DNA of 64,000 nt, taken from contig JAFUYQ010000017.1 in the NCBI GenBank assembly GCA_017470485.1, forward strand, positions 1-64,000, written 5' to 3'. The position numbers were made by a program, and so were the translations under genes. Numbering within the stretch: position 1 is the stretch's first letter; each line of letters starts with the position of its first letter. Under the pieces are notes generated by a model. It was not told the origin of the DNA. It ran no database searches and saw only the letters and a list, made by a program, of their open reading frames with translations. Positions 1-64,000 of this stretch are shown in pieces. The DNA is from Synergistaceae bacterium. Lineage in GTDB: Bacteria; Synergistota; Synergistia; Synergistales; Aminobacteriaceae.

Positions 1-90
1 ATCAAAACGTGGTGCTACTTCTTTTGCCGCTTGCCCACTTTGTAATGCCTTCAATACTTTTTCTCTTAAATCATCACTATATGCTTTCAT
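1..90 (-). CDS. IS630-family transposase, N-terminal part, cut by window edge
   Basis: Reverse-strand reading gives 30 codons starting MKAYSDDLREKVLKAL and running off the window at the left edge. The text (DDLR.KVL.AL..G.....VA..F) is the N-terminal helix-turn-helix DNA-binding segment of IS630/Tc1-mariner-type transposases; the DDE catalytic domain would lie outside. Base composition is more A/T-rich than the citrate lyase genes next door, as expected for a mobile element. Whether the element is intact cannot be judged. Confidence 0.75.
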   Translation of the reverse strand, partial: MKAYSDDLREKVLKALQSGQAAKEVAPRFD

Positions 91-406
91 AATTTTTTAT
101 TATATCTCATTATTCATATTTTAGAAAAATGCTATAGAATATGATGAATAAATAAATACGACCCCAGCGTTAGAAAATTTATCCTGCGCAAAAGGCCGCA
201 ATTATTCTCAGATTTTGATTGATTAGGAAGGTTCAGAAAAGATTTTACAGTGAAGCTAGAAGAGTATACAAGACTGTGAACTGTGAGCTGTGCTTCTTGA
301 CAATGAGCCAGCGTTGTAACTGACACATTACGCCTATTCTCATTTTCTGGCCATGTGATAAAATTCTGGTTAAATCATTCCATGACAATATACATTTTTT
401 CAGGAG
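91..406. other. A/T-rich intergenic region between the IS630 start and citD
   Basis: No convincing gene. It should hold the outer end of the IS630-type element and the citDEF promoter. A TTGACA hexamer lies at 297-302 but has no good -10 box at the right distance. A TAAAAT preceded by TG near 353-362 is a weak alternative. No clear terminator or inverted repeat was recognised. Confidence 0.4.
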
Positions 407-418
407 GTGTTCATTCAA

Positions 419-727
419 ATGGAGTTAAAAGCGGTTGGCACTGCCGGTACTCTTGAGTCAAGCGACATCATGGTTACGCTTGAGCCCAAAGACAGCGGCG
501 GTATTGATTTAACCCTTGAAAGCTCTGTTCTCAACCAGTACGGCAGGCAGATTAAAGCTGAAGTGCTGGCTTCACTCGAAAGACTCGGCGTGAAAAACGC
601 TAAGGTCATCGTCAACGATCACGGCGCATTGGACTGCACCATCAAAGCCCGTGTTGAATGCGCATTCTATCGCGGCTGCGGCTGCGACATGGACGGACGA
701 TTTGACTGGGGAGGTGTAATAAGATGA
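419..727 (+). CDS. citD: Citrate lyase acyl carrier protein (gamma subunit)
   Basis: Small ACP subunit of citrate lyase, which carries the 2'-(5''-phosphoribosyl)-3'-dephospho-CoA arm that holds the acetyl/citryl group during cytoplasmic citrate cleavage. The N-terminus shows the family signature AGTLESSD; the serine in LES is residue 14, the same position as the modified Ser14 of Klebsiella CitD. The ATG at 419 is preferred over an upstream GTG at 407 because AGGAGG at 402-407 overlaps that GTG but sits about 11 bases before the ATG. Length (about 102 residues) is normal. The stop overlaps the citE start (ATGA), so the two are translationally coupled. Confidence 0.93.
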   Translation: MELKAVGTAGTLESSDIMVTLEPKDSGGIDLTLESSVLNQYGRQIKAEVLASLERLGVKNAKVIVNDHGALDCTIKARVECAFYRGCGCDMDGRFDWGGVIR

Positions 728-1641
728 GTTTACCTAGACCGAAACCGGAGAGATTCCGTCTCCGCCGTACTATGATGTTCATGAACGCTCAGAAGCCCGG
801 CCTCATTAAGGACGCTTACATTTACGGAGCAGACTCGATAATGCTCGACCTTGAGGACGCTGTTGCCGAGAACCAGAAGGATTCAGCCCGTTTCTCGCTC
901 TATCACGCCTTGAAGGAAATCGACTACGGCGACACCGAAGTTATCGTCAGAATCAACGGACTCGATACTCCTCACTGGAAAGAGGACATCAGAGTTTGCG
1001 TTGCAGGCGGCTGCGACGGTATCAGAATCGCTAAGACCGAATCGGCGCAGGACGTTAAGACCGTTGACGAGGCTGTTACTGAGGCCGAAAAAGAGTTCGG
1101 CGTTGAAGTCGGAAGAACGCTCCTCATGGCCGCTCTCGAAAGCCCCAAAGGCGTTCTTAACGCTTATGAGATCTGTCAGGCATCACCGAGACTTTTCGGA
1201 GTAGCTTTATCAGGCGGAGACTACAGAAAATGTATGCAGGTCAAAGTCATTCCCGGCGGAATCGAAATGCTTTTCGCAAGAGGCTTAATGCTTAACGCCG
1301 CAAGGGCTGCCGGTATTCAGTGCTTCGACACAGTTTTCACCAACCTCAACGATGATGAGGGCTTCAGAGCTGAAGTCAAGCAGAATGTTGAGATGGGCTT
1401 TGACGGAAAATCATTAATCAACCCGAAGCAGATTCCTATCGTTCACGAAATGCTCGCCCCGACTCAGAAGGAAATCGCTGAGGCCGAGAAAATCGTTCGG
1501 GCTTACCGTGAACACGCAAGCGAGGGAGTCGGAGTCTTCACTCTCGACAACGGAAAAATGATTGACATTGCTTTTGTTCCCGGCGCGGAAAGAGTCATCA
1601 AGTTAGCAAAAGCCAGCGGAATTTACGAGGGGGATCTTTAA
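724..1641 (+). CDS. citE: Citrate lyase beta subunit (citryl-ACP lyase)
   Basis: Catalyses cleavage of the citryl-thioester to oxaloacetate and acetyl-thioester on the CitD carrier. The 305-residue protein is a HpcH/HpaI-type TIM barrel: MLDLEDAV near residue 40, VRINGLDT near 75, and AALESPKG near 138, which supply the Mg2+ and substrate ligands in this family. Length is typical for CitE. It overlaps citD by four bases and is followed three bases later by citF, in the usual D-E-F order. No citC ligase or citG/citX gene is present beside the cluster in this window. Confidence 0.95.
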   Translation: MSLPRPKPERFRLRRTMMFMNAQKPGLIKDAYIYGADSIMLDLEDAVAENQKDSARFSLYHALKEIDYGDTEVIVRINGLDTPHWKEDIRVCVAGGCDGIRIAKTESAQDVKTVDEAVTEAEKEFGVEVGRTLLMAALESPKGVLNAYEICQASPRLFGVALSGGDYRKCMQVKVIPGGIEMLFARGLMLNAARAAGIQCFDTVFTNLNDDEGFRAEVKQNVEMGFDGKSLINPKQIPIVHEMLAPTQKEIAEAEKIVRAYREHASEGVGVFTLDNGKMIDIAFVPGAERVIKLAKASGIYEGDL

Positions 1642-1644
1642 GAG

Positions 1645-3216
1645 ATGAAAAACGCAGTAGGAAGAGAGATACCCGCAGAGGCATTAGCCGTTGAACTCAA
1701 GAACGGCAGGAAATACGAACCCTATCAGGGCAAAGGTTACAGAGACGGCAAGTACATCAAAAAAGCCGGCCCCACCACAAAAATTTACGAGAATCCCAAA
1801 GAAAGCAAACTTCTCCCGTCAATCCGCGACGCTGTAATAGCCTGCGGAATTAAAGACGGCATGACGGTTTCATTCCATCACCATTTCAGGAACGGCGATT
1901 ACATCGTCAACATGGTCATGAAGGAAATCGTTGACTTGGGAATCAAGGACATTACGATTGCGGCCTCAAGTCTGGGCGACGCTCATGACCCCATCGCTGA
2001 ATACATCGAGAAGGGAATCGTTACGGGCATTCAGACATCAGGCATTCGCGGAAAAATGGGTGATGTCGTTTCACACGGAAAACTCAAGACGCCGGCAATT
2101 CTCCGTTCACACGGCGGCAGAGTCAGGGCAGTCGAGGAGGGAGACGTTCACATTGATGTGGCGTTCATCGGCGCGCCGACTTCGGACGAGTACGGCAACG
2201 CGAGGGCTCTCGGCGGAAAAGGCGACTGCGGTGTATTAAGCTATGCAGTCGTTGATTCAGAGTATGCCGATAAAGTTGTCGTAATCACTGACACGCTTGT
2301 CGATTACCCGAACTTCCCTCCGAGCATTCACGGTGTAAACGTTGATTACGTTGTGAAGGTTGACGAAATCGGCAACCCCAAGAAAATAGCAAGTGCCGCC
2401 GCAAGAATGACACAGAACCCCAGAGACTTAATGATGGCCGAGAACACCGCTAAAGTTATCGCCGCTACCCCGTGGTTCAAGGACGGCTTCAGCTTCCAGA
2501 CAGGAGCGGGCGGGCCTTCGTTAGCGGTCAACAGATTCCTTGAGCCTTTGATGAACGAGAAGGGAATCAAAATGGCTTGGGCAATCGGCGGAATCACAGC
2601 GGCAATCTGCGAGCTTCAGAGAAAAGGACTCGTAGGGAAAATCATTGACGTTCAGGACTTTGACACCGGCGCAATCGAGGACATCAGGACTAACCCTAAT
2701 CACTTCGAGATGACCGCAAGCGAGTACGCCAACCCAGCCAACAAAGGCGCGTTCGTCAACAAACTTGACTTCGTTGTACTCGCGGCACTTGAGGTTGACA
2801 CGGATTTCAACGTCAATGTTATCACGGGTTCTGACGGAGTACTCAGAGGCGCGCCGGGCGGACACCCTGACACCGCTGAGGGAGCGAAGTGCTGCGTAAT
2901 CGTTACGCCTCTCACAAGAGGAAGAATGGCAACGATATGCGAGCATGTTGTTACGGTTACGACACCGGGCGACTGCGTTGATGTTGTTGTAACGGATTAC
3001 GGCACGGCGGTTAATCCGAGACGTACTGACATCATCGAGGCACTCGACAAGGCCGGCATCAAGCACGTACCTATCAAGGAACTTCAGGAGAAAGCCTATT
3101 CGCTTGTCGGCAAGCCTGATGACCTTCAGTGGAAGGATAAGGTCGTCGCGATACTTGAGGCCAGAGACGGAACGATTCTTGATGTCGTTAAGGAGATTAA
3201 GCCCTGCGAGATTTAA
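1645..3216 (+). CDS. citF: Citrate lyase alpha subunit (citrate CoA-transferase)
   Basis: Alpha subunit that exchanges acetyl for citryl on the ACP thioester (citrate:acetyl-ACP transferase). The 523-residue length and full-length conservation match CitF: an N-terminal stretch ending in KLLPSIRDA, the SFHHHFRNGD motif near residue 77, FIGAPTSDEYGNA, and ITGSDGVLRGAPGGH. Last gene of the citDEF operon, with a strong rho-independent hairpin just downstream. A long antisense reading frame (2521-3303) is a shadow of this gene. With CitD and CitE it would let the cell ferment citrate; the CoA ligase that activates the ACP must be encoded elsewhere. Confidence 0.95.
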   Translation: MKNAVGREIPAEALAVELKNGRKYEPYQGKGYRDGKYIKKAGPTTKIYENPKESKLLPSIRDAVIACGIKDGMTVSFHHHFRNGDYIVNMVMKEIVDLGIKDITIAASSLGDAHDPIAEYIEKGIVTGIQTSGIRGKMGDVVSHGKLKTPAILRSHGGRVRAVEEGDVHIDVAFIGAPTSDEYGNARALGGKGDCGVLSYAVVDSEYADKVVVITDTLVDYPNFPPSIHGVNVDYVVKVDEIGNPKKIASAAARMTQNPRDLMMAENTAKVIAATPWFKDGFSFQTGAGGPSLAVNRFLEPLMNEKGIKMAWAIGGITAAICELQRKGLVGKIIDVQDFDTGAIEDIRTNPNHFEMTASEYANPANKGAFVNKLDFVVLAALEVDTDFNVNVITGSDGVLRGAPGGHPDTAEGAKCCVIVTPLTRGRMATICEHVVTVTTPGDCVDVVVTDYGTAVNPRRTDIIEALDKAGIKHVPIKELQEKAYSLVGKPDDLQWKDKVVAILEARDGTILDVVKEIKPCEI

Positions 3217-3233
3217 GATGATTTGAGTTTGAG

Positions 3234-3263
3234 ACTCCCTCCTGAATTGGAGGGAGTTTTTTT
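3234..3263 (+). terminator. Rho-independent terminator of citDEF
   Basis: A nine-base-pair stem (ACTCCCTCC / GGAGGGAGT) with a six-base loop is followed directly by seven T residues, 17 bases after the citF stop. Confidence 0.9.
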
Positions 3264-3301
3264 GTGTGCTAGAATACAGATATTCAAAAGGAGGAATAAT
3301 C

Positions 3302-3481
3302 ATGCGTTACGAGGAAATGGATTACAACGGCCGCAAACTGAAGATTAAAGTTTTTGATTATGACACGCCGGAGGGCTGGCATGAGTATGTGCAGAATACA
3401 TATGGTGCTGTAACTGATGAAACTTTCGTGAGGCCTGCTGACGGCTACGCGCTTGATACTGCGGAGGTAAAATTTGACTAA
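3302..3481 (+). CDS. Small antitoxin-like protein upstream of PIN toxin
   Basis: A 59-residue acidic protein (MRYEEMDYNGRKLKIK...). The reading frame is open further upstream, but the ATG at 3302 has AAGGAGG at the right distance and follows the citF terminator. It overlaps the next gene, a PIN-domain toxin, by eight bases, the usual arrangement of an antitoxin before a VapC toxin. I do not recognise a DNA-binding fold in it. The antitoxin role rests on size, order and overlap, so it is an inference. Confidence 0.6.
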   Translation: MRYEEMDYNGRKLKIKVFDYDTPEGWHEYVQNTYGAVTDETFVRPADGYALDTAEVKFD

Positions 3482-3887
3482 CACATACTATATTGATGCA
3501 AATATTTGCATATTCTATATGAGAGGCCGTAATTTGAAACTTCGCAATAAAATGGACTCAATCGCACGCAAATTAATCAAGATACCTGCAATCGTTAAAG
3601 CTGAATTAATGGTTGGTGCTGTTAAAAGTGCGATGCCTGAGAAGAATATTGAGGAAGTCGAAGCATTCTGCCGACCGTTTGAGATAGTCCCATTTGATAA
3701 TTCTATGGTTCTGACTTACGCAAGAATGAGGGTTGCTCTTGAACTGCGCGGTCAGAAAATCGGCTGGAATGACACAATCATAGCTGCTACAGCATTGGCA
3801 AAAAATGGAATACTTGTTACCAACAATGTCAGAGAGTTCGGCAGGATTGACGGCCTAATGTATGAAGACTGGACAATAGAACAATGA
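3474..3887 (+). CDS. VapC-family PIN-domain ribonuclease toxin
   Basis: A 137-residue PIN-domain protein, predicted Mg2+-dependent ribonuclease of a type II toxin-antitoxin pair. Candidate metal-binding residues are Asp8 (YYIDANI), Glu44 (KAELMVGA), Asp100 (GWNDTIIAATAL) and the TNN.REF motif near 116-122, in the order and spacing of VapC proteins. It starts at TTG 3474 inside the end of the antitoxin gene, with GGAGG at 3463-3467, so toxin translation depends on the antitoxin message. It is convergent with the FecCD permease gene, whose stop lies 10 bases away, with no clear terminator between. Confidence 0.85.
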   Translation: MTNTYYIDANICIFYMRGRNLKLRNKMDSIARKLIKIPAIVKAELMVGAVKSAMPEKNIEEVEAFCRPFEIVPFDNSMVLTYARMRVALELRGQKIGWNDTIIAATALAKNGILVTNNVREFGRIDGLMYEDWTIEQ

Positions 3888-3897
3888 AGTAAATGTT

Positions 3898-4818
3898 TCA
3901 TTTCTTAGCCAGCACCCAGCAGAAAAATGGCCCTCCTGCTAATGCTGTAATCACTCCTGCAGGAAGTTCCCCCAATCTTTGAGCAACACCGTCAGCAATA
4001 CACATTAACACCGCCCCTACTGCAAACGCATTCAAAATCACATGCCTGTGCGAAGCCCCTGCAAGCCTCCGCGAAATATGAGGCACTGCAAGCCCCACAA
4101 ATCCAATCACCCCGAACGAGCTCACACATAATGCCACTCCCATTGACGTACTCAGAAGCAACACCGCTCTCACTAAACCTTCATTCACTCCCAAAACCGA
4201 TGCCCTGTCCTCGCCTAATGACATCGCGTCAAGAGCATGGCCGCTCACATAAGCCGGTAAAATCACCATCAATGCTCCAAAAGTTACAGCCCTTACATCA
4301 GACCACCCTGCTCCTGAAAAACTCCCCATAATCCACATCACTACTGCCCCAAGTCTGTCTCCTGATACGGATTTCAGGAAGGTTACTCCGGCTGACAAAA
4401 CAGCATTCGAGATTACGCCGGCGAGAATTATTCTTTCACGGCCTCCGTTACGAGCTATTGCGCCGGTCAGCAGCAACGCGCTTAACGCCCCCAGAAACGC
4501 GCAGGGCGTAACCATTAAGCTGCCTCCGATAATCCCCAGTGCTGCCCCGAACGCCGCACCCGACGCGATTCCAAGCGTGTAAGGTTCAGCCAGCGGATTC
4601 GCTAGAAGCCCCTGAAGAACCGCTCCCGAAACGCTCAGAAGCCCTCCCGTTCCCAATGAGCAGAGAAGTCTCGGGAGCCTTACCGAACGTATTACGATAG
4701 CTTCGGGAGATGATGAGCCGTCAAAAAGAAGGCGGAACACTTCGGTAAATGATATGTCCCATTCGCCCGAAGTGAGCCGCCATAATGATACTAAGATAAG
4801 GATTACTGCCGGAAGCAA
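3898..4818 (-). CDS. FecCD-family ABC transporter permease (iron/heme/cobalamin type)
   Basis: Inner-membrane permease of a siderophore, heme or vitamin B12 ABC importer. The 306-residue protein is almost entirely hydrophobic helices and carries FecCD family signatures: R.PRLL near the N-terminus, G..L..SGA.LQ...NPLA.P..LG...GA, GFVGL..PH..R, and a C-terminal TALAGGPFF. It begins two bases after the stop of the chelatase gene, so the two form an operon. Unusually, no ABC ATPase or binding-protein gene follows; the permease is the last gene and abuts a toxin gene on the other strand. The partners must be encoded elsewhere. Confidence 0.88.
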   Translation of the reverse strand: MLPAVILILVSLWRLTSGEWDISFTEVFRLLFDGSSSPEAIVIRSVRLPRLLCSLGTGGLLSVSGAVLQGLLANPLAEPYTLGIASGAAFGAALGIIGGSLMVTPCAFLGALSALLLTGAIARNGGRERIILAGVISNAVLSAGVTFLKSVSGDRLGAVVMWIMGSFSGAGWSDVRAVTFGALMVILPAYVSGHALDAMSLGEDRASVLGVNEGLVRAVLLLSTSMGVALCVSSFGVIGFVGLAVPHISRRLAGASHRHVILNAFAVGAVLMCIADGVAQRLGELPAGVITALAGGPFFCWVLAKK

Positions 4819-4820
4819 GT

Positions 4821-5717
4821 CTATTCTTTGTCTGTATTGCTGTGGAGCGCGTGAATCTTTTTAATGAGTTCATGCGCCATGTTTTCGTCCTCGCCTAGTC
4901 CGACAAGGTAGGTTGAAATTTCAGAATAGCCGTTCTTCCTGAGAATGTTTATCCACGAATCGGGGTCATCTTCTCCGGCGAGGTCATTATGAGCATGGTC
5001 GCCGGCAACTATCATTAACGGCGAAAGAACCAGCTTTTTGATTTCTGGGTGGCGTTTCAAATCGGCAAGTACATCATCAATCGAAGGAGATGACTCGACA
5101 GTACCGACAAAGAATCTTCCGTAAGCCTTCTGGTTTAACGCGAGCTGTAACTGAAGATACTGAGCGTTCGCGAAATGCTCAGGAGTTCCGTGTCCCATTA
5201 AGACTATTGCAGTCTCTTTGTCTTTAAGCTGAGACTCGAATCTCTTTATGAGTATTTCCGAAACGGTCTCGCATTCCTTCACACCGTCAAGGAACGGGCG
5301 GCATACATTTATTTCCTCGAAGCCGAATTTCCCTCTGATTCCAGCGAAAGCAGAGGCAACGCCTACGACTTCATCAAATTCCTCGCCGGGTATCATGTGA
5401 GTCGGAATTACCGTAACGAATGAATATCCTTCATCATTGAGCTGTGCTAACGCCTGCGAAGGGGTTGGAATATTTTTGCCCTGTTCGCGTGCGATTTTGC
5501 GGCGAATTATGTTTGACGTGAACGACAGACGGACATCAGTGCTGGGAAATTCATTCTTCACTGCACCGACAAGATTGTCGATAGCTTTCTGGGCTTCCGG
5601 CAGCGAAGTTCCGAATGAGACGATGAGCATTGCTGATTTCTTTCCGCTTTCCGCGAATGAGGCTGAAGGAATCAGAATTGCTGTGATGAGAATTAACAGA
5701 GCAGTTAATTTTTGCAT
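4821..5717 (-). CDS. cbiK: Periplasmic-type sirohydrochlorin cobaltochelatase CbiK
   Basis: Class II chelatase of the CbiK family (cobalt or iron insertion into sirohydrochlorin). The 298-residue protein starts with a clear signal peptide (MQKLTALLILITAIL...SASFAE), so it is exported. Catalytic motifs follow: IVSFGTS near 32, PTHMIPG near 105, MGHGTPEH with His176/His181, and GDHAHNDLAGEDDPDSW with His241/His243. The ATG at 5717 is used because AGGAGG lies at 5731-5736; the open frame extends further. Export is unlike cytoplasmic CbiK of cobalamin synthesis but resembles the periplasmic Desulfovibrio form, which is linked to heme/iron transport. Its partner here is a FecCD permease, which supports a role in tetrapyrrole or metal uptake. 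Confidence 0.88.
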   Translation of the reverse strand: MQKLTALLILITAILIPSASFAESGKKSAMLIVSFGTSLPEAQKAIDNLVGAVKNEFPSTDVRLSFTSNIIRRKIAREQGKNIPTPSQALAQLNDEGYSFVTVIPTHMIPGEEFDEVVGVASAFAGIRGKFGFEEINVCRPFLDGVKECETVSEILIKRFESQLKDKETAIVLMGHGTPEHFANAQYLQLQLALNQKAYGRFFVGTVESSPSIDDVLADLKRHPEIKKLVLSPLMIVAGDHAHNDLAGEDDPDSWINILRKNGYSEISTYLVGLGEDENMAHELIKKIHALHSNTDKE

Positions 5718-5808
5718 GATGAAAAAAATTCCTCCTGATTTTGATTTAATACACTGAGAATTATACATGCCAATTCGCTAATGGGCATTACTGAAAATTT
5801 GATTACTC

Positions 5809-5847
5809 AAAAAAAAATTACCCCCGCTTTTCACGGCAGGGGTAATT
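5809..5847 (-). terminator. Terminator after the Bax-inhibitor-1 gene
   Basis: On the reverse strand an AATTACCCCTGC / GCGGGGGTAATT hairpin with one mismatch is followed by a run of T residues (A run at 5810-5817 on the forward strand). Confidence 0.85.
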
Positions 5848-5861
5848 ACTCATTGCCTGTG

Positions 5862-6578
5862 CTAGTCTCTTCTCTTTCCGAAAAGCCTTATAAGGTACAG
5901 GAAAAGGTTTATGAAATCCAAATACAACGCTAATGCGCCTATAACAGCAACTTTCCCGACAGCCTCATCATCATTCATTCCGATACTGTCTGAGAGCATT
6001 TTAATCTTCGCTGTGTCATAAGCCGTCAAGCCCATGAAGATTATTATTCCGATTATGCTGATGCAGATCTCAGCTGTTGATGAGCCGACAAACATATTCA
6101 CTATCATAGCGATTATCAGCCCGATTAATCCCATCTGAAGGAAACTTCCCCAGCTCGTTAAATCCCTTTTCGTGTAGAGAGCGTAAAGGCTCATTGCCCC
6201 GAACATTCCTGCCGTTGACAAAAACGCCGTGTAAACACTCTCCTGCGTGTACACTATCAACACCACTGAGCATGTTATGCCGTTCAGAACGCTGTAAATT
6301 CCGAAAAGCATTAATGCCGTTGAGGCCGCGAGTTTCTGGATTGAGGCGCTGAGATACCATACGAGTCCGATTTCAGCGACCGCCGCAATAAGCAGAGGTG
6401 CTCTCGAACTGAAGAAGAAGCTTGCCATTGAAGGCGTTGCGACCGTGAGCCATGCCGTAATCGAAGTGAGAATTAAGCCGAGTGCCATGTACTGATAGAC
6501 TTTGCGGAAAAGTGTATTGACTGATTCAACGCTGGCAGTTCCGGCAATATAAGGAGTGTAACTGTTGTTGTACTGCAT
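5862..6578 (-). CDS. Bax inhibitor-1/YccA family membrane protein
   Basis: Integral membrane protein of the BI-1/YccA family (TMBIM), linked to calcium leak or to FtsH regulation in other organisms; the precise role here is unknown. The 238-residue protein has about seven transmembrane helices. It carries typical segments: a cytoplasmic N-terminus ending VNTLFRKVYQYMALGL, a central FGAMSLYALYTKRDLTSWG, and the C-terminal TAYDTAKIK plus GALALYLDFINLFLYLIRLFG. The ATG at 6578 has GAAAGGAA upstream; the open frame extends 13 codons further without support. Stand-alone gene with its own terminator, divergent from greA. Confidence 0.9.
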   Translation of the reverse strand: MQYNNSYTPYIAGTASVESVNTLFRKVYQYMALGLILTSITAWLTVATPSMASFFFSSRAPLLIAAVAEIGLVWYLSASIQKLAASTALMLFGIYSVLNGITCSVVLIVYTQESVYTAFLSTAGMFGAMSLYALYTKRDLTSWGSFLQMGLIGLIIAMIVNMFVGSSTAEICISIIGIIIFMGLTAYDTAKIKMLSDSIGMNDDEAVGKVAVIGALALYLDFINLFLYLIRLFGKRRD

Positions 6579-6716
6579 ATAACTAACTTCCTTTCGTTTC
6601 AACTTAACGCAATCCATCTCACGCTTGTAGAAGCGAGAGCTATCTTGCGCGTTACGGTAAAATAATGCAGCTGTATTTTAGCAGAGAATAAAAATTTTAT
6701 GTGAAGGTGAAATATT

Positions 6717-7223
6717 TTGGCACTGAAAAAAAATGACGTTCACGAAATGACAAGAAGCGGTTACGAAAGACTGTCCGAAGAATTAACTCATCTCCGCACA
6801 AGCAGAAGGCTTGAGGTCGCTAAACAGCTCGAAGAGGCAAGAGCATTCGGGGATTTGAGCGAGAATGCCGAATACGCCGCCGCTAAAGAGGAACAGGCTA
6901 AACTCGAAGACCGTATCTCAGAGCTCGAAGCTACTCTCAGCAAAGTAACAGTAATTGACGAGGAGAAACTCGATACAACAAGAGCAGGTGTCGGCCTTAC
7001 CGTAACAATCAAGGATTTAGACAACGCAGGGAAACTTTACACCTATGAAATCGTAGGCTCAGAAGAATTATCAGGCGCGGCGTTCTCAGCAGCTGGGATT
7101 CAGAGAATCTCACAGAAAAGTCCGGTTGGTCAGGCGTTAATCGGCCATGTCATCGGCGACGAAATTATCGTGAAGATTCCCAGAGGCACAAGAAGACTCA
7201 GAATCACTGCCATCGAGAAATGA
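6717..7223 (+). CDS. greA: Transcription elongation factor GreA
   Basis: Binds the RNA polymerase secondary channel and stimulates cleavage of backtracked transcripts. The 168-residue protein has the N-terminal coiled coil with the acidic tip (FGDLSENAEY; Asp46 and Glu49 correspond to the functional tip residues) and the C-terminal FKBP-like domain (SPVGQALIGH, IPRGTRRLRI). The start is a TTG at 6717 with GAAGGTGA before it. The stop overlaps the hemB start (ATGATG), so greA and hemB are co-transcribed. Confidence 0.95.
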   Translation: MALKKNDVHEMTRSGYERLSEELTHLRTSRRLEVAKQLEEARAFGDLSENAEYAAAKEEQAKLEDRISELEATLSKVTVIDEEKLDTTRAGVGLTVTIKDLDNAGKLYTYEIVGSEELSGAAFSAAGIQRISQKSPVGQALIGHVIGDEIIVKIPRGTRRLRITAIEK

Positions 7224-8197
7224 TGATTCAAAGACCCAGAAGACTGCGCGTTACACAGTCAATCCGCGACATGACCAGCGAGACAAGATTATCCCCCTCA
7301 ATGCTGGTCTACCCCGTCTTCGTCCGTGAGGGCAAGAACATAATCGAGGATATTCCGGCCATGCCCGGACAGAAACGTTACAGCCCCGACACCCTTCCGG
7401 TAATCCTCGAACGCGCTGTCAAAAACAGAATCGGCGGAGTCCTTCTCTTCGGTATCCCCGAACATAAGGACGCTGAAGGCTCATCGGCGTGGCGCGAAGA
7501 CGGCGTGATTCAGACAGCATTACGGACAGCAAAAAAAGAATTTCCATCGCTTACCTTAATCGCTGATGTATGCCTCTGTGAATACACATCTCACGGGCAT
7601 TGCGGACTCCTCAAAGGCGAGACAGTCGATAACGATTCGACGCTTGAGATTCTTGCGAGGACAGCTCTTTCACAGGCTCAGGCCGGAGCTGATATAGTTG
7701 CGCCCTCAGACATGATGGACGGGCACACGCACGCAATCCGCGAGGCACTTGACGCTGAAGGAATGACCGATACGCTGATTATGTCGTATGCGGTGAAGTA
7801 TGCGAGCGCGTTTTACGGGCCGTTCAGGGAGGCGGCAGGTTCGGCACCGTCATTCGGGGACAGGAAAACTTACCAGATGAATCCACGAAACGTCCGCGAG
7901 GCCGTCAAAGAAGCACTGCTCGATGTCAGTGAAGGTTCTGACATCATAATAGTGAAGCCGGGAATGCCTTACCTTGATGTTCTGAAGACCGTCAAAAATG
8001 CCGTGAATGTTCCCGTAGCGTCATACTGCGTCAGCGGTGAATACTCAATGATTAAGGCCGCGTGCGCTAATGGCTGGTTAAACGAAAAGAATGTTGCAGG
8101 CGAGTCGGCTATTTGTCTTGCGAGGGGCGGAGCGGATATTATCATAACGTATTACGCCCTTGAGCTTTCGGAATGGATTAAGGAAGGCTCTTTGTAA
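7220..8197 (+). CDS. hemB: Delta-aminolevulinic acid dehydratase (porphobilinogen synthase)
   Basis: Condenses two 5-aminolevulinate molecules to porphobilinogen, the second common step of tetrapyrrole synthesis. The 325-residue length is normal. Visible are the zinc-type cysteine triad DVCLCEYTSHGHCG (Cys118, Cys120, Cys128) and the two Schiff-base lysines Lys193 (SYAVKYASAFYGPF) and Lys246 (IIIVKPGMPY). The start overlaps the greA stop by four bases. No other hem gene is adjacent. The product could feed siroheme, heme or cobalamin, which fits with the exported CbiK 2 kb upstream. Confidence 0.96.
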   Translation: MMIQRPRRLRVTQSIRDMTSETRLSPSMLVYPVFVREGKNIIEDIPAMPGQKRYSPDTLPVILERAVKNRIGGVLLFGIPEHKDAEGSSAWREDGVIQTALRTAKKEFPSLTLIADVCLCEYTSHGHCGLLKGETVDNDSTLEILARTALSQAQAGADIVAPSDMMDGHTHAIREALDAEGMTDTLIMSYAVKYASAFYGPFREAAGSAPSFGDRKTYQMNPRNVREAVKEALLDVSEGSDIIIVKPGMPYLDVLKTVKNAVNVPVASYCVSGEYSMIKAACANGWLNEKNVAGESAICLARGGADIIITYYALELSEWIKEGSL

Positions 8198-8242
8198 GTA
8201 AAAAAAATACAGCGGCTGGCGAATGACCGCTAACCGCTGTCC
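8198..8242 (-). terminator. Terminator after flagellin
   Basis: ACAGCGG/CCGCTGT inverted repeat lies between the convergent hemB and flagellin genes. On the reverse strand it is followed by TATTTTTTTTAC; on the forward strand no T run follows. It therefore mainly serves the flagellin gene. Confidence 0.8.
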
Positions 8243-8255
8243 CCTGATTAATTCC

Positions 8256-10067
8256 CTACATGTTGATGATGTTCATGATTGACTGCTGGTTCTGCTGGAC
8301 ATGTGTGAGCATTGAGTTGCCGGTCTGGCTCAGAATCTGGAGCTTCACGAAGTCCATGTATTCAAGTGCCATGTCAGCGTCTTTAATTCTGCTTTCAGAT
8401 TCGCGCATGTGCAGGCTTGTCTGAGTGAGGCTGTTAGTGTTGTACTCAAGTTCATTCTGGTACGCTCCAAGTTTTGAACGCTGAATACTGACCTTCCTTA
8501 TCGCGTTGTCAAGAAGTGTTATTGACCGTGAGGCATTCTCCCTCGAAGTAACGTCTACCGCGTCAACACCGAGTGATTCATATCTCATATCGCCGATGTT
8601 CACGTAAATATCCTCGCCGCGCCCCTGACCTATCTGGAATGCCGTACTTCTGTCCTGAAGATGAAGAGTAGTCTGATAGGGCTGAGCCTCGCTTCCGAGA
8701 ACGTAGCATTTTGAATTTTCGTCCCATGATGATTTAACGTTGGCCATGTTATCGAACTCAACATCAGCATTAGGGTGAATTACGCCTGCAATGACATTGC
8801 CGTTAGTGGGAACATTTTTGGCGAGTACTTTTCCTGTATGAGCGTCATAAACTGAGGCAGTGAATAAATTTTCCTCAGCCCCCTGAATCGTATTGAGTCC
8901 CAGAGCGTTGATTAAGTCCTCATTGTCGGCAGTGAATGTTAATTCACCGGCTTTTCCGGCGACTGCACTGCGTATAACGATAGTGCCTTTTCTCGTCTGA
9001 AGGCCGCTGTCGGCCATAACAGGATTGTCATTTGAATCAAGAATTATCCCGTTTGAGTCGCGCTGGTACATCTTGACGCTTTCTGTTGCAAAGACTGACT
9101 CCGATGTCCCCTGAGTACCGTCTGCAATCGTACAGAAATTCTCCCTGTTGTCAGTGTATTGAGCCTGTCCCAAATCATCAGCGATTGCGTCATTAATCTT
9201 TTTCCTGAGATCATCAATAGTATCGCCGCCGTAGACAACAACGTTAGCGGTTTTCCCGTCCCCCTGAGTTATCTTTATGGTTTGAGGTTCGGCGAAGAAT
9301 GATACACCGCTTGCGTTCCTGAAGGATTTTATTTGCTCAAGAGTTGCAGGGTATACTTTCTTGTCGGTTACGGCGACTTCGATTTCTACGGGATTTCCTG
9401 AAGCGTCGGTGATGATGTTTCCGTTTTCGTCTCTTTTGGGTGCTTTCTCGACGACGGGCGTTTCCTCAACGGTATCGAGGTCAATGATATTGCTTTTCTG
9501 AACTTGGCCTTTACCGGCTTTAGCGCGGATTTCTATTTTGTAGTTTCCCTCAGTGGCTTTCCGCTGTCCGTATTTGTCCGTTACGGTTATAGCCCCTGAG
9601 AGTTTAAGACTAGTAGTGGATTTATCGGACGACCATTGAGCCGTTGAGCTTCCGTCGAGAAGTCTTTTTCCGTTGAAGGTAGTTGAGGCCACTGCGCTGT
9701 CAATATTTTTTCTGAGTTCGTCAATTTCCTGCTGAATATAACTTCTGTCCTGAGCCGTTAAAGAATCGTTGGCTGCCTGAACTGAAAGTTCCCTCATTCT
9801 CTGAAGAACCGAATTAATTTGACTGAGGCCGCCCTCAGCAGTCTGAAGCATGGATATACCGTCCTGAGAATTTCGAATTGCGCGGTCAACTCCGGCAGCC
9901 TGTGCCGAAATGCTCATACCCATTGCGAACCCTGCCGCGTCATCGGCAGCCGCCGCCGCCTTCAAACCTGTTGAAAGAGCGCGTGAAGTCTTCTCGATAG
10001 CTTTGTTAGTGGCAGTAATGGCATTATAAGTTAGATTTATGGTGTTGCCTGTATTGCCTATCATCAT
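8256..10067 (-). CDS. fliC: Flagellin
   Basis: Structural subunit of the flagellar filament, exported by the flagellar type III system. In the 603-residue protein the conserved D0/D1 N-terminus (residues 1-150) contains LSTGLKAAAAADDAAGFA, ISMLQTAEGGL and MRELSVQAAND. The C-terminus has LGAYQNELEY.TNSL, ESRIKDADMALE and a final QQNQQSIMNIINM. Between them lies a variable, surface-exposed insert of about 350 residues, longer than in many flagellins. No signal peptide, as expected. AGGAGG lies 14 bases before the ATG, and a candidate sigma-28 promoter lies further upstream. No other flagellar gene is in the window; an acyltransferase and an SGNH-like gene lie directly upstream. Confidence 0.96.
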   Translation of the reverse strand: MMIGNTGNTINLTYNAITATNKAIEKTSRALSTGLKAAAAADDAAGFAMGMSISAQAAGVDRAIRNSQDGISMLQTAEGGLSQINSVLQRMRELSVQAANDSLTAQDRSYIQQEIDELRKNIDSAVASTTFNGKRLLDGSSTAQWSSDKSTTSLKLSGAITVTDKYGQRKATEGNYKIEIRAKAGKGQVQKSNIIDLDTVEETPVVEKAPKRDENGNIITDASGNPVEIEVAVTDKKVYPATLEQIKSFRNASGVSFFAEPQTIKITQGDGKTANVVVYGGDTIDDLRKKINDAIADDLGQAQYTDNRENFCTIADGTQGTSESVFATESVKMYQRDSNGIILDSNDNPVMADSGLQTRKGTIVIRSAVAGKAGELTFTADNEDLINALGLNTIQGAEENLFTASVYDAHTGKVLAKNVPTNGNVIAGVIHPNADVEFDNMANVKSSWDENSKCYVLGSEAQPYQTTLHLQDRSTAFQIGQGRGEDIYVNIGDMRYESLGVDAVDVTSRENASRSITLLDNAIRKVSIQRSKLGAYQNELEYNTNSLTQTSLHMRESESRIKDADMALEYMDFVKLQILSQTGNSMLTHVQQNQQSIMNIINM

Positions 10068-10113
10068 GATAAATTTTTACGCCTCCTGCTGAAAAGTTAT
10101 AGCTTCTTTTTGA

Positions 10114-10141
10114 GTTTCGGCGCGCAAGGCGAAAATTTTTA
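10114..10141 (-). promoter_or_regulatory. Candidate sigma-28 (FliA-type) promoter for flagellin
   Basis: On the reverse strand TAAA, 16 bases, then GCCGAAAC resembles the flagellar consensus TAAA-N15-GCCGATAA. It lies about 50 bases before the flagellin start and overlaps the last codon of the upstream SGNH-like gene. The spacer is one base longer than the consensus and two of eight -10 bases differ. Confidence 0.4.
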
Positions 10142-10885
10142 CTGCAACTTTTCATATTCTTCTGCCTGCTGTTTCAGCAATGAGATGAACTCTTTTGCGT
10201 TTTCACGGGTTACTTTCACACCGAAGCCCTGACGCTGAAGTTTGGGGTATGATTTGCCGCTGCACATGATGTCGATTATGAGGTCGCCGACTTCCGCTTT
10301 GTAGTGACTCGTTTCGAGATAATTATCGTTGTTCAAGGTTACATCATTGAGTCCGCTGAAGTTCCAGAAATCTGTTATCTTTGCAAAACCTTCGAGAAAC
10401 TCAAGATAATTTTCCTGAACGGAAGCCCTATAAGTAACATTGTGTACGGGATTTGTGAATAATATAAACTCAATGTCATACTCTTCACAAATCTTGACAA
10501 TTTCCTGCACATCTTTGAGTGCGTTAGGCAGGATATTCTCATTAGCAGTTTTACCTACTGAGGGTTCTAATTTATCTTTTTCCCAGTCGATTGTTGCGGC
10601 TCGGCCATACTCACACCACCAGCCGTACTTATAAAAAATTTCATTATTCCGCGTGTTGGGCTTTGTGAAGAAATACCATAAAGAACACAAGGCATCAAAA
10701 GGCTGTAAATACAAGCTGTAAAAATGTTCTCTGTCGGTTAAATACTCGTACGGGCAGAAAATTCCTTGATCAATGTGTCCCTCCGGATTAGCAGTAGAAG
10801 ACGACCCGTCAATGCCAATGTAAATTCTTCGAGGACGTATTCCATTCTTCAAATTGTATCTTATCCGTATGGATAGCTCCGACAC
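10139..10885 (-). CDS. SGNH/AlgX-type acyltransferase partner, C-terminal part (frameshifted gene)
   Basis: A 248-codon frame that continues the gene starting at 11093 in another frame. Its useful text begins YNLKNGIRPRRIYIGIDGSS, which matches the middle of the SGNH-like proteins found beside MBOAT O-acyltransferases in polysaccharide acetylation loci. It continues with IEFILFTNPVHNVTY and NNDNYLETSHYKAEVGDLIID; the late Ser/His region would form the catalytic half. The nominal GTG start at 10885 has no convincing ribosome site and lies inside the other part. I read this as one gene broken by a frameshift and probably a small deletion, or an assembly error. Confidence 0.6.
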   Translation of the reverse strand: MSELSIRIRYNLKNGIRPRRIYIGIDGSSSTANPEGHIDQGIFCPYEYLTDREHFYSLYLQPFDALCSLWYFFTKPNTRNNEIFYKYGWWCEYGRAATIDWEKDKLEPSVGKTANENILPNALKDVQEIVKICEEYDIEFILFTNPVHNVTYRASVQENYLEFLEGFAKITDFWNFSGLNDVTLNNDNYLETSHYKAEVGDLIIDIMCSGKSYPKLQRQGFGVKVTRENAKEFISLLKQQAEEYEKLQ

Positions 10886-11093
10886 GTGATGACCCCAGCA
10901 TGAAACTGTTGTATCTGTCAGGGTGATTCAGGATATGTTGAGTTTTGATGTAATGGTCATTAGCTGCTACGCCGGTAAATCTCATGTTTTCGACATGAAA
11001 GACATTGAACGGATCAATCATGTACGGGAACACGAACTGCAAAAGCAAAACGTACGTGAGAAAAATTGAAATCTTTGCCAGAAACTTCTTCAT
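10809..11093 (-). CDS. SGNH/AlgX-type acyltransferase partner, N-terminal part (frameshifted gene)
   Basis: The 94-codon N-terminal part contains one signal-anchor helix (ISIFLTYVLLLQFVFPYMI) and the Asp-Pro-Phe-Asn-Val-Phe box. It also has NSFMLGSSRVGAI, whose GSSR supplies the catalytic-serine motif of this SGNH family. After HTDKI the frame drifts into unrelated text and stops, while the next frame picks up the family sequence. The segment of roughly 25 residues that usually joins GSSR to the LKNG motif is absent. It lies 15 bases downstream of the MBOAT gene, in the same operon, and would act with it in the periplasm to O-acetylate a glycan. Confidence 0.6.
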   Translation of the reverse strand: MKKFLAKISIFLTYVLLLQFVFPYMIDPFNVFHVENMRFTGVAANDHYIKTQHILNHPDRYNSFMLGSSRVGAIHTDKIQFEEWNTSSKNLHWH

Positions 11094-11108
11094 CGCTTAT
11101 TCCTCCAG

Positions 11109-12548
11109 TTAGAATTGAAAATACACAAATTCCGTATTGCTGACAGACCTGAAGAAAATTATCAAAGTCAGCAGACCAAAGTAAAAAGCATATCGCGCAA
11201 CAGAGTTTGTTACCTTTGAAACATCTGTTATAACATCATTCTTCAGCGAGAAGTAATCAAAAACTGACAGAACGCAAAGCGGAAAACAGAGTGAAAACAA
11301 GTTAAGTTTGCTCATGCCGATATTACTGAATCCGTCATGAAGATAAGCTATTACAGTTCCAATTCCATTGCATATGTTTGAGAATGCGTAAACGGCCTCA
11401 GAAAAGTTTTGAGTTCTGAAGAACACCCACGCAAACATACAGAACGTAAACGTCCCAATCACTCTCACAGTCCTAGAGAATCCATGAGGCTCATACCGCT
11501 TCGGGACAAACGCATTCTCAATAACCTGTGCAAGCCCGTGAACCGCTCCCCACACAACAAACGTCCAGTTCGCCCCATGCCACAGCCCTGACACAATGAA
11601 CGTTATCATCAAATTCGCATTGTGCCTCAGCTTTCCGCACCTGTTGCCCCCTAGCGGTATGTACACATAATCCCTGAACCATGTCGATAACGAGATATGC
11701 CACCTGCTCCAAAATTCCCTGATACTCGCCGAGAAGTAAGGACTCTTGAAGTTCTCCATTAGCTCAATCCCGAACAGCTTTGCACAGCCCCTCGCAATGT
11801 CAGAGTACCCGGAGAAGTCGCAGTAAATCTGAACCGTGAAGAAGAACGCCGCCAATACCAGCGCAAAACCTCTGTAACTGTAAACATCGTTGAATACCCT
11901 GTCAGAATAGACCGCCACGACATCAGCAACACAAAGTTTCTTGAAGAAGCCCCAAGTCATTAACTTCGTTCCGTATGTGGCCTGCTCGTAATTAAATTCA
12001 TGAGCCGCCTTTATCTGAGGCAGAAGGTTACTCGTCCTCTCAATCGGCCCTGCAACTAATTGCGGAAAGAACGATATGAACGCCGCGTAAATCCCGAAAT
12101 GTTTCTCGGCTTTAACCTCGCTCCTGTAGACATCAATGACATAAGCCAGCGTCTGGAACGTGTAGAACGAAATCCCGACCGGCAAAATCAGTTTCAATGT
12201 CATCGGGTGAAGTTTCAGCCCGAACAAGTTCATGAAGTTTATGAAATTTTCGGAGAAGAAATTGAAGTACTTGAAGACGAAAAGCACTCCCAGACATGAA
12301 ACTAACGTGAATGTGAGTATGAATTTCTTTACCGGCCTGCTGTCGCGGTAACGCTCAAGGAAAATAGCGGCAAAGTACGAAATCACTGTTGTGAATAAAA
12401 TCAGCACAATGTACTTAACATTCCAGCTCATGTAGAACCAGTAGCTTGCGATGAGGATTAACAGCCATCTGAACCGCTGGGGAACTGACCAGTAAAGCCC
12501 GAAAACAATCGGCAAAAATACTCCGAACTGCCAAGAATTAAACAGCAT
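11109..12548 (-). CDS. MBOAT family O-acyltransferase (AlgI/DltB-like)
   Basis: Multi-pass membrane O-acyltransferase that passes acetyl groups across the membrane for polysaccharide acetylation. The 479 residues carry the AlgI-type signatures LPVGISFYTFQTLAYVIDVYR, FPQLVAGPIER, QIYCDFSGYSDIARG, FWSRWHISLSTWFRDY and SGLWHGANW. The two key histidines are near residues 284 and 324. Length and start match the family (MLFNSWQF.VFLP). It is followed by an SGNH-type partner gene that appears broken, and then by flagellin. The acceptor may be a surface polysaccharide; the gene order alone does not show that flagellin glycans are the target. Confidence 0.93.
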   Translation of the reverse strand: MLFNSWQFGVFLPIVFGLYWSVPQRFRWLLILIASYWFYMSWNVKYIVLILFTTVISYFAAIFLERYRDSRPVKKFILTFTLVSCLGVLFVFKYFNFFSENFINFMNLFGLKLHPMTLKLILPVGISFYTFQTLAYVIDVYRSEVKAEKHFGIYAAFISFFPQLVAGPIERTSNLLPQIKAAHEFNYEQATYGTKLMTWGFFKKLCVADVVAVYSDRVFNDVYSYRGFALVLAAFFFTVQIYCDFSGYSDIARGCAKLFGIELMENFKSPYFSASIREFWSRWHISLSTWFRDYVYIPLGGNRCGKLRHNANLMITFIVSGLWHGANWTFVVWGAVHGLAQVIENAFVPKRYEPHGFSRTVRVIGTFTFCMFAWVFFRTQNFSEAVYAFSNICNGIGTVIAYLHDGFSNIGMSKLNLFSLCFPLCVLSVFDYFSLKNDVITDVSKVTNSVARYAFYFGLLTLIIFFRSVSNTEFVYFQF

Positions 12549-12610
12549 GGCAGTACCTCTCTGGAAATGTTAATGAATTGTTGTGTTGGAAATTTAGTGT
12601 AGAGTTACGG

Positions 12611-12669
12611 ACGAGGCACGAGGCACGAGGCACGAGGCACGAGGCACGAGGCACGAGGCACGAGGCACA
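12611..12669. repeat. Tandem heptamer repeat, eight copies of CGAGGCA
   Basis: Eight perfect head-to-tail copies of CGAGGCA occupy 12612-12667, in the gap between the MBOAT gene and the DEAD-box helicase terminator. Seven-base units do not preserve a reading frame. The array is non-coding and about 60 bases upstream of the MBOAT start on its strand, so copy-number change could affect that gene's promoter or leader. Confidence 0.95.
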
Positions 12670-12766
12670 TTATACTGATTTGCGCTCAATTATGTCAATA
12701 CTCCCTTCAACGTAAATTTTTCATGGTGATTATGGCTGGTATTGTATCATATTCATTCTTTCCTGC

Positions 12767-12798
12767 AAAAAAAGAAGCGGAGTTACTCAGACCGCTTC
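12767..12798 (-). terminator. Terminator after the DEAD-box helicase operon
   Basis: On the reverse strand a GAAGCGG / CCGCTTC stem is followed by seven T residues, 30 bases after the helicase stop. Confidence 0.88.
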
Positions 12799-12828
12799 CC
12801 TGATTTAATGCAGAAAATTAACAGCCCG

Positions 12829-14442
12829 TTATCTCCGTCTCCTGTTCTCCTCGTCCGGAAACAATCCGAATTTCGACAGCCCTGCTATTCCATTCTCAAG
12901 CCTCGACACCGCAAGCGGCATCAACTCAACAATTACATGATTATCCTTCAGCCTTATTGCCCCGACCTCAGAACGTTCAACCTTCAGCGCACGGCACATC
13001 GCGTTCAGAACATGGCCGACATTTTGAGCCTGACTGCTCCTGAAACGCTTGAATGCTCCTTTAGGCTTCGAGGCTTTTACTGCTCCTTTTGACTGAAGTT
13101 TAGGACGCTGGGAAGGCTTTTTGTTACGGCGTTCCTGTTCTCGCTGAAGTTCGCGGTCTAATGAATATCCCTTGTTTCGTGTACTCAAAACCGCAAGCAG
13201 CTTCGCAATTATCACTTTAGCTTCCGCACGGGTCATTAAATCCTCAGCCCACTTAACGCACTCCCCGTAATCCGCGTCTATAGGCGAGGCAAAAATTTCC
13301 TGTTCCGCCGAATCCCTCCATGCGCTCCTGATTTTCTCAATTCCCGGAATATCAAGCCATTCGGTTTTTATGTTAGTTCCTCTGAGCATTTCCTTGAAGC
13401 GTCCTATCTCAGGCGGTGCGAGAAGGACTATATTCACTCCCTCATGCCCTGCACGTCCGGTTCTTCCGCTCCTGTGAATGAATGTCTCGCGGTCGTCAGG
13501 AAGTCCGAGCTGTATTACATGGCTCACTCCCTCGATGTCGAGTCCTCTTGCCGCAACGTTAGTCGCTACGAGGCATGGAACTGAGCCGGATTTGAACGAG
13601 GCTAAAACGGCGTTGCGCTCGCTCTGAGTCATATCGCCTTGCAATGCCGCCGCGCTGAAACCGTGATCCTGAAGTCTCTGCGCAATCTCAATCGATTCCA
13701 TTTTAGTGTGGCAGAATACTAATGACCTCGAAGGGTGTTCCCATAGTAAAATGTCTACAAGCCCTTCAAATCTTTTCTGAGACGGAATCCTGTAAACCCT
13801 GTGGGTAATATCATCATGCTGTTCGCCCTCGTCATCAACCGCGAGAGTAACAGGGTCATTCAAATAGCGTCCTGCAAGTTCACGGACTTCGGGTGGCATT
13901 GTCGCCGAGAAAAGCCATCGTCTTCCGGCAGGTATAGCGTCAAGTATCGCTTCAAGTTCCTCGCGGAAACCCATATCGAGCATTAAGTCGCCCTCATCGA
14001 GTACAACGCTGTGAATCTCGTCAGTCTTCAGTGTACCGCGCTGAATGTGATCTCTAACACGTCCGGGAGTTCCGGCGATTACGGCAGTACCGTGCCTTAA
14101 TGCTTTGAGCTGCGGAACGATGTCCATACCGCCGACCAGCGAGGCGCATGAAATCTTGAGGAAACGGCCGAGATATTCAGCTTCATCAGCGGTTTGCTGA
14201 GCGAGTTCACGGGTTGGCGCGAGAATGAGAATTTGAGGATTGCGCTCGCCGACTTTCATTTCCTGCATTAATGGGAGAAGGAATGCGAGAGTTTTTCCTG
14301 AACCTGTTTTAGCGCGGACGATTAAGTCGTTGTTCCAGTCTTCGGAAAGCACTCTGTCCTGAACTTCCATAGGTGTTGCGAAGCCGTGTTCATTAAGGGC
14401 GGAAAGAAGTTCTTTCCTGAGACCGTATGAGTTGAAATCCAA
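12829..14442 (-). CDS. DEAD-box ATP-dependent RNA helicase (CshA/DeaD-like)
   Basis: RNA helicase for structured RNA or ribosome assembly. The 537-residue protein has the full motif set: Q motif (GFATPMEVQ), motif I AKTGSGKT, PTRELAQQ, motif II, motif III SAT, VATNVAARGLDIEGV and HRSGRTGRAG. A basic linker and a C-terminal domain (VGHVLNAMCRALKVERSEVGAIRL) resemble the DbpA/CsdA RNA-binding domain. Motif II reads DEGD (VVLDEGDLMLDMGF) rather than DEAD, an unusual substitution. It is the last gene of a five-gene run on this strand, 39 bases after the YkgJ-like gene, and ends at a strong terminator. Confidence 0.93.
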   Translation of the reverse strand: MDFNSYGLRKELLSALNEHGFATPMEVQDRVLSEDWNNDLIVRAKTGSGKTLAFLLPLMQEMKVGERNPQILILAPTRELAQQTADEAEYLGRFLKISCASLVGGMDIVPQLKALRHGTAVIAGTPGRVRDHIQRGTLKTDEIHSVVLDEGDLMLDMGFREELEAILDAIPAGRRWLFSATMPPEVRELAGRYLNDPVTLAVDDEGEQHDDITHRVYRIPSQKRFEGLVDILLWEHPSRSLVFCHTKMESIEIAQRLQDHGFSAAALQGDMTQSERNAVLASFKSGSVPCLVATNVAARGLDIEGVSHVIQLGLPDDRETFIHRSGRTGRAGHEGVNIVLLAPPEIGRFKEMLRGTNIKTEWLDIPGIEKIRSAWRDSAEQEIFASPIDADYGECVKWAEDLMTRAEAKVIIAKLLAVLSTRNKGYSLDRELQREQERRNKKPSQRPKLQSKGAVKASKPKGAFKRFRSSQAQNVGHVLNAMCRALKVERSEVGAIRLKDNHVIVELMPLAVSRLENGIAGLSKFGLFPDEENRRRR

Positions 14443-14481
14443 AATTATTTACTCCTCCAAATTTTTGTCGCTAACGGTGTA

Positions 14482-14748
14482 TTATCGCACATTCTCACGG
14501 TTAAGTTTCTTAATTTTACGGCAGGCATTGAGATTCATGTCAATAAATTCATCAGGTGTCATTATATTTTTGAAGAAAGCGTCATACATTTCGGAAGTGT
14601 TGCAGATTAACGGCCTCGAATCGTAGATTGAGCAGAGGTTATCATGAAGATGAACACATACCCCGTCGCCCCTGTCGAAATCATGAAGCGCGGAAATGCC
14701 GCCGATCATTCGACAGCATAAACCGCACTTATCACACGGGAAGTTCAC
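14482..14748 (-). CDS. YkgJ-family cysteine cluster protein
   Basis: An 88-residue protein with the YkgJ/Fli-type cysteine cluster: PCDKCGLCC (Cys5, Cys8, Cys11, Cys12), then GVCVHL, NLCSIYDSRPLIC and a last cysteine near residue 76. Such proteins are thought to bind zinc or an iron-sulfur cluster; no enzymatic role is established. Its ATG overlaps the stop of the upstream glycine-zipper gene (ATGA), so it is translationally coupled to that unknown operon, with the helicase next. Confidence 0.85.
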   Translation of the reverse strand: MNFPCDKCGLCCRMIGGISALHDFDRGDGVCVHLHDNLCSIYDSRPLICNTSEMYDAFFKNIMTPDEFIDMNLNACRKIKKLNRENVR

Positions 14749-15743
14749 GCCGGTAACGCAGCTCTTACTGAGTTTGCGGCAGTGAGTGATTCTGGAGTGA
14801 GTTTGCCGTCCTCAGTGAGTATCGGGGTGTCGAGGATTGTCTTAACGGCTTTAGCGAGTGATGCCGCTGAGGCTGTAACTTTCTTTGCGCCATCACTGAA
14901 TCTTCTGTAGTCCGTTCCGTAAGTGTTAATAGCGGTGCGCATTCCGTTGTTAGCGTCGTGAAGGAGCGAGTCGAGACGTATCAACAGCCTCTCGAACATG
15001 TATGAGCGTCTTCGTATTCCGTTGCAGAGGGTAGCGGCATTCTCCATTTCCTCGCGGAACTTTTTGGCCTCTGAAAGATTACTGTAGGCGTTATCAAGAT
15101 TCTTGCTTGCGCTTGACCCCATGAACAATCCTAAGACTGCCAGTGCCGGAGCGGCTACAAGTCCTCCGAGAACGGCCATACCTCCAGCCATTCCCAAACC
15201 GCCGGCCGCTAAACTTCCTCCGCCCAGAAACGCAAGAGTCGCATTTGTTGCCGCCGCCCCTGCCAAGCCTGAAATGGCAGCCCCTGTTGACGCAGTACCG
15301 AGAGCCATTACGCCGCTGTATGCTCCGAAAGCCGTCAACGCTCCGGCAACCGTACCTGTAGCGGTTCCGCCGAGAATTGAACCGGCAAAGTCGCTCATCT
15401 CTCTCAGCCCCTTCAATTCCTGAGCGTCTATCCTGAATTTAGCGAACTCCTCAAGTCCCGGTGTTCCTCTGAAGTCAACGTTCTTTATTTGCGAGAACGT
15501 GTCGAGAAATCCCCTTATGCTTCCGTCAAGAACAGAGGCTTTCTTCGTTCCGAGTGCCTTTAGTGATTCACCGCTTGCGTCCTTGCACGTTGTGATTCTC
15601 TTTTTTGCTGATGAGACTATATCATTTGCGCGCTCGTTAATATCGCTGGCCTTGCTGTTGTCCGCGATTGCCCCGATAGTTTTTCCTGCTCCGAAGAGGC
15701 CTGTAACTCCTATTGCTGCCCACGCTAAAAGTGGTAATGGCAT
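14745..15743 (-). CDS. Glycine-rich membrane-inserting protein of unknown function
   Basis: A 332-residue protein with a short hydrophobic N-terminus (LLAWAAIGVTGLFGAG), a helical charged segment and a long Gly/Ala-rich hydrophobic block (about residues 118-215). That block reads MALGTASTGAAISGLAG and then ATNATLAFLGGGSLAAGG. A helical C-terminal region follows, with IRRRSYMFERLLIRLDSLL. This pattern (ALGTASTG.AI..L.G.AATNATLA.LGGGSLA) recurs in many bacterial hypothetical proteins whose function I do not know. Glycine-zipper blocks of this kind can insert into membranes. It is preceded 13 bases upstream by a small unknown gene and overlaps the YkgJ-like gene. Confidence 0.7.
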   Translation of the reverse strand: MPLPLLAWAAIGVTGLFGAGKTIGAIADNSKASDINERANDIVSSAKKRITTCKDASGESLKALGTKKASVLDGSIRGFLDTFSQIKNVDFRGTPGLEEFAKFRIDAQELKGLREMSDFAGSILGGTATGTVAGALTAFGAYSGVMALGTASTGAAISGLAGAAATNATLAFLGGGSLAAGGLGMAGGMAVLGGLVAAPALAVLGLFMGSSASKNLDNAYSNLSEAKKFREEMENAATLCNGIRRRSYMFERLLIRLDSLLHDANNGMRTAINTYGTDYRRFSDGAKKVTASAASLAKAVKTILDTPILTEDGKLTPESLTAANSVRAALPA

Positions 15744-15756
15744 GATTATTCCTCCT

Positions 15757-16161
15757 TTATCCTAACTCGATTAAGTCCTTGATACTCTTATCGAGGTCGT
15801 TTTTGTCTTTCTCGCTGTTAATCACCCTGTAAGTCTCTGCCGTGTCCTTCATCTCATAGAAGACTGTCTGGTCAATGTTCCATTTATGCGCAATGTTGAT
15901 GACTCGCTGCCTGTTCTGCGAGTTGTCCCAGCCATAGACGAACAATACTATTGACAACAGCCACATAGCTTGACGACGCTCCTTGTCGCGTTGTTCATCA
16001 AACCAGCACCGATTCTGTATATTCCTTTCGAGCTTCTCTATGATTGCGCTGATATTACGACTGTTGCTGAACTGGTCAGGATTCTGGAAGACATCTCTCA
16101 CCGTCTGCCAGTTATCCGAACTCTGACCGCTGACACTTGAGATTGTTATACCTACACTCAA
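15757..16161 (-). CDS. Small protein of unknown function in the HNH/glycine-zipper operon
   Basis: A 134-residue charged protein with one moderately hydrophobic segment near the middle (RRQAMWLLSIVLFVYGW) and an acidic/basic C-terminus (SEKDKNDLDKSIKDLIEL). I recognise no family. AGGAGGTG lies just before its start, and it sits tightly between the HNH/glycine-zipper gene (17 bases before) and the glycine-zipper gene (13 bases after), so it is almost certainly part of the same functional unit. It could be an immunity, adaptor or regulatory protein for its neighbours; that is a guess from position only. Confidence 0.65.
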   Translation of the reverse strand: MSVGITISSVSGQSSDNWQTVRDVFQNPDQFSNSRNISAIIEKLERNIQNRCWFDEQRDKERRQAMWLLSIVLFVYGWDNSQNRQRVINIAHKWNIDQTVFYEMKDTAETYRVINSEKDKNDLDKSIKDLIELG

Positions 16162-16178
16162 AATTTTTCACCTCCTCC

Positions 16179-17585
16179 CTAAAGCACGAACGCTTCATCA
16201 CTGTCCATGAGGCTGTCAAACTCCCTCATGTTCCTGAACTGAACACGACCGCCTAAATTCTCCGTTATCATGTTCGCTCCCGATATGAACCCGTCAATGT
16301 CTCCTATGCCTAACGCCTCCTTCATAGTGTCAAATGCCGTGTGGAATGCCGTAATATGCTCAGTGAGATAACTCGAAATTAAGTCCTCCATTTGCTTGCG
16401 GTATTCCTTCAGCATTTCTATTGCTTTCTGACATTCGCGCTCAATCCTGAGTCTTTCCTCGTGAGCAAGTTTTGCCCCGTTGAGCCGCTCCACAAGTCCG
16501 CCGTAAAGCGAACTGCTCAGAGCGTAGCCCACCAATGACCCGATAACGCCCCCGACAATCGGAATCGGAATTAACGCCTGACCCGTAACAAACCCATAGC
16601 CTCCGAGCGCAAGCCCTGAACCTTTATCGCCAAGTTCGATAATAAAATCCTCCGTGTTAATCTCGCCGGAAGCGTAACGCCTCAATGTGCCTCCGAACGT
16701 CATAACAGCCGTAACGATTTGGCCGGGCAGATTCGATTTCGCCAATGACTGAATAATCTGTGATGATGAATTTGAAAGCCCCTGCGCCAGAGTCGTAAGC
16801 CCTCCGCTCATGAAGTAGCCCGTTACCGCTCCTGCGCCTCCTGTTTTCAGCGTGTCAGCGATAGCCTCGCCGGTGTCCTTTTCTCCCTTAATGACGGCTA
16901 CGGCGTTCATTATTCCCGACATTGTGAGAGCTGTAAGGCCGGATTGCTTTGCGCCTTCGAGGCCGGCGTTGTGGAAGGTCGAGGCGGCATTCTTAACGGT
17001 TCTGATACGTAATTCGCGGTTAATTTCGGCTTCTGCTTCACGTCCGCGCTGTACTGCCTCAAGTTCGGCCTTTTTTGAAAGTTTGAGACCTTTGCTTTCA
17101 CGGTATTCACGGTCGGCCATGAACTCCTCGTTAGTACGGCTTCGTTTCGCGTTGTTGAACGAACGGGAATTTACTTCGAGATTTTCGCGGCTGTTCGCTG
17201 CTTCGCGTATATCGTCATTCGTGAGAAAGGGATTATTTTTGTGGGCTTCGTGGATTCTTTCGAGCGGGTGAATGTGGTCGGACTCCGCTAAATGTTTCTG
17301 CCAGTCTGCGCCGAAACGTGCTTTAGCGTCCGCCTTTCTTAGCGTCAGAATGTCGCCGGTGTAAGGGTCTTTGACTTCCGCGCTGCCGCTGAAAAGTTCA
17401 GATTTTGCGTGATACTTTGCGCTTCCGCTGTCATAGAGAGTTCTGTTGCCGGTGTAATTTTCTGGCTTTGCGAATTTCTTGGCGGCATTGTCTGCGGAAA
17501 CTTTTGCTGACTGAGTCGCCGCTAACCCTTCCGCGATTGTAGTTTGAGTTTTCTTGTCATTCTCTTTCTTATTTGAAGATTGCAC
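16179..17585 (-). CDS. HNH-type nuclease domain fused to a glycine-zipper membrane region
   Basis: A 468-residue protein. Residues 1-60 are polar and low in structure. Residues 70-160 hold an HNH-like core: DPYTGDILTL, then ESDHIHPLERI with Asp103/His104, and RENLEVNSRSFNNAKRSR with Asn135, Asn139 and Asn144/145. A charged helix leads to two Gly/Ala-rich hydrophobic blocks (about 220-275 and 328-372, with IPIPIVGGVIGSLVGYALS), then a helical C-terminus. The start is GTG at 17585 with GGGGTGAT before it. First gene of the five-gene run. A nuclease joined to a membrane-inserting segment suggests a toxin or defence effector, but no known system is matched. Confidence 0.7.
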   Translation of the reverse strand: MQSSNKKENDKKTQTTIAEGLAATQSAKVSADNAAKKFAKPENYTGNRTLYDSGSAKYHAKSELFSGSAEVKDPYTGDILTLRKADAKARFGADWQKHLAESDHIHPLERIHEAHKNNPFLTNDDIREAANSRENLEVNSRSFNNAKRSRTNEEFMADREYRESKGLKLSKKAELEAVQRGREAEAEINRELRIRTVKNAASTFHNAGLEGAKQSGLTALTMSGIMNAVAVIKGEKDTGEAIADTLKTGGAGAVTGYFMSGGLTTLAQGLSNSSSQIIQSLAKSNLPGQIVTAVMTFGGTLRRYASGEINTEDFIIELGDKGSGLALGGYGFVTGQALIPIPIVGGVIGSLVGYALSSSLYGGLVERLNGAKLAHEERLRIERECQKAIEMLKEYRKQMEDLISSYLTEHITAFHTAFDTMKEALGIGDIDGFISGANMITENLGGRVQFRNMREFDSLMDSDEAFVL

Positions 17586-17690
17586 TTTATCACCCCGTCA
17601 ATATAATATTTTCAACCCTGCATACAATCAAATGCATCTGCCGATTTCAGCCTTATATAACGCGATAAAAATGATATTTATCATAGCTTA

Positions 17691-17700
17691 CCCCCCCCCC
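17691..17700. repeat. Homopolymer tract of ten C
   Basis: Ten consecutive C in the 226-base divergent gap between the HNH operon and alr. One of three long C/G runs in intergenic DNA of this window (the others are at 22933 and 25752). Such runs slip readily during replication and could tune either divergent promoter. Confidence 0.9.
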
Positions 17701-17811
17701 TTCGCTTGCAATCGTATTATTACTGATTTTGTGCTTCTTATATTAATGATAATTATGATGAGTGTGTATAGTTATAATATCAATGAAACTGTAACAGAGA
17801 GGAAAATAATA

Positions 17812-18975
17812 ATGACAGACTTGGAACTCGCAATGTCAAGAACATGGGCTGAAATAAATCTTGACGAACTCGCCCATAACATAAAGACCCTCAGAAAACT
17901 TCTCAGACCTTCAGCAAAATTTCTCGGTGTCGTTAAAGCTAATGCCTACGGTCATGGAATGACTCAATGCGCCCGTACCCTTCAGGATAACGGAGCTGAC
18001 TGGCTCGCTGTCGCAACCGTTCCCGAAGGCGTTGAGCTGCGCAAAAATTCCATAACCCTTCCGATATTATGTCTCGGTCAGGCTGACCCTATGCTTGCCC
18101 CGTTGATGGCCGATTTCAACATCACTCAGGCCGTAGGGGATTACGAAAACGCAAAGGCTCTCTCTGATTTAGCGGTATCAGAAGGAAAATCAATACGAGT
18201 TCACATCAAGATTGACACGGGAATGAGCCGCACAGGTTTTTACTGGCCTCACGACAACGAGGAAATGAAATCTCAAACCGCCCGAACAATTCTTGAGGTC
18301 TGTAATCTTCCCGGACTTTACGCCGAAGGAATGTTCACTCATTTCGCAGCCGCAGACGGTGACTCGGAATTTACGCGCCGGCAGTTGAACAGGCTCATTG
18401 AAGCGAGGGAATACATGAGAAAATCAGGCCGTGAATTTGAGATTGTTCACTCGGCGGCAAGCGTCGGAATTTTGGATTACCCTGACGCTCATTTGGACAT
18501 GGGAAGATTCGGGCTTGTGCTTTACGGTTACGCCTCGACTGAAACCGGCAACGAAGGAAGCGATTTAGATCTTCACCCCGTAATGACCGTTAAGAGCAGA
18601 ATAACAGCGGTACGGAACCTGCCTGCCGGAACTACAATCAGCTACGGGCGGACTCACACTCTGAAACGCGACTCAGTTGTTGCCGTACTGCCTATGGGTT
18701 ACGCTGACGGAATGCCCAGAATACTATCGAACAATTACGGCGTAAAGATTCATGACGCTGTATGCCCGATATTGGGACGGGTCTGCATGGATATGATGAT
18801 GGCGGACGTTACGGACATTGAAGGGGTTAAGGCCGGAGATGTCGCCACAGTTTTTGACGGTGAATTAATGCCTTTAGCCGCGAAGAACGCAGGAACAATA
18901 ATTCACGAGATGGTATGCAGTCCGTCCGAAAGAGTAACAAGGGTTTTCATCTCTAACGGAAAGTTGAGCGTCTAA
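17812..18975 (+). CDS. alr: Alanine racemase
   Basis: PLP-dependent interconversion of L- and D-alanine for peptidoglycan. The 387-residue protein has the PLP lysine in VVKANAYGHG (Lys42), the IKIDTGMSRTG segment, the catalytic tyrosine loop SYGRTHTL and the C-terminal GRVCMDMMMADVTD. The open frame begins 258 bases upstream, but the ATG at 17812 has GAGAGG at 17796-17801 and starts right at the conserved N-terminus. manA follows after two bases, so the two are co-transcribed. A TATAAT at 17773-17778 could be the -10 box. Confidence 0.95.
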   Translation: MTDLELAMSRTWAEINLDELAHNIKTLRKLLRPSAKFLGVVKANAYGHGMTQCARTLQDNGADWLAVATVPEGVELRKNSITLPILCLGQADPMLAPLMADFNITQAVGDYENAKALSDLAVSEGKSIRVHIKIDTGMSRTGFYWPHDNEEMKSQTARTILEVCNLPGLYAEGMFTHFAAADGDSEFTRRQLNRLIEAREYMRKSGREFEIVHSAASVGILDYPDAHLDMGRFGLVLYGYASTETGNEGSDLDLHPVMTVKSRITAVRNLPAGTTISYGRTHTLKRDSVVAVLPMGYADGMPRILSNNYGVKIHDAVCPILGRVCMDMMMADVTDIEGVKAGDVATVFDGELMPLAAKNAGTIIHEMVCSPSERVTRVFISNGKLSV

Positions 18976-18977
18976 AA

Positions 18978-19907
18978 ATGCGGCCATTCAGATTGAAGCC
19001 TGTGTATAAGAATTATCTTTGGGGCGGTAAAAATCTTATTGACCTCTGGGGGAAAACTCCCGACTCTGAAAATCTTGCTGAGAGCTGGGAGTTAGCCTCT
19101 CACCCTGACGGAGATAATATTATTCTTGACGGTGAACTGAAAGGCTTAACGCTTTCGGAGGCCGTGAGGAAATTTCCTGAGATAGTCTCGCCGAAATTCA
19201 AGCCCGATGAAACTTTCCCGATAATGGTGAAACTCATTGACGCTGAAAAGCCTTTATCGATTCAGGTTCACCCGTTCACGGATTACGCTCGGCGTGTTGA
19301 GAACAGCAGAGGCAAGGTTGAGGCGTGGTACATACTCGGCCATGAGGAGGGAGCATATATATACTTGGGTTTCAACAGGAGCGTATCGAGGCGCGAATTT
19401 GAGGAGGCGATAACGAACGGGACATTGACGGAAATGCTCAAGAAAATTTATGTCGAGGACGGCGACACGTTTTTCATTCCTGCCGGAACTGTTCATGCAA
19501 TCGGCGAGGGGATAACGTTAGCGGAGATTCAGGAGAACTCTAACATAACATATAGGGTTTACGATTACGGCAGGTTAGGAGCTGACGGAAAGCCGCGAGA
19601 ACTTCACATCAAGAAGGCGCTTGACGTGGCTAACACGTTTCCTGTAAATATAACGTCTCCGGGACGTTCGGGGAATGTGATTGTGAGCTGCGACAAGTTC
19701 AGAACCGAAAAGATTCACGCTCCGTTCAGCGGCGGCACTGAGGGGAAGTGCTTTAGGTTTATGCTCTGCGTTGAGGGGCAATGTGTTTTCAGTTGCGGAG
19801 GGTTTGAATGTGAATTGAAGAAGGGCGGCAATGTTTTTGTGCCTAGCGACTGCTGTGATGAATTTGTAATTGAGGGCGACGGGGTCTTGCTGGTTACTTC
19901 AGAATAG
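18978..19907 (+). CDS. manA: Mannose-6-phosphate isomerase, class I
   Basis: Interconverts fructose-6-phosphate and mannose-6-phosphate, linking glycolysis to mannose use and GDP-mannose glycans. The 309-residue cupin protein shows KPVYKNYLWGG at the start, the zinc-site text SIQVHPF, and FFIPAGTVHAIGEG followed by ITLAEIQENSNITYR. The length is that of the short bacterial form. It is two bases behind alr and ends at a weak hairpin shared with the convergent PIN toxin gene. Confidence 0.94.
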   Translation: MRPFRLKPVYKNYLWGGKNLIDLWGKTPDSENLAESWELASHPDGDNIILDGELKGLTLSEAVRKFPEIVSPKFKPDETFPIMVKLIDAEKPLSIQVHPFTDYARRVENSRGKVEAWYILGHEEGAYIYLGFNRSVSRREFEEAITNGTLTEMLKKIYVEDGDTFFIPAGTVHAIGEGITLAEIQENSNITYRVYDYGRLGADGKPRELHIKKALDVANTFPVNITSPGRSGNVIVSCDKFRTEKIHAPFSGGTEGKCFRFMLCVEGQCVFSCGGFECELKKGGNVFVPSDCCDEFVIEGDGVLLVTSE

Positions 19908-19910
19908 AGA

Positions 19911-19945
19911 GTCCCCCTTCTGAGACGTTGAGGGGGATTCTTGCT
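19911..19945 (+). terminator. Weak hairpin terminator between manA and the PIN toxin gene
   Basis: GTCCCCCT pairs with AGGGGGAT (eight pairs including one G-T) five bases after the manA stop, followed by TCTTGCTT rather than a clean T run. It lies between convergent genes and may act in both directions. Confidence 0.5.
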
Positions 19946-20376
19946 TAACTTCTGCTGTTCACAATCTCAACAAGCTCATCGGGCGTTACGGCTTTGACCT
20001 TGCTGTGTTCAAAGTCTTTTGTGTTCACCGTAACAATGTAGTCAGCGTTCACGCTCTGAGCGCAAATATCCTGCATGTTGTCCTCAAAGTCCTTGAACTC
20101 AACGTTGTGAACAGCCTCAACTACTGCTCCATGCCCTGCGCTTGCGGTAGTCAGTATTTTGCAAACACGGTCAAGCCATTCCCTGCGAGTTTCTTCCGGC
20201 TCTTTCTGTCTCCCTGAAAAGTACCAGATTATTGAGAGAGAGTGAAAAGCTACGTAACCCTCAATCTCTTCATTTGTACACATAGTCATAATCTGGTCAG
20301 ATTCCTCAGAGTATTTATCTTCCCGACCTGTAAGGTAATTTATGATAACGTTAGTATCGACAAGTACCTTCATCAC
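19945..20376 (-). CDS. PIN-domain toxin (VapC-like, PIN_3 type)
   Basis: A 143-residue PIN-domain protein, likely a ribonuclease toxin. It has Asp7 in VLVDTNVIINYL, a DFEDNMQDICA segment near 97-107, and TVNTKDFEHS near 116, the pattern of the PIN_3 subgroup. The usual glutamate in the second helix is not obvious. Its start overlaps the upstream gene stop by four bases (ATGA), the usual antitoxin-toxin coupling. This pair is unrelated in sequence to the module at 3302-3887. Confidence 0.82.
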   Translation of the reverse strand: MMKVLVDTNVIINYLTGREDKYSEESDQIMTMCTNEEIEGYVAFHSLSIIWYFSGRQKEPEETRREWLDRVCKILTTASAGHGAVVEAVHNVEFKDFEDNMQDICAQSVNADYIVTVNTKDFEHSKVKAVTPDELVEIVNSRS

Positions 20377-20648
20377 TTCACCAGCCCATATTTTTCCGCC
20401 ATTGCGTCAGCGTATACTTCCTCATAGTTTTCGGGAATCAATAGGGGCTTTGTTTTCCTCATCTCTTGAAGCCATCTTAATGCCTCCATCTTTTCCTCCC
20501 GTTCTCTGGCTTTCCGTGCCGCCTCCTGTTCGGGAGTCTCCCAAGTTAAAGGGTCATTGTCCGTCTTCTTGAGTGCCTGAACAATATCAGCCATTACCTT
20601 CTCAGGCAGCTTGTCTATCAACGCATACGCTTCTTCCTTCAATGTCAT
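20373..20648 (-). CDS. Antitoxin-like protein paired with PIN toxin
   Basis: A 91-residue, highly charged helical protein (MTLKEEAYALIDKLPEKVMADIVQAL...). The N-terminal LKEEAYALIDKLPE pattern resembles short antitoxins and DUF2281-like proteins found before PIN toxins. The middle is rich in Glu, Lys and Arg and probably disordered until bound. A good AGGAG lies before its ATG. The antitoxin role is inferred from the four-base overlap with the PIN gene. Confidence 0.7.
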   Translation of the reverse strand: MTLKEEAYALIDKLPEKVMADIVQALKKTDNDPLTWETPEQEAARKAREREEKMEALRWLQEMRKTKPLLIPENYEEVYADAMAEKYGLVK

Positions 20649-20669
20649 AAAAAAACTCTCCTCTCAATG

Positions 20670-20703
20670 AAAAAAATCTCCCCCGTCTGTCTGACAGGGG
20701 AGG
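20670..20703 (-). terminator. Terminator after rubrerythrin
   Basis: On the reverse strand a CTCCCCTGTC.GACAG..GGGGAG hairpin is followed by ATTTTTTTC, 13 bases after the rubrerythrin stop. Confidence 0.85.
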
Positions 20704-20715
20704 CCGTTCAATTTC

Positions 20716-21255
20716 CTAGTAGTTCTCGCCGTGAATCTCGAAATACGCTTTCGGGTGCGCGCAGACCGGACAGACTTCAGGAGCTTTCGTTCCGACAACA
20801 ATGTGGCCGCAGTTCCTGCATTCCCACACTTTGACTTCGCTCCTCGCAAAGACTTCCTGTGCCTCCACGTTCTTCAGCAGTGCGCGGTATCTCTCCTCAT
20901 GGTGCTTCTCAATCGCCGCTACCATTCTGAATTTCGCCGCTAATGCCTTGAAACCTTCCTCCTCTGCGGTCTTTGCAAAACCCTCGTACATGTCTGTCCA
21001 CTCGTAGTTCTCGCCCTCCGCCGCAGCAGCTAAGTTCGCCGCTGTGTCTCCGATTCCCTCAAGCTCCTTGAACCAGATCTCCGCATGTTCCTTCTCGTTC
21101 GCCGCCGTCTGAAGGAATATCGCTGAAATCTGCTCAAATCCCTCTTTCTTCGCCTTTGACGCAAAGTATGTGTACTTGTTCCGCGCCTGCGACTCTCCTG
21201 CAAAAGCCGCCTGCAAATTCTTTTCCGTCTGTGTTCCCGCGTACTTGTTCGCCAT
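20716..21255 (-). CDS. rbr: Rubrerythrin
   Basis: Non-heme di-iron peroxidase that reduces hydrogen peroxide in anaerobes. The 179-residue protein has the ferritin-like four-helix part with ligands Glu21 ([11 protein letters not shown]) and the EKEH pair Glu54/His57. A second helix pair contains [10 protein letters not shown]. The C-terminal rubredoxin domain has Cys146/Cys149 (ECRNCG) and Cys162/Cys165 (VCPVCAHP). Stand-alone gene with its own strong promoter about 220 bases upstream and an unusually long, foldable leader that runs into the ribosome-binding site, so post-transcriptional control is likely. Confidence 0.96.
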
Positions 21256-21474
21256 GATTTTATCCTGCTACGTAAAAAGTGTAATATTGCGCTGTGTACA
21301 CTCTTTCGAGTTTTCCTCATTCTTTCCCGCTTTTGGCGGACATTTCCTGCCCCCTTTCGGCGAACCTACTCAAGTTTGTTCGGCAGTCCAGAGGCTTTTA
21401 CTTCCCCCCTAGCCAGAGGTAGCCAGATTTCTCCGGATTGGTGTTCCCTGTCCAGCACACTAACATTACGTAGC
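21256..21474 (-). ncRNA. Candidate structured leader RNA of rubrerythrin
   Basis: About 210 bases lie between a strong promoter and the rubrerythrin ATG without any reading frame. The ends are complementary: GCTACGTAA at 21474-21466 pairs perfectly with TTACGTAGC, which lies directly before the AGGA ribosome site. The adjacent TGTTAGTGTGCTG partly pairs with CAGCGCAATATTACA. Inside are several small hairpins: CCGGA-GAAA-TCTGG, CGAAC with GTTCG nested in CTGCC/GGCAG, CCGC with GCGG, and ACTC-GAAA-GAGT. I do not recognise a known riboswitch, 6S, SRP, tmRNA or RNase P core. The first few bases of the terminal stem may lie upstream of the true transcript start. Confidence 0.5.
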
Positions 21475-21503
21475 AGATTATTCCCCCTTTAGATTTTTGT
21501 CAA
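21475..21503 (-). promoter_or_regulatory. Sigma-70 type promoter for the rubrerythrin leader
   Basis: On the reverse strand a perfect TTGACA (21503-21498) and TAATCT (21480-21475) are separated by exactly 17 bases. Transcription would start near 21468, about 215 bases before the rubrerythrin start. Confidence 0.75.
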
Positions 21504-21610
21504 GCGTACTTTCAGAAACACACTATTTCATACTTTTCGCTATCCAGACATACCTCCCATTATGTTCTGATTTTATCGGGTAATTATACCATTATAAGCC
21601 TCTGGAAAAA

Positions 21611-22783
21611 TCAATCCCTGAAGCTCTGATAACCCAAGAACAAAATCGTTCCCGACTCGTTGTCCCTTATGAAATACATGAAAGGACGGTCAGCGTGAAA
21701 TTCAGCAAACGGCTTCTTCTTCGGCATGGCCGAACCAACTAACATCATCACCGCTGTGGCCGCCGCCGCCTCCGTCCTCTCCTCGTCAACATCTATGAAC
21801 GTCTGATGAACAATCTCATCGACCTTCAACCGCTCCGCTAACGTCATTCCTGAAAAATCAGCGTCATTAGTGAATGCCCTCTTAATTCCCATAGCCTCAA
21901 AGATTTCCTTCAGCTCGTAACGCCTCTCCGTCCTGAACTTAGGCACCCACAAATCTACATCATACTTGCTCATTGAGTTAATCCAGCCCTCAAATGTCTC
22001 AGCGTTCAAGTCCTTCAGTGCCTCCGGCTTACCCTCAGGCGGCAATGCGATTACCATTGAGAAACGCCGCCCCTCATACGGAAGCATTATTACCTTCACT
22101 CCGTCAGACTCAACGTAACTGAAATCATCTCGCTGTTTCATCATATCGACTTCCATGAAATTCTCGCCGTCAGTGTAAAACTTCTCCTTAACGGTCGATG
22201 ACTTCATGAATTTCTTGAGCCACTCGGCACGGAAATATACAGCGTTCGTCAGTATCATTCTCGTCTCAGGGTCAAGCTGCTGAATTAAATCGTTTATCTT
22301 CCCGTTAGTCTTAACGCTGACCCAGTTATTGATTTCACGGCGCGACTGTTCAGTGTCGCCCTTGATGTCAAGTTCACATGCTGTACTCCCGTAATTCTTC
22401 CTTAGAAGTTCAGAGTAGCTCCTTCTGAGTTTAAGACCCCTCTTGAGCCATACCCTGTTCGCTGAGGACATGTAACCGCCCTGCTCAAAATCCTTCGCCA
22501 GTTCCCCAAGCGGCGAGTGAATTTCTTTCGTTACGCCCAGAGCCTTCTCAATCTCGGCCGCCGTATCTCCTGACGCGCCGGCGTAAGCCATTCCGAACGC
22601 TGACATTATGCTGAACGGCGAGAAAAAGAAATTACTTTCTGAATTTGCCGCGATTAATTTTCCGGCGTTGAACGCGAAATTATTTACCGCCTCCGATGCC
22701 TCTGAGGCAAATGATGACGTTGAGAATGAAAATAAAAATACCGCCGCAAGAATTATTGATGTCCTGAAAATTTTTGCTGTCAT
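21611..22783 (-). CDS. Secreted serpin (serine protease inhibitor)
   Basis: A 390-residue serpin with a signal peptide (MTAKIFRTSIILAAVFLFSFS...SFAS), exported to the periplasm or surface. Serpin signatures include NFFFSPFSI.SAFGM.YAGA, ILTNAVYFRAEW.KKF, VWVPKF-like DLWVPKFRTE and the C-terminal FHADRPFMYFIRD plus ILFLG. The hinge EERTEAAAATAV is close to the inhibitory consensus (E-E-G-T-E-A-A-A-A-T), so it should trap proteases; glycine P15 is replaced by arginine. The scissile bond probably falls in the MMLVGSAM stretch, suggesting elastase- or chymotrypsin-like targets. AAGGAGGTG lies upstream. Two subtilisin-like proteases are encoded 32 kb away. Confidence 0.93.
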   Translation of the reverse strand: MTAKIFRTSIILAAVFLFSFSTSSFASEASEAVNNFAFNAGKLIAANSESNFFFSPFSIMSAFGMAYAGASGDTAAEIEKALGVTKEIHSPLGELAKDFEQGGYMSSANRVWLKRGLKLRRSYSELLRKNYGSTACELDIKGDTEQSRREINNWVSVKTNGKINDLIQQLDPETRMILTNAVYFRAEWLKKFMKSSTVKEKFYTDGENFMEVDMMKQRDDFSYVESDGVKVIMLPYEGRRFSMVIALPPEGKPEALKDLNAETFEGWINSMSKYDVDLWVPKFRTERRYELKEIFEAMGIKRAFTNDADFSGMTLAERLKVDEIVHQTFIDVDEERTEAAAATAVMMLVGSAMPKKKPFAEFHADRPFMYFIRDNESGTILFLGYQSFRD

Positions 22784-22884
22784 TTCGATTGCACCTCCTT
22801 TGGAAATTATATCAGCAGGTTAGGCTAAAGCTGTGCCGTTATTAGACCGACTTAATGTAATGTAAGATGTGAAAAAAAATCGTA

Positions 22885-22893
22885 TGTTATAAT
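22885..22893 (+). promoter_or_regulatory. Extended -10 promoter element upstream of the pilin-like gene
   Basis: TGTTATAAT is a perfect extended -10 (TG-N-TATAAT) in the divergent gap between serpin and pilin-like genes; no good -35 is seen. It would give a leader of about 130 bases that contains the 13-G tract. Confidence 0.5.
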
Positions 22894-22932
22894 GATTTTG
22901 CAGTGAGTTTTTTGAGAGCAGTAAGTATTTTC

Positions 22933-22945
22933 GGGGGGGGGGGGG
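22933..22945. repeat. Homopolymer tract of thirteen G
   Basis: Thirteen consecutive G, about 90 bases before the pilin-like start. It lies downstream of the extended -10 at 22885. It also fills the 16-17 base interval between a weak TTTTCG and a TAGTAT hexamer at 22950-22955. Length change by slippage could alter promoter spacing or leader structure. Confidence 0.9.
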
Positions 22946-23031
22946 TCTGTAGTATTACGTATAAACGAAAATGCGGTTGTGAGGCAACAAAAATCAAAGA
23001 AGTTTTTTAACACACAGGAGGAAAGATAATC

Positions 23032-23601
23032 ATGAAAAAAGCAACAAAGCGTAAAGGTTTTACCCTCGTCGAACTGCTCATCGTCATTGTGGTAATCGGT
23101 ATTCTGTCGGCCATGATGATGCTCTCAAGCACGGAAGCTGTTACGTCAGCTAAGGCAAGCAACATCATCAGCAATCTGAGAAATCTCAAGACGGCGGCGT
23201 TGGCGTACTATGTTGACCATCTGGATTACTTGGAGGACTCAAAAAATAGTAGTGCTACAATTAGCATGAGTGATGTAGCCAAGTACTTGAACTCTTCGCC
23301 CAGTCAATCATCAACAAGTAGTACTGCAGAGAATGTTACTACTACAACATATACAGCAGATGGCTTTGTGTACAGCATTACGACAGCAAAACGTAATGAT
23401 AATGCAACAACGCTTGCTGAAAAGAAATGGTATCTCAAGGTTGTAGTAAACGACACGAATGTACAGACGAAACTCGCAGGAAGAGCAAAATCAGTCGGTC
23501 TATTGGCGGAGACTAATGAAGGTAGTGATACAGAAAAAGCAAATGGGGAGTACAAGGCGTCAGGGAATAACGCAACCGATGTTTACTACCTTGTCCGCTA
23601 G
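23032..23601 (+). CDS. Type IV pilin-like / pseudopilin protein
   Basis: A 189-residue prepilin with a short basic leader (MKKATKRKG) and the class III cleavage motif KG|FTLVELLIVIVVIGIL. Cleavage would follow Gly9, leaving Phe at +1 and Glu at +5, the substrate of a PilD-type peptidase. The hydrophobic helix is followed by a globular domain rich in Ser, Thr and Asn (SQSSTSSTAENVTTTTYT). A strong AGGAGG lies before the ATG. No assembly ATPase, platform or peptidase gene is nearby, so it depends on pilus or type II secretion machinery encoded elsewhere. The 13-G tract upstream hints at variable expression. Confidence 0.88.
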   Translation: MKKATKRKGFTLVELLIVIVVIGILSAMMMLSSTEAVTSAKASNIISNLRNLKTAALAYYVDHLDYLEDSKNSSATISMSDVAKYLNSSPSQSSTSSTAENVTTTTYTADGFVYSITTAKRNDNATTLAEKKWYLKVVVNDTNVQTKLAGRAKSVGLLAETNEGSDTEKANGEYKASGNNATDVYYLVR

Positions 23602-23701
23602 TCAGCAGTCCAGAGACACAGCAATGAAGTGAGCCTCGCTGGAGGCCGTGAAGACAGAATTACCCTCCGAGCAATCGGGGGGCATGTTTTATCTGGGGGT
23701 G

Positions 23702-23950
23702 ATGAATGTGCTGACCAACTCAAATGAGCGTTTGACTTGGAAGGAAATTGAGAGGAAGTATCCTGATACATGGGTGGGGCTTAATGATGTTAAGTTCGAG
23801 AACGACGACGGGGCGAATATCGAGTCCGCAGTAGTTTCTGAGACGGGGACAAGGGACGAGCTTTATGACAGCCGGTTTTTGCAGGGGCTTCAGATGGTAA
23901 CGCACACTAATCCCGAAAAGTTCATGTTCAGTAACTGGGCTTTGTGGTAG
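23702..23950 (+). CDS. Small hypothetical protein with WKEIE..YPDTWVGL motif
   Basis: An 82-residue protein (MNVLTNSNERLTWKEIERKYPD...). The W.EI...YPD.WV.L..V start and the late GTRDELYDSR resemble short uncharacterised cytoplasmic proteins that occur in multiple copies in some anaerobes; function unknown. The frame is open back to a GTG at 23648, but GGAGG there is only two bases from that GTG, while GGGGGTG sits before the ATG at 23702. It follows the pilin-like gene by 100 bases and ends before a terminator. Confidence 0.6.
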   Translation: MNVLTNSNERLTWKEIERKYPDTWVGLNDVKFENDDGANIESAVVSETGTRDELYDSRFLQGLQMVTHTNPEKFMFSNWALW

Positions 23951-23991
23951 AATTTTTACGGTAAACAACGCCTATAGGGCATTCATCATAC

Positions 23992-24028
23992 AAAAAAGCT
24001 CCCCTCAAATTTTCGGAGAGGAGTTTTT
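23992..24028. terminator. Bidirectional terminator
   Basis: An eight-base stem with one mismatch (CTCCCCTC with GAGAGGAG) is flanked by AAAAAA on the left and TTTTTGTTTTT on the right, between a forward and a reverse gene. It can end transcripts from both sides. Confidence 0.85.
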
Positions 24029-24037
24029 GTTTTTCTG

Positions 24038-24205
24038 TCAAAATCTGAACGGTCGTGGGAGTTCCCAGCTTTCAGTAAGCAGTTGTAAGCCGTCATGTGT
24101 TTTCTGGGTTGTGATACCTATTTCGGAGGGATCTATCGGTCTGTCCTGCTGTGCTAAATCCCAGAGTTCATCTTCGCTTAACATTCCTGCTTCGTGTTTG
24201 TTCAT
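24038..24205 (-). CDS. Small 55-residue protein downstream of a membrane protein
   Basis: A 55-codon frame (MNKHEAGMLSEDELWDLAQQ...) with AAGAAGGG at a suitable distance before the ATG. It is preceded 26 bases upstream by the membrane protein gene on the same strand and followed by a terminator. The acidic first half and the ending WELPRPFRF look like a genuine protein, not a chance frame. No family is recognised. It may partner the membrane protein as an antitoxin or regulator (inference from position). The opposite frame over this stretch is a shadow. Confidence 0.55.
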   Translation of the reverse strand: MNKHEAGMLSEDELWDLAQQDRPIDPSEIGITTQKTHDGLQLLTESWELPRPFRF

Positions 24206-24231
24206 AGTTCTATTTCCCTTCTTAAATTCAC

Positions 24232-24786
24232 TTATATTTTGACTGCGAAATTGCTCACAATGCTTATCGCGATTAACAATACCGCTAACGCCACCAATAT
24301 TTTCACGCTTTTTTCGAGCGATGTATATCTTCTGTCTATCTGCCTGATATTATAGTCTCTCGCAATCTCATAGCGCATGATTGTAAAACGGGCTATAGCC
24401 TTTGGCGAAGATGAAAGCATATTACGTTTTATTATGAGATTTGAGTCATGACGCTTCAGCTTGAGACCTGAGAGAGCGTAAACCAGCCTCACAAGGATCG
24501 TTATCATTCCAGTAACGCATAGTACAATCAGAATGTCATACGCTAATATCCAGTTACTTTTTAAAGGCGAGAATATATCAATTTCTCCGATATTACTTAC
24601 AGCGTTCATGAACATTACGAACATGAAACCGCATACGGTCAGCAGAATATAAACTTTATTGTCGAATTTTTCAGCTCGCCTGAACGAGTATTCGTATTCC
24701 AGTTTAGCAATCTCAAGGCACATTTCTATTGAGCTGCTGTTTTCAGAATTAACGCTTGATGTTTCGTTGTTTATATCATTGTCCAT
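24232..24786 (-). CDS. Three-helix membrane protein, possibly SLATT/Pycsar-effector-like
   Basis: A 184-residue protein: acidic, Ser/Asn-rich start (1-22), an amphipathic helix (IAKLEYEYSFRRAEKFDNKV), two transmembrane helices (about 46-63 and 80-105), a basic cytoplasmic stretch with RRYTSLEKSVK, and a third transmembrane helix at 163-182. An N-terminal helix feeding a transmembrane pair is reminiscent of SLATT or Pycsar transmembrane effectors of antiphage systems. No nucleotide cyclase gene is adjacent, and the similarity is only by architecture. It shares a unit with the 55-residue gene downstream and is divergent from the LprI-like gene. Confidence 0.55.
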   Translation of the reverse strand: MDNDINNETSSVNSENSSSIEMCLEIAKLEYEYSFRRAEKFDNKVYILLTVCGFMFVMFMNAVSNIGEIDIFSPLKSNWILAYDILIVLCVTGMITILVRLVYALSGLKLKRHDSNLIIKRNMLSSSPKAIARFTIMRYEIARDYNIRQIDRRYTSLEKSVKILVALAVLLIAISIVSNFAVKI

Positions 24787-24892
24787 AATTTCACCCCTGA
24801 AAAACTCCCCTTAATTAGCTTCAATTTATTCTTAAAGAAAGTATAATATAAAAATAACTTTTCATTTAATCTTTGAAGGAGGACTTTTCAAA

Positions 24893-25699
24893 ATGAAGCG
24901 TTTTGTTTCAGCTTTAACGTTAGTATTTTTGTTGACCCTTCCGGCATTCGCCCTCAGCGACGCGGAATACCTCAGAATGAGGAAAAGCAGTTCGGATTTT
25001 GCCCGTGCGGATAAAAGACTCAATCAGGTCTGGGCTAACCTCAAAAAATCATTGCCCAGAAGCGTGTTCACTCAGCTCGACAAAATACAGCGCGAATGGG
25101 TCAAATCAGGCCGCGATGACGAGGCAGCCTCATTGATGGACGATGGTTACTCAAAGGCGGAGGCTTATGCGATTGCGACAAATGACCGCGCCGATTCTCT
25201 TCCTAAAATTGCCGAAAGTATCCGAGAGGAACTCAGAAACGTGCGGAACTCCTCTCAGCCCCGAAAAACTCCGTCCCGTAAGCCTGAGCCTAAGCCGGCA
25301 CCTAAAGCTCCGGCACCCAAGCCCAGAAGAACTCCTGAGCCTGAACCGGTTGACGAGCCTGAACCAGAACCAGAGCCCGAAAGTTCCGTAACATTAACCG
25401 CCTCAGAGATTGCCGGCGAATATCAGAGCAATACGGGATTTCTCTCAGTGAGGATTATTGACATCAACACTGACGAAACCGAAGTTACTTTCAGCCGTTT
25501 CAAGGACGGCGTTCACTGGACTGCTAGAGGCTGGATTGACAATAACGTAATCGAGCTTTCCGACAACAATTACAGCAGTTGTCAGGCTACACTGACGTTC
25601 TCGCGCAAAGCTGTTAAGGTTGAAATCACTGAGACTGATGACTGGAATGAGGCTATAGCTCCTGATTTCGTTGTCGAGGGTACTTACAGGAAGCACTGA
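24893..25699 (+). CDS. Secreted LprI-like (DUF1311) protein with Pro-rich linker
   Basis: A 268-residue exported protein. Signal peptide MKRFVSALTLVFLLTLPAFA, then an LprI/DUF1311-like helical domain (about 22-105: RLNQVWANLKKSL, LDKIQREWVKSGRDDEA). A repetitive Pro/Glu/Lys linker (about 120-165: PEPKPAPKAPAPKP, EPEPEPES) leads to a C-terminal beta domain (ASEIAGEYQS to VEGTYRKH). DUF1311 proteins include lysozyme inhibitors, so a cell-envelope protective role is possible; the C-terminal domain is not recognised. AGGAGG lies before the ATG and a strong terminator follows. Confidence 0.78.
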   Translation: MKRFVSALTLVFLLTLPAFALSDAEYLRMRKSSSDFARADKRLNQVWANLKKSLPRSVFTQLDKIQREWVKSGRDDEAASLMDDGYSKAEAYAIATNDRADSLPKIAESIREELRNVRNSSQPRKTPSRKPEPKPAPKAPAPKPRRTPEPEPVDEPEPEPEPESSVTLTASEIAGEYQSNTGFLSVRIIDINTDETEVTFSRFKDGVHWTARGWIDNNVIELSDNNYSSCQATLTFSRKAVKVEITETDDWNEAIAPDFVVEGTYRKH

Positions 25700-25709
25700 G
25701 ACAAAAAGG

Positions 25710-25740
25710 CCGTCTGCACGAGAATGCGGACGGTTTTTAT
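25710..25740 (+). terminator. Terminator after the LprI-like gene
   Basis: CCGTCTGCA pairs with TGCGGACGG (one G-T pair) and is followed by TTTTTATT, 11 bases after the stop. Confidence 0.9.
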
Positions 25741-25751
25741 TATGTGTTTTG

Positions 25752-25762
25752 CCCCCCCCCCC
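25752..25762. repeat. Homopolymer tract of eleven C
   Basis: Eleven consecutive C directly abut, and share two bases with, the left-end hairpin of the IS200-type element. It may be part of the insertion site or have grown by slippage next to the element. Confidence 0.9.
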
Positions 25763-25860
25763 TGCTATGCAGGTGGTTCCGATTAGCTTATAGCTATGAA
25801 AAGTCCTTTTCTTCCTGTAAAGTATTGTTTGTCAGTTGCACAACAGAACAGGAGGAAAAA

Positions 25861-26337
25861 ATGAGCATATTAACGTTAGCACATACTAAGTGGAATTGTA
25901 AATATCACATCGTCTTTGCCCCGAAATATCGCCGATAAATAATTTATGGAAAGTACAAAATTGAAATAGGCAAAATACTTCGGACATTGTGTGAAAGAAA
26001 GGGAATTGAAATAGTTGAAGCTCAACTATGCCCTGATTATGTTCATATGCTCTTGAGCATACCACCGAAATTTAGCGTTTCGGAAATCATGGGATACTTG
26101 AAGAGGAAGAGTTCTCTTATGATTTTTGATCGCTTCGTAAATTTGAAGTACCGATATGGCAACCGTCAATTCTGGTGTCGGGGATATTACGTTGACACAG
26201 TGGGACGAAATCAGAAAAAGCTCGAAGAATATATACGTAATCAGTTAAGCGAAGATAAACTCGCAGATGAGCTCAGCAGGAAAGAACTGTATGACCCATT
26301 TACGGGTGAAGCTGTCGTAAAAGTAGGCAAGAAATAA
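25861..26337 (+). pseudogene. tnpA: IS200-type Y1 transposase TnpA, inactivated
   Basis: The frame starts with AGGAGG and ATG, reads 25 codons (MSILTLAHTKWNCKYHIVF...PKYRR), meets TAA at 25936-25938, and continues in the same frame through IIYGKYKIEIGKIL to the normal end (NQLSEDKLADEL...DPFTGEA). A Lys or Gln codon is expected at the stop, so one base change explains it. The catalytic tyrosine region WCRGYYVDTVGRN is intact. The HUH metal motif reads PDYVHMLL, with Tyr where the first His should be (TAT for CAT). Two independent lesions argue for decay. Confidence 0.85.
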
Positions 26338-26431
26338 GCCCCTTTAGGGGGAGCCAGTGATAGCAGTGCAACTGAAAGTCATTCAAAGCCCGTTCAGGGC
26401 TGCCGGTAACATGCCATTCTAGAGCTGAGCA

Positions 26432-26454
26432 AGCCACCGGCATAGCCGGTGGCT
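26432..26454. repeat. Right-end hairpin of the IS200-type element
   Basis: AGCCACCGGC and GCCGGTGGCT form a perfect ten-base-pair stem with an ATA loop, the subterminal structure recognised by Y1 transposases. Confidence 0.85.
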
Positions 26455-26556
26455 CTGACTGTGCCTTTCCGCCGGAAAAGAGTACAGTTTGATTACATTA
26501 AGAGTTATAATTCACTAACATCGAAACCGCAAAATTTTCATTCAGGAGGTATCCGT

Positions 26557-27207
26557 ATGTACCACAAAAGACGCGTTCTATCGTTCGCTCTCCTGCTGCT
26601 TCTTCTCAGCGCGGGAGCTTCATTCGCCGTAACAGTAACCGGCCATGACGGGACATCGCTGCCATTGAGCCAAATACCCGACATAATACGCCACGTTACT
26701 GGACGGACTTCGGAGGATTTTCACATGAGGAAGGATACTCTGTTCGTGTACGATACAAATAACACCAATTTCGGCACGCACAGCGTATACACATTTAACC
26801 CGAAAGGCGAGAATGAGAAGGTAGGCTCAGTATCAGATAGTGTCAGACTCTTGGTCGTAGATAGCAATTACGAAAAGATTGCAGCTGTCGACACATCAGT
26901 AACAAATAAAGACGGAGGCAGATTGACACTACTGTTTAACGATCTTGGTGCCGCAGCGACTTTCGTAACCAACAATGGTAACGGCAGTGTCAATATTGAC
27001 AGGGCTAGTAGCATGGGCAGCATATCTGCCTTTAGCGATAATGACTTTGCCGACGAACGTAAAAAGCAAGTTCATTTACTTGACGCAAAATCAGGAATAA
27101 GCGTGAAGGGTTATGACGGCGATGAACTTGTAGCGTTCCTTGAAAGGCGCGTGGAGACAGTTTTAGTACGTTTAGGAAAGGCCGCTGCTCCTTTTACGCG
27201 GAGTTAG
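26557..27207 (+). CDS. Large secreted FG-GAP surface protein, N-terminal part (frameshifted gene)
   Basis: The first 216 codons of a large surface protein: signal peptide MYHKRRVLSFALLLLLLSAGASFA, then a beta-rich domain (VTVTGHDGTSLPL, DTLFVYDTNNTNFG, RLLVVDSNYEKIAAV). AGGAGGT lies before the ATG at 26557; the upstream open frame belongs to the IS200 flank. The frame ends at 27207, whereas the downstream frame is open from 27141 and carries the continuing protein text. Loss of one base (or gain of two) near 27130-27180 would split one gene of about 1,390 codons. Sequencing error is possible. Confidence 0.75.
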   Translation: MYHKRRVLSFALLLLLLSAGASFAVTVTGHDGTSLPLSQIPDIIRHVTGRTSEDFHMRKDTLFVYDTNNTNFGTHSVYTFNPKGENEKVGSVSDSVRLLVVDSNYEKIAAVDTSVTNKDGGRLTLLFNDLGAAATFVTNNGNGSVNIDRASSMGSISAFSDNDFADERKKQVHLLDAKSGISVKGYDGDELVAFLERRVETVLVRLGKAAAPFTRS

Positions 27208-27263
27208 TTCCTAATAAGTCCAAGCCGGTTACATGGTCAACAACCCTCAAAAGTGTTCCCCAA

Positions 27264-30200
27264 ATGTTTGACGAAACTGTATATTTCCCCGTCAGCATGG
27301 CGGTCGGTGATTTCGACAATGACGGGTACGCCAACGAGATTGCAGTCACTGAGACTGACACGGCAGCTATACACGTTCATGTCCTCCGGATTACCCACAC
27401 AGGGAGCAATTCGACAGATCCCCAGTTCTCAATCACACCATACTATGAAGCAGAAGTTGACAGATATGTTTATGGTGGGTATGACAACTACAGACGTAAA
27501 GGAGTGTCTATGGACGGGTTAACATGTAATTATACACAGTGCGTAGTTGCCGGTGATTTTGACGGGGACGGTCAAACAGAGTTCGCTGTAGTTTACAGGG
27601 ACATTTCGCCGCAAGATACCATATTCACGAAACACCATAATGACGTGAATTCAGCATACGACTTTACAACATTCAGAGGCTACACAGGACATATTCATGT
27701 CAAGATATACAAGTGGGACGGAAGCGGTTTCCAGACCGAAGAAGATTCCAGGGCGTTTGACCAGCATAAGTTCGCTCTTGATAAAGACCGCGGTATGCTG
27801 TGGCATGATATAGACGTTCCGCTCGGACTGAAGGCCGCCGTAGGAGATTTTGACGGGGACGGGCGCGATGATATTGCCGTCCTGCGCGTCATGCTTCAAT
27901 ACACTGAACAAATGAGATATTACACCATAAAAACGAGTTTTTCATTCTCTAATTTTGTATTCGGGGCGTTCGTTGACTGGTACACGTTCGACTATGGAAG
28001 CATCAAGCCGAAATATAACGCGCATTCAAAAGGCTCACACCCTTGGAATTACGGCGACAACGCTAACGGCTGGGTAGGCATACGCGCAGAAAATATCTGG
28101 TTAACTGATAACTTATTCGACAAAAAATATAATGACTTGGACAATCTGCTAAAGGATTTTTACCTCAAGCCGCTCACAGGAGAGGAGACCCCTTACCCCA
28201 TCATTGACCGTGAGTTTGACATCATAGCCGGTAAATTCTCAGGCAGAGTCGGCACAATCACCACATGCGATGACCTCGTCATCAAATATCCTCAATGGGC
28301 ATCAGGAGTCAGCGGAAACAAGCTCAGGAGTCATGTCGCGCTGATGACGAACATTCCGGGCGTAACGAACTGGGGGACTCAGGTTCACGAGATTACCTCG
28401 CTGCCAGACCGAGACCACCTGCTTGCGTTCACGAAGGCTGATTACCTCAACGAGAGCATTACGCTTGAAGATCCCGTGAAGCTCTCGAACACGAAAGACT
28501 TTGACTATTCCGCGATCCTTCAGATGTTCCCTTACCATGTCGATAACCTGACTGAAGACGGTACCGCGCTCACGAAAGCTCCTCGCAGTTTCACGCTGCG
28601 CCTCAAGACTGCCGTAACCTACAACAACACTTCATCAAGTTCTGAGACGAAGAATCTCACATCAAAAATGACGGCAATAGCGGAAACGATATTTGCTTTT
28701 GACAACCCTGCGCTGCGCTTTGCCTCAAAGACATTTCAGGGCATAAGGGGAATAACGTCCGCTGTTCTCGGCAGTAATGACACAGCAAAGAAGATTGAGG
28801 GCGCTGGCGCGATATGGGATAAGCTGAAGGACACCATAGAGACAACCACTACGGAATCGAATGAGAACGCCATCAGCTATGTCATGTCAACAACTACGAT
28901 TGCGAATCGGCAGGATACACTGCTCATGAACCAGTCAACGCACTACCTATGGCGTTATCCCATTAAGCAAGTCCCTGCGCCTGCGTGGCTTCTCGGCAAA
29001 ACAAAGGACAACATCGGGAGTTTCGACAAATCCCAAGCGAAGTCCCAGCAGAGCTACATCACCTTTGCCATGAGCGATCCAGCGAAGCCGACAACATCAA
29101 TAGGAATCAATGACGTTCATTACCAGCCTTATCATGAGGTAGGCAATCTTTTCTCATACCCTGCCGCGCTTGAGCGGACAGAAGGCTACGAGGGCAGAAC
29201 ATCTCTTACCGCAGGCACGTATGAAGGGCAGATACGGTGGGACGGCAGTGAGTTCCAACAGAAAATAATGTTAAGCATAACGTCAACGGATCAGGAGAGT
29301 ACAAAGAAGGTCAACAGGGTAGGAGCTATAACAAAACTCATATCCGTGCTGGATAATATATTCGGCACAAATATGGCTAATATTCCTGCTGATACCGAGT
29401 CTACTTTCACGAGGAGCGTAACGGACGGCGAGAGCATAAGCATAAACATTCCAGCGGCGTTCAGCGGCGCGAGGTTCACAGCACTATTCGAGACATATCT
29501 TGATATTGCCGGGACTATGACAGCAGCATTCGCGGTAGAGAGATTCTACAGGGACGATGCTTTGTGGGGCGATAATAGCCTTTACACGCTGAAGCCTGAC
29601 CCTTCGTTTCTTCTGCCTGAGAAATTCAACATCTCGGCAAAGGAGGACAGCGACTTTGACAGGGCGGTATTCACGGTCAACGCTAACGACCCTACGGCCA
29701 TGAAGATGCGCGGTGTCAGGTACAAGGCGGCTGACTATGACCTTGACAGCGATAATCTTCTGTTTAAGGGCATAAAGTATGCGATAAGCGTACCAGTCTA
29801 CAATGCGAGCTTCAAGGACGCTGATAATCTCAAGGTCAGACTGTCATACTCCAAGACGAGAAAATACAACGATCCAAAGACGAAGATCGATGAGTACACA
29901 TTCACGAAACTGCCGGGCTGGGGCAATGGCAACAACAGGCAGTACGCGAATTTCACATGGACACCGACAAGCATGGACGACGGGATATATTACATTTTCG
30001 CTGAGATTGACCCCGACAACGCGATTGATGAAGTCCACGAGAACAGGCGTAACGCGAGCGGAGACATCGTTGACTGCGGCGGTAACAATATGGGATACAG
30101 GGTAATAGGTATCGCGTCAACAGAAAAACTCACGTTCGAGCGCGACAAGCTGAGGGACGCGAGTATTTCCGCTTCTGATGTTTGGGACGAGGAGGAATTA

Positions 30201-30719
30201 CCTTACATTCGGTTGAGTGCAGGCGGGCTTGATGTCGCTGACTACTTCGAAAAGTATGTTAGCGGCCAAAGCAGTCTTGTGCCTGTTGAATTTGAGTTTG
30301 ATTACGGCGGAACATCGCTGATGCACGACGCGGCAATCATGGGCTACAAGCTGAAGCCGGAGTCGAAGGGCAAGAGCTTACTGGAAATAGAGGAAGATGA
30401 TGTAGAGCTAATCTTCCTGAACACGCACTTGTCGTTTTTCCCTAACGATAATGAACACGTGATCAGCTTCCGAATGAATCCGGCGTATCTTGAGGACGGC
30501 GTGGGATTCGTAGTTCTGTTTGACAATGATGAATGGGTCAGCAAGGGCGGCGGAGTGTTTAACAGAGGGGATCTGCCGATTACTGAGATAATTTACGGCA
30601 GCGCAGGAACTAATCCAGAAGCCGGAATATCAAGCTCAAGCGGAGGGTGCTATTCTGGTTTCGGACTCATGGCCGGTCTTGCGGTGCTGGGTTTTGCTCT
30701 TGCGGTGAAAAAACGTTAG
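27264..30719 (+). CDS. Large FG-GAP repeat surface protein with SYNERG-CTERM tail, C-terminal part (frameshifted gene)
   Basis: A 1151-codon frame that continues the gene starting at 26557. Protein-like text already begins about 120 bases upstream (KGRCSFYAELVPNKSKPV), and the ATG at 27264 has no ribosome site. FG-GAP-type calcium-binding repeats are clear: AVGDFDNDGYANEIAV, AGDFDGDGQTEFAVVYRD and AVGDFDGDGRDDIAVLRV. A long mixed region follows. The C-terminus is SSSGGCYSGFGLMAGLAVLG then basic KKR, the SYNERG-CTERM sorting tail with its invariant cysteine. Likely a cell-surface adhesin or binding protein anchored after C-terminal processing. It ends at a strong hairpin. Confidence 0.82.
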   Translation: MFDETVYFPVSMAVGDFDNDGYANEIAVTETDTAAIHVHVLRITHTGSNSTDPQFSITPYYEAEVDRYVYGGYDNYRRKGVSMDGLTCNYTQCVVAGDFDGDGQTEFAVVYRDISPQDTIFTKHHNDVNSAYDFTTFRGYTGHIHVKIYKWDGSGFQTEEDSRAFDQHKFALDKDRGMLWHDIDVPLGLKAAVGDFDGDGRDDIAVLRVMLQYTEQMRYYTIKTSFSFSNFVFGAFVDWYTFDYGSIKPKYNAHSKGSHPWNYGDNANGWVGIRAENIWLTDNLFDKKYNDLDNLLKDFYLKPLTGEETPYPIIDREFDIIAGKFSGRVGTITTCDDLVIKYPQWASGVSGNKLRSHVALMTNIPGVTNWGTQVHEITSLPDRDHLLAFTKADYLNESITLEDPVKLSNTKDFDYSAILQMFPYHVDNLTEDGTALTKAPRSFTLRLKTAVTYNNTSSSSETKNLTSKMTAIAETIFAFDNPALRFASKTFQGIRGITSAVLGSNDTAKKIEGAGAIWDKLKDTIETTTTESNENAISYVMSTTTIANRQDTLLMNQSTHYLWRYPIKQVPAPAWLLGKTKDNIGSFDKSQAKSQQSYITFAMSDPAKPTTSIGINDVHYQPYHEVGNLFSYPAALERTEGYEGRTSLTAGTYEGQIRWDGSEFQQKIMLSITSTDQESTKKVNRVGAITKLISVLDNIFGTNMANIPADTESTFTRSVTDGESISINIPAAFSGARFTALFETYLDIAGTMTAAFAVERFYRDDALWGDNSLYTLKPDPSFLLPEKFNISAKEDSDFDRAVFTVNANDPTAMKMRGVRYKAADYDLDSDNLLFKGIKYAISVPVYNASFKDADNLKVRLSYSKTRKYNDPKTKIDEYTFTKLPGWGNGNNRQYANFTWTPTSMDDGIYYIFAEIDPDNAIDEVHENRRNASGDIVDCGGNNMGYRVIGIASTEKLTFERDKLRDASISASDVWDEEELPYIRLSAGGLDVADYFEKYVSGQSSLVPVEFEFDYGGTSLMHDAAIMGYKLKPESKGKSLLEIEEDDVELIFLNTHLSFFPNDNEHVISFRMNPAYLEDGVGFVVLFDNDEWVSKGGGVFNRGDLPITEIIYGSAGTNPEAGISSSSGGCYSGFGLMAGLAVLGFALAVKKR

Positions 30720-30734
30720 AGCCTGAAAATTTCT

Positions 30735-30768
30735 GCCCCCCTCGCGTTTTGTGAGGGGGGATTTTTTG
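30735..30768 (+). terminator. Terminator after the FG-GAP surface protein
   Basis: CCCCCCTC pairs with GAGGGGGG across a nine-base loop and is followed by ATTTTTT. It lies between convergent genes. Confidence 0.9.
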
Positions 30769-30773
30769 TCTGG

Positions 30774-31592
30774 TTACTTCTTGTACTGAGAGATGATTAA
30801 TCTTCTTTCCGCCGGCGTTAAATTTCTGACCCTCACAAACTGCTTCGAGACATGGTACCACGGCGTAGCCCTGAACTTATTATTCACGATCCTTCCCTCA
30901 ACACTATACCAGCCGTCAGAATCTTCAGCGTAAACAAGAAGCTGATCCCCTTTCGACTCGCTAACCTGAAACCTGACTTTGCCGGAAGGAGCTGACTCAC
31001 GAACATTTACCTTCTCACCCTTAACTTCACCAATCCGAAACAGTGTGTATAAATTAAACAGGAAAGTCATTCTCGATGTCTGATTGTTGTCCAAGATATA
31101 ACAGCCGATTGATGTTACTATGTCATTCTCTGCCGTAAACATCAACACTCCGCCTCCGTCTGACTCTTCATACTGGAAGACATGGTATATCGGTGAGCCG
31201 TTAGAGTTAAAATGTTCCCTGCCGAAATATGACACTACCTTGCTGAACGGTGAGCCGACTTTGATCCCGTCAGTAAAAGTAAGCTCCTCGCTGTTCGTCC
31301 AAAACTCGGAGATATAGCTGTTTGACCAGTCCTTATTACGATAATTTCGGATAAGAACGTAGTAATCACTGTACCAAGCTCGCGCATAGACTGTCTCATC
31401 TCCAAGCATCTCGTTTCTCACAAACTCGACATCTTGCAAGTTATGTTCGCCGCTCCAGCTTATTTGGTTCGCGGCACTCATAATACTGCTCCAGAAAGCC
31501 TCAAACTTTTCTTCATATTCATCTGCCGAAGAGAATGACGGAGAAAACAGAATCATAACCGCCGCAACAGCACACAAAAATTTCAGACGCAA
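30774..31592 (-). CDS. Secreted hypothetical protein with C-terminal SH3-like domain
   Basis: A 272-residue exported protein: signal peptide (hydrophobic FLCAVAAVMILFSPSFSSA), an N-terminal domain with many aromatic residues (EAFWSSIMSAANQISW, SYISEFWTNSEELTF, VGSPFSKVVSYFG), and a C-terminal bacterial SH3-like domain (GEKVNVRESAPSGKV...SDGWYSVEGRI). SH3 domains of this type often bind peptidoglycan. Of the possible starts, TTG 31592 has AGAGGTG at the best distance; GTG 31601 overlaps that site. Convergent with the FG-GAP gene and divergent from ABC-F. The N-terminal domain is not recognised. Confidence 0.7.
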   Translation of the reverse strand: MRLKFLCAVAAVMILFSPSFSSADEYEEKFEAFWSSIMSAANQISWSGEHNLQDVEFVRNEMLGDETVYARAWYSDYYVLIRNYRNKDWSNSYISEFWTNSEELTFTDGIKVGSPFSKVVSYFGREHFNSNGSPIYHVFQYEESDGGGVLMFTAENDIVTSIGCYILDNNQTSRMTFLFNLYTLFRIGEVKGEKVNVRESAPSGKVRFQVSESKGDQLLVYAEDSDGWYSVEGRIVNNKFRATPWYHVSKQFVRVRNLTPAERRLIISQYKK

Positions 31593-31617
31593 TTTCAACA
31601 CCTCTGCAAGTTAATAT

Positions 31618-31645
31618 TTGGATTGAATGATTATATCATGATAAT
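31618..31645 (+). promoter_or_regulatory. Promoter placed so close to the ABC-F gene that its mRNA may be leaderless
   Basis: TTGGAT (31618-31623), 16 bases, GATAAT (31640-31645). The predicted transcript start falls at about 31652, within two or three bases of the ABC-F ATG, and no Shine-Dalgarno sequence precedes that ATG. Confidence 0.4.
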
Positions 31646-31653
31646 ATTACAAC

Positions 31654-33552
31654 ATGATTGACATCAAAAATTTATCGCTCTCATTCGGCGAACACGTGAT
31701 ATTCAAAGGTCTTAACCTCCAGATTAACAGCACCGCAAGACTTGGCATTGTCGGCCCGAACGGTGCAGGTAAAACAACGCTCCTCCGAGTCATTACCGGC
31801 GAACTCGAACCCGACAGCGGAGTTATTGAACGTTCACGGGGACTTACAATCGGACATTTACCGCAGGACTTGGCCGAACTCGAAGCAGTTCCGCTCATGC
31901 AATACCTCAAGGACAAAGCAGGTATTTCGGAAATTGAACGCAAATTACGGAACGTTGAGGAAAAATTATCGCTCTCAACTCAAAATCATGAAGGCTTGCT
32001 CGCTGAACACTCAAGGCTCGAAAAAAGATTCGAGGACTCCGGCGGATTTGCTTTCGAGGCTATGGCCATGAAAGTTTTGCATGGTCTTGGCTTCAGGAAG
32101 GGTGAGGAACTCAAGAACTGTCAGGATTTTTCGGGCGGCTGGAAAATGAGAATAGCTATGGCCGCTTTGCTTCTCTCATCGCCTGACGTATTGCTTCTTG
32201 ACGAACCGACCAACCATCTCGACACAGAGTCAATGGAATGGCTCGAAGGGTGGCTAAGAACTCATAAAGGCGCACTCGTCTCAGTCTCGCATGACACACG
32301 ATTCCTTGAGAACACCGCCGCCTCAATCGCTGACCTCGAACACGGAGTGATTACGCTTTACCCTTGCAGCTATGACGATTACGTTTCGGCAAAAGAACAG
32401 AGCAGAGAACTTTTAGCCAAAGCATTTTCACGTCAGCAGGCAGAAATTCAAAGGATTGAATCGTTCATTGACCGTTTCAGGTACAAGGCAACGAAAGCCG
32501 CGCAGGTTCAGAGCAGAATAAAACAGCTTGAGAAAATCGAGCGAATTGAACTCGCTCAGGGCAGTAAAACCGTCAAGCTCTCAATCCCCGAAGCACCTCC
32601 GAGCGGACGGGAAGTGCTAAGAGTTTCGGGACTCGCGAAATTTTATGACGGTCAGAAGGTTTTTGAGGGAGTCAATTTCGTAATTGAGCGCGGCGAGAGA
32701 GTCGCCCTCGTTGGTGTGAACGGCGCAGGTAAATCAACATTGCTCCGGCTTCTGAGCCTCACTGAACAGCCGACATCAGGAACAGTAAAGCACGGCCATA
32801 ACGTAAAATTCTCTTACTATTCGCAGGAGAGCGCAAAGAACATCAACTACTCGAATACTGTATGGGAGGAAGCGCGTTCAGTTTCATCAAAGCTGAACGA
32901 TGTTGAACGGCGTAATCTTCTCGGAGCGTTTTTGTTTTCGGGCGATGAAATCTATAAATCATCGAGCGTTCTTTCTGGCGGCGAAAAAGCAAGACTTGCG
33001 CTATATAAACTCATGCTTGAGGAGACTAATTTCCTGATACTTGACGAGCCTACAAATCATCTTGACGTTAATACGCGCGAGATTGTTGAACGGGCACTGC
33101 TGAAGTATCAGGGTACATTGCTGATCGTCTCGCATGACAGGCATTTTCTTGACTCGCTTGCTGAAAGGGTATTGGAGATTAGGGACGGGAATTTGTACGA
33201 TTACCCGGGAAATTACTCATGGTTTCTTGAGAAGAGAGAGGAAATTTTATCGGAAGCCTCTCAGGTTGAGGACAAGAAGTCTCAGGCTAAGTCAAAGCCA
33301 CGTAAGAATGATGACAGTCTTCGCGCTTACCGTGAAAACAAGAAGGCCGTTGCCCGAATTGAGAAGGAAATTTCGGAACATGAGTCGAAGATTGCAGAGA
33401 TTGACGGGCTATTATGTCTTCCCGAAACGCTGAAGGCTTCTAAAAAGGTAAGGGAACTAATGACTGAACGCTCAAATCTTGACACTGAGCTGAAAAATTT
33501 ATATTCTCAATGGGAAGAACTTAGTCTGCAACTCGAAACGGCAAAGGAATGA
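31654..33552 (+). CDS. ABC-F family ATPase (Uup/EttA-type)
   Basis: Soluble duplicated ABC ATPase acting on the ribosome. The 632 residues contain two ATPase cassettes: Walker A GPNGAGKTTLL near 37 and GVNGAGKSTLLR near 353. Signatures FSGGWKMRIA and LSGGEKARLA and two LDEPTNHLD Walker B motifs are present. The P-site tRNA-interaction linker (residues about 245-310) lies between, and a charged C-terminal coiled coil (about 540-632) resembles the Uup DNA-binding domain. No transmembrane segments. The following glycosyltransferase gene starts four bases after its stop and is co-transcribed. The start has no ribosome site and may be read leaderless. Confidence 0.93.
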   Translation: MIDIKNLSLSFGEHVIFKGLNLQINSTARLGIVGPNGAGKTTLLRVITGELEPDSGVIERSRGLTIGHLPQDLAELEAVPLMQYLKDKAGISEIERKLRNVEEKLSLSTQNHEGLLAEHSRLEKRFEDSGGFAFEAMAMKVLHGLGFRKGEELKNCQDFSGGWKMRIAMAALLLSSPDVLLLDEPTNHLDTESMEWLEGWLRTHKGALVSVSHDTRFLENTAASIADLEHGVITLYPCSYDDYVSAKEQSRELLAKAFSRQQAEIQRIESFIDRFRYKATKAAQVQSRIKQLEKIERIELAQGSKTVKLSIPEAPPSGREVLRVSGLAKFYDGQKVFEGVNFVIERGERVALVGVNGAGKSTLLRLLSLTEQPTSGTVKHGHNVKFSYYSQESAKNINYSNTVWEEARSVSSKLNDVERRNLLGAFLFSGDEIYKSSSVLSGGEKARLALYKLMLEETNFLILDEPTNHLDVNTREIVERALLKYQGTLLIVSHDRHFLDSLAERVLEIRDGNLYDYPGNYSWFLEKREEILSEASQVEDKKSQAKSKPRKNDDSLRAYRENKKAVARIEKEISEHESKIAEIDGLLCLPETLKASKKVRELMTERSNLDTELKNLYSQWEELSLQLETAKE

Positions 33553-33556
33553 TTCT

Positions 33557-34315
33557 ATGTGCGATGTTACTGTAGTGTGCTGCTGGACGAACGAGAAGAT
33601 GTATTCAGACTTCGTGAATACCTTGAAGGCTCAGAGCATACAAAGTAAAATAATCAGTATCGACAACAGAGGCAACAAGGGGTTTAAGTCTTGCGCGTCA
33701 GCTTATAACTCCGTGATTAATCAGGTAAAAACTAAGTACGTCATATATTCTCATCAAGATATACTCCTTAATCAGAATGATATTCTTGAAAAATTTTTAT
33801 CATACCTTAACCGTATTAAACGTGATGACATTCTCGGAGTTGCAGGTGTAAATTTCGACTCGTCTTCCGGAATTTCAAACATTACTCACAGAAATAATCT
33901 TTCAGGAAAATTTATGCACGGTACGGCTTCATTCACTGAAAACGGAATGACTGAATGCGGGACTGTTGATGAATGTTTTTTCGGGGGATACACTCAACAT
34001 TTTGCTGATTATCCTTTTGATGAAGAACTCTGCAATAACTGGCACTTGTACGCTGCTGAGCAATGCCTCAGAATTAAAGCGTCCTCCATCGGCGATGTAT
34101 GGGTATGTTCGATTCCTTTGCTCCATCTTTCATCAGGAACGGTAACTCCTTCATTCCAGTACGGGTTTTACAGGCTGTGCAGGAAATATTCAGCTTCATT
34201 TACATTCATAAGAACGACTTGTGCATTCTCAAGGACAGATTTCATTCACTTATTTCCGCGTTTCGTTTACCTGTGGTGCGGTGCTGTCCTCAGAAAATCA
34301 GGACTCAGGAAGTAA
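33557..34315 (+). CDS. Family 2-type glycosyltransferase (StrF-like domain)
   Basis: A 252-residue cytoplasmic protein with the StrF/GT2-like pattern: a short beta start (VTVVCCWTNEK), IISIDNRGNKGFKSCASAYN, then KYVIYSHQDILL, where HQD takes the place of the usual metal-binding DxD. FFGGYTQHFADYPFDEEL and an LHLSSGT segment follow. Such enzymes add sugars during glycan synthesis; the substrate cannot be told. AAGGAATGA lies before the ATG, four bases after the ABC-F stop. The C-terminal third is basic and aromatic and may touch the membrane. Confidence 0.72.
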   Translation: MCDVTVVCCWTNEKMYSDFVNTLKAQSIQSKIISIDNRGNKGFKSCASAYNSVINQVKTKYVIYSHQDILLNQNDILEKFLSYLNRIKRDDILGVAGVNFDSSSGISNITHRNNLSGKFMHGTASFTENGMTECGTVDECFFGGYTQHFADYPFDEELCNNWHLYAAEQCLRIKASSIGDVWVCSIPLLHLSSGTVTPSFQYGFYRLCRKYSASFTFIRTTCAFSRTDFIHLFPRFVYLWCGAVLRKSGLRK

Positions 34316-34322
34316 ATATTGA

Positions 34323-35078
34323 TTGAACTACAGCGATAACTTTTTCTCATTGCTCTCAGAAGCGTTGAAAGACATTAAAGACTCGAAAGTCTCACGGTTA
34401 ATATTAGGCTGGCACGCAAGTTTCATACTCGCTGAGGACGGGAGAGCCGGTGCAGGCTTCGTGCCCGACTCAAGAATTGAGCCTCATACATCACGGCCTG
34501 TTCACACTGTTTCGCTGCTCTCCTCAACCCTTAAGGAGCTGGCAGGGCTTTACGTCTCGCCGTTTCCGCAGGAGTTCGCGGCGGCAAGCGCGGCGTGTTC
34601 TGTATTGCTTCCGTTCGATGATGAAGGAGGGCAGTACCTCGATGCAGTGATGACCTGTGCAAGAGGAGACAGGGTAGCAGTCTTGGGCTATGAACGCGAT
34701 TTAGTTCCGTTCATGCGCGACTGGGGGTGGCGTTCGGCATTCTTTGATGACCGTTACGCAGGAAGACAGGACTGTTTCACTCAGGCCGAATTTTCAAGGG
34801 CTGTCCATGACGCTGAATGGGTATGGCTTTCCCCCGAAGCTATAAGGGACAGATGGCTCTTATCGACACAGAACATACTGCGCGAGAAAAAAGGCTGTTT
34901 CCTTCAAGGGCCGGGCATTCCGGCAATCACAGAGGCATTCGCAGGATTGGGAGTTACTCATTTAGTCGTCCCGACCGGCCATGAATGCTCAAAAATTGAA
35001 GCCCATATCTCAGCCGGAGGAAGCACATGGCTTTGCGAGGCATTGAAATGGCGAGTCTACACTTCGGGCGAAAATTAA
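34323..35078 (+). CDS. DUF4213/DUF364-like protein (putative metal-chelate protein)
   Basis: A 251-residue soluble protein with the two-part layout of DUF4213 plus DUF364 proteins. The N-terminal part has LILGWHASFILAEDGRAGAG. The C-terminal part is Rossmann-like: DRVAVLGYERDLVPF, AEWVWLSPEAIRDRWL, KKGCFLQGPGIPAITEAF and VTHLVVPTG. Members are described as putative heavy-metal chelation proteins and cluster with metal-uptake genes elsewhere, but activity is not established. It starts at a TTG seven bases after the glycosyltransferase stop, with AGGAAG upstream, so it belongs to the ABC-F operon. Confidence 0.55.
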   Translation: MNYSDNFFSLLSEALKDIKDSKVSRLILGWHASFILAEDGRAGAGFVPDSRIEPHTSRPVHTVSLLSSTLKELAGLYVSPFPQEFAAASAACSVLLPFDDEGGQYLDAVMTCARGDRVAVLGYERDLVPFMRDWGWRSAFFDDRYAGRQDCFTQAEFSRAVHDAEWVWLSPEAIRDRWLLSTQNILREKKGCFLQGPGIPAITEAFAGLGVTHLVVPTGHECSKIEAHISAGGSTWLCEALKWRVYTSGEN

Positions 35079-35117
35079 AGGTTGTCCAGTCAAACAGCGG
35101 ATTTTCTGAACTTGCTG

Positions 35118-35126
35118 TGATATAAT
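35118..35126 (+). promoter_or_regulatory. Extended -10 promoter for ferredoxin
   Basis: TGATATAAT (TG-N-TATAAT) lies in the gap before the ferredoxin gene; no clear -35. It would give a leader of about 65 bases. Confidence 0.5.
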
Positions 35127-35198
35127 TTCCAGCGTCATGAAGTGAGGGACTTCATGATAAACGATACGAACAAGATTTTTCGAGGGAGGAAATTTATT

Positions 35199-35372
35199 AT
35201 GGCAAAAGCAGTAGTGGATCAGGACGTTTGCGTAGGCTGCGAGTCATGCGTAGGAGCTTGCCCGGTTTCAGCAATCGCCGTTGACGGCGGTAAAGCTAAA
35301 GTTGAGGCAGATACCTGCGTAGAGTGCGGAACTTGTGTAGGCACCTGCCCGGTAAGCGCAATTTCACAGTAA
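35199..35372 (+). CDS. 2[4Fe-4S] ferredoxin
   Basis: A 57-residue clostridial-type ferredoxin, low-potential electron carrier of anaerobic metabolism. Two CxxCxxCxxxCP clusters are complete: CVGCESCVGACP in the first half and CVECGTCVGTCP in the second. The frame is open 57 bases upstream, but GGGAGGA at 35184-35190 points to the ATG at 35199, where the conserved MAKAVVDQDVC starts. Own promoter and terminator, so a single-gene unit. Confidence 0.95.
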   Translation: MAKAVVDQDVCVGCESCVGACPVSAIAVDGGKAKVEADTCVECGTCVGTCPVSAISQ

Positions 35373-35414
35373 CAAATAGTCTCATAACCAATTACAGATT
35401 CTGATTTTCACAGA

Positions 35415-35450
35415 CTGGCAGGATAAAATATAAGTCCTGTCAGTTTTTTT
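35415..35450 (+). terminator. Terminator after ferredoxin
   Basis: CTGGCAGGA pairs with TCCTGTCAG (one G-T) and is followed by seven T. Confidence 0.92.
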
Positions 35451-35490
35451 ATGTTTACGACATCATGATAAAAGGAGGATTTTTACATAA

Positions 35491-38400
35491 ATGAAGATTA
35501 CACTGCCTTACGACACCCCTAAAGGACAGCGCGAAGCCGTAACCGCAAATGACAGAGTGATAACCGTTGAAGCCGGTGCAGGCACAGGAAAAACTTGGGT
35601 GCTTTCACAGCGTTACTTGAACTTGCTGCTTAACGATGATGAACTTCTGCCCTCCGAAATCCTCACGCTTACTTACACTGAAGCCGCCGCCGGTGAAATG
35701 AAAGCCAGAATCGAAAACCTCATCGCCTTATCGCTCAATCTTTTCCCGAACTCCGAACGAAAACAGAAAATCCTTGACGGCCTAAGTGATTCATGGATTT
35801 CAACAATACATTCATTCGCAGGAAGATTAATCCGCGAGTCGGGACTGTCGCTTGACATTGACCCCAGAGCCTCAGTCATAACAGCTCATCAGGAGCAGTC
35901 ATTCTGGGAGGAAATCAGAAATGCCGCCGAGTTCGCTAATCTCGAAAAACTCGCGCATAATTACGCAGGCGGTGAAATTCTTAAAGCTGCCCAATTACTC
36001 GATAAAGATTCTTTCATGAGCTCCGCCGTATCAAAATGGGGCGCGGCAAATTTAACCGCTCTTGCCCGTAACACTGCCGAGCTTCACGCTTCATCAGGGC
36101 GTTCATGGGAGGATATGATGGCTTGGGCCGGTGATGACTCGTCTCTGCTTGTTAATGCTGAACGTTTAGTCTGTGATTATTTGCGTCCTCAATGGCTCTC
36201 AGTCTGGAAGCTCTGGAAAAATATTTCCCTTCATGACCTCAAAGAAACTGACGTTCACGGAAACGCCCTTCAAATTTTCCTTGACAGTTCGAGAGCTAAT
36301 CCCCCTGCTAATGACGAGGGACTCAGAAAATTCTATGACAGAATAGTCAATGACCATGATTTTATAGGAAGAACTAAAGCATTGACTGCCCTCCGCGAGG
36401 ATTTAGGCGGTAAAACCTTATCGGAATGGCGCAAACAGCAGCCCTCAATCATCAAAAATATTACCGCCGGTTTCGCCTCGCCTCTTACAGACGAGGAACT
36501 CAGAATGCGCCGTACCCTTCTCAAATTCTGCGCTGTCTCGTGGGGAATGTGGGACAACATGAAATCAAAACGCGGGCTTCTCTCATTCTCAGACATGATA
36601 CTTCACGCTAAGAAAACGATTGAACAGAAGGGTATAAGACGAACATTCAGGCACATTCTTGTTGACGAGTTTCAGGACACCGACCCCGTTCAGTTCGGAA
36701 TGATTGAGTCTCTCAGAAATTACGGCAGTGATTCGGGATTGTTTGCGGTAGGCGACCCCAAGCAGTCAATCTATAAGTTCAGGCACGCAGATCCTTCACT
36801 GTTCGCCGAAATCATAAGCCGTCAGGAAACAAAAAGAGTCCATCTCGATAAGAGTTTCAGGACAAGAGCCGGTCTTCTCGGAAAAATTAACTCACTTTTC
36901 ACTAACCTTTGGCCTGATGGTATAAGCCGTCAGGAATCAATGAGAGGAGTGAAATACAATTCATTAGAGCCTGCAAGCCCTGATGTCGAACGCGAGTCGG
37001 GAACTATGCCGGACTTCAGGATTTATCTTTTACGGAACATCGTAACTGCTGTCGAAAGCAGAAAAATTCTAGCCGGTCAGATAGCTTCAAAAATATCATC
37101 TTGGGTAGCTGACGGCCTCTCAATCTGGGACAAGAAAGACAAAATCATCAGACCTGTAAAATTCTCTGACTTCGCGATTCTTTCGAGAGGGCGAGGAAGT
37201 TTTACGATTCTTGAGGAGGCATTGCAGAGAGTAGGAATACCATCGATTCAGGACAGGAGCAACGACTATTTCGGGCGCGGCGAAACAGGCGATGTAGTCT
37301 GCACATTGAGGGCTGCCGCCGATATGAACGATGATTTTTCCGTAACAGGCTGGTTAATGTCCCCGTTCTCAGGAGTTAATGAGGACGAGGCAATTTCAAA
37401 ATGCTTAATGCTCACCGATGACACTCACAGACCTGTTGACCTTATTCGCGAGAACCTGCCCGACGCTTATTCAAGGCTCGAATACCTTTCTGTTGTCGGC
37501 GAAAACGAAGGGGCTTCTGGGATTTTGTCATTCTACGACAGAAACAGGGAATGGCTCTCATGCTACAGGGAAAAAGACAGGCTCAGAGTCCTGCGGAACG
37601 TCAGACTTTCATTGAAAATAGCGCGCGAATTTCAGTCCTCAGGAACCGCAAGCCTCGTTTCATGCGCTGAATACATGACACGTTCGGTCAGGAACGAATC
37701 ATCTTATGAGGAACCCTCATGGCATGACGAAAACGAAAACGCCGTAAGACTCGGTGCGGTTCATTCGGCGAAGGGGCTGGAATACCCCGTAACAGTAATT
37801 TTTGAGGACAGGACAAGACGCAACGCAGGCCGTGAATCGCTCATGCCCTCGAAGGAACTTGGACTTGTAGCCGGTAATCTTCCCGATGAAAATTTACCGG
37901 CAGGAGGCTTCAGCTCTAAGCTGTCGGAATGGAGCAGGCTTTTATCGGAACAGGGCGACACCGAAGAGGAAGAACGGTTATTCTATGTTGCATGTACGAG
38001 GGCGCAGGACAGTTTGATATTCTGCGGACTGATTAAGCCGGTCGATAAGAAGAATGATGATACTACCCCGAAAGGTTACGCCGGAACATGGAGTGATTTT
38101 CTTCTCAAGAGCATTAAGGGAATGAATGACGCTGTTCCCGAAATTCTGAATCCTGACGGAAAACTCCCTGAGCCTCCTCAGAATAATGCTTCTGAAAACA
38201 AAACATTAATTACTGTTGAAACAGTGAAGGCTCAAAGAGCATTGAGACAGTTTTCAGCGACATCGTTTTCGCTCTATGAATGGTGTCCTTTTGCGTGGCG
38301 GAGAAAGTACCGTCAGGGTTTAACGCTCGAATGGGAACTCACTGACCGCGAGAATAACGATGATGTCATAGGCGGCGCGGAAACCGGAAGCCTAGTTCAC

Positions 38401-39006
38401 TGGATTCTCTCAAAGTGGCCGGTCAATGATAACTATGAGAGCGAACTTGAACGCTATCTTCACGACAAGGCAACACTTTCATTGCTGCCCGGACATATCC
38501 GGGACGCTTGGCGGAAAAATGACAGGGATAAAAAGTCAACGCTCAGAGAATTATTGATGAATTTTGCCGGGAGTCCTCTGGGAATAGAGTTGAGGAACTC
38601 CCCGAATGTTGAACGCGAGCACAGATTCAGGCACAGGCTTAATGATGATACAATTCTCGCCGGTGCGGTAGACGCTCTTTTCGGGAACAACATAATCGAC
38701 TACAAGATTACCGATTCCGAGACAGTACCGCCGGGATTGTATGAGTCCCAGCTCGATTTCTACGCCTATGTCGTTCACGCTGAAAAGAAATTCGAGAGCG
38801 TCAATACATGTATATCCTTCCTGAAGGAAAACAAGACTGCTGAAAGAGTCATCAGTGATTTTGAATCAATACGCGAAAGAATCGAGACTGCTTCGGCGAA
38901 ATGCGCCTCAGATTCGGAAAGAGACTACGAAGGGAAAACAGAACACTGCGGATTATGTCCGTTCAAGAAAGGCTGTGTGAAATTTGCAGGAACAGTTCAC
39001 GAATGA
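35491..39006 (+). CDS. UvrD/AddA-type helicase fused to an Fe-S PD-(D/E)XK nuclease
   Basis: A 1171-residue superfamily 1 helicase-nuclease, likely for double-strand break processing. Helicase motifs are complete: AGAGTGKT at 28-35, LTYTEAAAGEM, VDEFQDTDPVQF, GDPKQSIYKFR, LDKSFRTR, VHSAKGLEYPV and LFYVACTRAQD. The C-terminal nuclease shows GSLVHWILSKW, LAGAVDALFG then IIDYKI and YESQLDFYAY. Cysteines in YEWCPFAWRRKY plus CGLCPFKKGC fit an iron-sulfur nuclease. No addB- or recB/C-type partner is adjacent, so it may act alone or with a remote subunit. AAAGGAGG lies before the ATG. The end overlaps the next gene by 23 bases. Confidence 0.88.
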   Translation: MKITLPYDTPKGQREAVTANDRVITVEAGAGTGKTWVLSQRYLNLLLNDDELLPSEILTLTYTEAAAGEMKARIENLIALSLNLFPNSERKQKILDGLSDSWISTIHSFAGRLIRESGLSLDIDPRASVITAHQEQSFWEEIRNAAEFANLEKLAHNYAGGEILKAAQLLDKDSFMSSAVSKWGAANLTALARNTAELHASSGRSWEDMMAWAGDDSSLLVNAERLVCDYLRPQWLSVWKLWKNISLHDLKETDVHGNALQIFLDSSRANPPANDEGLRKFYDRIVNDHDFIGRTKALTALREDLGGKTLSEWRKQQPSIIKNITAGFASPLTDEELRMRRTLLKFCAVSWGMWDNMKSKRGLLSFSDMILHAKKTIEQKGIRRTFRHILVDEFQDTDPVQFGMIESLRNYGSDSGLFAVGDPKQSIYKFRHADPSLFAEIISRQETKRVHLDKSFRTRAGLLGKINSLFTNLWPDGISRQESMRGVKYNSLEPASPDVERESGTMPDFRIYLLRNIVTAVESRKILAGQIASKISSWVADGLSIWDKKDKIIRPVKFSDFAILSRGRGSFTILEEALQRVGIPSIQDRSNDYFGRGETGDVVCTLRAAADMNDDFSVTGWLMSPFSGVNEDEAISKCLMLTDDTHRPVDLIRENLPDAYSRLEYLSVVGENEGASGILSFYDRNREWLSCYREKDRLRVLRNVRLSLKIAREFQSSGTASLVSCAEYMTRSVRNESSYEEPSWHDENENAVRLGAVHSAKGLEYPVTVIFEDRTRRNAGRESLMPSKELGLVAGNLPDENLPAGGFSSKLSEWSRLLSEQGDTEEEERLFYVACTRAQDSLIFCGLIKPVDKKNDDTTPKGYAGTWSDFLLKSIKGMNDAVPEILNPDGKLPEPPQNNASENKTLITVETVKAQRALRQFSATSFSLYEWCPFAWRRKYRQGLTLEWELTDRENNDDVIGGAETGSLVHWILSKWPVNDNYESELERYLHDKATLSLLPGHIRDAWRKNDRDKKSTLRELLMNFAGSPLGIELRNSPNVEREHRFRHRLNDDTILAGAVDALFGNNIIDYKITDSETVPPGLYESQLDFYAYVVHAEKKFESVNTCISFLKENKTAERVISDFESIRERIETASAKCASDSERDYEGKTEHCGLCPFKKGCVKFAGTVHE

Positions 39007-39745
39007 AAAACAGAGGGAACTTCACAAGAAACTTCATCAGGATTATTACCTGACGTGCGAACAGTATTATATTTTTGAGCTTCTTACGGTTGCCGGAGGA
39101 ATGATGGGGCTTTACACGTACATGCTAAGAGGGGCGGTATTCAGCAACGCTCAGACCGGCAACATCGTGAAGATGTCGGCGGAATTGGGACAGGGGAATT
39201 TCCGCGAGGCATTCTACTATTTGATACCGTTCACGGCGTATGTGTTAGGTACGATTCTGTCGGAGATACTTCCCCAGAAAGTTAAGCGCACAAAATTCAT
39301 AAGATGGGATACGCTTCTTGTAGGGATTGAAATAGCGGTGCTTTTTCTGGTCGGGTTAATGCCGCTGACATGGCCGGATCAGATTGCTCAAGTGATAATA
39401 AATTTCCTCTGCGCCATGCAGTTCAACACATTCCGTCAGGCTGAGGGCGTACCTATGGCGACAACGTTCCTAACAAATCATGTCCGCCAAATCGGTATCA
39501 GTGTGGTAAGGATAATCAAGCACCATGAGCAGGAGGCTGAGGCACGGGCTAAGATGGCAAAGCACGTGAAAATAATTCTTGCGTTTTCGGCAGGAGGGAC
39601 AATAGTTACGGCTCTGGCTCCGTCAATGGGTCAGTATACGATATGGCTCGCAATGATTCCGCTGAGCGCGTGTTTCTGCGTAATGCTTCAGTCGGATTTA
39701 GTCTATGAAAAAGCAATGCTTGATGTTACTCCGCACGGGCATTAA
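38984..39745 (+). CDS. YoaK/DUF1275 family membrane protein
   Basis: A 253-residue protein with about six transmembrane helices. DUF1275 signatures include GGMMGLYTYMLRG.VFSNAQTGNIVKMS, YLIPFTAYVLGTILSE and MQFNTFR...G.PMATTFLTNHVRQ. The family is thought to be transporter-like, but its substrate is not established. The start is taken as TTG 38984, inside the end of the helicase-nuclease gene; a slightly later start cannot be excluded because the first 25 residues are poorly conserved. Confidence 0.82.
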   Translation: MQEQFTNEKQRELHKKLHQDYYLTCEQYYIFELLTVAGGMMGLYTYMLRGAVFSNAQTGNIVKMSAELGQGNFREAFYYLIPFTAYVLGTILSEILPQKVKRTKFIRWDTLLVGIEIAVLFLVGLMPLTWPDQIAQVIINFLCAMQFNTFRQAEGVPMATTFLTNHVRQIGISVVRIIKHHEQEAEARAKMAKHVKIILAFSAGGTIVTALAPSMGQYTIWLAMIPLSACFCVMLQSDLVYEKAMLDVTPHGH

Positions 39746-39786
39746 AAAACCGTCCGCACTCTCATACGGACGGCATGTTTTTTTTT
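39745..39786. terminator. Bidirectional terminator between convergent genes
   Basis: CCGTCCG pairs with CGGACGG; AAAAAA lies on the left side and TTTTTTTTT on the right, so both the YoaK-like gene and the nuclease gene can end here. Confidence 0.88.
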
Positions 39787-39788
39787 CA

Positions 39789-40430
39789 TTACTCAGGGTC
39801 TTTTCCCCAGAGTCCTTTTTTATCCTGCCTTGCCTCGCGCTGTAAATGCACAAAGACATTCGAGTATCTTGAGTTCGGCTGAACGGTCATGAGCTGGGCG
39901 TAGCCTCCGAGAAGAAGATGGGCGTTGAACATGTACTTCCGGATTGCAGACTCGTCATCGAAGTCCTTTTGTTTGGGTTCTCTGAGCCAGACGTATGCGA
40001 GCATTCTGTCATACCTGTCCTTAACTCCGACATCGGTCTGAAGCCAAACGGTTTTGCCTGAGAGATTTTCTTTGGTGAAATTGCTGGCCTCTTTGCCGTA
40101 ATACTCAACGGGTTTATTGGGGTGGACAGTTTCGGGCGTATTGACACCGAGAAATCTCACGCGCTCTTTGAGATACTTGCTTCCGTCGTCGAAAAGGAAC
40201 GTTACTATCATAGTGTCGCCGTCAATTACACGTTCAACTTTGGCTTTGTAGACGGTATTGCGCCTGAGTTCGAGAGACTCAAGGGCATTAGGGCCTTTGT
40301 GGTAATGGTATTCGCCTGTTTCCTTGTCGTAATGTCCGCCGTTTTTGTCGAGCTTTCCCGGGTGGGCTGAGGCCGTTAATGACAGAGCAAGGACAAGAAT
40401 TACCGAGAGAATGAATTTTAACTTTCTCAT
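39789..40430 (-). CDS. Secreted thermonuclease-like protein with YHYH motif
   Basis: A 213-residue exported nuclease. Signal peptide MRKLKFILSVILVLALSLTASA, then HPGKLDKNGGHYDKETGEYHYH, a short His-rich YHYH motif often placed before SNase domains. The SNase (OB-fold) domain from about residue 58 has VIDGDT (Asp70/Asp72), Arg92 and Glu100 (RVRFLGVNTPET) and Arg142 (DRYDRML). These match the spacing of the catalytic Arg35, Glu43 and Arg87 of staphylococcal nuclease. It should degrade extracellular or periplasmic nucleic acid in a calcium-dependent way. Confidence 0.9.
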   Translation of the reverse strand: MRKLKFILSVILVLALSLTASAHPGKLDKNGGHYDKETGEYHYHKGPNALESLELRRNTVYKAKVERVIDGDTMIVTFLFDDGSKYLKERVRFLGVNTPETVHPNKPVEYYGKEASNFTKENLSGKTVWLQTDVGVKDRYDRMLAYVWLREPKQKDFDDESAIRKYMFNAHLLLGGYAQLMTVQPNSRYSNVFVHLQREARQDKKGLWGKDPE

Positions 40431-40457
40431 GAATGAATCAAATCCCTTCGTTTAGAA

Positions 40458-41228
40458 TTAGAATATCAAACTGTAAATCACTCTTACGAAGAACAATGAT
40501 AGCACAATCAGAATTACAGGTCTTACGGTTTCAGCTCCGCCCTTCTCGAAGAACTTTGCGCCGGCGTAATTCCCTGCAATGCTGAACAGTCCTGCCGTTA
40601 ATCCTACAGGTATGACAGCTTTCCCGTTCACGAAGTAGACCGCCAGAGCTGAAATGTTTGTGGCAAAGTTTATAGCTTTAGTAACGCCGTTGGCCTTCTG
40701 AACGCTGAGCCTCGCAGCTCCGGCCAGCAGAAGAAGCATGAAAGTTCCTGCGCCCGGCCCGTAGAAGCCGTCATAAAAACCTATGCAGAACGCTACAAGA
40801 ATACAGACGATGTAAGTACGTGAAGTTATTGCGTCCTGAGAAATTCTTTCCTCCCTTAGTAAATCCTGACTCCTGAAAACGTACCATGCTGTTAATGGAA
40901 TAATGCCTAACATCAGAATCCTGAAGACATAATCGCTTATGAGCAGAGCTGTTTCAGCCCCCAATGACGAGCCGAGCAGGGCGAAAATTACACCGCACAG
41001 CGACAGCTTGAAGGGTATATATCCGTCGCGTATGAATTTCACGAGGGCTGTGAACGTACCCATAGCCGAACTGATTTTGTTAGTGCCTATTGCGAAATGA
41101 ACGGGGAAACCTGAAATCATGTATGCAGGGAGCGTGATTAATCCTCCGCCGCCGCCTATAGCGTCAACGACTCCGCCAATGAAAATCAATGGGCATATTA
41201 CAAGGAGCTGTGAAAATGACCAGTCCAA
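40458..41228 (-). CDS. TSUP (TauE/SafE) family anion transporter
   Basis: A 256-residue membrane protein with eight or so helices and the TSUP signatures: VDAIGGGGGLITLPAYM near residue 21, IGTNKISSAMGT, GFYDGFYGPGAGTFMLL, and KANGVTKAINFATN. Family members export sulfite, sulfoacetate or related organo-sulfur anions. The start is a TTG at 41228 with no visible ribosome site; it is kept because the conserved sequence begins right after it. A 53-residue gene lies 70 bases upstream on the same strand. Confidence 0.88.
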   Translation of the reverse strand: MDWSFSQLLVICPLIFIGGVVDAIGGGGGLITLPAYMISGFPVHFAIGTNKISSAMGTFTALVKFIRDGYIPFKLSLCGVIFALLGSSLGAETALLISDYVFRILMLGIIPLTAWYVFRSQDLLREERISQDAITSRTYIVCILVAFCIGFYDGFYGPGAGTFMLLLLAGAARLSVQKANGVTKAINFATNISALAVYFVNGKAVIPVGLTAGLFSIAGNYAGAKFFEKGGAETVRPVILIVLSLFFVRVIYSLIF

Positions 41229-41297
41229 TTTTTACACACTCAATATTAACTGCTGAACCGCCGAATACTACGATGTTGAGGGCAGTTCGGGAATCAG

Positions 41298-41459
41298 CTA
41301 CATCATCTGCGACACGAAATATACTGCGGTGATTGCTGCTCCTGAAACGTAGGCAAAGAGCTTATAGACTTTCATTGCTTTGCTATAGTCGGCATTTGCT
41401 GAATACGATAACATTTTCTTCTGCATATATGAAGCATGGTCATATGAATTATTTTTCAT
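41298..41459 (-). CDS. Small 53-residue membrane protein
   Basis: A 53-codon frame (MKNNSYDHASYMQKKMLSYS...) with GAAGG and AAAGGA before the ATG. The first 30 residues are polar and basic; the rest forms one transmembrane helix (YKLFAYVSGAAITAVYFVSQ). It lies upstream of the TSUP gene on the same strand, in an otherwise empty 268-base gap. No family is recognised. Codon use and the clean polar-then-helix layout support a real small protein. Confidence 0.5.
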   Translation of the reverse strand: MKNNSYDHASYMQKKMLSYSANADYSKAMKVYKLFAYVSGAAITAVYFVSQMM

Positions 41460-41610
41460 AGCCTTCAAATTCCTTTCCCTATAAGTTAGGATTAATGTGG
41501 ATTGCGTAAATTATACTCTTAAACCGCTCATTAAATCAAGCAAAATTTTTTCAGTAAACGCTGTAATATATTCCTTGAAAAAAGTAAACTCAAAAAAAGG
41601 AATGAAAGAT

Positions 41611-42846
41611 TTGCGGATACTTCACACATCTGACTGGCACATAGGCAAAAAACTCAAAGAACATGAACGTCTTGACGAGTTCAGGAAATTTTTTGAATGG
41701 CTCGGCGATACAGTCTCAAATGAAAATATTGATGTCCTTCTCGTTTCAGGCGATATTTTCGACAGCATAACCCCGTCAATAGAGGCTCAGGAAATTTATT
41801 ACTCATTTCTGGCTGAGACTTCAGGAAAATTATGCGGCCATGTAATCATAATTTCAGGCAATCATGACTCAGCTCCTTTTATTGACGCGCCCTCATCAGT
41901 AATGAGACGTTGCAATGTTCACGTTATAGGCTCTGCCTCCGAAGATCCTTCGGACGAAATCATAACCCTCAAAAATTCAGACGGTAAGACGGAATTAATC
42001 GTCTGTGCCGTTCCGTTCCTTCACGATAAAGACTTGAGAACCGTTAATGAGGGCGAGGGCTTCGATGATATTGACACTCAGATTAAAACCGGAATAGTCA
42101 GGCATTATGAAAGCGTCCTCAGAACTGCAAGAGAATTGCGGGGAAGTGATGACGTTCCGATTATAGCGATGGGGCATTTGTTCCTTGAGGCAGGGAAAAC
42201 TCTTAACGGCGAGGGCGAACACTCTTTATATGTCGGGACTGCCGCTAAAGTAGGCTCAGACATCTTCACTGACGACATCGCTTATACTGCATTGGGCCAT
42301 CTCCATTCGCCGCAGAAAATCGGACGGGCTGACATACGTTACAGCGGTTCGCCGATTGCATTGACGTTCGGGGAGCTGGGTGTTCAAAAATCGGTAAGCA
42401 TTGTTGATTTCGATGGAAAGAATTTCGCAGGGGTAAGGGAAATTCCTGTTCCTGTCTTTCAGAGAATGGAGAGAGTTTCGGGGAACTGGCAGGAAATCGA
42501 AAGCAGTATCATGAAACTAGCATGTCTTGACGAATCCGTATGGCTCGAAGTTACTTACTCAGGCAGCGAACAAATCACTAATCTTCAGGAAAGCCTCGAC
42601 AAACTCATAAAGCCCTGTCCTAATCTTGAGGTACTCAGCGTAATTGACGAGATGAATTACAGGAATGACAGCGAAACAGAAATTTCAGCAGGTCTAAACG
42701 GAAGGACGCTTGATGATATTGAGCCGGTCAAAATGCTTCAGAGCCTCATGAAAATCAAGGACACTCCCGAAGATAAACAGCCGGAATTAGAACGCCTCTA
42801 CCGCCAGATACTTAACGAAATATCATCAGCATCAGGAGATAAATAA
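41611..42846 (+). CDS. sbcD: Nuclease SbcCD subunit D (Mre11-like)
   Basis: Mn2+-dependent nuclease subunit of SbcCD, which cleaves DNA hairpins and processes blocked ends. The 411-residue protein has the phosphoesterase motifs LHTSDWHIGK, VSGDIFDS, ISGNHDSA, MGHLF and LGHLHSPQ, with YSGSPI. The frame is open far upstream. A TTG at 41611 with AAGGA nine bases before it begins exactly at the conserved RILHTSDWH; the ATG at 41602 is too close to that ribosome site. sbcC starts two bases after its stop. Confidence 0.94.
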   Translation: MRILHTSDWHIGKKLKEHERLDEFRKFFEWLGDTVSNENIDVLLVSGDIFDSITPSIEAQEIYYSFLAETSGKLCGHVIIISGNHDSAPFIDAPSSVMRRCNVHVIGSASEDPSDEIITLKNSDGKTELIVCAVPFLHDKDLRTVNEGEGFDDIDTQIKTGIVRHYESVLRTARELRGSDDVPIIAMGHLFLEAGKTLNGEGEHSLYVGTAAKVGSDIFTDDIAYTALGHLHSPQKIGRADIRYSGSPIALTFGELGVQKSVSIVDFDGKNFAGVREIPVPVFQRMERVSGNWQEIESSIMKLACLDESVWLEVTYSGSEQITNLQESLDKLIKPCPNLEVLSVIDEMNYRNDSETEISAGLNGRTLDDIEPVKMLQSLMKIKDTPEDKQPELERLYRQILNEISSASGDK

Positions 42847-42848
42847 TC

Positions 42849-45569
42849 ATGAAGATTTTATCCATAACACTCAGGAATCTTAACTCGCTTCGCGGAACAT
42901 GGAAGATTGACCTAACTCATAATGATTACGTCTCGAAAGGCATTTTCGCCGTAACGGGACGGACAGGCGCAGGGAAAACCACAATTTTTGACGCTGTATG
43001 CCTCGCGCTTTACGCACAGACTCCGAGACTGGGCGAGATAAGAGGCAGCAGGAACGAAATAATGTCCAAGCACACTAACAACTGCGGTGCCAGAGTAAAA
43101 TTCACTGCTGACGGGAAAACTTACGTCTGCGAATGGACTCAGGAGAGAATCAAAGGCAAACTTCTGACTAAACACTCAATCTCCCTCAACGGTACTCCCC
43201 TCAACGACTCACAGAAACAAAAGGAAACTATCTCAATCATCACTCAGATTACAGGAATGGATTTCAAACGCTTCGTTCAGGCCATGCTCCTTGAACAGGG
43301 GGCATTCGACCGCTTTCTTAACGCCGGTAAAAACGACAGGGCTGAAGTCCTCGAACTCATTACAGGGACGGGGATTTACAGCGAAATTTCACGGCGTGTC
43401 TTCCAGCGCAACAAGGACGAACACAAAGCATTAGACGCGAAACTCAACGAGCTTGAGGCTGAGAGACTGCGTTCAGGGGGAATGACCGCTGAGGGGATTC
43501 AGGCTGAAATCTCAGCGGGGGAGAAGGAAATTTCAGAGGCAGACGAAAAACATAAGTCAACCGGCATTCTCAGAGCGTGGCACAGCGATATTAAACGCCT
43601 CAATGAGGACATCGGACGGGTGAAATCTGACATTGAGACTCAGGAGCGCAGAGCTGAATTATTCGAAGGGGAACGGAAAATTTTGGAGGCCGCCGAACGC
43701 GCAGGGACTCTTGAGGGAGTTTACAGCACTTTAACGGCAAAGAGAGACGCTAAACTTAAAGCAGGTAACTCGTTATCCGACATGGCCGCAAAAATTTCAT
43801 CTCAGGAGTCTGCGCTTTCTGAAATCTCAGCCGAACTTCCAAGATTAAGCGATGAATTATCCCGTCTTAAAGGGCAAATCACTGATCCCCCTGCCGCCGT
43901 TCTCGAAAGAATCGAGGCCGCCGTGAAAAATTACAGCCGCAAGAAAAATGATGTCGCCTCCGCCGAAAAAGCCTCTGCCGATTCAGGACGCAGACTCGGA
44001 ATGGCTAAAGCTAACTCGCTCCGTGCAGTCTCTGAGGGGAAATCAGCGCGTTCAAAACTCAATGAGGCCAATGAAAATTACAGGAAGATTTTTGACAGCA
44101 TGATGAACATGAGGGCTAAGACATCATCGGCAGTTCTTGAGCATGAACGCTCAAAACTCATTGAAGGTACTCCCTGCCCTCTCTGCGGTTCAACTCACCA
44201 CCCGATGATTAAGCATTCAGTTTCGGGGGCTGAAACTCCTTCGCCGGAGGGATTATTCAGGGAGACTGAGAGACTGGAAGCGGAATTGCAGCGCGCAAAA
44301 TCGGCGGTTGACGCGGCAGAAAAATACTTCAACGATGTCGCAGTAACTAACTGGAACAAGGCATCATCTATTGAGAGCGCAGCAGAAGAAACTTTCAGGA
44401 ACTGCAAGGAAAATCTTTCTTCCCTTAGAAAAGAACTTGAAGTGCTTGAAGCGAATGTCATTGAGGCGGTAAGGCCGCTGAGAATTTCGGACGTGAGCGA
44501 TTCGGAAAGGGTGCTTAAATTTTCACGGGGCTGGGCTGAAACTGTCAGCTCGCTTGAGAAACGCATAAAAGAACTTGAAAGCAGGAAGTCAATCATCGAG
44601 GCTGGACTCGCGGCATTAAAGGCCAATTCTGAGTCTCTTCGTTCTGAACTTGAGGCTTTAACTTCGGAACTGTCCAATCTTGAGTCGTCATTCTCCGAAA
44701 AACTTAGGCAGATGAATTTTCCTGATGAGGAAACTTTCAGGGCTTCGCGGAAATCGCCGGACGAAATCGAAATCATTAAGCGCAAAAAATCCGAACTCGA
44801 TTCCATGACTGACAGGTTGCAGGGGGCATTATTGAATCTTCAGAAGCAGCTCGAAGAAAAAAACTCTATGAACCTCACCGAGAAGTCCCATGAAGAAATA
44901 GAGTCGTTATACCGTGATGAGGAGTCAATTCTCAGGAGGCTTCACGAAAATATAGGCATTCTCTCGCAGAAACTCAAAGAACTTCATCAAAGCTCGGAGA
45001 AAATTAAGGAGCTTGAGAAGGAATACTCACTGATGAAGGACTCTGCTGAAAACTGGACAATGCTCGATAAATTAATCGGCTCACTGAACGGCGACAAGTT
45101 CAGAGTCTACGCTCAGAAAGTAACTCTTGCCCTAGTCGTTGACAACGCCAACAAGTATCTTAAACGCATGAACGGACGATACACTCTCATTCTGACACCT
45201 GACAGCAATGACCTCGAACTCAGCGTCAGGGACAGCGAACAGGCCGGTGAAGTACGTCCAACCGCGAATTTATCCGGCGGCGAGAAATTCATCGTCAGTC
45301 TTGCGCTGGCTCTCGGACTCTCGCAGATTTCAGGCAGTAAAGCTCAGGTTGACTCGCTTTTCATTGACGAGGGCTTCGGCTCGCTTGATGATGAGGCTTT
45401 GAACTCTGCGCTTGAGGCTCTGGGCGAAATTAAGCGCGACGGCCGAATGATAGGCATAATCTCACACGTCTCAGGAATAAGCGAGAGGATACCGGTTCAG
45501 ATTCATGTCATAAGGAAAAGCGAGGGCAAAAGCATTATTGAGGGGCCGGGCTGTTCGGGGAGTAATTGA
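42849..45569 (+). CDS. sbcC: Nuclease SbcCD subunit C (Rad50-like)
   Basis: SMC/Rad50-type ATPase subunit that dimerises and carries SbcD. The 906-residue protein has the N-terminal Walker A GRTGAGKTTIFDAV near 36, QGAFDRFL, two long coiled coils, and a zinc hook CPLCGSTHHP near residue 440. C-terminal signature NLSGGEKFIVSLALALGLS and Walker B LFIDEGFGSLD follow. AGGAGA precedes the ATG. It forms an operon with sbcD. The antisense frame at 44195-44806 is a shadow of the coiled coil. Confidence 0.95.
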   Translation: MKILSITLRNLNSLRGTWKIDLTHNDYVSKGIFAVTGRTGAGKTTIFDAVCLALYAQTPRLGEIRGSRNEIMSKHTNNCGARVKFTADGKTYVCEWTQERIKGKLLTKHSISLNGTPLNDSQKQKETISIITQITGMDFKRFVQAMLLEQGAFDRFLNAGKNDRAEVLELITGTGIYSEISRRVFQRNKDEHKALDAKLNELEAERLRSGGMTAEGIQAEISAGEKEISEADEKHKSTGILRAWHSDIKRLNEDIGRVKSDIETQERRAELFEGERKILEAAERAGTLEGVYSTLTAKRDAKLKAGNSLSDMAAKISSQESALSEISAELPRLSDELSRLKGQITDPPAAVLERIEAAVKNYSRKKNDVASAEKASADSGRRLGMAKANSLRAVSEGKSARSKLNEANENYRKIFDSMMNMRAKTSSAVLEHERSKLIEGTPCPLCGSTHHPMIKHSVSGAETPSPEGLFRETERLEAELQRAKSAVDAAEKYFNDVAVTNWNKASSIESAAEETFRNCKENLSSLRKELEVLEANVIEAVRPLRISDVSDSERVLKFSRGWAETVSSLEKRIKELESRKSIIEAGLAALKANSESLRSELEALTSELSNLESSFSEKLRQMNFPDEETFRASRKSPDEIEIIKRKKSELDSMTDRLQGALLNLQKQLEEKNSMNLTEKSHEEIESLYRDEESILRRLHENIGILSQKLKELHQSSEKIKELEKEYSLMKDSAENWTMLDKLIGSLNGDKFRVYAQKVTLALVVDNANKYLKRMNGRYTLILTPDSNDLELSVRDSEQAGEVRPTANLSGGEKFIVSLALALGLSQISGSKAQVDSLFIDEGFGSLDDEALNSALEALGEIKRDGRMIGIISHVSGISERIPVQIHVIRKSEGKSIIEGPGCSGSN

Positions 45570-45577
45570 ATGACGGT

Positions 45578-45606
45578 TTGACTGGCTGATTTCAGCGTGG
45601 TAGAAT
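45578..45606 (+). promoter_or_regulatory. Promoter of the tRNA-Pro gene
   Basis: TTGACT (45578-45583) and TAGAAT (45601-45606) with a 17-base spacer, 15 bases before the tRNA 5' end. Confidence 0.7.
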
Positions 45607-45621
45607 GCTCCATGTATCAAA

Positions 45622-45699
45622 CGGGGCGTAGCGCAGTCTGGCGAGCGCGCATGGTTCGGGTCCATGAGGCCGGAGGTTCGAATCCTCTCGCCCCGACCA
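45622..45699 (+). tRNA. tRNA-Pro (anticodon CGG)
   Basis: A complete cloverleaf: acceptor CGGGGCG pairing with CGCCCCG, D arm GCGCAG.CTGGC.AGCGCGC, and anticodon stem CATGG/CCATG with loop TTCGGGT (anticodon CGG at 45657-45659, reading CCG). T arm GGAGGTTCGAATCCTC, discriminator A, and an encoded CCA end. It has its own promoter and terminator. Confidence 0.97.
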
Positions 45700-45714
45700 A
45701 TCAAAGAAAACAAC

Positions 45715-45750
45715 AGCCGGAAGCATCTCAAAAATGTTTCCGGCTTTTTC
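45715..45750 (+). terminator. Terminator after tRNA-Pro
   Basis: GCCGGAA pairs with TTCCGGC across a 15-base loop, followed by five T. Confidence 0.88.
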
Positions 45751-45758
45751 ATGTTTCC

Positions 45759-46865
45759 TTACAGCAGTATATCAATCGTGTTCACTCCGTCTGAATAATT
45801 GTGAGTGATTCTTCCGTTAGCGATTCTATTGAGCATTGTTATTCCAAGATGAACATCATCATCTTCGGGAAGGCTGAACGGATTGAACTTCTTTCCGGCG
45901 CATGAAAGGTTAATCACCGTTGAGCCGTCAGCCTCCGAGTAGGATATGCCGATGTCGATGTTCACGTTCTGCCCGTCAGGGTAACACCCTGAAATCATCT
46001 CGTAGATTAATTCCTCGCAGCAAAGTTCGAGACGGTACGAAAGACTTGGGGCTAATCCGTATTTCTCTGAGAAATTGTGAATCATTCCCTGCATTTCGAG
46101 GAGGTCAAAATCCTTCTGCCTTATCTCATAGCTGAAGTATTTTAATTTCCTGATGAATGCGATTGTCTTCTCGCCCTTCGGATTGTCGAATATCTCGGAC
46201 GGGCTGCCCTGCTCGTAAATTCCCCTGTCAGCGAAAAATAACACCCTGTCGGCTACTTCACGCGCAAAATTCATCTCATGCGTTACGATAATCATCGTCA
46301 TGTTGTGTTTCGTGAGCATTCGTATCATCGCGAGGACTTCTCCGACCATCGTCGGGTCTAACGCGCTCGTAGGCTCATCGAAAAGAAGAACTTTAGGATT
46401 CATCATGAGCGAACGGCAGATAGCTATTCTCTGCTGCTGGCCGCCTGAGAGTTTATCGGGCATTGAGTGAGCCTTAGAGGTAAGGCCGACCTTCGAGAGC
46501 CATTCCATTGCATGTTCTTCGGCCTCCTTACGGGTCATTCCTGCGAGTTTGACGGGCGCAAGGCATAAATTATCCATAACGTTCATGTGCGAGAAAAGAT
46601 AGAACTTCTGATAGACCATGCCCATTTTACGGCGTATCCTGTTCACTTCCGCGCCGGGTGCGGTGATCTCCTCCCCGTCAATGAATACATGACCGCTGTC
46701 CGGCCTCTCAAGAAGTGCAAGCGACCGTAGGAATACACTTTTTCCGCAGCCCGAACCGCCGATTATAGCTATTCTCTCGCCCTCATCAATATTGAGGCTG
46801 ACATCATGAAGAACGCTGAGGCTTCCGAAAGATTTGCAGAGGTTGTGAACTTCTATAAGGCTCAT
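45759..46865 (-). CDS. Polar amino-acid ABC transporter ATPase fused to a GHKL-like domain
   Basis: A 368-residue ATPase. Residues 1-245 are a typical GlnQ/HisP-type cassette: Walker A GGSGCGKS near 36, Q-loop VYQKF, signature LSGGQQQR, Walker B VLLFDEPTSALDP, H-loop VTHEM. Residues about 260-368 are an extra domain: helical YRLELCCEELIYEMI, then a strand-rich end with VHLGITMLNRIANGRI. It resembles RsbW/histidine-kinase ATPase folds, but the N-box asparagine is not visible. Such a fusion suggests regulated transport or a signalling output. The start overlaps the permease stop by four bases (ATGA). Confidence 0.88.
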   Translation of the reverse strand: MSLIEVHNLCKSFGSLSVLHDVSLNIDEGERIAIIGGSGCGKSVFLRSLALLERPDSGHVFIDGEEITAPGAEVNRIRRKMGMVYQKFYLFSHMNVMDNLCLAPVKLAGMTRKEAEEHAMEWLSKVGLTSKAHSMPDKLSGGQQQRIAICRSLMMNPKVLLFDEPTSALDPTMVGEVLAMIRMLTKHNMTMIIVTHEMNFAREVADRVLFFADRGIYEQGSPSEIFDNPKGEKTIAFIRKLKYFSYEIRQKDFDLLEMQGMIHNFSEKYGLAPSLSYRLELCCEELIYEMISGCYPDGQNVNIDIGISYSEADGSTVINLSCAGKKFNPFSLPEDDDVHLGITMLNRIANGRITHNYSDGVNTIDILL

Positions 46866-47539
46866 GATAATGCTTCCTTTCTGTTCTGAAGGTAGTCGCT
46901 GAACGCGAAAAGACCGTGAACTATGTACGCAAGCGCAAGATATATCAGCATTCCGATTATTATCGTAATCATCGGCTGCATAGTTCTTGACGCTATGTTA
47001 TTGATTACGCGCGTGAGGTCAGTTATTGAGACGTAGCCCACAACGCTCGTCCACTGAATGAGATTCACGACCGTTGACTGATAAACGGGCTTTGCGATTC
47101 TTATGACCTGCGGAAGCGTTATGAGCCTGAACGCCTGCCATGCGGAGAATCCCAATGTCCTCGCGGCCTCTACCTGTCCTTTGTCGGTGGCACTGACTGA
47201 GGCTCTGAGGAGTTCGGCGACATGAGCGGCGACATTCAGCGAGAAAGTTATGACGGCGATGGTGTTCGCGTCAAGAGGACTCCTTGCGAATATACCGTAG
47301 TACATGAGCATTAAGAGCATTAAGACGGGCGAGCCTCTGAGAACAACGATGTAGATTTTTGCCGGAATGCTGAGAATTTTGAGGCTTGACATTCTGAGAA
47401 GGCATATGAACGCTCCGAGAAGAGTACCGAATATCATCGAGAACAATGAGATATATATGGTAGCGTTGAGGCCCTTCAGTATCGTCATGTACGAACCGCC
47501 CTGAATGAGAATCTTGTAGAGAATTTCGTTTAGGGGCAT
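46862..47539 (-). CDS. Polar amino-acid ABC transporter permease
   Basis: A 225-residue permease of the HisM/GlnP type with five or so transmembrane helices, a GLNATIYISLFSMIFG start, VVLRGSPVLMLLML, and the EAA loop VEAARTLGFSAWQAFRLITLPQ that contacts the ATPase. It is translationally coupled to the ATPase. No second permease is present, so it probably acts as a homodimer. It would take up polar amino acids or similar compounds brought by binding proteins such as those encoded nearby. Confidence 0.92.
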   Translation of the reverse strand: MPLNEILYKILIQGGSYMTILKGLNATIYISLFSMIFGTLLGAFICLLRMSSLKILSIPAKIYIVVLRGSPVLMLLMLMYYGIFARSPLDANTIAVITFSLNVAAHVAELLRASVSATDKGQVEAARTLGFSAWQAFRLITLPQVIRIAKPVYQSTVVNLIQWTSVVGYVSITDLTRVINNIASRTMQPMITIIIGMLIYLALAYIVHGLFAFSDYLQNRKEALS

Positions 47540-47713
47540 GAATTATTTAACTCCTTCCGTAAAATAATGAATATATTATACTGACAATCACAAAATTTCA
47601 GGAGGCTTATTTCATAATATTGTAAAAAAATTCAGGCTGACCGAACTTTCTATGACCAGAAGACACTTCGTGTTACAATGCTTGAAAATTCTTTCTTAAA
47701 GGAGGATATTTCA

Positions 47714-48541
47714 TTGAGGAAAAGTCTTATTGCCGCAATCCTTGCTGTGATGTTGTCTGCCGGAGTTTCTTCGGCTGAAGTGGCGGGTATGCTCATGCTG
47801 TTTGACAATGATGCCAAAGAAGATTATGCCACCGGCATTTTACGAGCTTCAAAGAAAACGTTTTTTATTGGTGTCGATGTCAGCACACTGGAACTGAAGT
47901 ATTATGATTCTCTTTCCGCAATGGTGCTGGCTCTGGAAAAAGGCGAAATTGATTACCTCTATCTTCCGCAGTTAGTAGGCAGTTACGTTCTGGAGAACAA
48001 CAGTGAGTTTATGCTGAAGGGTGCTTCTTGGTATCCTAAGATGATAGCGGATACTCTGAATTTCGGCTTCCTTGAGAAAAACGCTGAACTCATGAAGAAG
48101 TTTAACGATGCTCTCGCAGGCATGAAAAAAGACGGGACACTTGCAATTCTTGAGAAGGCTTACGTTAATAATTACGGCTTGACTGAAAAGCCTGAGTTGA
48201 TCTTCGAGAATTTCGACGGCGCGGAAACAATTACCGTAGCTCTGACCGGAGATCTTCCGCCGGTGGATTACGTTGACGCTGATGGAGTTCCGGCAGGGTT
48301 TAACGTTGCGGTGCTTGCGGAAATAGGCCGCCGTCTTAACGTCAACATCAAGACGATTCAGGTTGATACAGGAGCAAGATTAGTGGCTCTGACATCTGGC
48401 CGTGCTGACGCGGCGTTCTGGTTCCGCGAAAATTTAGGAGTGAAGATGTTTTCATCGCTTATGTTCGAAAGGCCGAAAGGCGTACTTATTTCCGAACCGT
48501 ATTATGCTTGGAACGAGTTTTACTTCATAGGCAAGAAATAA
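47714..48541 (+). CDS. Periplasmic binding protein, SBP family 3 with swapped lobe order
   Basis: A 275-residue exported protein (signal peptide KSLIAAILAVMLSAGVSSA). The TTG at 47714 is the start, with AGGAGGA seven bases before it. The first half (YYDSLSAMVLALEKGEIDYL, LNFGFLEKNAELMKKFNDAL, KKDGTLAILEKAY) resembles the end of a normal SBP family 3 protein. The second half (VALTGDLPPVDYVDADG, PAGFNVAVLAEIGRRLNVNI, SGRADAAFWF, SEPYYAWNEF) resembles its beginning. Divergent from the ABC permease-ATPase pair and convergent with four paralogues. Ligand unknown, probably a polar amino acid. Confidence 0.82.
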   Translation: MRKSLIAAILAVMLSAGVSSAEVAGMLMLFDNDAKEDYATGILRASKKTFFIGVDVSTLELKYYDSLSAMVLALEKGEIDYLYLPQLVGSYVLENNSEFMLKGASWYPKMIADTLNFGFLEKNAELMKKFNDALAGMKKDGTLAILEKAYVNNYGLTEKPELIFENFDGAETITVALTGDLPPVDYVDADGVPAGFNVAVLAEIGRRLNVNIKTIQVDTGARLVALTSGRADAAFWFRENLGVKMFSSLMFERPKGVLISEPYYAWNEFYFIGKK

Positions 48542-48545
48542 AAAA

Positions 48546-48582
48546 TTTTCCCCCTTGCAAAACGCGAGGGGGAATTTTTTTT
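48546..48582. terminator. Terminator between convergent binding-protein genes
   Basis: A TTTTCCCCCTTGC / GCGAGGGGGAATTTT hairpin is followed by a T run and preceded by AAAAATTTT, between genes facing each other. Active at least in the forward direction. Confidence 0.85.
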
Positions 48583-48631
48583 GCCCTACAGTATTCGTCA
48601 TGACACTGAGGGGCGATTCACTTTGACGGGC

Positions 48632-49483
48632 TTAATTATCGGCTTTCTTGAGGTGGTAGAACGTGTCGAACTCGTAGTAAGGCTCCGAAAGTATTACTCC
48701 CTCCGGCACGTCAAGCAAAGCGGAAGAACCTCTCCTGTGTTCAAACCAGAAAACAACGTCAGACCTTCCCGAAGAAAGCATGGCGGCTCTCGCTCCCGAC
48801 TCGATGTTCTGGAGCTTAACGTTAAGTCCCAGCCGTCCGCAGATTTCAGCGAGTATAGCGGCGTTGAAGCCCTCAGCTGAACCGTCGGGGGCAATGTAAT
48901 CTATCGGGGGCATGTCTCCTGTTACGGCGGCTTTGATTTCCTTCGCTCCGTCGAACTTCCTGAAGACTACAGGGTCAGGGGTCTTAGTGTTGGGGTCAGT
49001 GATTGCCATTTCCTCCATCATGGCCGTGTTCGAGCCGAGTATGTATTTCCCCTGAAGAGTGATGAGAGTTCCGTCCCTTTTCATCTCAGCTAATGCCTTG
49101 TTGAAGGAGTCGGCAAGCTCTTTGTTATCCGCCTTGAACCCGAACGACAGAAGGAACGGTGATTTCCTCGTGATTACAACGCAGTTAATCAGGTATTCGG
49201 GGTGAAGGTTGAGGAAGTAATCCGCTGTTTCCTCAGGCAGAAGCATCTCGTCAATCTCTCCGGCATTGAGAGCCATTATCATTTGAGTTATTGACTTGTA
49301 GAACGAGAACGTGGGTTTTTCGGGATTGTTGCGCATCATGACAACATGCTCGCTGTTGTCTACGATTTTGCTGAACTCCTCCGGCGTAACGTTGAGGCGT
49401 TCGAGCATTCCGACTCTGTGGCTTGCTGACGCTGATGAGGCGCAGACCAAAAGCAAAACGAAAAGGCAAAAAATTTTCCTCAT
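48632..49483 (-). CDS. Periplasmic binding protein, SBP family 3 with swapped lobe order (copy 2)
   Basis: A 283-residue exported paralogue with signal peptide MRKIFCLFVLLLVCASSASA. First half: FYKSITQMIMALNAGEIDEM, LSFGFKADNKELADSFNKAL and EMKRDGTLITL. Second half: AVTGDMPPIDYIAPDG, AEGFNAAILAEICGRLGLNV, SGRSDVVFWF and LSEPYYEFDTFYHL. AGGAGG precedes the ATG. It is the last of a run of four binding-protein genes after the GHKL-like gene, 15 bases behind copy 3. Confidence 0.85.
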   Translation of the reverse strand: MRKIFCLFVLLLVCASSASASHRVGMLERLNVTPEEFSKIVDNSEHVVMMRNNPEKPTFSFYKSITQMIMALNAGEIDEMLLPEETADYFLNLHPEYLINCVVITRKSPFLLSFGFKADNKELADSFNKALAEMKRDGTLITLQGKYILGSNTAMMEEMAITDPNTKTPDPVVFRKFDGAKEIKAAVTGDMPPIDYIAPDGSAEGFNAAILAEICGRLGLNVKLQNIESGARAAMLSSGRSDVVFWFEHRRGSSALLDVPEGVILSEPYYEFDTFYHLKKADN

Positions 49484-49498
49484 GATTATTATTCCTCC

Positions 49499-50362
49499 TT
49501 AATCTTCGTCAAATCTGAGGTGCATAAAAGTATTCCATTCCAAGTAAGGCTCAGAAAGTATAACATCTTCGGGAGCGTCCTGCTGAGCCTCGAAAGATTT
49601 TCCCGTCTCGTACCAGAAAACAACGTCAGCCTTTCCCGAAACGATAGCGGCAGTTCTTGAGGCAGTATCAACCTGAATGATTTTGATGTTTACTCTGAGA
49701 CGCTTTCCGATTTCGGACAGTACCGCAGTGCTGTAGCCTGCCGGCATTCCCGACTCGTCAATGAAATCAACGGGCGGCAAATCTCCCGTAACAGCCACTA
49801 CGACCGTAGGAGCGTCGGGGTAACTCTCGAAAAGTATGCGTTTTTCCTGTTTCCTCTGACGCTTGCTTATCCCGTAGATGTAATCGTAAGAGTCATCGGG
49901 CGGAAAATTCTTCACGTACTTCTGGAACAATCCCGAAAGCGTGTAGTCGTTCTTCATTGAGCGGAGGGCAGTATTCCATAATTCGCGGAGCTTGGTTCTG
50001 TCCTTCATGAAGCCGAAGCACAAATCCATACGGCCGGAGTCCGACATGCAGCAGGGCGTGTAGCTCTTGTTAGTTTTGAGGAGGTACTCGGCGACATAAT
50101 CAGGCAGAATCATCTCGTCAATATCCCCTCTCGACAGTGCCATCTGCATTTGGGTCAGAGAGTCATAGAACTTTGCTTTGCTTGTTGTGTGGTCGCCGCC
50201 CAAGATTGCCCAGCCCTGAGTCGCCCATGAATTTCTCATGAGGTTAAGGAACTCGTCAGGGGTAGTCTTGAGCCTCGTCAGGAAGCCGACATTATCGGTA
50301 TCAGCACTTGCAGAACCGGCGAGAATTACGCAGAGAATTAGCGCGAATAAAATTTTTTTCAA
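49499..50362 (-). CDS. Periplasmic binding protein, SBP family 3 with swapped lobe order (copy 3)
   Basis: A 287-residue exported paralogue (signal peptide MKKILFALILCVILAGSASA). The mature start GFLTRLKTTPDEFLNLM matches the other copies. Lobe-2-like text is FYDSLTQMQMALSRGDIDEM and LCFGFMKDRTKLRELWNTAL; lobe-1-like text is VAVTGDLPPVDFIDESG, PAGYSTAVLSEIGKRLRVNI and SGKADVVFWYE. It is more divergent than its neighbours in the central linker, which is basic (ISKRQRKQEKRIL). AGGAGG precedes the start; 12 bases separate it from copy 4. Confidence 0.85.
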   Translation of the reverse strand: MKKILFALILCVILAGSASADTDNVGFLTRLKTTPDEFLNLMRNSWATQGWAILGGDHTTSKAKFYDSLTQMQMALSRGDIDEMILPDYVAEYLLKTNKSYTPCCMSDSGRMDLCFGFMKDRTKLRELWNTALRSMKNDYTLSGLFQKYVKNFPPDDSYDYIYGISKRQRKQEKRILFESYPDAPTVVVAVTGDLPPVDFIDESGMPAGYSTAVLSEIGKRLRVNIKIIQVDTASRTAAIVSGKADVVFWYETGKSFEAQQDAPEDVILSEPYLEWNTFMHLRFDED

Positions 50363-50374
50363 GTATATAGCCTC

Positions 50375-51247
50375 CTAGTTATGTATGTAGAAATCCAGAA
50401 AGTCCCGGCTGAATATGTTCCAGCTCCATGAGCCTCCCTTATCAACTTTCTTTCGGAGATGAATGAACTTCTCCCATTCGTAGTAAGGCACCGAAACTAT
50501 AACGCCCTCAGGAATATCAGGCTGATTCTCCGCGCCCTTGACGACCTCGTACCAGAAGACTACGTCCGCTCTTCCTGAGGCAAGCGCGGAACTTCTCGCA
50601 CCCGACTCAATGCTCATAATCTCGATGTTCACTCCGAGACGTTTTCCGACTTCGGCAAGAACCGCCGTACTGAATCCGGCCGGCGTTCCGTCATCGGCCA
50701 TGAAGTCAACAGGAGGCAGATCACCCGTTACCGCAGCGCGCACCGTCTCGGCTCCGTCAAACTTCGCGAACCCGACAGGCTTCGGAGGATTCTTACCGGC
50801 TGAGGCAAGATACATTCCCTCAAGTGCCGACAACGTCCAGTCCGAACGCATTTGCCCGATAGCCTCGCTGAACTTACTGCATAATTCCTGATTGTCAGCT
50901 CTGAAGCCGAATGCCAGTCCCATTCCGCCGGAGTGAAGGACTAAAACGGATTCATACTCAGGATTCTGATTCATTAAGTATTCAGCTGAGACTTCAGGGA
51001 GAACTATGTGATTAATCTCGCCGGCACTGAGAGCCATTTGAAGTGCGTTGAGATTTGGAAAGAATTTCACTCTCACTTCGAGAAGCTCATTATTGGGAGC
51101 AAATGACTTCTGCCATTCCTGAGAAAATGACTCTTCAGTCGAGTTCAGCTTCTCAAGCATTCCGAGAGTTATAACGCGCTTTTCAAGCCCCGCCGACGGC
51201 ACAGCGAGGCTGATTAAAAGCGAAAGTGTAAGCAGAAACTTCTTCAC
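50375..51247 (-). CDS. Periplasmic binding protein, SBP family 3 with swapped lobe order (copy 4)
   Basis: A 290-residue exported paralogue. The GTG at 51247 lies one base after the stop of copy 5 and begins a normal signal peptide (KKFLLTLSLLISLAVPSAG); a TTG 21 bases further up would give an unlikely polar leader. Lobe-2-like part: NLNALQMALSAGEINHI, GLAFGFRADNQELCSKF. Lobe-1-like part: VTGDLPPVDFMADDGTPAGF, VLAEVGKRLGVNIEIM, SGRADVVFWYE, SVPYYEWEKFIHL. Translation is probably coupled to copy 5. The C-terminus is about 20 residues longer than in the other copies. Confidence 0.84.
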   Translation of the reverse strand: MKKFLLTLSLLISLAVPSAGLEKRVITLGMLEKLNSTEESFSQEWQKSFAPNNELLEVRVKFFPNLNALQMALSAGEINHIVLPEVSAEYLMNQNPEYESVLVLHSGGMGLAFGFRADNQELCSKFSEAIGQMRSDWTLSALEGMYLASAGKNPPKPVGFAKFDGAETVRAAVTGDLPPVDFMADDGTPAGFSTAVLAEVGKRLGVNIEIMSIESGARSSALASGRADVVFWYEVVKGAENQPDIPEGVIVSVPYYEWEKFIHLRKKVDKGGSWSWNIFSRDFLDFYIHN

Positions 51248-51248
51248 G

Positions 51249-52181
51249 TTATTTTGACCTGCCCACAACTAAATCAGTGTCCCATTCGTAATAAGGCTCG
51301 GAAAGAATTACCCCGTCAAGGGACGAGTCAATCATTACGTTCTTGAGGTTCTTGCCTTTGAGCTTCTTGGGAGTTTTAAGGCCGTCAGTGTTCCTGTACC
51401 AGAAGACAACATCTGCCCTCTCTGACGCTAACGCCGCTGAACGCCCTCCGGCCTCAACGCTGATTACACGGATAGTCCGCTTCAAACGCTTTCCGATTTC
51501 GGATAGTATAGCGGTATTGTAGCCTGTAGCCCTGCCGTCAGCAGCTATGTAGTCGATAGGCGGAAGGTCTCCTGTTACGGCGATTTTGATGGGTTTTGAG
51601 CCTTTGAAGTCTGTGAATTTTACTTCCTCCGGAACTGTTGTGCCTATGTCCTTGATGTAACGGTTTTCGAGAACGGTAAGTGTTCCGTCTTTTTTCATGG
51701 CTTTGATGGCGTTGTCGAAGTCATTTTTGAGGGCAGTATTTCCCTTCTTGAAGCCGAATGAAATTGTCGATGGCATCATGTTCAGCGAGAACTGAATCTC
51801 ATAATCCTCCGGGCTGGTAGCCATGAGGTAGGTTACGACAGGTTCAGGCAAAACCATTTCATCAATTTTTCCGGCACGGAGAGCCATCTGCATTGAGAGC
51901 AGAGAATCATAGAAATGAACTACCCTTCTTGACTTCACAAGTTCGGAGAGGAAGCCGTCAAGTAAATCGTAGTCTTCCCATTCCTGTTTTGCCGATTCCT
52001 CGTTCATAAGGGGCGTAAGAGCCTTCCTCAAATCGTCGAGTGCCTCCTGAAATTCGCCCTCAGTAGTTCCCAAGTATGTCAGGATTCCTGAATCAACCCT
52101 GTCATTCTTGGCGGCCATGCTGATACCGCAGAGCGCCAGCGCGAGAACAACTCCCAAAATAACGCATAATAATTTTTTCAC
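51249..52181 (-). CDS. Periplasmic binding protein, SBP family 3 with swapped lobe order (copy 5)
   Basis: A 310-residue exported paralogue, the longest of the five, with signal peptide MKKLLCVILGVVLALALCG. An insert of about 25 residues follows TPLMNEESAKQEWEDYD in the first half. Conserved text: FYDSLLSMQMALRAGKIDEM, ISFGFKKGNTALKNDFDNAI, KKDGTLTVLENRYI, then VTGDLPPIDYIAADGRATGY, AILSEIGKRLKRTI, SERADVVFWY and SEPYYEWDTDL. It starts 11 bases after the GHKL-like gene on the same strand, with AGGAGG upstream, and leads the four-gene binding-protein run. Confidence 0.85.
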   Translation of the reverse strand: MKKLLCVILGVVLALALCGISMAAKNDRVDSGILTYLGTTEGEFQEALDDLRKALTPLMNEESAKQEWEDYDLLDGFLSELVKSRRVVHFYDSLLSMQMALRAGKIDEMVLPEPVVTYLMATSPEDYEIQFSLNMMPSTISFGFKKGNTALKNDFDNAIKAMKKDGTLTVLENRYIKDIGTTVPEEVKFTDFKGSKPIKIAVTGDLPPIDYIAADGRATGYNTAILSEIGKRLKRTIRVISVEAGGRSAALASERADVVFWYRNTDGLKTPKKLKGKNLKNVMIDSSLDGVILSEPYYEWDTDLVVGRSK

Positions 52182-52192
52182 TGCTAGACCTC

Positions 52193-52822
52193 CTAGAATT
52201 TTTTGATTACGACAAGTTCTATTTTGTCTTTTTTGATTCCGACCTGAACATCATCAGCTATGTTAGCGATGATTGATTTTTCGAGTTCGTCCCATGAGTC
52301 GGGGTCGGTATCCTTACCGGCTTCAACGTCTTCCTTGTACTTCTGCATTGACCACGAATATAACGCTTCACTCATTCCGTCATCAGGCACTCCGAGTGCG
52401 CCGTATGTGAACATTCCTGTGCCGTACTCGGCCTGAAGTTTGAAGCTCTCCTCAATGCCGTACAATCCTGCCTCGAACATTCCGCGAATCTTGTCCATGA
52501 TTCCGAGACGGGCTGAATTTCTGCCGCTGGTTGATACCGAGATTAATTCTTGGCGTTTTCCGTAATCAAGTTCAGATTTTGCCTCAAGGTGAAGGGTGCA
52601 TGTTCTGTCCTCCTCCTGCTCAATCCAGAACTCCGCGCTGAACTCACCGGCGATTGAACGCACCATGCTGAACATTTCTTCAGCGAGAAGACGGGCTTTC
52701 AGTACGTCCTTCGAGGAAAGCTGCATAAGGCTCACGGTTTTTTCTGTCATTGTGAGCGCTTCAGGCATTCCCGAACCGGAATTTTCGATACTAATCCGCT
52801 CGGTTGTGATTTTCTGTATCAT
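52193..52822 (-). CDS. GHKL/RsbW-like ATPase-fold protein of unknown role
   Basis: A 209-residue soluble protein without signal peptide. After a strand-rich start (EALTMTEKTVSLM) a helix reads DVLKARLLAEEMFSMVRSI, followed by strands AEFWIEQEEDRTCTLHLEAKSEL. A final strand pair (VGIKKDKIELVVIKKF) completes what looks like a GHKL ATPase/anti-sigma fold. The usual N-box asparagine is absent, as in the extra domain of the ABC ATPase 6 kb away, and the two segments look related. It sits between an alcohol dehydrogenase and the binding-protein genes. It may sense or regulate the transport system; this is inference. Confidence 0.5.
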   Translation of the reverse strand: MIQKITTERISIENSGSGMPEALTMTEKTVSLMQLSSKDVLKARLLAEEMFSMVRSIAGEFSAEFWIEQEEDRTCTLHLEAKSELDYGKRQELISVSTSGRNSARLGIMDKIRGMFEAGLYGIEESFKLQAEYGTGMFTYGALGVPDDGMSEALYSWSMQKYKEDVEAGKDTDPDSWDELEKSIIANIADDVQVGIKKDKIELVVIKKF

Positions 52823-52852
52823 TTTGTTTCCGACCTTCTTTTGAATATAAGA

Positions 52853-54019
52853 TTAATATGCGAGTTTGTATATCTCAAGAACGTCCTCAGGTTCAAGAAC
52901 GCTCAGGACTCCAAATGATTCGCCTCTTGAGGCATTCTCCGCGATTTTCTCGATGTCCTCCTCTTTAATGCCGAGTTCGCGGAGAGTTGTGGGAGCGTTT
53001 ATGTCGCGGAAGAAATCTTCAAGTGCTTCGATTGTTTCGAGTGCTTTTTCCTCGTCAGTCCCGTCAAAAATATCAAAGACTGCCTCGCCGAGCCTAGCGA
53101 ATGGTACGGGGTTATCCTCGTAGAGATACCTTGCCCATGCCGGCATTACGACAGCGAGAGTCGCGCCGTGAGCAGCTCCGAACAACATGCTTATTGAATG
53201 CCCCATTCTGTGAGACGAGAAATCACCCCTGAACTCGCGCCCCATCGAAAGGAAGCCGCAGTGAGCCATCATTCCGGCCATAGCGTACTCGGAACGGAGG
53301 CTGTAATCTTTGGGGTTCTCAATGAGTTCGGGAATGACTCGAATCATCGTTCTGATTAATGCGTAGCCCTGTTCGTCAATAAGTTCGCTTCCCTCATCGC
53401 CGTCAAGGACTCTTTCGAGGACGTGGGCAATTATGTCAACGCCGCCGTAAACCGTCTGTTTCTCGGAGAGCGTCATCTGGAATGAAGGGTCAATCACTGA
53501 GACTTTCGGGTAAATGGCATTGCTTGTGATAGAGGTTTTGAGTTCGGAGTCGGGGTTGCTGATGACCGCGATGTTATTGACCTCGCTTGAAGACGCGGAG
53601 GCGGTGAGTATTCCGTAAATCGGCAGAGCCTTAGTGATTTTGGCTTTGCCGGTGAAGAAGTCCCAGACATCGCCGTCATAGCATGAACCTGCGGCGATAG
53701 CCTTAGCCGTATCGAAGACGCTTCCGCCCCCGACAGCGAGAATCGCGTCAATTCCGCCGGCCTTGATACGTGCGATTCCGTCGCGGACTTTTCCGATTAA
53801 GGGATTGGGCTTGATGTCGTTGACTTCTGAGAAGGTAATGCCTACTGAGTTCAGCATGTCAGTGGCCTGAGCGTAAGCACCGCTTTTGAACGTACCTTTT
53901 CCGCCGAAAACTAGGAGTACTGATTTAACGCCGTCAGCTTTGAGGATTGGTGCGAGTTCTTTGACGGTATCTTTTCCGAAGATAACTGCGGTAGGATTGT
54001 GCCATTTGAAGTTCTGCAT
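52853..54019 (-). CDS. Iron-containing alcohol dehydrogenase (YqdH/BdhA-like)
   Basis: A 388-residue NAD(P)H-dependent group III dehydrogenase that reduces aldehydes such as butanal to alcohols. It has the start FKWHNPTAVIFGKD, the nucleotide-binding GGGSVFDTAKAIA near 94 and metal-binding histidines in DIIAHVLERV, HRMGHSISMLFGAAHGATLA. It resembles butanol dehydrogenases in length and text. It lies 30 bases upstream of the GHKL-like gene on the same strand, so read-through into the binding-protein genes is likely. Confidence 0.92.
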   Translation of the reverse strand: MQNFKWHNPTAVIFGKDTVKELAPILKADGVKSVLLVFGGKGTFKSGAYAQATDMLNSVGITFSEVNDIKPNPLIGKVRDGIARIKAGGIDAILAVGGGSVFDTAKAIAAGSCYDGDVWDFFTGKAKITKALPIYGILTASASSSEVNNIAVISNPDSELKTSITSNAIYPKVSVIDPSFQMTLSEKQTVYGGVDIIAHVLERVLDGDEGSELIDEQGYALIRTMIRVIPELIENPKDYSLRSEYAMAGMMAHCGFLSMGREFRGDFSSHRMGHSISMLFGAAHGATLAVVMPAWARYLYEDNPVPFARLGEAVFDIFDGTDEEKALETIEALEDFFRDINAPTTLRELGIKEEDIEKIAENASRGESFGVLSVLEPEDVLEIYKLAY

Positions 54020-54135
54020 TTGTTATCACCTGAATATAAAGTATTTTTGGGCGTTATGATAGCGCATAATTCTTTATTTGTCCCTTTTGAATCTTACGCA
54101 TTGTATTTTATCAGTTATCAAGAGACTAACAGGTC

Positions 54136-54168
54136 AAAAAAAATCCCTGCCGCAACAGACAGCAGGGC
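54136..54168 (-). terminator. Terminator after the small SYNERG-CTERM protein
   Basis: On the reverse strand CCCTGC pairs with GCAGGG across an 11-base loop and is followed by ATTTTTTTT, 19 bases after the stop of the gene at 54187. Confidence 0.85.
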
Positions 54169-54186
54169 TGAAATTTTTTCAGTGTT

Positions 54187-54891
54187 CTAATTTTCTCTGT
54201 GCTTCCCTCTCAGAAAGGCCGCTAACGGAACAAGAATTAACGCTCCGAGACTTACTGAATCACAACCGCCGGAGTTGTTTTCGCCGGAGGACTTAACGAG
54301 TGCGGCAATGACTGGGGCATAAGTTTTGCCGGCCTCAAGCCATGCTGAAAGATTTATCGTTTTGTTCGATGGAACTTCGGTAATGACACCGCCGTTTTTG
54401 TCATAGAACTCCGCAGGACTGTTAGGATCTTCGGCGGCACTCAGTGAATTTTCTGCTGACCTCATGAAGGGGTGCCAGACCAGCGGCGAACCTTCAGGAA
54501 TGTCGGGAGACAACTTGACGTTCGCAAAGGCATCAATGCTTTCAAACGTGTAAAAACCTCCCGAGTTCACAGTGATTTTAGGTAGGACTGCGGCGACATA
54601 GCTGTCCTCATTGGCGAGCATTGACAGTTCGCCTATCGTTAATGAATCGTAATCTCTCGGACTTCCCTGAGATATTTCAGATTTTTTGTCGGGGCTGCCG
54701 GAATTTAATGCCCCTGCGAAATCGTCTGAGATTAAGATGGGGGCAATATCCGCCGAGAATGACGGAATTTTATCGGTGCTTTCAGCCGTAAAATCGTTTG
54801 AGACAAATACAATATCTTCAGAGACTTCTGAACAGAACGAGACTGAAGCCGGTAGAAACAAAATCAAAGAAAGCGCGAGAAATTTTTTCAT
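54187..54891 (-). CDS. Secreted protein with protease C-terminal module and SYNERG-CTERM tail
   Basis: A 234-residue exported protein with signal peptide MKKFLALSLILFLPASVSFC, a Ser/Asp-rich spacer, and a module of about 110 residues (LTIGELSMLANEDSYVAAVL, FYTFESIDAFANVKLSPDIP, VWHPFMRSAENS, AWLEAGKTYAPVIAALV). The module matches the C-terminal module of the two subtilisin-like proteases next door. The tail NNSGGCDSVSLGALILVPLA plus a basic end is a SYNERG-CTERM signal. AAGGAGG precedes the ATG. It may be a stand-alone form of the protease anchoring or dimerisation module; function is unknown. Confidence 0.78.
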   Translation of the reverse strand: MKKFLALSLILFLPASVSFCSEVSEDIVFVSNDFTAESTDKIPSFSADIAPILISDDFAGALNSGSPDKKSEISQGSPRDYDSLTIGELSMLANEDSYVAAVLPKITVNSGGFYTFESIDAFANVKLSPDIPEGSPLVWHPFMRSAENSLSAAEDPNSPAEFYDKNGGVITEVPSNKTINLSAWLEAGKTYAPVIAALVKSSGENNSGGCDSVSLGALILVPLAAFLRGKHREN

Positions 54892-54973
54892 GCAATAGAA
54901 AACCTCCTTAGTATAGTTTAGGTATGATTACATAAAATTATACTCTCAAGCGCAAAATTTTGCGTCAGTAATC

Positions 54974-55010
54974 AAAAAAATTTCCCCCTGCTTTTCAGGC
55001 AGAGGGAAAT
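54974..55010 (-). terminator. Terminator after subtilisin-like protease copy A
   Basis: On the reverse strand TTCCCTCTGC / GCAGGGGGAA with loop CTGAAAA, followed by ATTTTTTTG. Nearly identical to the hairpin after copy B. Confidence 0.88.
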
Positions 55011-55020
55011 TTTTACTGTT

Positions 55021-58000
55021 TTAGCGTTTCCGTCTTAACGCTCCGATTAACGGGACTATTAACGCCAGCACTGACAATCCCGAAACGCAGCCGCCGCTTG
55101 GAGCTTCTACACCCTGAACGTCAGACGAATACACCGCCGAGATTACGGGCGCGTAAGTCGTTCCGGCCTCAAGGTACGCGCCGACATTGATTATTCTGTC
55201 CTCCGGCACTTTGTCGGTGATGTTGAGATTCGAGTCGTAGAAATCGTAATCCGCCTCATCTTCCGCGCTGTCCTCAACCGCTCCCGAAGCGTTCCTCGTG
55301 AACGGGTGCCATCTCAGAGCATAGCCGATTGGAACGTCTTCCGAAAGATGAATATCAGCGAAGCTCACAATGTCCTCGTACGTGTAGAACGCCGAGACAT
55401 CAACGCTTATTTCGGGAAGTACCGCCGCTAATACGCCATGATTCGCCGTAACCCTCGAAATCTCGTAAGCCGTCAAAGCCGCAACTCCTCTCGGCGCGCC
55501 CTCATGAGCTTCTTTCTTGGGAGTCGGGGAGGGTTTCGAGTCATCATCTTTCCTGCCCGTGTCATCATCGCCCTTTGAACTGTCATCTTCAGGGACAGCC
55601 GGCGCGATCATGACGAGGTAACTTTTCGCGTCCTTGCCTGCCGCGTTACGGGCTTCCAGAGTGAACGCGAATGTGTCCGCTTTTGTCGGCGTTCCGAAGA
55701 TGTAACCATTCGACGCTACAGACAAACCGTCGGGAAGTTCACCCTCAACTACTGACCAGTAAACAGGATTCGTACCCTCAGAACTCAATGTTACTGTCTC
55801 ATAAGGAGTGTTAATCTTTCCGTCCGGCAGATCTACGGTCTTAACTGACGGCATTTCACTTACTTTGAGAATGAACTGCCTGCTTTCCGTTGAGCCGCCC
55901 GACTTTATCGTAACATCGATTTTGAAATCTCCTGTCTTAGTTGGTACGCCTGCTATATCTCCTGACCGCGAGATAGTCAATCCGAGTGAAGCGTCCGCGC
56001 TGACTGCCCATTCCGCCGGAAGGTCATCGGCCAGCTTCACAGTGTAAGCGTACTGCACTCCCTTCACAGCGTCCGGAAGAATGTATGACGCTGAAGCTAT
56101 CTGTGGCTTCTCGTCAATGGTATGTTCCAGCGTAATATCATCTGACCCCTTGCGGTTATAGGCGATGAGCTGGAACTCATATTCTCCCGTTCCCGTCATT
56201 CTTCCGCAGAATACAGGCGTGTTGTCCTCAGACTTAATGCTCGTTCCGGCCGGAAGATCTCCGCTGACCTCGAATGTAATCGGCCCGCTTCCCGATACGG
56301 GGATAGGAAGATAAAAATCAACGTTCCTGTAAAGTCTGTGAGTGCTGTCAAGAGTGCTGGGGTCAAAGGTAAATTCAGGCTTCTCGTCCTTCACTATGAG
56401 TCTTACCTCACGGCTCGTAATGCCGTAGTCATTGCTGGCTGTTACGATTAGTTTGACATCGCACGAGATGGCCGGTGTTCCGTAAATCTTCAGCCTGCTC
56501 GTTGAAGGCTCGTTATAATAGTCGGCAAGCCTGAACTTCAAGCCCTTTGGAAGTCCTTTAACGTCCCATGAAATCGGTCTTGTCCCGTCCGCTGTGAATA
56601 CGTCAAAAGAATCTGTCGCTGGTACGCTTTCCATTGCTGGAGCCGCGTAAAGCCTTCCGACCGTTCCTTCATAAAGAGTGCCGGTATTTGATATTACAGG
56701 AGGCTGAGGCGTTCTCACGGTGATAGTGAAATCTTTTGAGTCAACACCTGAGTCATTTGAGGCAACGACCTTGAATTTGTATGTGCCTGCCGGCAGCGAC
56801 TTGAAGCACATCAATCCTGTAAGCCTTTCAAGCGTGAAGTTGAAACCAGACAGAATGTCTCCGCTGTCAATGCTCCAGTACACAGGCCATAACTTATCAT
56901 CAGTAGTCTTGACATCATGAAAAGTCAAATGGCCGGTCGAAATGACATCTATTGATGTAGTAGCCGTGTCAATAACAGGAGCTGGAAGCTCGTCAACGCT
57001 CAACATGATAACAGCTGAGTCATAGCCGTAATCATTCATTGCCGTAACAACTACAGGGAACTGCCCTGCTTCTTTAGGAGTGCCTGAGATCTCGCCTCTC
57101 ACGAAGCTCAACCCTTCGGGAAGATCGCCGTCAATACCCCAGATTATAGGGGCTGAACCATAAGCGTAAAATTCCATTTTGAAACGCTGTCCGGCTGTTG
57201 CCTTGTCAGGTTTAGCGTTCTTAATGACCGGCGGAACATCTTTCGAGTACATCGCTTCCATGAAGTCAAACGCGCCTTTGAGGTCAAGAAATCCATACGT
57301 TGAAGTGCCGTCATCTCGAAGGTATCCGCTGTCCGCTCCGCCGATTATAGCCGCCTTAATCTCTGAGGCTGTAGCCTGAGGATATGCCGATTTCAGAAGA
57401 GTAGCCGCTCCCGTAACGTGAGGAGCCGCCATTGAAGTTCCATTAAATAAGGCGTAAGGGTAATCAACATGCAGTGAGGCATATTTTACGCCTTTACCTA
57501 AAGAGCTTAAATCGATATTCAGGGGAACGGTGCTGTAAATACGCATACCCGGCGCGGCAACATCAACGTATTTTCTGCTGTAATTGCTGAAATATGTACG
57601 CTCAAGCTGTTCATTTGCCGCCGCTACTATAATCGTGTTGTCAATCCCAAGATAGGATTGAGGCTTAACATACCGGCCCTTATACCATCTCGTTGAGCCG
57701 TCTTTGAAATATGTAGAGTACGTAGGAACACCGACTTCATTAGTTTCATTTCCTGCCGCTGCGGATATGACGAGCCTGTTTTTATCGCTGAGTGTCTTTA
57801 TCGCTGACCAAGATGGGTTTTGCTCGGAAGCTGCCTCTTCCGGCGTTAGGTCGCCGTAGCCTCCAATCGAGAAGTTAAGCGCGGCGATATTCAGCTCAGG
57901 GTGTTCATCGAGAAGTTGTGAGACGTAGTTAAACCCGTTAATGATGTCTTCATCTGAGCCGCTTTGCTTCATTACTCTGACTGAAATGATTTTCGCTTTC

Positions 58001-58662
58001 CAGTTTACGCCTGCGACTCCCTGAGCGTTGTTCCCGATGGCGGCAATAGTGCCGGCTACATGAGTGCCGTGAGAGTGTTCATCGAAATAGTCCGCGCTGG
58101 CAGCTCCCGGATTGTTGTAGGTGGCGAAGTTACAGCTGTATTCATGCGAGAAATTGTCCTTTAAGTCGGGGTGGTTGTAATCGACTCCTGTATCCATAAC
58201 GATTACATAGACATCTTCCGAACCTGTAGCCTTGTTCCAGACCTGAGGGGCTTTGATGGCTTCCATTCCCCAAAGTCGGCTGTAGTCCGTGTCATTCGGG
58301 ATATTGACTTCGGGCAGATCGAGCTTAACGATGTGATTCAGCGACGCGGCAACGACATCGGGGCGCGCCAGAATCTCCTTGAGTAATTCATTCTCGTTTT
58401 TTGTGTCCGAATGAACTACCATGAAGATATTGCCGCTGGACTTTGTGAGTGAGTCATAAGTTCTAGTGATGTTGACGTTATGAGCCTCCGCGAACGACTG
58501 GACATCTGAGAGCGATTTCAATCCTTCTGAGTTTGCTGAATGGATTTCCTCTCCTGACGTTTTTCGGAGAACGACAATTACGTCTCCGGGAACGACCTCC
58601 TGAGCGTATGAGGCAGTAACGCAGAGCATGACGAGAAGAATTAATGCCATTATCTTCTTCAT
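55021..58662 (-). CDS. Subtilisin-like (S8) surface protease with SYNERG-CTERM tail, copy A
   Basis: A 1213-residue exported protease. Signal peptide 1-20; I9-like propeptide about 21-115 (VPGDVIVVLRKTSGEEI, NIFMVVHSDTKNENELLKE). The peptidase S8 domain has Asp157 (VMDTGVDYNHP), His198 (HSHGTHVAGT) and Ser410 (FNGTSMAAPHV). Five or so Ig-like putative-Ig repeats follow (LPEGLSFVRGEISGTPKEAG is one), then a charged linker, a 110-residue module shared with the 54187 gene, and the tail SGGCVSGLSVLALIVPL plus RRKR. The ATG at 58662 has AGGAGG upstream. It probably cleaves host or dietary protein at the cell surface. Paralogue of the next gene. Confidence 0.94.
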   Translation of the reverse strand: MKKIMALILLVMLCVTASYAQEVVPGDVIVVLRKTSGEEIHSANSEGLKSLSDVQSFAEAHNVNITRTYDSLTKSSGNIFMVVHSDTKNENELLKEILARPDVVAASLNHIVKLDLPEVNIPNDTDYSRLWGMEAIKAPQVWNKATGSEDVYVIVMDTGVDYNHPDLKDNFSHEYSCNFATYNNPGAASADYFDEHSHGTHVAGTIAAIGNNAQGVAGVNWKAKIISVRVMKQSGSDEDIINGFNYVSQLLDEHPELNIAALNFSIGGYGDLTPEEAASEQNPSWSAIKTLSDKNRLVISAAAGNETNEVGVPTYSTYFKDGSTRWYKGRYVKPQSYLGIDNTIIVAAANEQLERTYFSNYSRKYVDVAAPGMRIYSTVPLNIDLSSLGKGVKYASLHVDYPYALFNGTSMAAPHVTGAATLLKSAYPQATASEIKAAIIGGADSGYLRDDGTSTYGFLDLKGAFDFMEAMYSKDVPPVIKNAKPDKATAGQRFKMEFYAYGSAPIIWGIDGDLPEGLSFVRGEISGTPKEAGQFPVVVTAMNDYGYDSAVIMLSVDELPAPVIDTATTSIDVISTGHLTFHDVKTTDDKLWPVYWSIDSGDILSGFNFTLERLTGLMCFKSLPAGTYKFKVVASNDSGVDSKDFTITVRTPQPPVISNTGTLYEGTVGRLYAAPAMESVPATDSFDVFTADGTRPISWDVKGLPKGLKFRLADYYNEPSTSRLKIYGTPAISCDVKLIVTASNDYGITSREVRLIVKDEKPEFTFDPSTLDSTHRLYRNVDFYLPIPVSGSGPITFEVSGDLPAGTSIKSEDNTPVFCGRMTGTGEYEFQLIAYNRKGSDDITLEHTIDEKPQIASASYILPDAVKGVQYAYTVKLADDLPAEWAVSADASLGLTISRSGDIAGVPTKTGDFKIDVTIKSGGSTESRQFILKVSEMPSVKTVDLPDGKINTPYETVTLSSEGTNPVYWSVVEGELPDGLSVASNGYIFGTPTKADTFAFTLEARNAAGKDAKSYLVMIAPAVPEDDSSKGDDDTGRKDDDSKPSPTPKKEAHEGAPRGVAALTAYEISRVTANHGVLAAVLPEISVDVSAFYTYEDIVSFADIHLSEDVPIGYALRWHPFTRNASGAVEDSAEDEADYDFYDSNLNITDKVPEDRIINVGAYLEAGTTYAPVISAVYSSDVQGVEAPSGGCVSGLSVLALIVPLIGALRRKR

Positions 58663-58673
58663 CTGTGAAAAAA

Positions 58674-58731
58674 CCTCCTGAAGTAAATTTTTTTCAGGAG
58701 GATTATACATTAAGCTGTAGTTTTTTAGTAA
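58674..58731 (-). promoter_or_regulatory. Protease A promoter with a dyad covering start site and ribosome site
   Basis: On the reverse strand TTACTA, 18 bases, TATAAT, then at once CCTCCTGAA, ten bases, TTCAGGAGG. The second arm is the Shine-Dalgarno sequence of the protease. The same arrangement precedes the free propeptide gene at 62901. It may be an operator across the transcription start or, if the start is early, an RNA hairpin hiding the ribosome site. Confidence 0.55.
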
Positions 58732-58773
58732 CGCCTACTACGTAAAAATTTTTCGATGAGCTGATAGGACTGC

Positions 58774-58810
58774 AAAAAAAATCCCCCCTGCTTTTCAGGC
58801 AGAGGGAAAT
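58774..58810 (-). terminator. Terminator after subtilisin-like protease copy B
   Basis: On the reverse strand TTCCCTCTGC pairs with GCAGGGGGGA, followed by TTTTTTT. Duplicate of the hairpin after copy A. Confidence 0.88.
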
Positions 58811-58820
58811 TTTTACTGTT

Positions 58821-61800
58821 TTAGCGTTTCCGTCTTAACGCTCCGATTAACGGGACTATGAACGCCAGCACTGACAATCCCGAAACACAGCCGCCGCTTG
58901 AGCCTCCGACACCCTGACCATCAGACGAATACACCGCCGAAATTACGGGCGCGTAAGTCGTTCCGGCCTCAAGGTACGCGCCGACATTGATGATTCTGTC
59001 CTCCGGCACTTTGTCGGTGGGGTTGAGCTTAGAGTCGTAGAAATCGCAGTCAGCGTTACTTTCCGCGCTGTCCTCAACCGCCCCCGAAGCGTTCCTCGTG
59101 AACGGGTGCCATCTCAGAGCGTAACCGACCGGCACGTCTTCCGAAAGATGAATATTAGCGAAGCTCGCGATGTCCTCATACGTGTAGAACGCTGAGACAT
59201 CTACGCTTATTTCTGGCAGTACCGCCGCGACTTTAGCGTTATTCGCCGTAACAATCGACATCTCTCCTGCCGTCAAAGATGAAACTCCTCTTGATGTTCC
59301 CTCATGAGCTTTTTTCTGAGGCGTCGGCGATGGGGTGGGGTCATCGTCTTTTTTGCCGGAGTCATCATCGTCCTTTTTCTTGTCGTCCTCCGGCTTATCC
59401 GACGCTATTTTGACGGTGTAAGTTCTTCTGGCTTCGCCGACCTCGTTCGTTACCTCCAGAGCGAACGTGAATGTTCCAGATTTTGTCGGCGTTCCGAAAA
59501 TGTAACCGTTCGCCGCTAACGACAAACCGTCAGGAAGTTTCCCCTCAGTGTCCAGCCATAAGCAAGGCTTAGTACCGTCCGCGCTCAATGCCGCCGTTTC
59601 ATAAGGAGTGTTCACCTTTCCGTCCGGCAGGCTTTGAGTCGTAACTGAGGGCTTTTCCATGACTTTGAGAGTGTACATTCTGTCTTCCGTCAAATCGCCT
59701 GACGTGATATAGATATAGGCTTTGAAATCTCCTGCCTTAGCCGGCAAGCCTTTTATGTCGCCTGACTGAGAGATAGTCAATCCGAGTGACTCGTCAGCGT
59801 AGATTTCCCATTTCGCCGGAATGTCATTGACCAGCTTCACTGTGTAAGCGTACGGCTCTCCCTTCACAGCGTAGGGGAGAATGTATGACGCTGAAGCTAT
59901 CTGAGGTGCCTCGTCAATGGTGTGCGCAAGCGTAATATCTGCCGACCCCTTGTCGTTATAGGCAATGAGCTGGAACTTGTATTCTCCTGTTCCCGTCATT
60001 CTTCCGCAGAATACAGGCGTGCTGTCCTCAGACTTAATTCTTGTTCCCTCTGGAAGATCTCCGCTGACAGCGAATGTAATCGGGCCGCTTCCCGACACGG
60101 GGATAGGAAGGTAAAAATCAACGTTCCTGTAAAGTCTGTGATTGCCGTTAAGGGATTTCGCGTCAAAGTTAAATTCCGGCTTCTCGTCCTTCACTATGAG
60201 TCTTACCTCACGGCTCGTAACACCGTAGTTATTGCTGGCTGTTACGACTAGTTTGACATCGCACGAGGCGGCAGGGATTCCGTAAATCTTCATTCTGCTC
60301 GTTGAAGGCTCGTTCTCATAATTGGCAAGCCTGAAACTCAAACCGTCTGGAAGGTTCTCTACGTCCCACGTAATCGGAAGTGTTCCTTTCGCTATGAACA
60401 CGTCAACAGAATCTGTCTCCGGCACGCTTTCCATAACGGGAACAGCGTAATTCCTTCCGACCATTCCTTCATAGAGAGGCTCTGTGCTTGATGTTATTAC
60501 GGGAGCCTGAGGCTCTCTCACGGTGAGAGTGAAATCTTTTGAGTCAACCCCTGAGAGATTCGAGGCGGTTACTTTGAATTTGTACGTGCCGGCTTTTTTC
60601 GGATAGAACCGCATGAATCCTAATGTGCTGAAAAATTCAAGTTTGAAGTTGTCCGGCACCGCGTCTTTGCTGTCAAAGTCCCATCTCACAGGCCATAACT
60701 TGTCATCTGTGGTCATTAAATCATGATGAATCTGTTTGTCTGTCATAACCACGTCTAATGACATACTCTTCCCGTCAATAACGGGAGCTGGAAGCTCGTC
60801 AACGCTCAGCGTGATAAAAGACGAGGCTTTATAGCCGTAGGTTTTGGCGTGATTATTCACCGCCGTAATGACTACAGGGAACTGCCCTGCTTCCAGAGGA
60901 GTGCCTGAGATCCTGCCGTTGTCGAAACTTAACCCTTCGGGAAGCGTCCCTTCAATATCCCAGCTTACAGGGGCTGAGCCGTAAGCGTAAAATTCCATTT
61001 TGAAACGCTGTCCGACTTTCGGTTTGTCCGGCCTCACGTCTTGAATTACTATCGGCGAATCTTTCGAGTACATGTCTTCCATGAACTCAAACGCCCCTTC
61101 AAGGTCGAGAAGTCCGTAAGCTGAAGTGCCGTCATCTCGAAGGTATCCGCAGTCCGCTCCGCCGACTATCGCCGCCTTAATCTCTGAGGCTGTGGCCTGA
61201 GGATACACCGATTTCAGAAGAGCCGCCGCTCCGGCAACGTGAGGAGTCGCCATCGAAGTCCCATTCAATAGCGTGTAAGGGTAATTAGCTCTCAGTGAGG
61301 CGTAATTTACGCCTTTGCCTACACGGCTTAAAGTGAGATTCAGAGGAATGGTGCTGTAAATATTCATGCCCGGCGCGGCAACATCAACATATTTTCCGCT
61401 GTAATTGCTGAAAGATGTGCGCTCAAGCTGTTCATTTGCCGCCGCTACCGTAATCATGTTGTCGATCTCAAGATAGGATTGGGGGGCACCGTAAGTTCCC
61501 TTATACCATCTTCTCGCGCCGTTTCTGAAAGACGTAGAGTACGTGGGAACACCGACTTCAAGAGCGTCATTTCCAGCTGATTTGGCTATAATGAGCCTGT
61601 TCTTATCGCTGAGGGTCTTTATCGCTGACCAGTATGGGTCTTCCGTGAGAACTGCCTGTTCCGGTGATAAGCCCACGAAGCCTCCAACCGAGAAGTTCAA
61701 CGCCGCGATATTCAGCTCAGGGTGTTTATCAAGAAGTTGTGAGACGTAGTTAAACCCGTTAATGATGTCCCCATTTGAACCGCTGCCGTTTTTATTCAGT

Positions 61801-62489
61801 ACCCTGACTGAAATGATTTTCGCTTTCCAGTTTACGCCCACGACTCCCTGAGCGTTGTTACCAATGGCGGCAATAGTGCCGGCTACGTGAGTGCCGTGTC
61901 CGGCTTCATCGTGATAGTCTTCACTGGTAGCTCCCGGATTGTTGAAGGTGGAAAAGTTACAGCTGTATTCGTGCGAGAAATTGTCCTTTAAGTCGGGGTG
62001 TGTGTAATCGACTCCTGAATCCATAACGACGACATAGACATCTCCCGAACCTGTAGCCTTGTTCCAGACCTGAGGGGCTTTGATGGCCTCCATTCCCCAA
62101 AGCTGGTTATAGTCCGTGTCGTTCGGTATCTTGACTTCGGGGAGATCGAGCTGAACGATGTAATTCAGCGACGCGGCTATGACATCGGGGCGTGCTTGAA
62201 TCTCTTTGAGAAGCTCATTCTCGTTTTTTGTGTCCGAATGAACTACCATGAAGATATTGCCGCTGGACTTTGTGAGTGAGTCATAAGTTCTAGTGATGTT
62301 TACGTTATGAGCCTCCGAGAACGACTGGACGGCTGAGAGCGATTTCAATCCTTCTGAGTTCGCTGAATGGATTTCCTCTCCTGACGTGTTGCGGAGAACG
62401 ACAATTACGTCTCCGGGCACGGCTTCCTGAGCGTATGAGGCCGTAACGCAGAGCATGACGAGAAGAATTAACGCAAGTATCTTCTTCAT
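58821..62489 (-). CDS. Subtilisin-like (S8) surface protease with SYNERG-CTERM tail, copy B
   Basis: A 1222-residue paralogue of copy A, in tandem, with the same order: signal peptide (MKKILALILLVMLCVTASYA), I9-like propeptide, S8 domain with Asp157 (VMDSGVDYTHP), the histidine in AGHGTHVAGT and Ser412 (LNGTSMATPHV). Ig-like repeats follow (TLPEGLSFDNGRISGTPLEA), then an Asp/Lys-rich linker, the shared 110-residue module and SSGGCVSGLSVLAFIVPL plus RRKR. First and last 150 residues are nearly identical to copy A, while the Ig-like region has drifted, which may widen substrate range. AGGAGG precedes the ATG. Confidence 0.94.
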   Translation of the reverse strand: MKKILALILLVMLCVTASYAQEAVPGDVIVVLRNTSGEEIHSANSEGLKSLSAVQSFSEAHNVNITRTYDSLTKSSGNIFMVVHSDTKNENELLKEIQARPDVIAASLNYIVQLDLPEVKIPNDTDYNQLWGMEAIKAPQVWNKATGSGDVYVVVMDSGVDYTHPDLKDNFSHEYSCNFSTFNNPGATSEDYHDEAGHGTHVAGTIAAIGNNAQGVVGVNWKAKIISVRVLNKNGSGSNGDIINGFNYVSQLLDKHPELNIAALNFSVGGFVGLSPEQAVLTEDPYWSAIKTLSDKNRLIIAKSAGNDALEVGVPTYSTSFRNGARRWYKGTYGAPQSYLEIDNMITVAAANEQLERTSFSNYSGKYVDVAAPGMNIYSTIPLNLTLSRVGKGVNYASLRANYPYTLLNGTSMATPHVAGAAALLKSVYPQATASEIKAAIVGGADCGYLRDDGTSAYGLLDLEGAFEFMEDMYSKDSPIVIQDVRPDKPKVGQRFKMEFYAYGSAPVSWDIEGTLPEGLSFDNGRISGTPLEAGQFPVVITAVNNHAKTYGYKASSFITLSVDELPAPVIDGKSMSLDVVMTDKQIHHDLMTTDDKLWPVRWDFDSKDAVPDNFKLEFFSTLGFMRFYPKKAGTYKFKVTASNLSGVDSKDFTLTVREPQAPVITSSTEPLYEGMVGRNYAVPVMESVPETDSVDVFIAKGTLPITWDVENLPDGLSFRLANYENEPSTSRMKIYGIPAASCDVKLVVTASNNYGVTSREVRLIVKDEKPEFNFDAKSLNGNHRLYRNVDFYLPIPVSGSGPITFAVSGDLPEGTRIKSEDSTPVFCGRMTGTGEYKFQLIAYNDKGSADITLAHTIDEAPQIASASYILPYAVKGEPYAYTVKLVNDIPAKWEIYADESLGLTISQSGDIKGLPAKAGDFKAYIYITSGDLTEDRMYTLKVMEKPSVTTQSLPDGKVNTPYETAALSADGTKPCLWLDTEGKLPDGLSLAANGYIFGTPTKSGTFTFALEVTNEVGEARRTYTVKIASDKPEDDKKKDDDDSGKKDDDPTPSPTPQKKAHEGTSRGVSSLTAGEMSIVTANNAKVAAVLPEISVDVSAFYTYEDIASFANIHLSEDVPVGYALRWHPFTRNASGAVEDSAESNADCDFYDSKLNPTDKVPEDRIINVGAYLEAGTTYAPVISAVYSSDGQGVGGSSGGCVSGLSVLAFIVPLIGALRRKR

Positions 62490-62544
62490 CTGTAAAAAAA
62501 ACCTCCTGAATCGAAATTTGTTTTAACGGAATTGTAACACTGTC

Positions 62545-62901
62545 TCAGTTGCTTTGTACGCTTACGGGGTCAAGCTGAACGATATTGTTCAGTGAGGCCG
62601 AAATGACATCAGGGCATGATCTCATTTCTTTGAGTAGCTCGTTTTCGTCTTTTGTGTCCGAGTGAACTACCATCATGATTTTGCCTCTGGCCTTTGAGAG
62701 ATAGTCATAAACTCTTACGACTCTGACGTTATGAGCCTCAGCGAACGACTGGGCGATTGAGAGGCAGTTTTCCGAAGAAAGTTCTAACCCTGAAGTATTG
62801 CGCAGAACGAGAATAACATCTCCCGGAACAGCCTCCTGAGCGTATGCCGCCGAAGCGCAGAGCAGAACGAGAAAAATTAACGCAGACATCTTCCTCATCA
62901 T
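62545..62901 (-). CDS. Free-standing I9-like propeptide of the subtilisin-like proteases
   Basis: A 118-residue exported protein: signal peptide MMRKMSALIFLVLLCASAAYA, then a copy of the protease propeptide (VPGDVILVLRNTSGLEL, AQSFAEAHNVRVVRVYD, KIMMVVHSDTKDENELLKEM, NNIVQLDPVSVQSN). It stops exactly where the proteases go on into the catalytic domain. The reading frame is intact, with a good ribosome site and a promoter like that of copy A. Propeptides of S8 enzymes fold and inhibit their protease, so this may be a trans-acting inhibitor or chaperone. A truncated gene remnant is the alternative. Confidence 0.8.
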   Translation of the reverse strand: MMRKMSALIFLVLLCASAAYAQEAVPGDVILVLRNTSGLELSSENCLSIAQSFAEAHNVRVVRVYDYLSKARGKIMMVVHSDTKDENELLKEMRSCPDVISASLNNIVQLDPVSVQSN

Positions 62902-62909
62902 GTGAAAAA

Positions 62910-62968
62910 CCTCCTGAATTAAAATTTGTTTCAGGAGGATTATATACTAAGATGTTATTTTTGAGTAA
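62910..62968 (-). promoter_or_regulatory. Free propeptide gene promoter with the same dyad
   Basis: On the reverse strand TTACTC, 18 bases, TATAAT, then CCTCCTGAA, 11 bases, TTCAGGAGG. The -10 and -35 boxes lie at the 3' end of, or just after, the DUF2828 gene, so the stop of that gene is inside the promoter region. Confidence 0.55.
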
Positions 62969-64000
62969 CGTTCGCCGTTAAGGACTTCGAGCATGTATGA
63001 CAAAGGCGAGAGGTTATGACTCTTAATCATCTGGAAGATTCTTGGGGACGCTCCGCTGACGAGGGCAACTCCCTGCTCGTTCATGGTAACAGGCTGCTGC
63101 CTTGTACGGCTTTCAACGTTCCAGAAGATTAACTGAGGGAGTTTGTAGCCTTTCTCAGCAAAAATTTTCTTGGCGTAATCAAAATTCGTCATTCCAGAGT
63201 TTTCGGTGCAGTCGTCGAACTCCATATCACTGATGATATAAATGGTAGAGGGTAATTCTGACTGAGGGAGATTATTTTTTACGGCGGTGTTCAGAATTAA
63301 CTCGAAGACTTTTTGAATGTCAGTGTTTTCGGCCTCGTTGAAACCGGCGCAGTATTTGACTTTTTCGCTGATGTCATTACCTTTGATTTCGACAAGCTGG
63401 GGATTTGCCGAGAAGGTTATGAAGTGGTTATGAAACTCGCCTTTGTTACGTTCGGCAAAATATATTCCCAGCGAGAGCGCGACCACTATCGGCGAAACGA
63501 GATACCCTCCGTACATTGAGCCTGACCCGTCAACAACAACTATTGAATTTTCGCCGCCCGTGAAATCCTCCTGAGCGTTCCACGTTGTATCGACCGCTTT
63601 AATTTCGTCATCGCTCATCATTCCGAAGTCGAGCAGAGGCCGGATTATCTCGTAAGGAGCGAGGGTGCCGGTATGAATTTCAGCTTTTCCCTCCGAAACG
63701 TCCTCAAGGAACTTGGTGTAGCGTTCGTTGTCATTGCGAATGAAAGCCTGACGGTATTTGAACATAGCTTTCGAGGGCTGGCGGGAGTAATCGAAAGTGT
63801 AGTCCCTAGTTCTGAGATTGTTCTCAATGATTTTGAGTTTTGCCCGTAAATTCGAGAGTGCCTGCCTGTAATCCTTGAGGGTCATTCCGAGTTTTGAGGC
63901 GAGGATTTTAGCTTTATGCCTTGTCAGAGGGTTAGAGGCGTTAATTGAGGGAAGCCACTTAGCGAGGAGCGAGGGCGATTCGGAATTGATGTCAGATTTC
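62947..64000 (-). CDS. DUF2828-type von Willebrand A domain protein, cut by window edge
   Basis: A partial gene: 350 codons are visible, and the frame stays open to the right window edge with family text (LLAKWLPSINASNPLTRHKA) before the internal ATG at 63885. It matches the DUF2828/DUF7788 layout: LKDYRQALSNLRAKLKIIE, then a Ro/TROVE-like vWA domain with the metal motif VVVDGSGSMYG. STIYIISDMEFDDC and LIFWNVESR follow. Ro-type proteins bind RNA; bacterial DUF2828 proteins are uncharacterised. The stop lies inside the promoter region of the downstream propeptide gene. Confidence 0.82.
   Translation of the reverse strand, partial: KSDINSESPSLLAKWLPSINASNPLTRHKAKILASKLGMTLKDYRQALSNLRAKLKIIENNLRTRDYTFDYSRQPSKAMFKYRQAFIRNDNERYTKFLEDVSEGKAEIHTGTLAPYEIIRPLLDFGMMSDDEIKAVDTTWNAQEDFTGGENSIVVVDGSGSMYGGYLVSPIVVALSLGIYFAERNKGEFHNHFITFSANPQLVEIKGNDISEKVKYCAGFNEAENTDIQKVFELILNTAVKNNLPQSELPSTIYIISDMEFDDCTENSGMTNFDYAKKIFAEKGYKLPQLIFWNVESRTRQQPVTMNEQGVALVSGASPRIFQMIKSHNLSPLSYMLEVLNGERYSKITS

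Follow-up and report, generated by a model that had tools for sequence, protein, structure and literature searches.

Evidence for a family of circularly permuted SBP_bac_3 substrate-binding proteins next to GlnP-GlnQ importer genes in Synergistaceae

In substrate-binding proteins (SBPs) of the GlnH type, an arginine in the T.ER segment and an aspartate of lobe 2 hold the alpha-carboxylate and the alpha-amino group of the ligand. Such domains may also be joined to the translocator: GlnP of Lactococcus lactis carries two canonical substrate-binding domains (SBD1-SBD2) fused in tandem to the permease (PDB 6h30, PMC8025302). Natural circular permutation is reported, in a passage of PMC2395249, for the glycine-betaine SBPs OpuAC and ProX and for molybdate SBPs. 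TpMglB-2 of Treponema pallidum ('Type Ic / Cluster Bc') is another naturally permuted SBP, for which ligand binding and conformational change were shown (PMC4990184).

Here we describe a group of SBP genes in a Synergistaceae contig, of which a stretch of 64,000 nucleotides (the window) was analysed. The original prediction spoke of five tandem proteins. All five open reading frames (ORFs) are present; only four are in tandem, on the minus strand, and SBP 1 lies on the plus strand and converges with them. Its predicted start at 47714 holds up as a TTG codon. The parts of the cluster are as follows.

45759-46865, minus strand: GlnQ-type ATPase with a degenerate-looking HATPase_c_2-like C-terminal domain (residues about 246-368)
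46862-47539, minus strand: GlnP-type permease (BPD_transp_1; HEQRo_perm_3TM)
47714-48541, plus strand: putatively permuted SBP 1, in convergent orientation to the other four; starts at TTG, with AAAGGAGG upstream
48548-48574, plus strand: strong hairpin resembling a terminator, between the converging genes of SBP 1 and SBP 2 (a consensus match only)
48632-49483, minus strand: putatively permuted SBP 2, structure predicted
49499-50362, minus strand: putatively permuted SBP 3, with profile, PDB-chain and half-profile matches
50375-51268, minus strand: putatively permuted SBP 4, with profile, PDB-chain and half-profile matches
51249-52181, minus strand: putatively permuted SBP 5, with a longer insert in lobe 2
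52193-52822, minus strand: conserved neighbour protein with no Pfam match, in 19 of 78 related SBP loci

No canonical-order SBP was found beside the window GlnP gene, and the path from the SBP genes to GlnP is broken by the inverted SBP 1 gene. Apart from one tRNA, no Rfam element was found near the cluster. The family of the 52193-52822 protein is highly conserved, has an invariant DELEKSIIAN motif and stands beside SBP clusters in the 19 loci; its reading as another HATPase was not supported, the hhalign probability being 10.7. Two neighbouring subtilase genes (55021-58710 and 58821-62489, minus strand) encode proteins that each have about 1,225 residues and putative Ig domains; as context only, they are compatible with a peptide-using lifestyle.

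Order of the two halves and the effect of re-cutting

In all five proteins, Pfam SBP_bac_3 (PF00497) matched two stretches: the N-terminal half aligned to the end of the profile, and the C-terminal half to its positions 1-63. The matches scored 53.8-65.1 bits against a curated cut-off of 26.4. The order was also swapped in matches to NCBIfam TIGR01096 and to PDB chains; for example, residues 186-280 correspond to positions 15-104 of 4zv1, and residues 63-145 to its positions 147-228. Each protein thus runs from lobe 2 and the lobe-1 return to the start of lobe 1, and the canonical order (lobe 1, lobe 2, lobe-1 return) is absent from the five and from 202 homologues. These matches bear out the original prediction that the N-terminal half is the end of a GlnH-type protein and the C-terminal half its beginning, in every copy. 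Chance resemblance was rejected on the basis of E-values of 1e-14 to 1e-18 per protein, the 202 homologues with the same order, and controls, in which half-profiles run on normal proteins returned the normal order.

We compared family profiles by hhalign, as encoded and after re-cutting to the canonical order. As encoded, the window-type family gave two matches to the canonical family (18-148 to profile positions 117-233, and 158-263 to 2-102), and no collinear alignment was obtained. After re-cutting, a single match covered 1-246 against 3-233 (E 1.6e-26), and the scores of 100 and 90 became 179; in the family that keeps the amino-acid clamp, scores of 160 and 160 became 311. With TIGR01096, re-cutting of clamp-bearing relatives merged the two half matches and raised the bit scores from 124.1 to 129.8 and from 113.2 to 116.6. 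With a single-family profile, the gain for window proteins was small or nil (53.0 to 54.2 and 61.7 to 60.2). The breakpoint falls at about profile positions 92-117, which is the hinge from lobe 1 to lobe 2, and each protein contains one copy of each half, not two complete SBP domains. At the level of sequence profiles, these comparisons show both the permutation and its breakpoint.

AlphaFold2, with input alignments made only of sequences gathered in this analysis, predicted one compact domain for SBP 2 (48632-49483; pLDDT 92.3, pTM 0.88) and gave similar confidence for a clamp-bearing relative, L012:4519-5322 (pLDDT 95.8, pTM 0.89). Foldseek searches against PDB matched type II SBPs and related folds, and the halves of the L012 model matched closely (rmsd 1.0-1.2 over 75-84 columns); for neither model was there a full collinear match above TM 0.55. 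Against the tandem SBD1-SBD2 of GlnP (6h30), the L012 model aligned over 232 columns with an rmsd of 19.5, a value to be expected if the halves belong to separate domains in GlnP but share a single domain in the permuted protein. The collinear search alone is no proof of permutation, because sequential alignment of these pseudo-symmetric proteins still gives TM values of 0.3-0.55. The confidence of the models and the half matches are consistent with the same fold having different termini, and each chain is predicted to fold alone into the usual two-lobed clam-shell.

Because the re-cut sequences align collinearly near full length, the native ones do not, and a single compact domain is predicted, we consider the five proteins to be genuine circular permutants of an SBP_bac_3 (type II, cluster F) SBP with new termini at the hinge, with a probability of about 0.88 on profile and model evidence. 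In such a protein, a linker would join the old C- and N-termini, and the new termini would lie in the hinge between lobe 1 and lobe 2.

Distribution, ligand clamp and importer partners

Half-profiles built from nine proteins were run on all ORFs of 207 loci. The permuted order (N-half, then C-half) was found in 279 ORFs, repeats included; only three entries had the canonical order, and these stand for two proteins of a single genome (L126, L130). In a second set, about 30 canonical SBPs drawn from across the phylum were assigned the canonical order. Deduplication left 202 distinct permuted proteins from related Synergistales loci: 162 belong to the window type, 31 carry the amino-acid clamp motif, and simple motif rules placed the other 9 in neither class. 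The 78 loci listed from a GTDB-based collection belong to Synergistales metagenome-assembled genomes, mostly of rumen or gut origin. Of the 43 genomes in the genus of the window, 42 carry window-type copies, as do three of a neighbouring genus, at 1-13 per genome (lower bounds); none was found at E 1e-15 elsewhere among 188 Synergistota genomes. The source genome has at least nine, on three contigs, as well as three permuted SBPs with the clamp motif (L012:4519-5322, L011:3877-4740 and L121:7825-8601). The window-type proteins are divergent, with a median pairwise identity of about 40%. To look for permuted forms outside Synergistota, plasmids were searched by tblastn with a clamp-bearing protein. 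Of 27 records with a cover of 80% or more, the 25 that were listed all matched in two pieces, the pattern that canonical or tandem proteins would give.

The two classes differ in the residues of the clamp. Arg240 and Asp85 (numbering of the L012 protein) are kept in 31 of 31 clamp-bearing proteins. In the window type, the position of the arginine is a gap in 155 of 162 proteins and that of the aspartate is proline in 157, so that this type lacks the clamp of GlnH-like amino-acid SBPs; it has near-invariant motifs of its own (TGD.PP.D, FW and S..Y). Since the clamp arginine and aspartate are missing, the ligands of the window-type proteins are probably not plain alpha-amino acids but, for example, peptides or modified amino acids.

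In the window, the parts of a PAAT-type importer, GlnP and GlnQ, are adjacent to the SBP genes, and conserved operons are found elsewhere. In related genomes, three to five window-type SBP genes run directly, with tight spacing, into GlnP and then into a GlnQ whose C-terminal domain is the same (L046, L082, L088, L089, L079 and L054). Locus L081 has the gene order of the window (ADH, the 52193 family, SBPs, GlnP, GlnQ) but no inverted SBP. The clamp-bearing L012:4519-5322 has GlnP and GlnQ directly downstream, in a standard SBP-permease-ATPase operon. From this arrangement, the permuted SBPs would be secreted and would hand their ligand to the GlnP-GlnQ importer encoded next to them, several receptors being offered to one translocator; we think it fairly likely that the window cluster supplies the adjacent GlnP-GlnQ in this way, with a choice of receptor.

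An unlikely, though not negligible, alternative concerns only the role of the window type: the permuted fold may have left transport and serve as a sensor or regulator without an importer partner. The lack of the clamp arginine and aspartate in nearly all of the 162 proteins would agree with this, as would several copies that lie away from any transporter (C18, C21), but the tightly spaced GlnP-GlnQ operons conserved in many genomes argue against it.

The C-terminal domain of GlnQ (residues 246-368 of 45759-46865) is conserved in the genus and resembles HATPase_c_2 (RsbW-like), to which 30 of the 37 members of the family could be matched, at best with E 2.7e-7; the match of the window GlnQ, at E 0.003, does not reach the curated cut-off. 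The asparagine of the N-box was not seen in the alignment of the tails, and a PDB profile search with the tail gave nothing significant. Judging from its sequence, this HATPase-like tail looks degenerate, and the chances that it is regulatory seem to us about even. Membrane proteins that lack an ABC domain can carry a similar domain at their C-terminal end (L042:2797-3642, plus strand, 282 aa; L077:3441-5234, plus strand, 598 aa).

Fused chains and a possible origin of the permuted order

In distant relatives, 1 to 12 permuted units precede the permease in one chain of up to 3249 aa. One-unit fusions are encoded at L122:5489-7027, L241:1431-2981 and L242:1417-2910, an eight-unit fusion at L124:6167-12922 (plus strand, 2252 aa) and a twelve-unit fusion at L244:1358-11104 (plus strand, 3249 aa); the giant permease of L246:1144-7923 (plus strand) falls within this group of 8-12 units (2252-3249 aa). 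The fused (NC)n-GlnP proteins are followed by an ATPase of the same kind as that of the window. In L243:2495-5191 (plus strand), permuted SBP, permease, ATPase and HATPase-like tail share one frame of 899 aa, apparently a whole importer half in one chain.

The pairing of lobes in the long chains is ambiguous, because a chain can be parsed as n permuted units or as n-1 canonical units with two orphan halves. This parsing of the 2-12-unit chains gives some room to the reading that the chain does not close on itself, so that the long chains are canonical-phase units with orphan end lobes, or lobe 2 pairs with lobe 1 of another molecule in a domain-swapped dimer; a loose domain-swapped dimer of a relative, the Thermotoga ArgBP, is cited in a passage of PMC10087775. 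However, the single-unit proteins, whether standalone or fused to one permease (L122, L241, L242 and L243), have only one copy of each half, which leaves either the permuted pairing or a swapped dimer, and the two standalone proteins that were modelled are predicted to be compact monomers with high pTM. We therefore regard a chain that is not self-closing as improbable.

One possible explanation of how the permuted order arose comes from the best PDB sequence match of the L012 protein, the tandem SBDs of GlnP (6h30): the protein is collinear with residues 94-333 of these SBDs, from lobe 2 of SBD1 into lobe 1 of SBD2. This match is in keeping with a tandem duplication that later lost its two ends. 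The permutation probably arose from tandem SBD copies, in which the first lobe 1 and the last lobe 2 would have been lost to leave the permuted unit. In the best tree of the re-cut sequences, three changes of order are needed, and a single clade of the permuted forms was not rejected (p-AU 0.253).

Duplication with deletion, by which a permutation would be expected to arise, together with the loss of clamp residues in the window type, could also suggest that the proteins are remnants of two tandem SBP genes with truncated and decaying halves and no functional fold, but this pseudogene-like reading is hardly credible and largely refuted, because each protein has exactly one copy of each half, the motifs are strongly conserved, the predicted fold is confident, 1-13 copies are kept per genome in 42 of 43 genomes of the genus, and the median dN/dS is 0.12. 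This median comes from 27 usable pairs, in which differences at codon positions 1, 2 and 3 were 0.18, 0.12 and 0.49; by these sequence measures, the permuted proteins are under purifying selection.

Comparison with known systems

Taken together, these observations allow a tentative picture, somewhat doubtful as a whole, of a multi-receptor importer specific to a Synergistaceae lineage: its permuted SBP_bac_3 units, present as 1-13 separate copies per genome or in fusions of up to 12 to one permease, would derive from phase-shifted tandem SBDs; the window-type receptors would have ligands of a class other than plain amino acids; and the degenerate HATPase-like tail of the ATPase would gate transport. 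The permutation itself extends natural circular permutation to the large family of amino-acid SBPs. With standalone proteins, one-unit fusions, long chains and an all-in-one transporter as living stages, the duplication-and-loss route becomes testable. How a single translocator is shared by several receptors is a question for which a permease with 12 of them provides an extreme example. Automatic annotation by profile match labels the permuted proteins 'SBP family 3' and so masks the permutation.

The original prediction knew of no description of such a family. For SBP_bac_3 this stands within the open-access library that was searched, where we found no description of permuted members or of chains of permuted units; it does not extend to other SBP families, of which permuted members have been published (PMC2395249, PMC4990184).

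Compared with the GlnH/ArtI/HisJ-type SBPs and their GlnP-GlnQ partners, both halves, the permease and the ATPase are of the same families, and the clamp-bearing permuted relatives (L012:4519-5322) keep the T.ER arginine and the lobe-2 aspartate in standard operons; the permuted proteins differ in the swapped halves, and the window type also in the absence of the clamp residues. As in L. lactis GlnP, SBDs are fused in tandem to a permease, and the permuted unit is collinear with a stretch across two of them; however, there are two canonical SBDs there, whereas here a chain of 1-12 units opens with lobe 2 and closes with lobe 1. OpuAC, ProX and the molybdate SBPs share natural circular permutation with the present proteins, but belong to other SBP families in which it was recognised by structure comparison, and the passage of PMC2395249 that reports it does not mention tandem chains. 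TpMglB-2 is likewise a naturally permuted SBP, but it is a sugar binder of the type I fold in which three N-lobe strands are placed at the C-terminus and a fourth hinge crossing is made, whereas in the Synergistaceae proteins the chain appears to be cut at the hinge.
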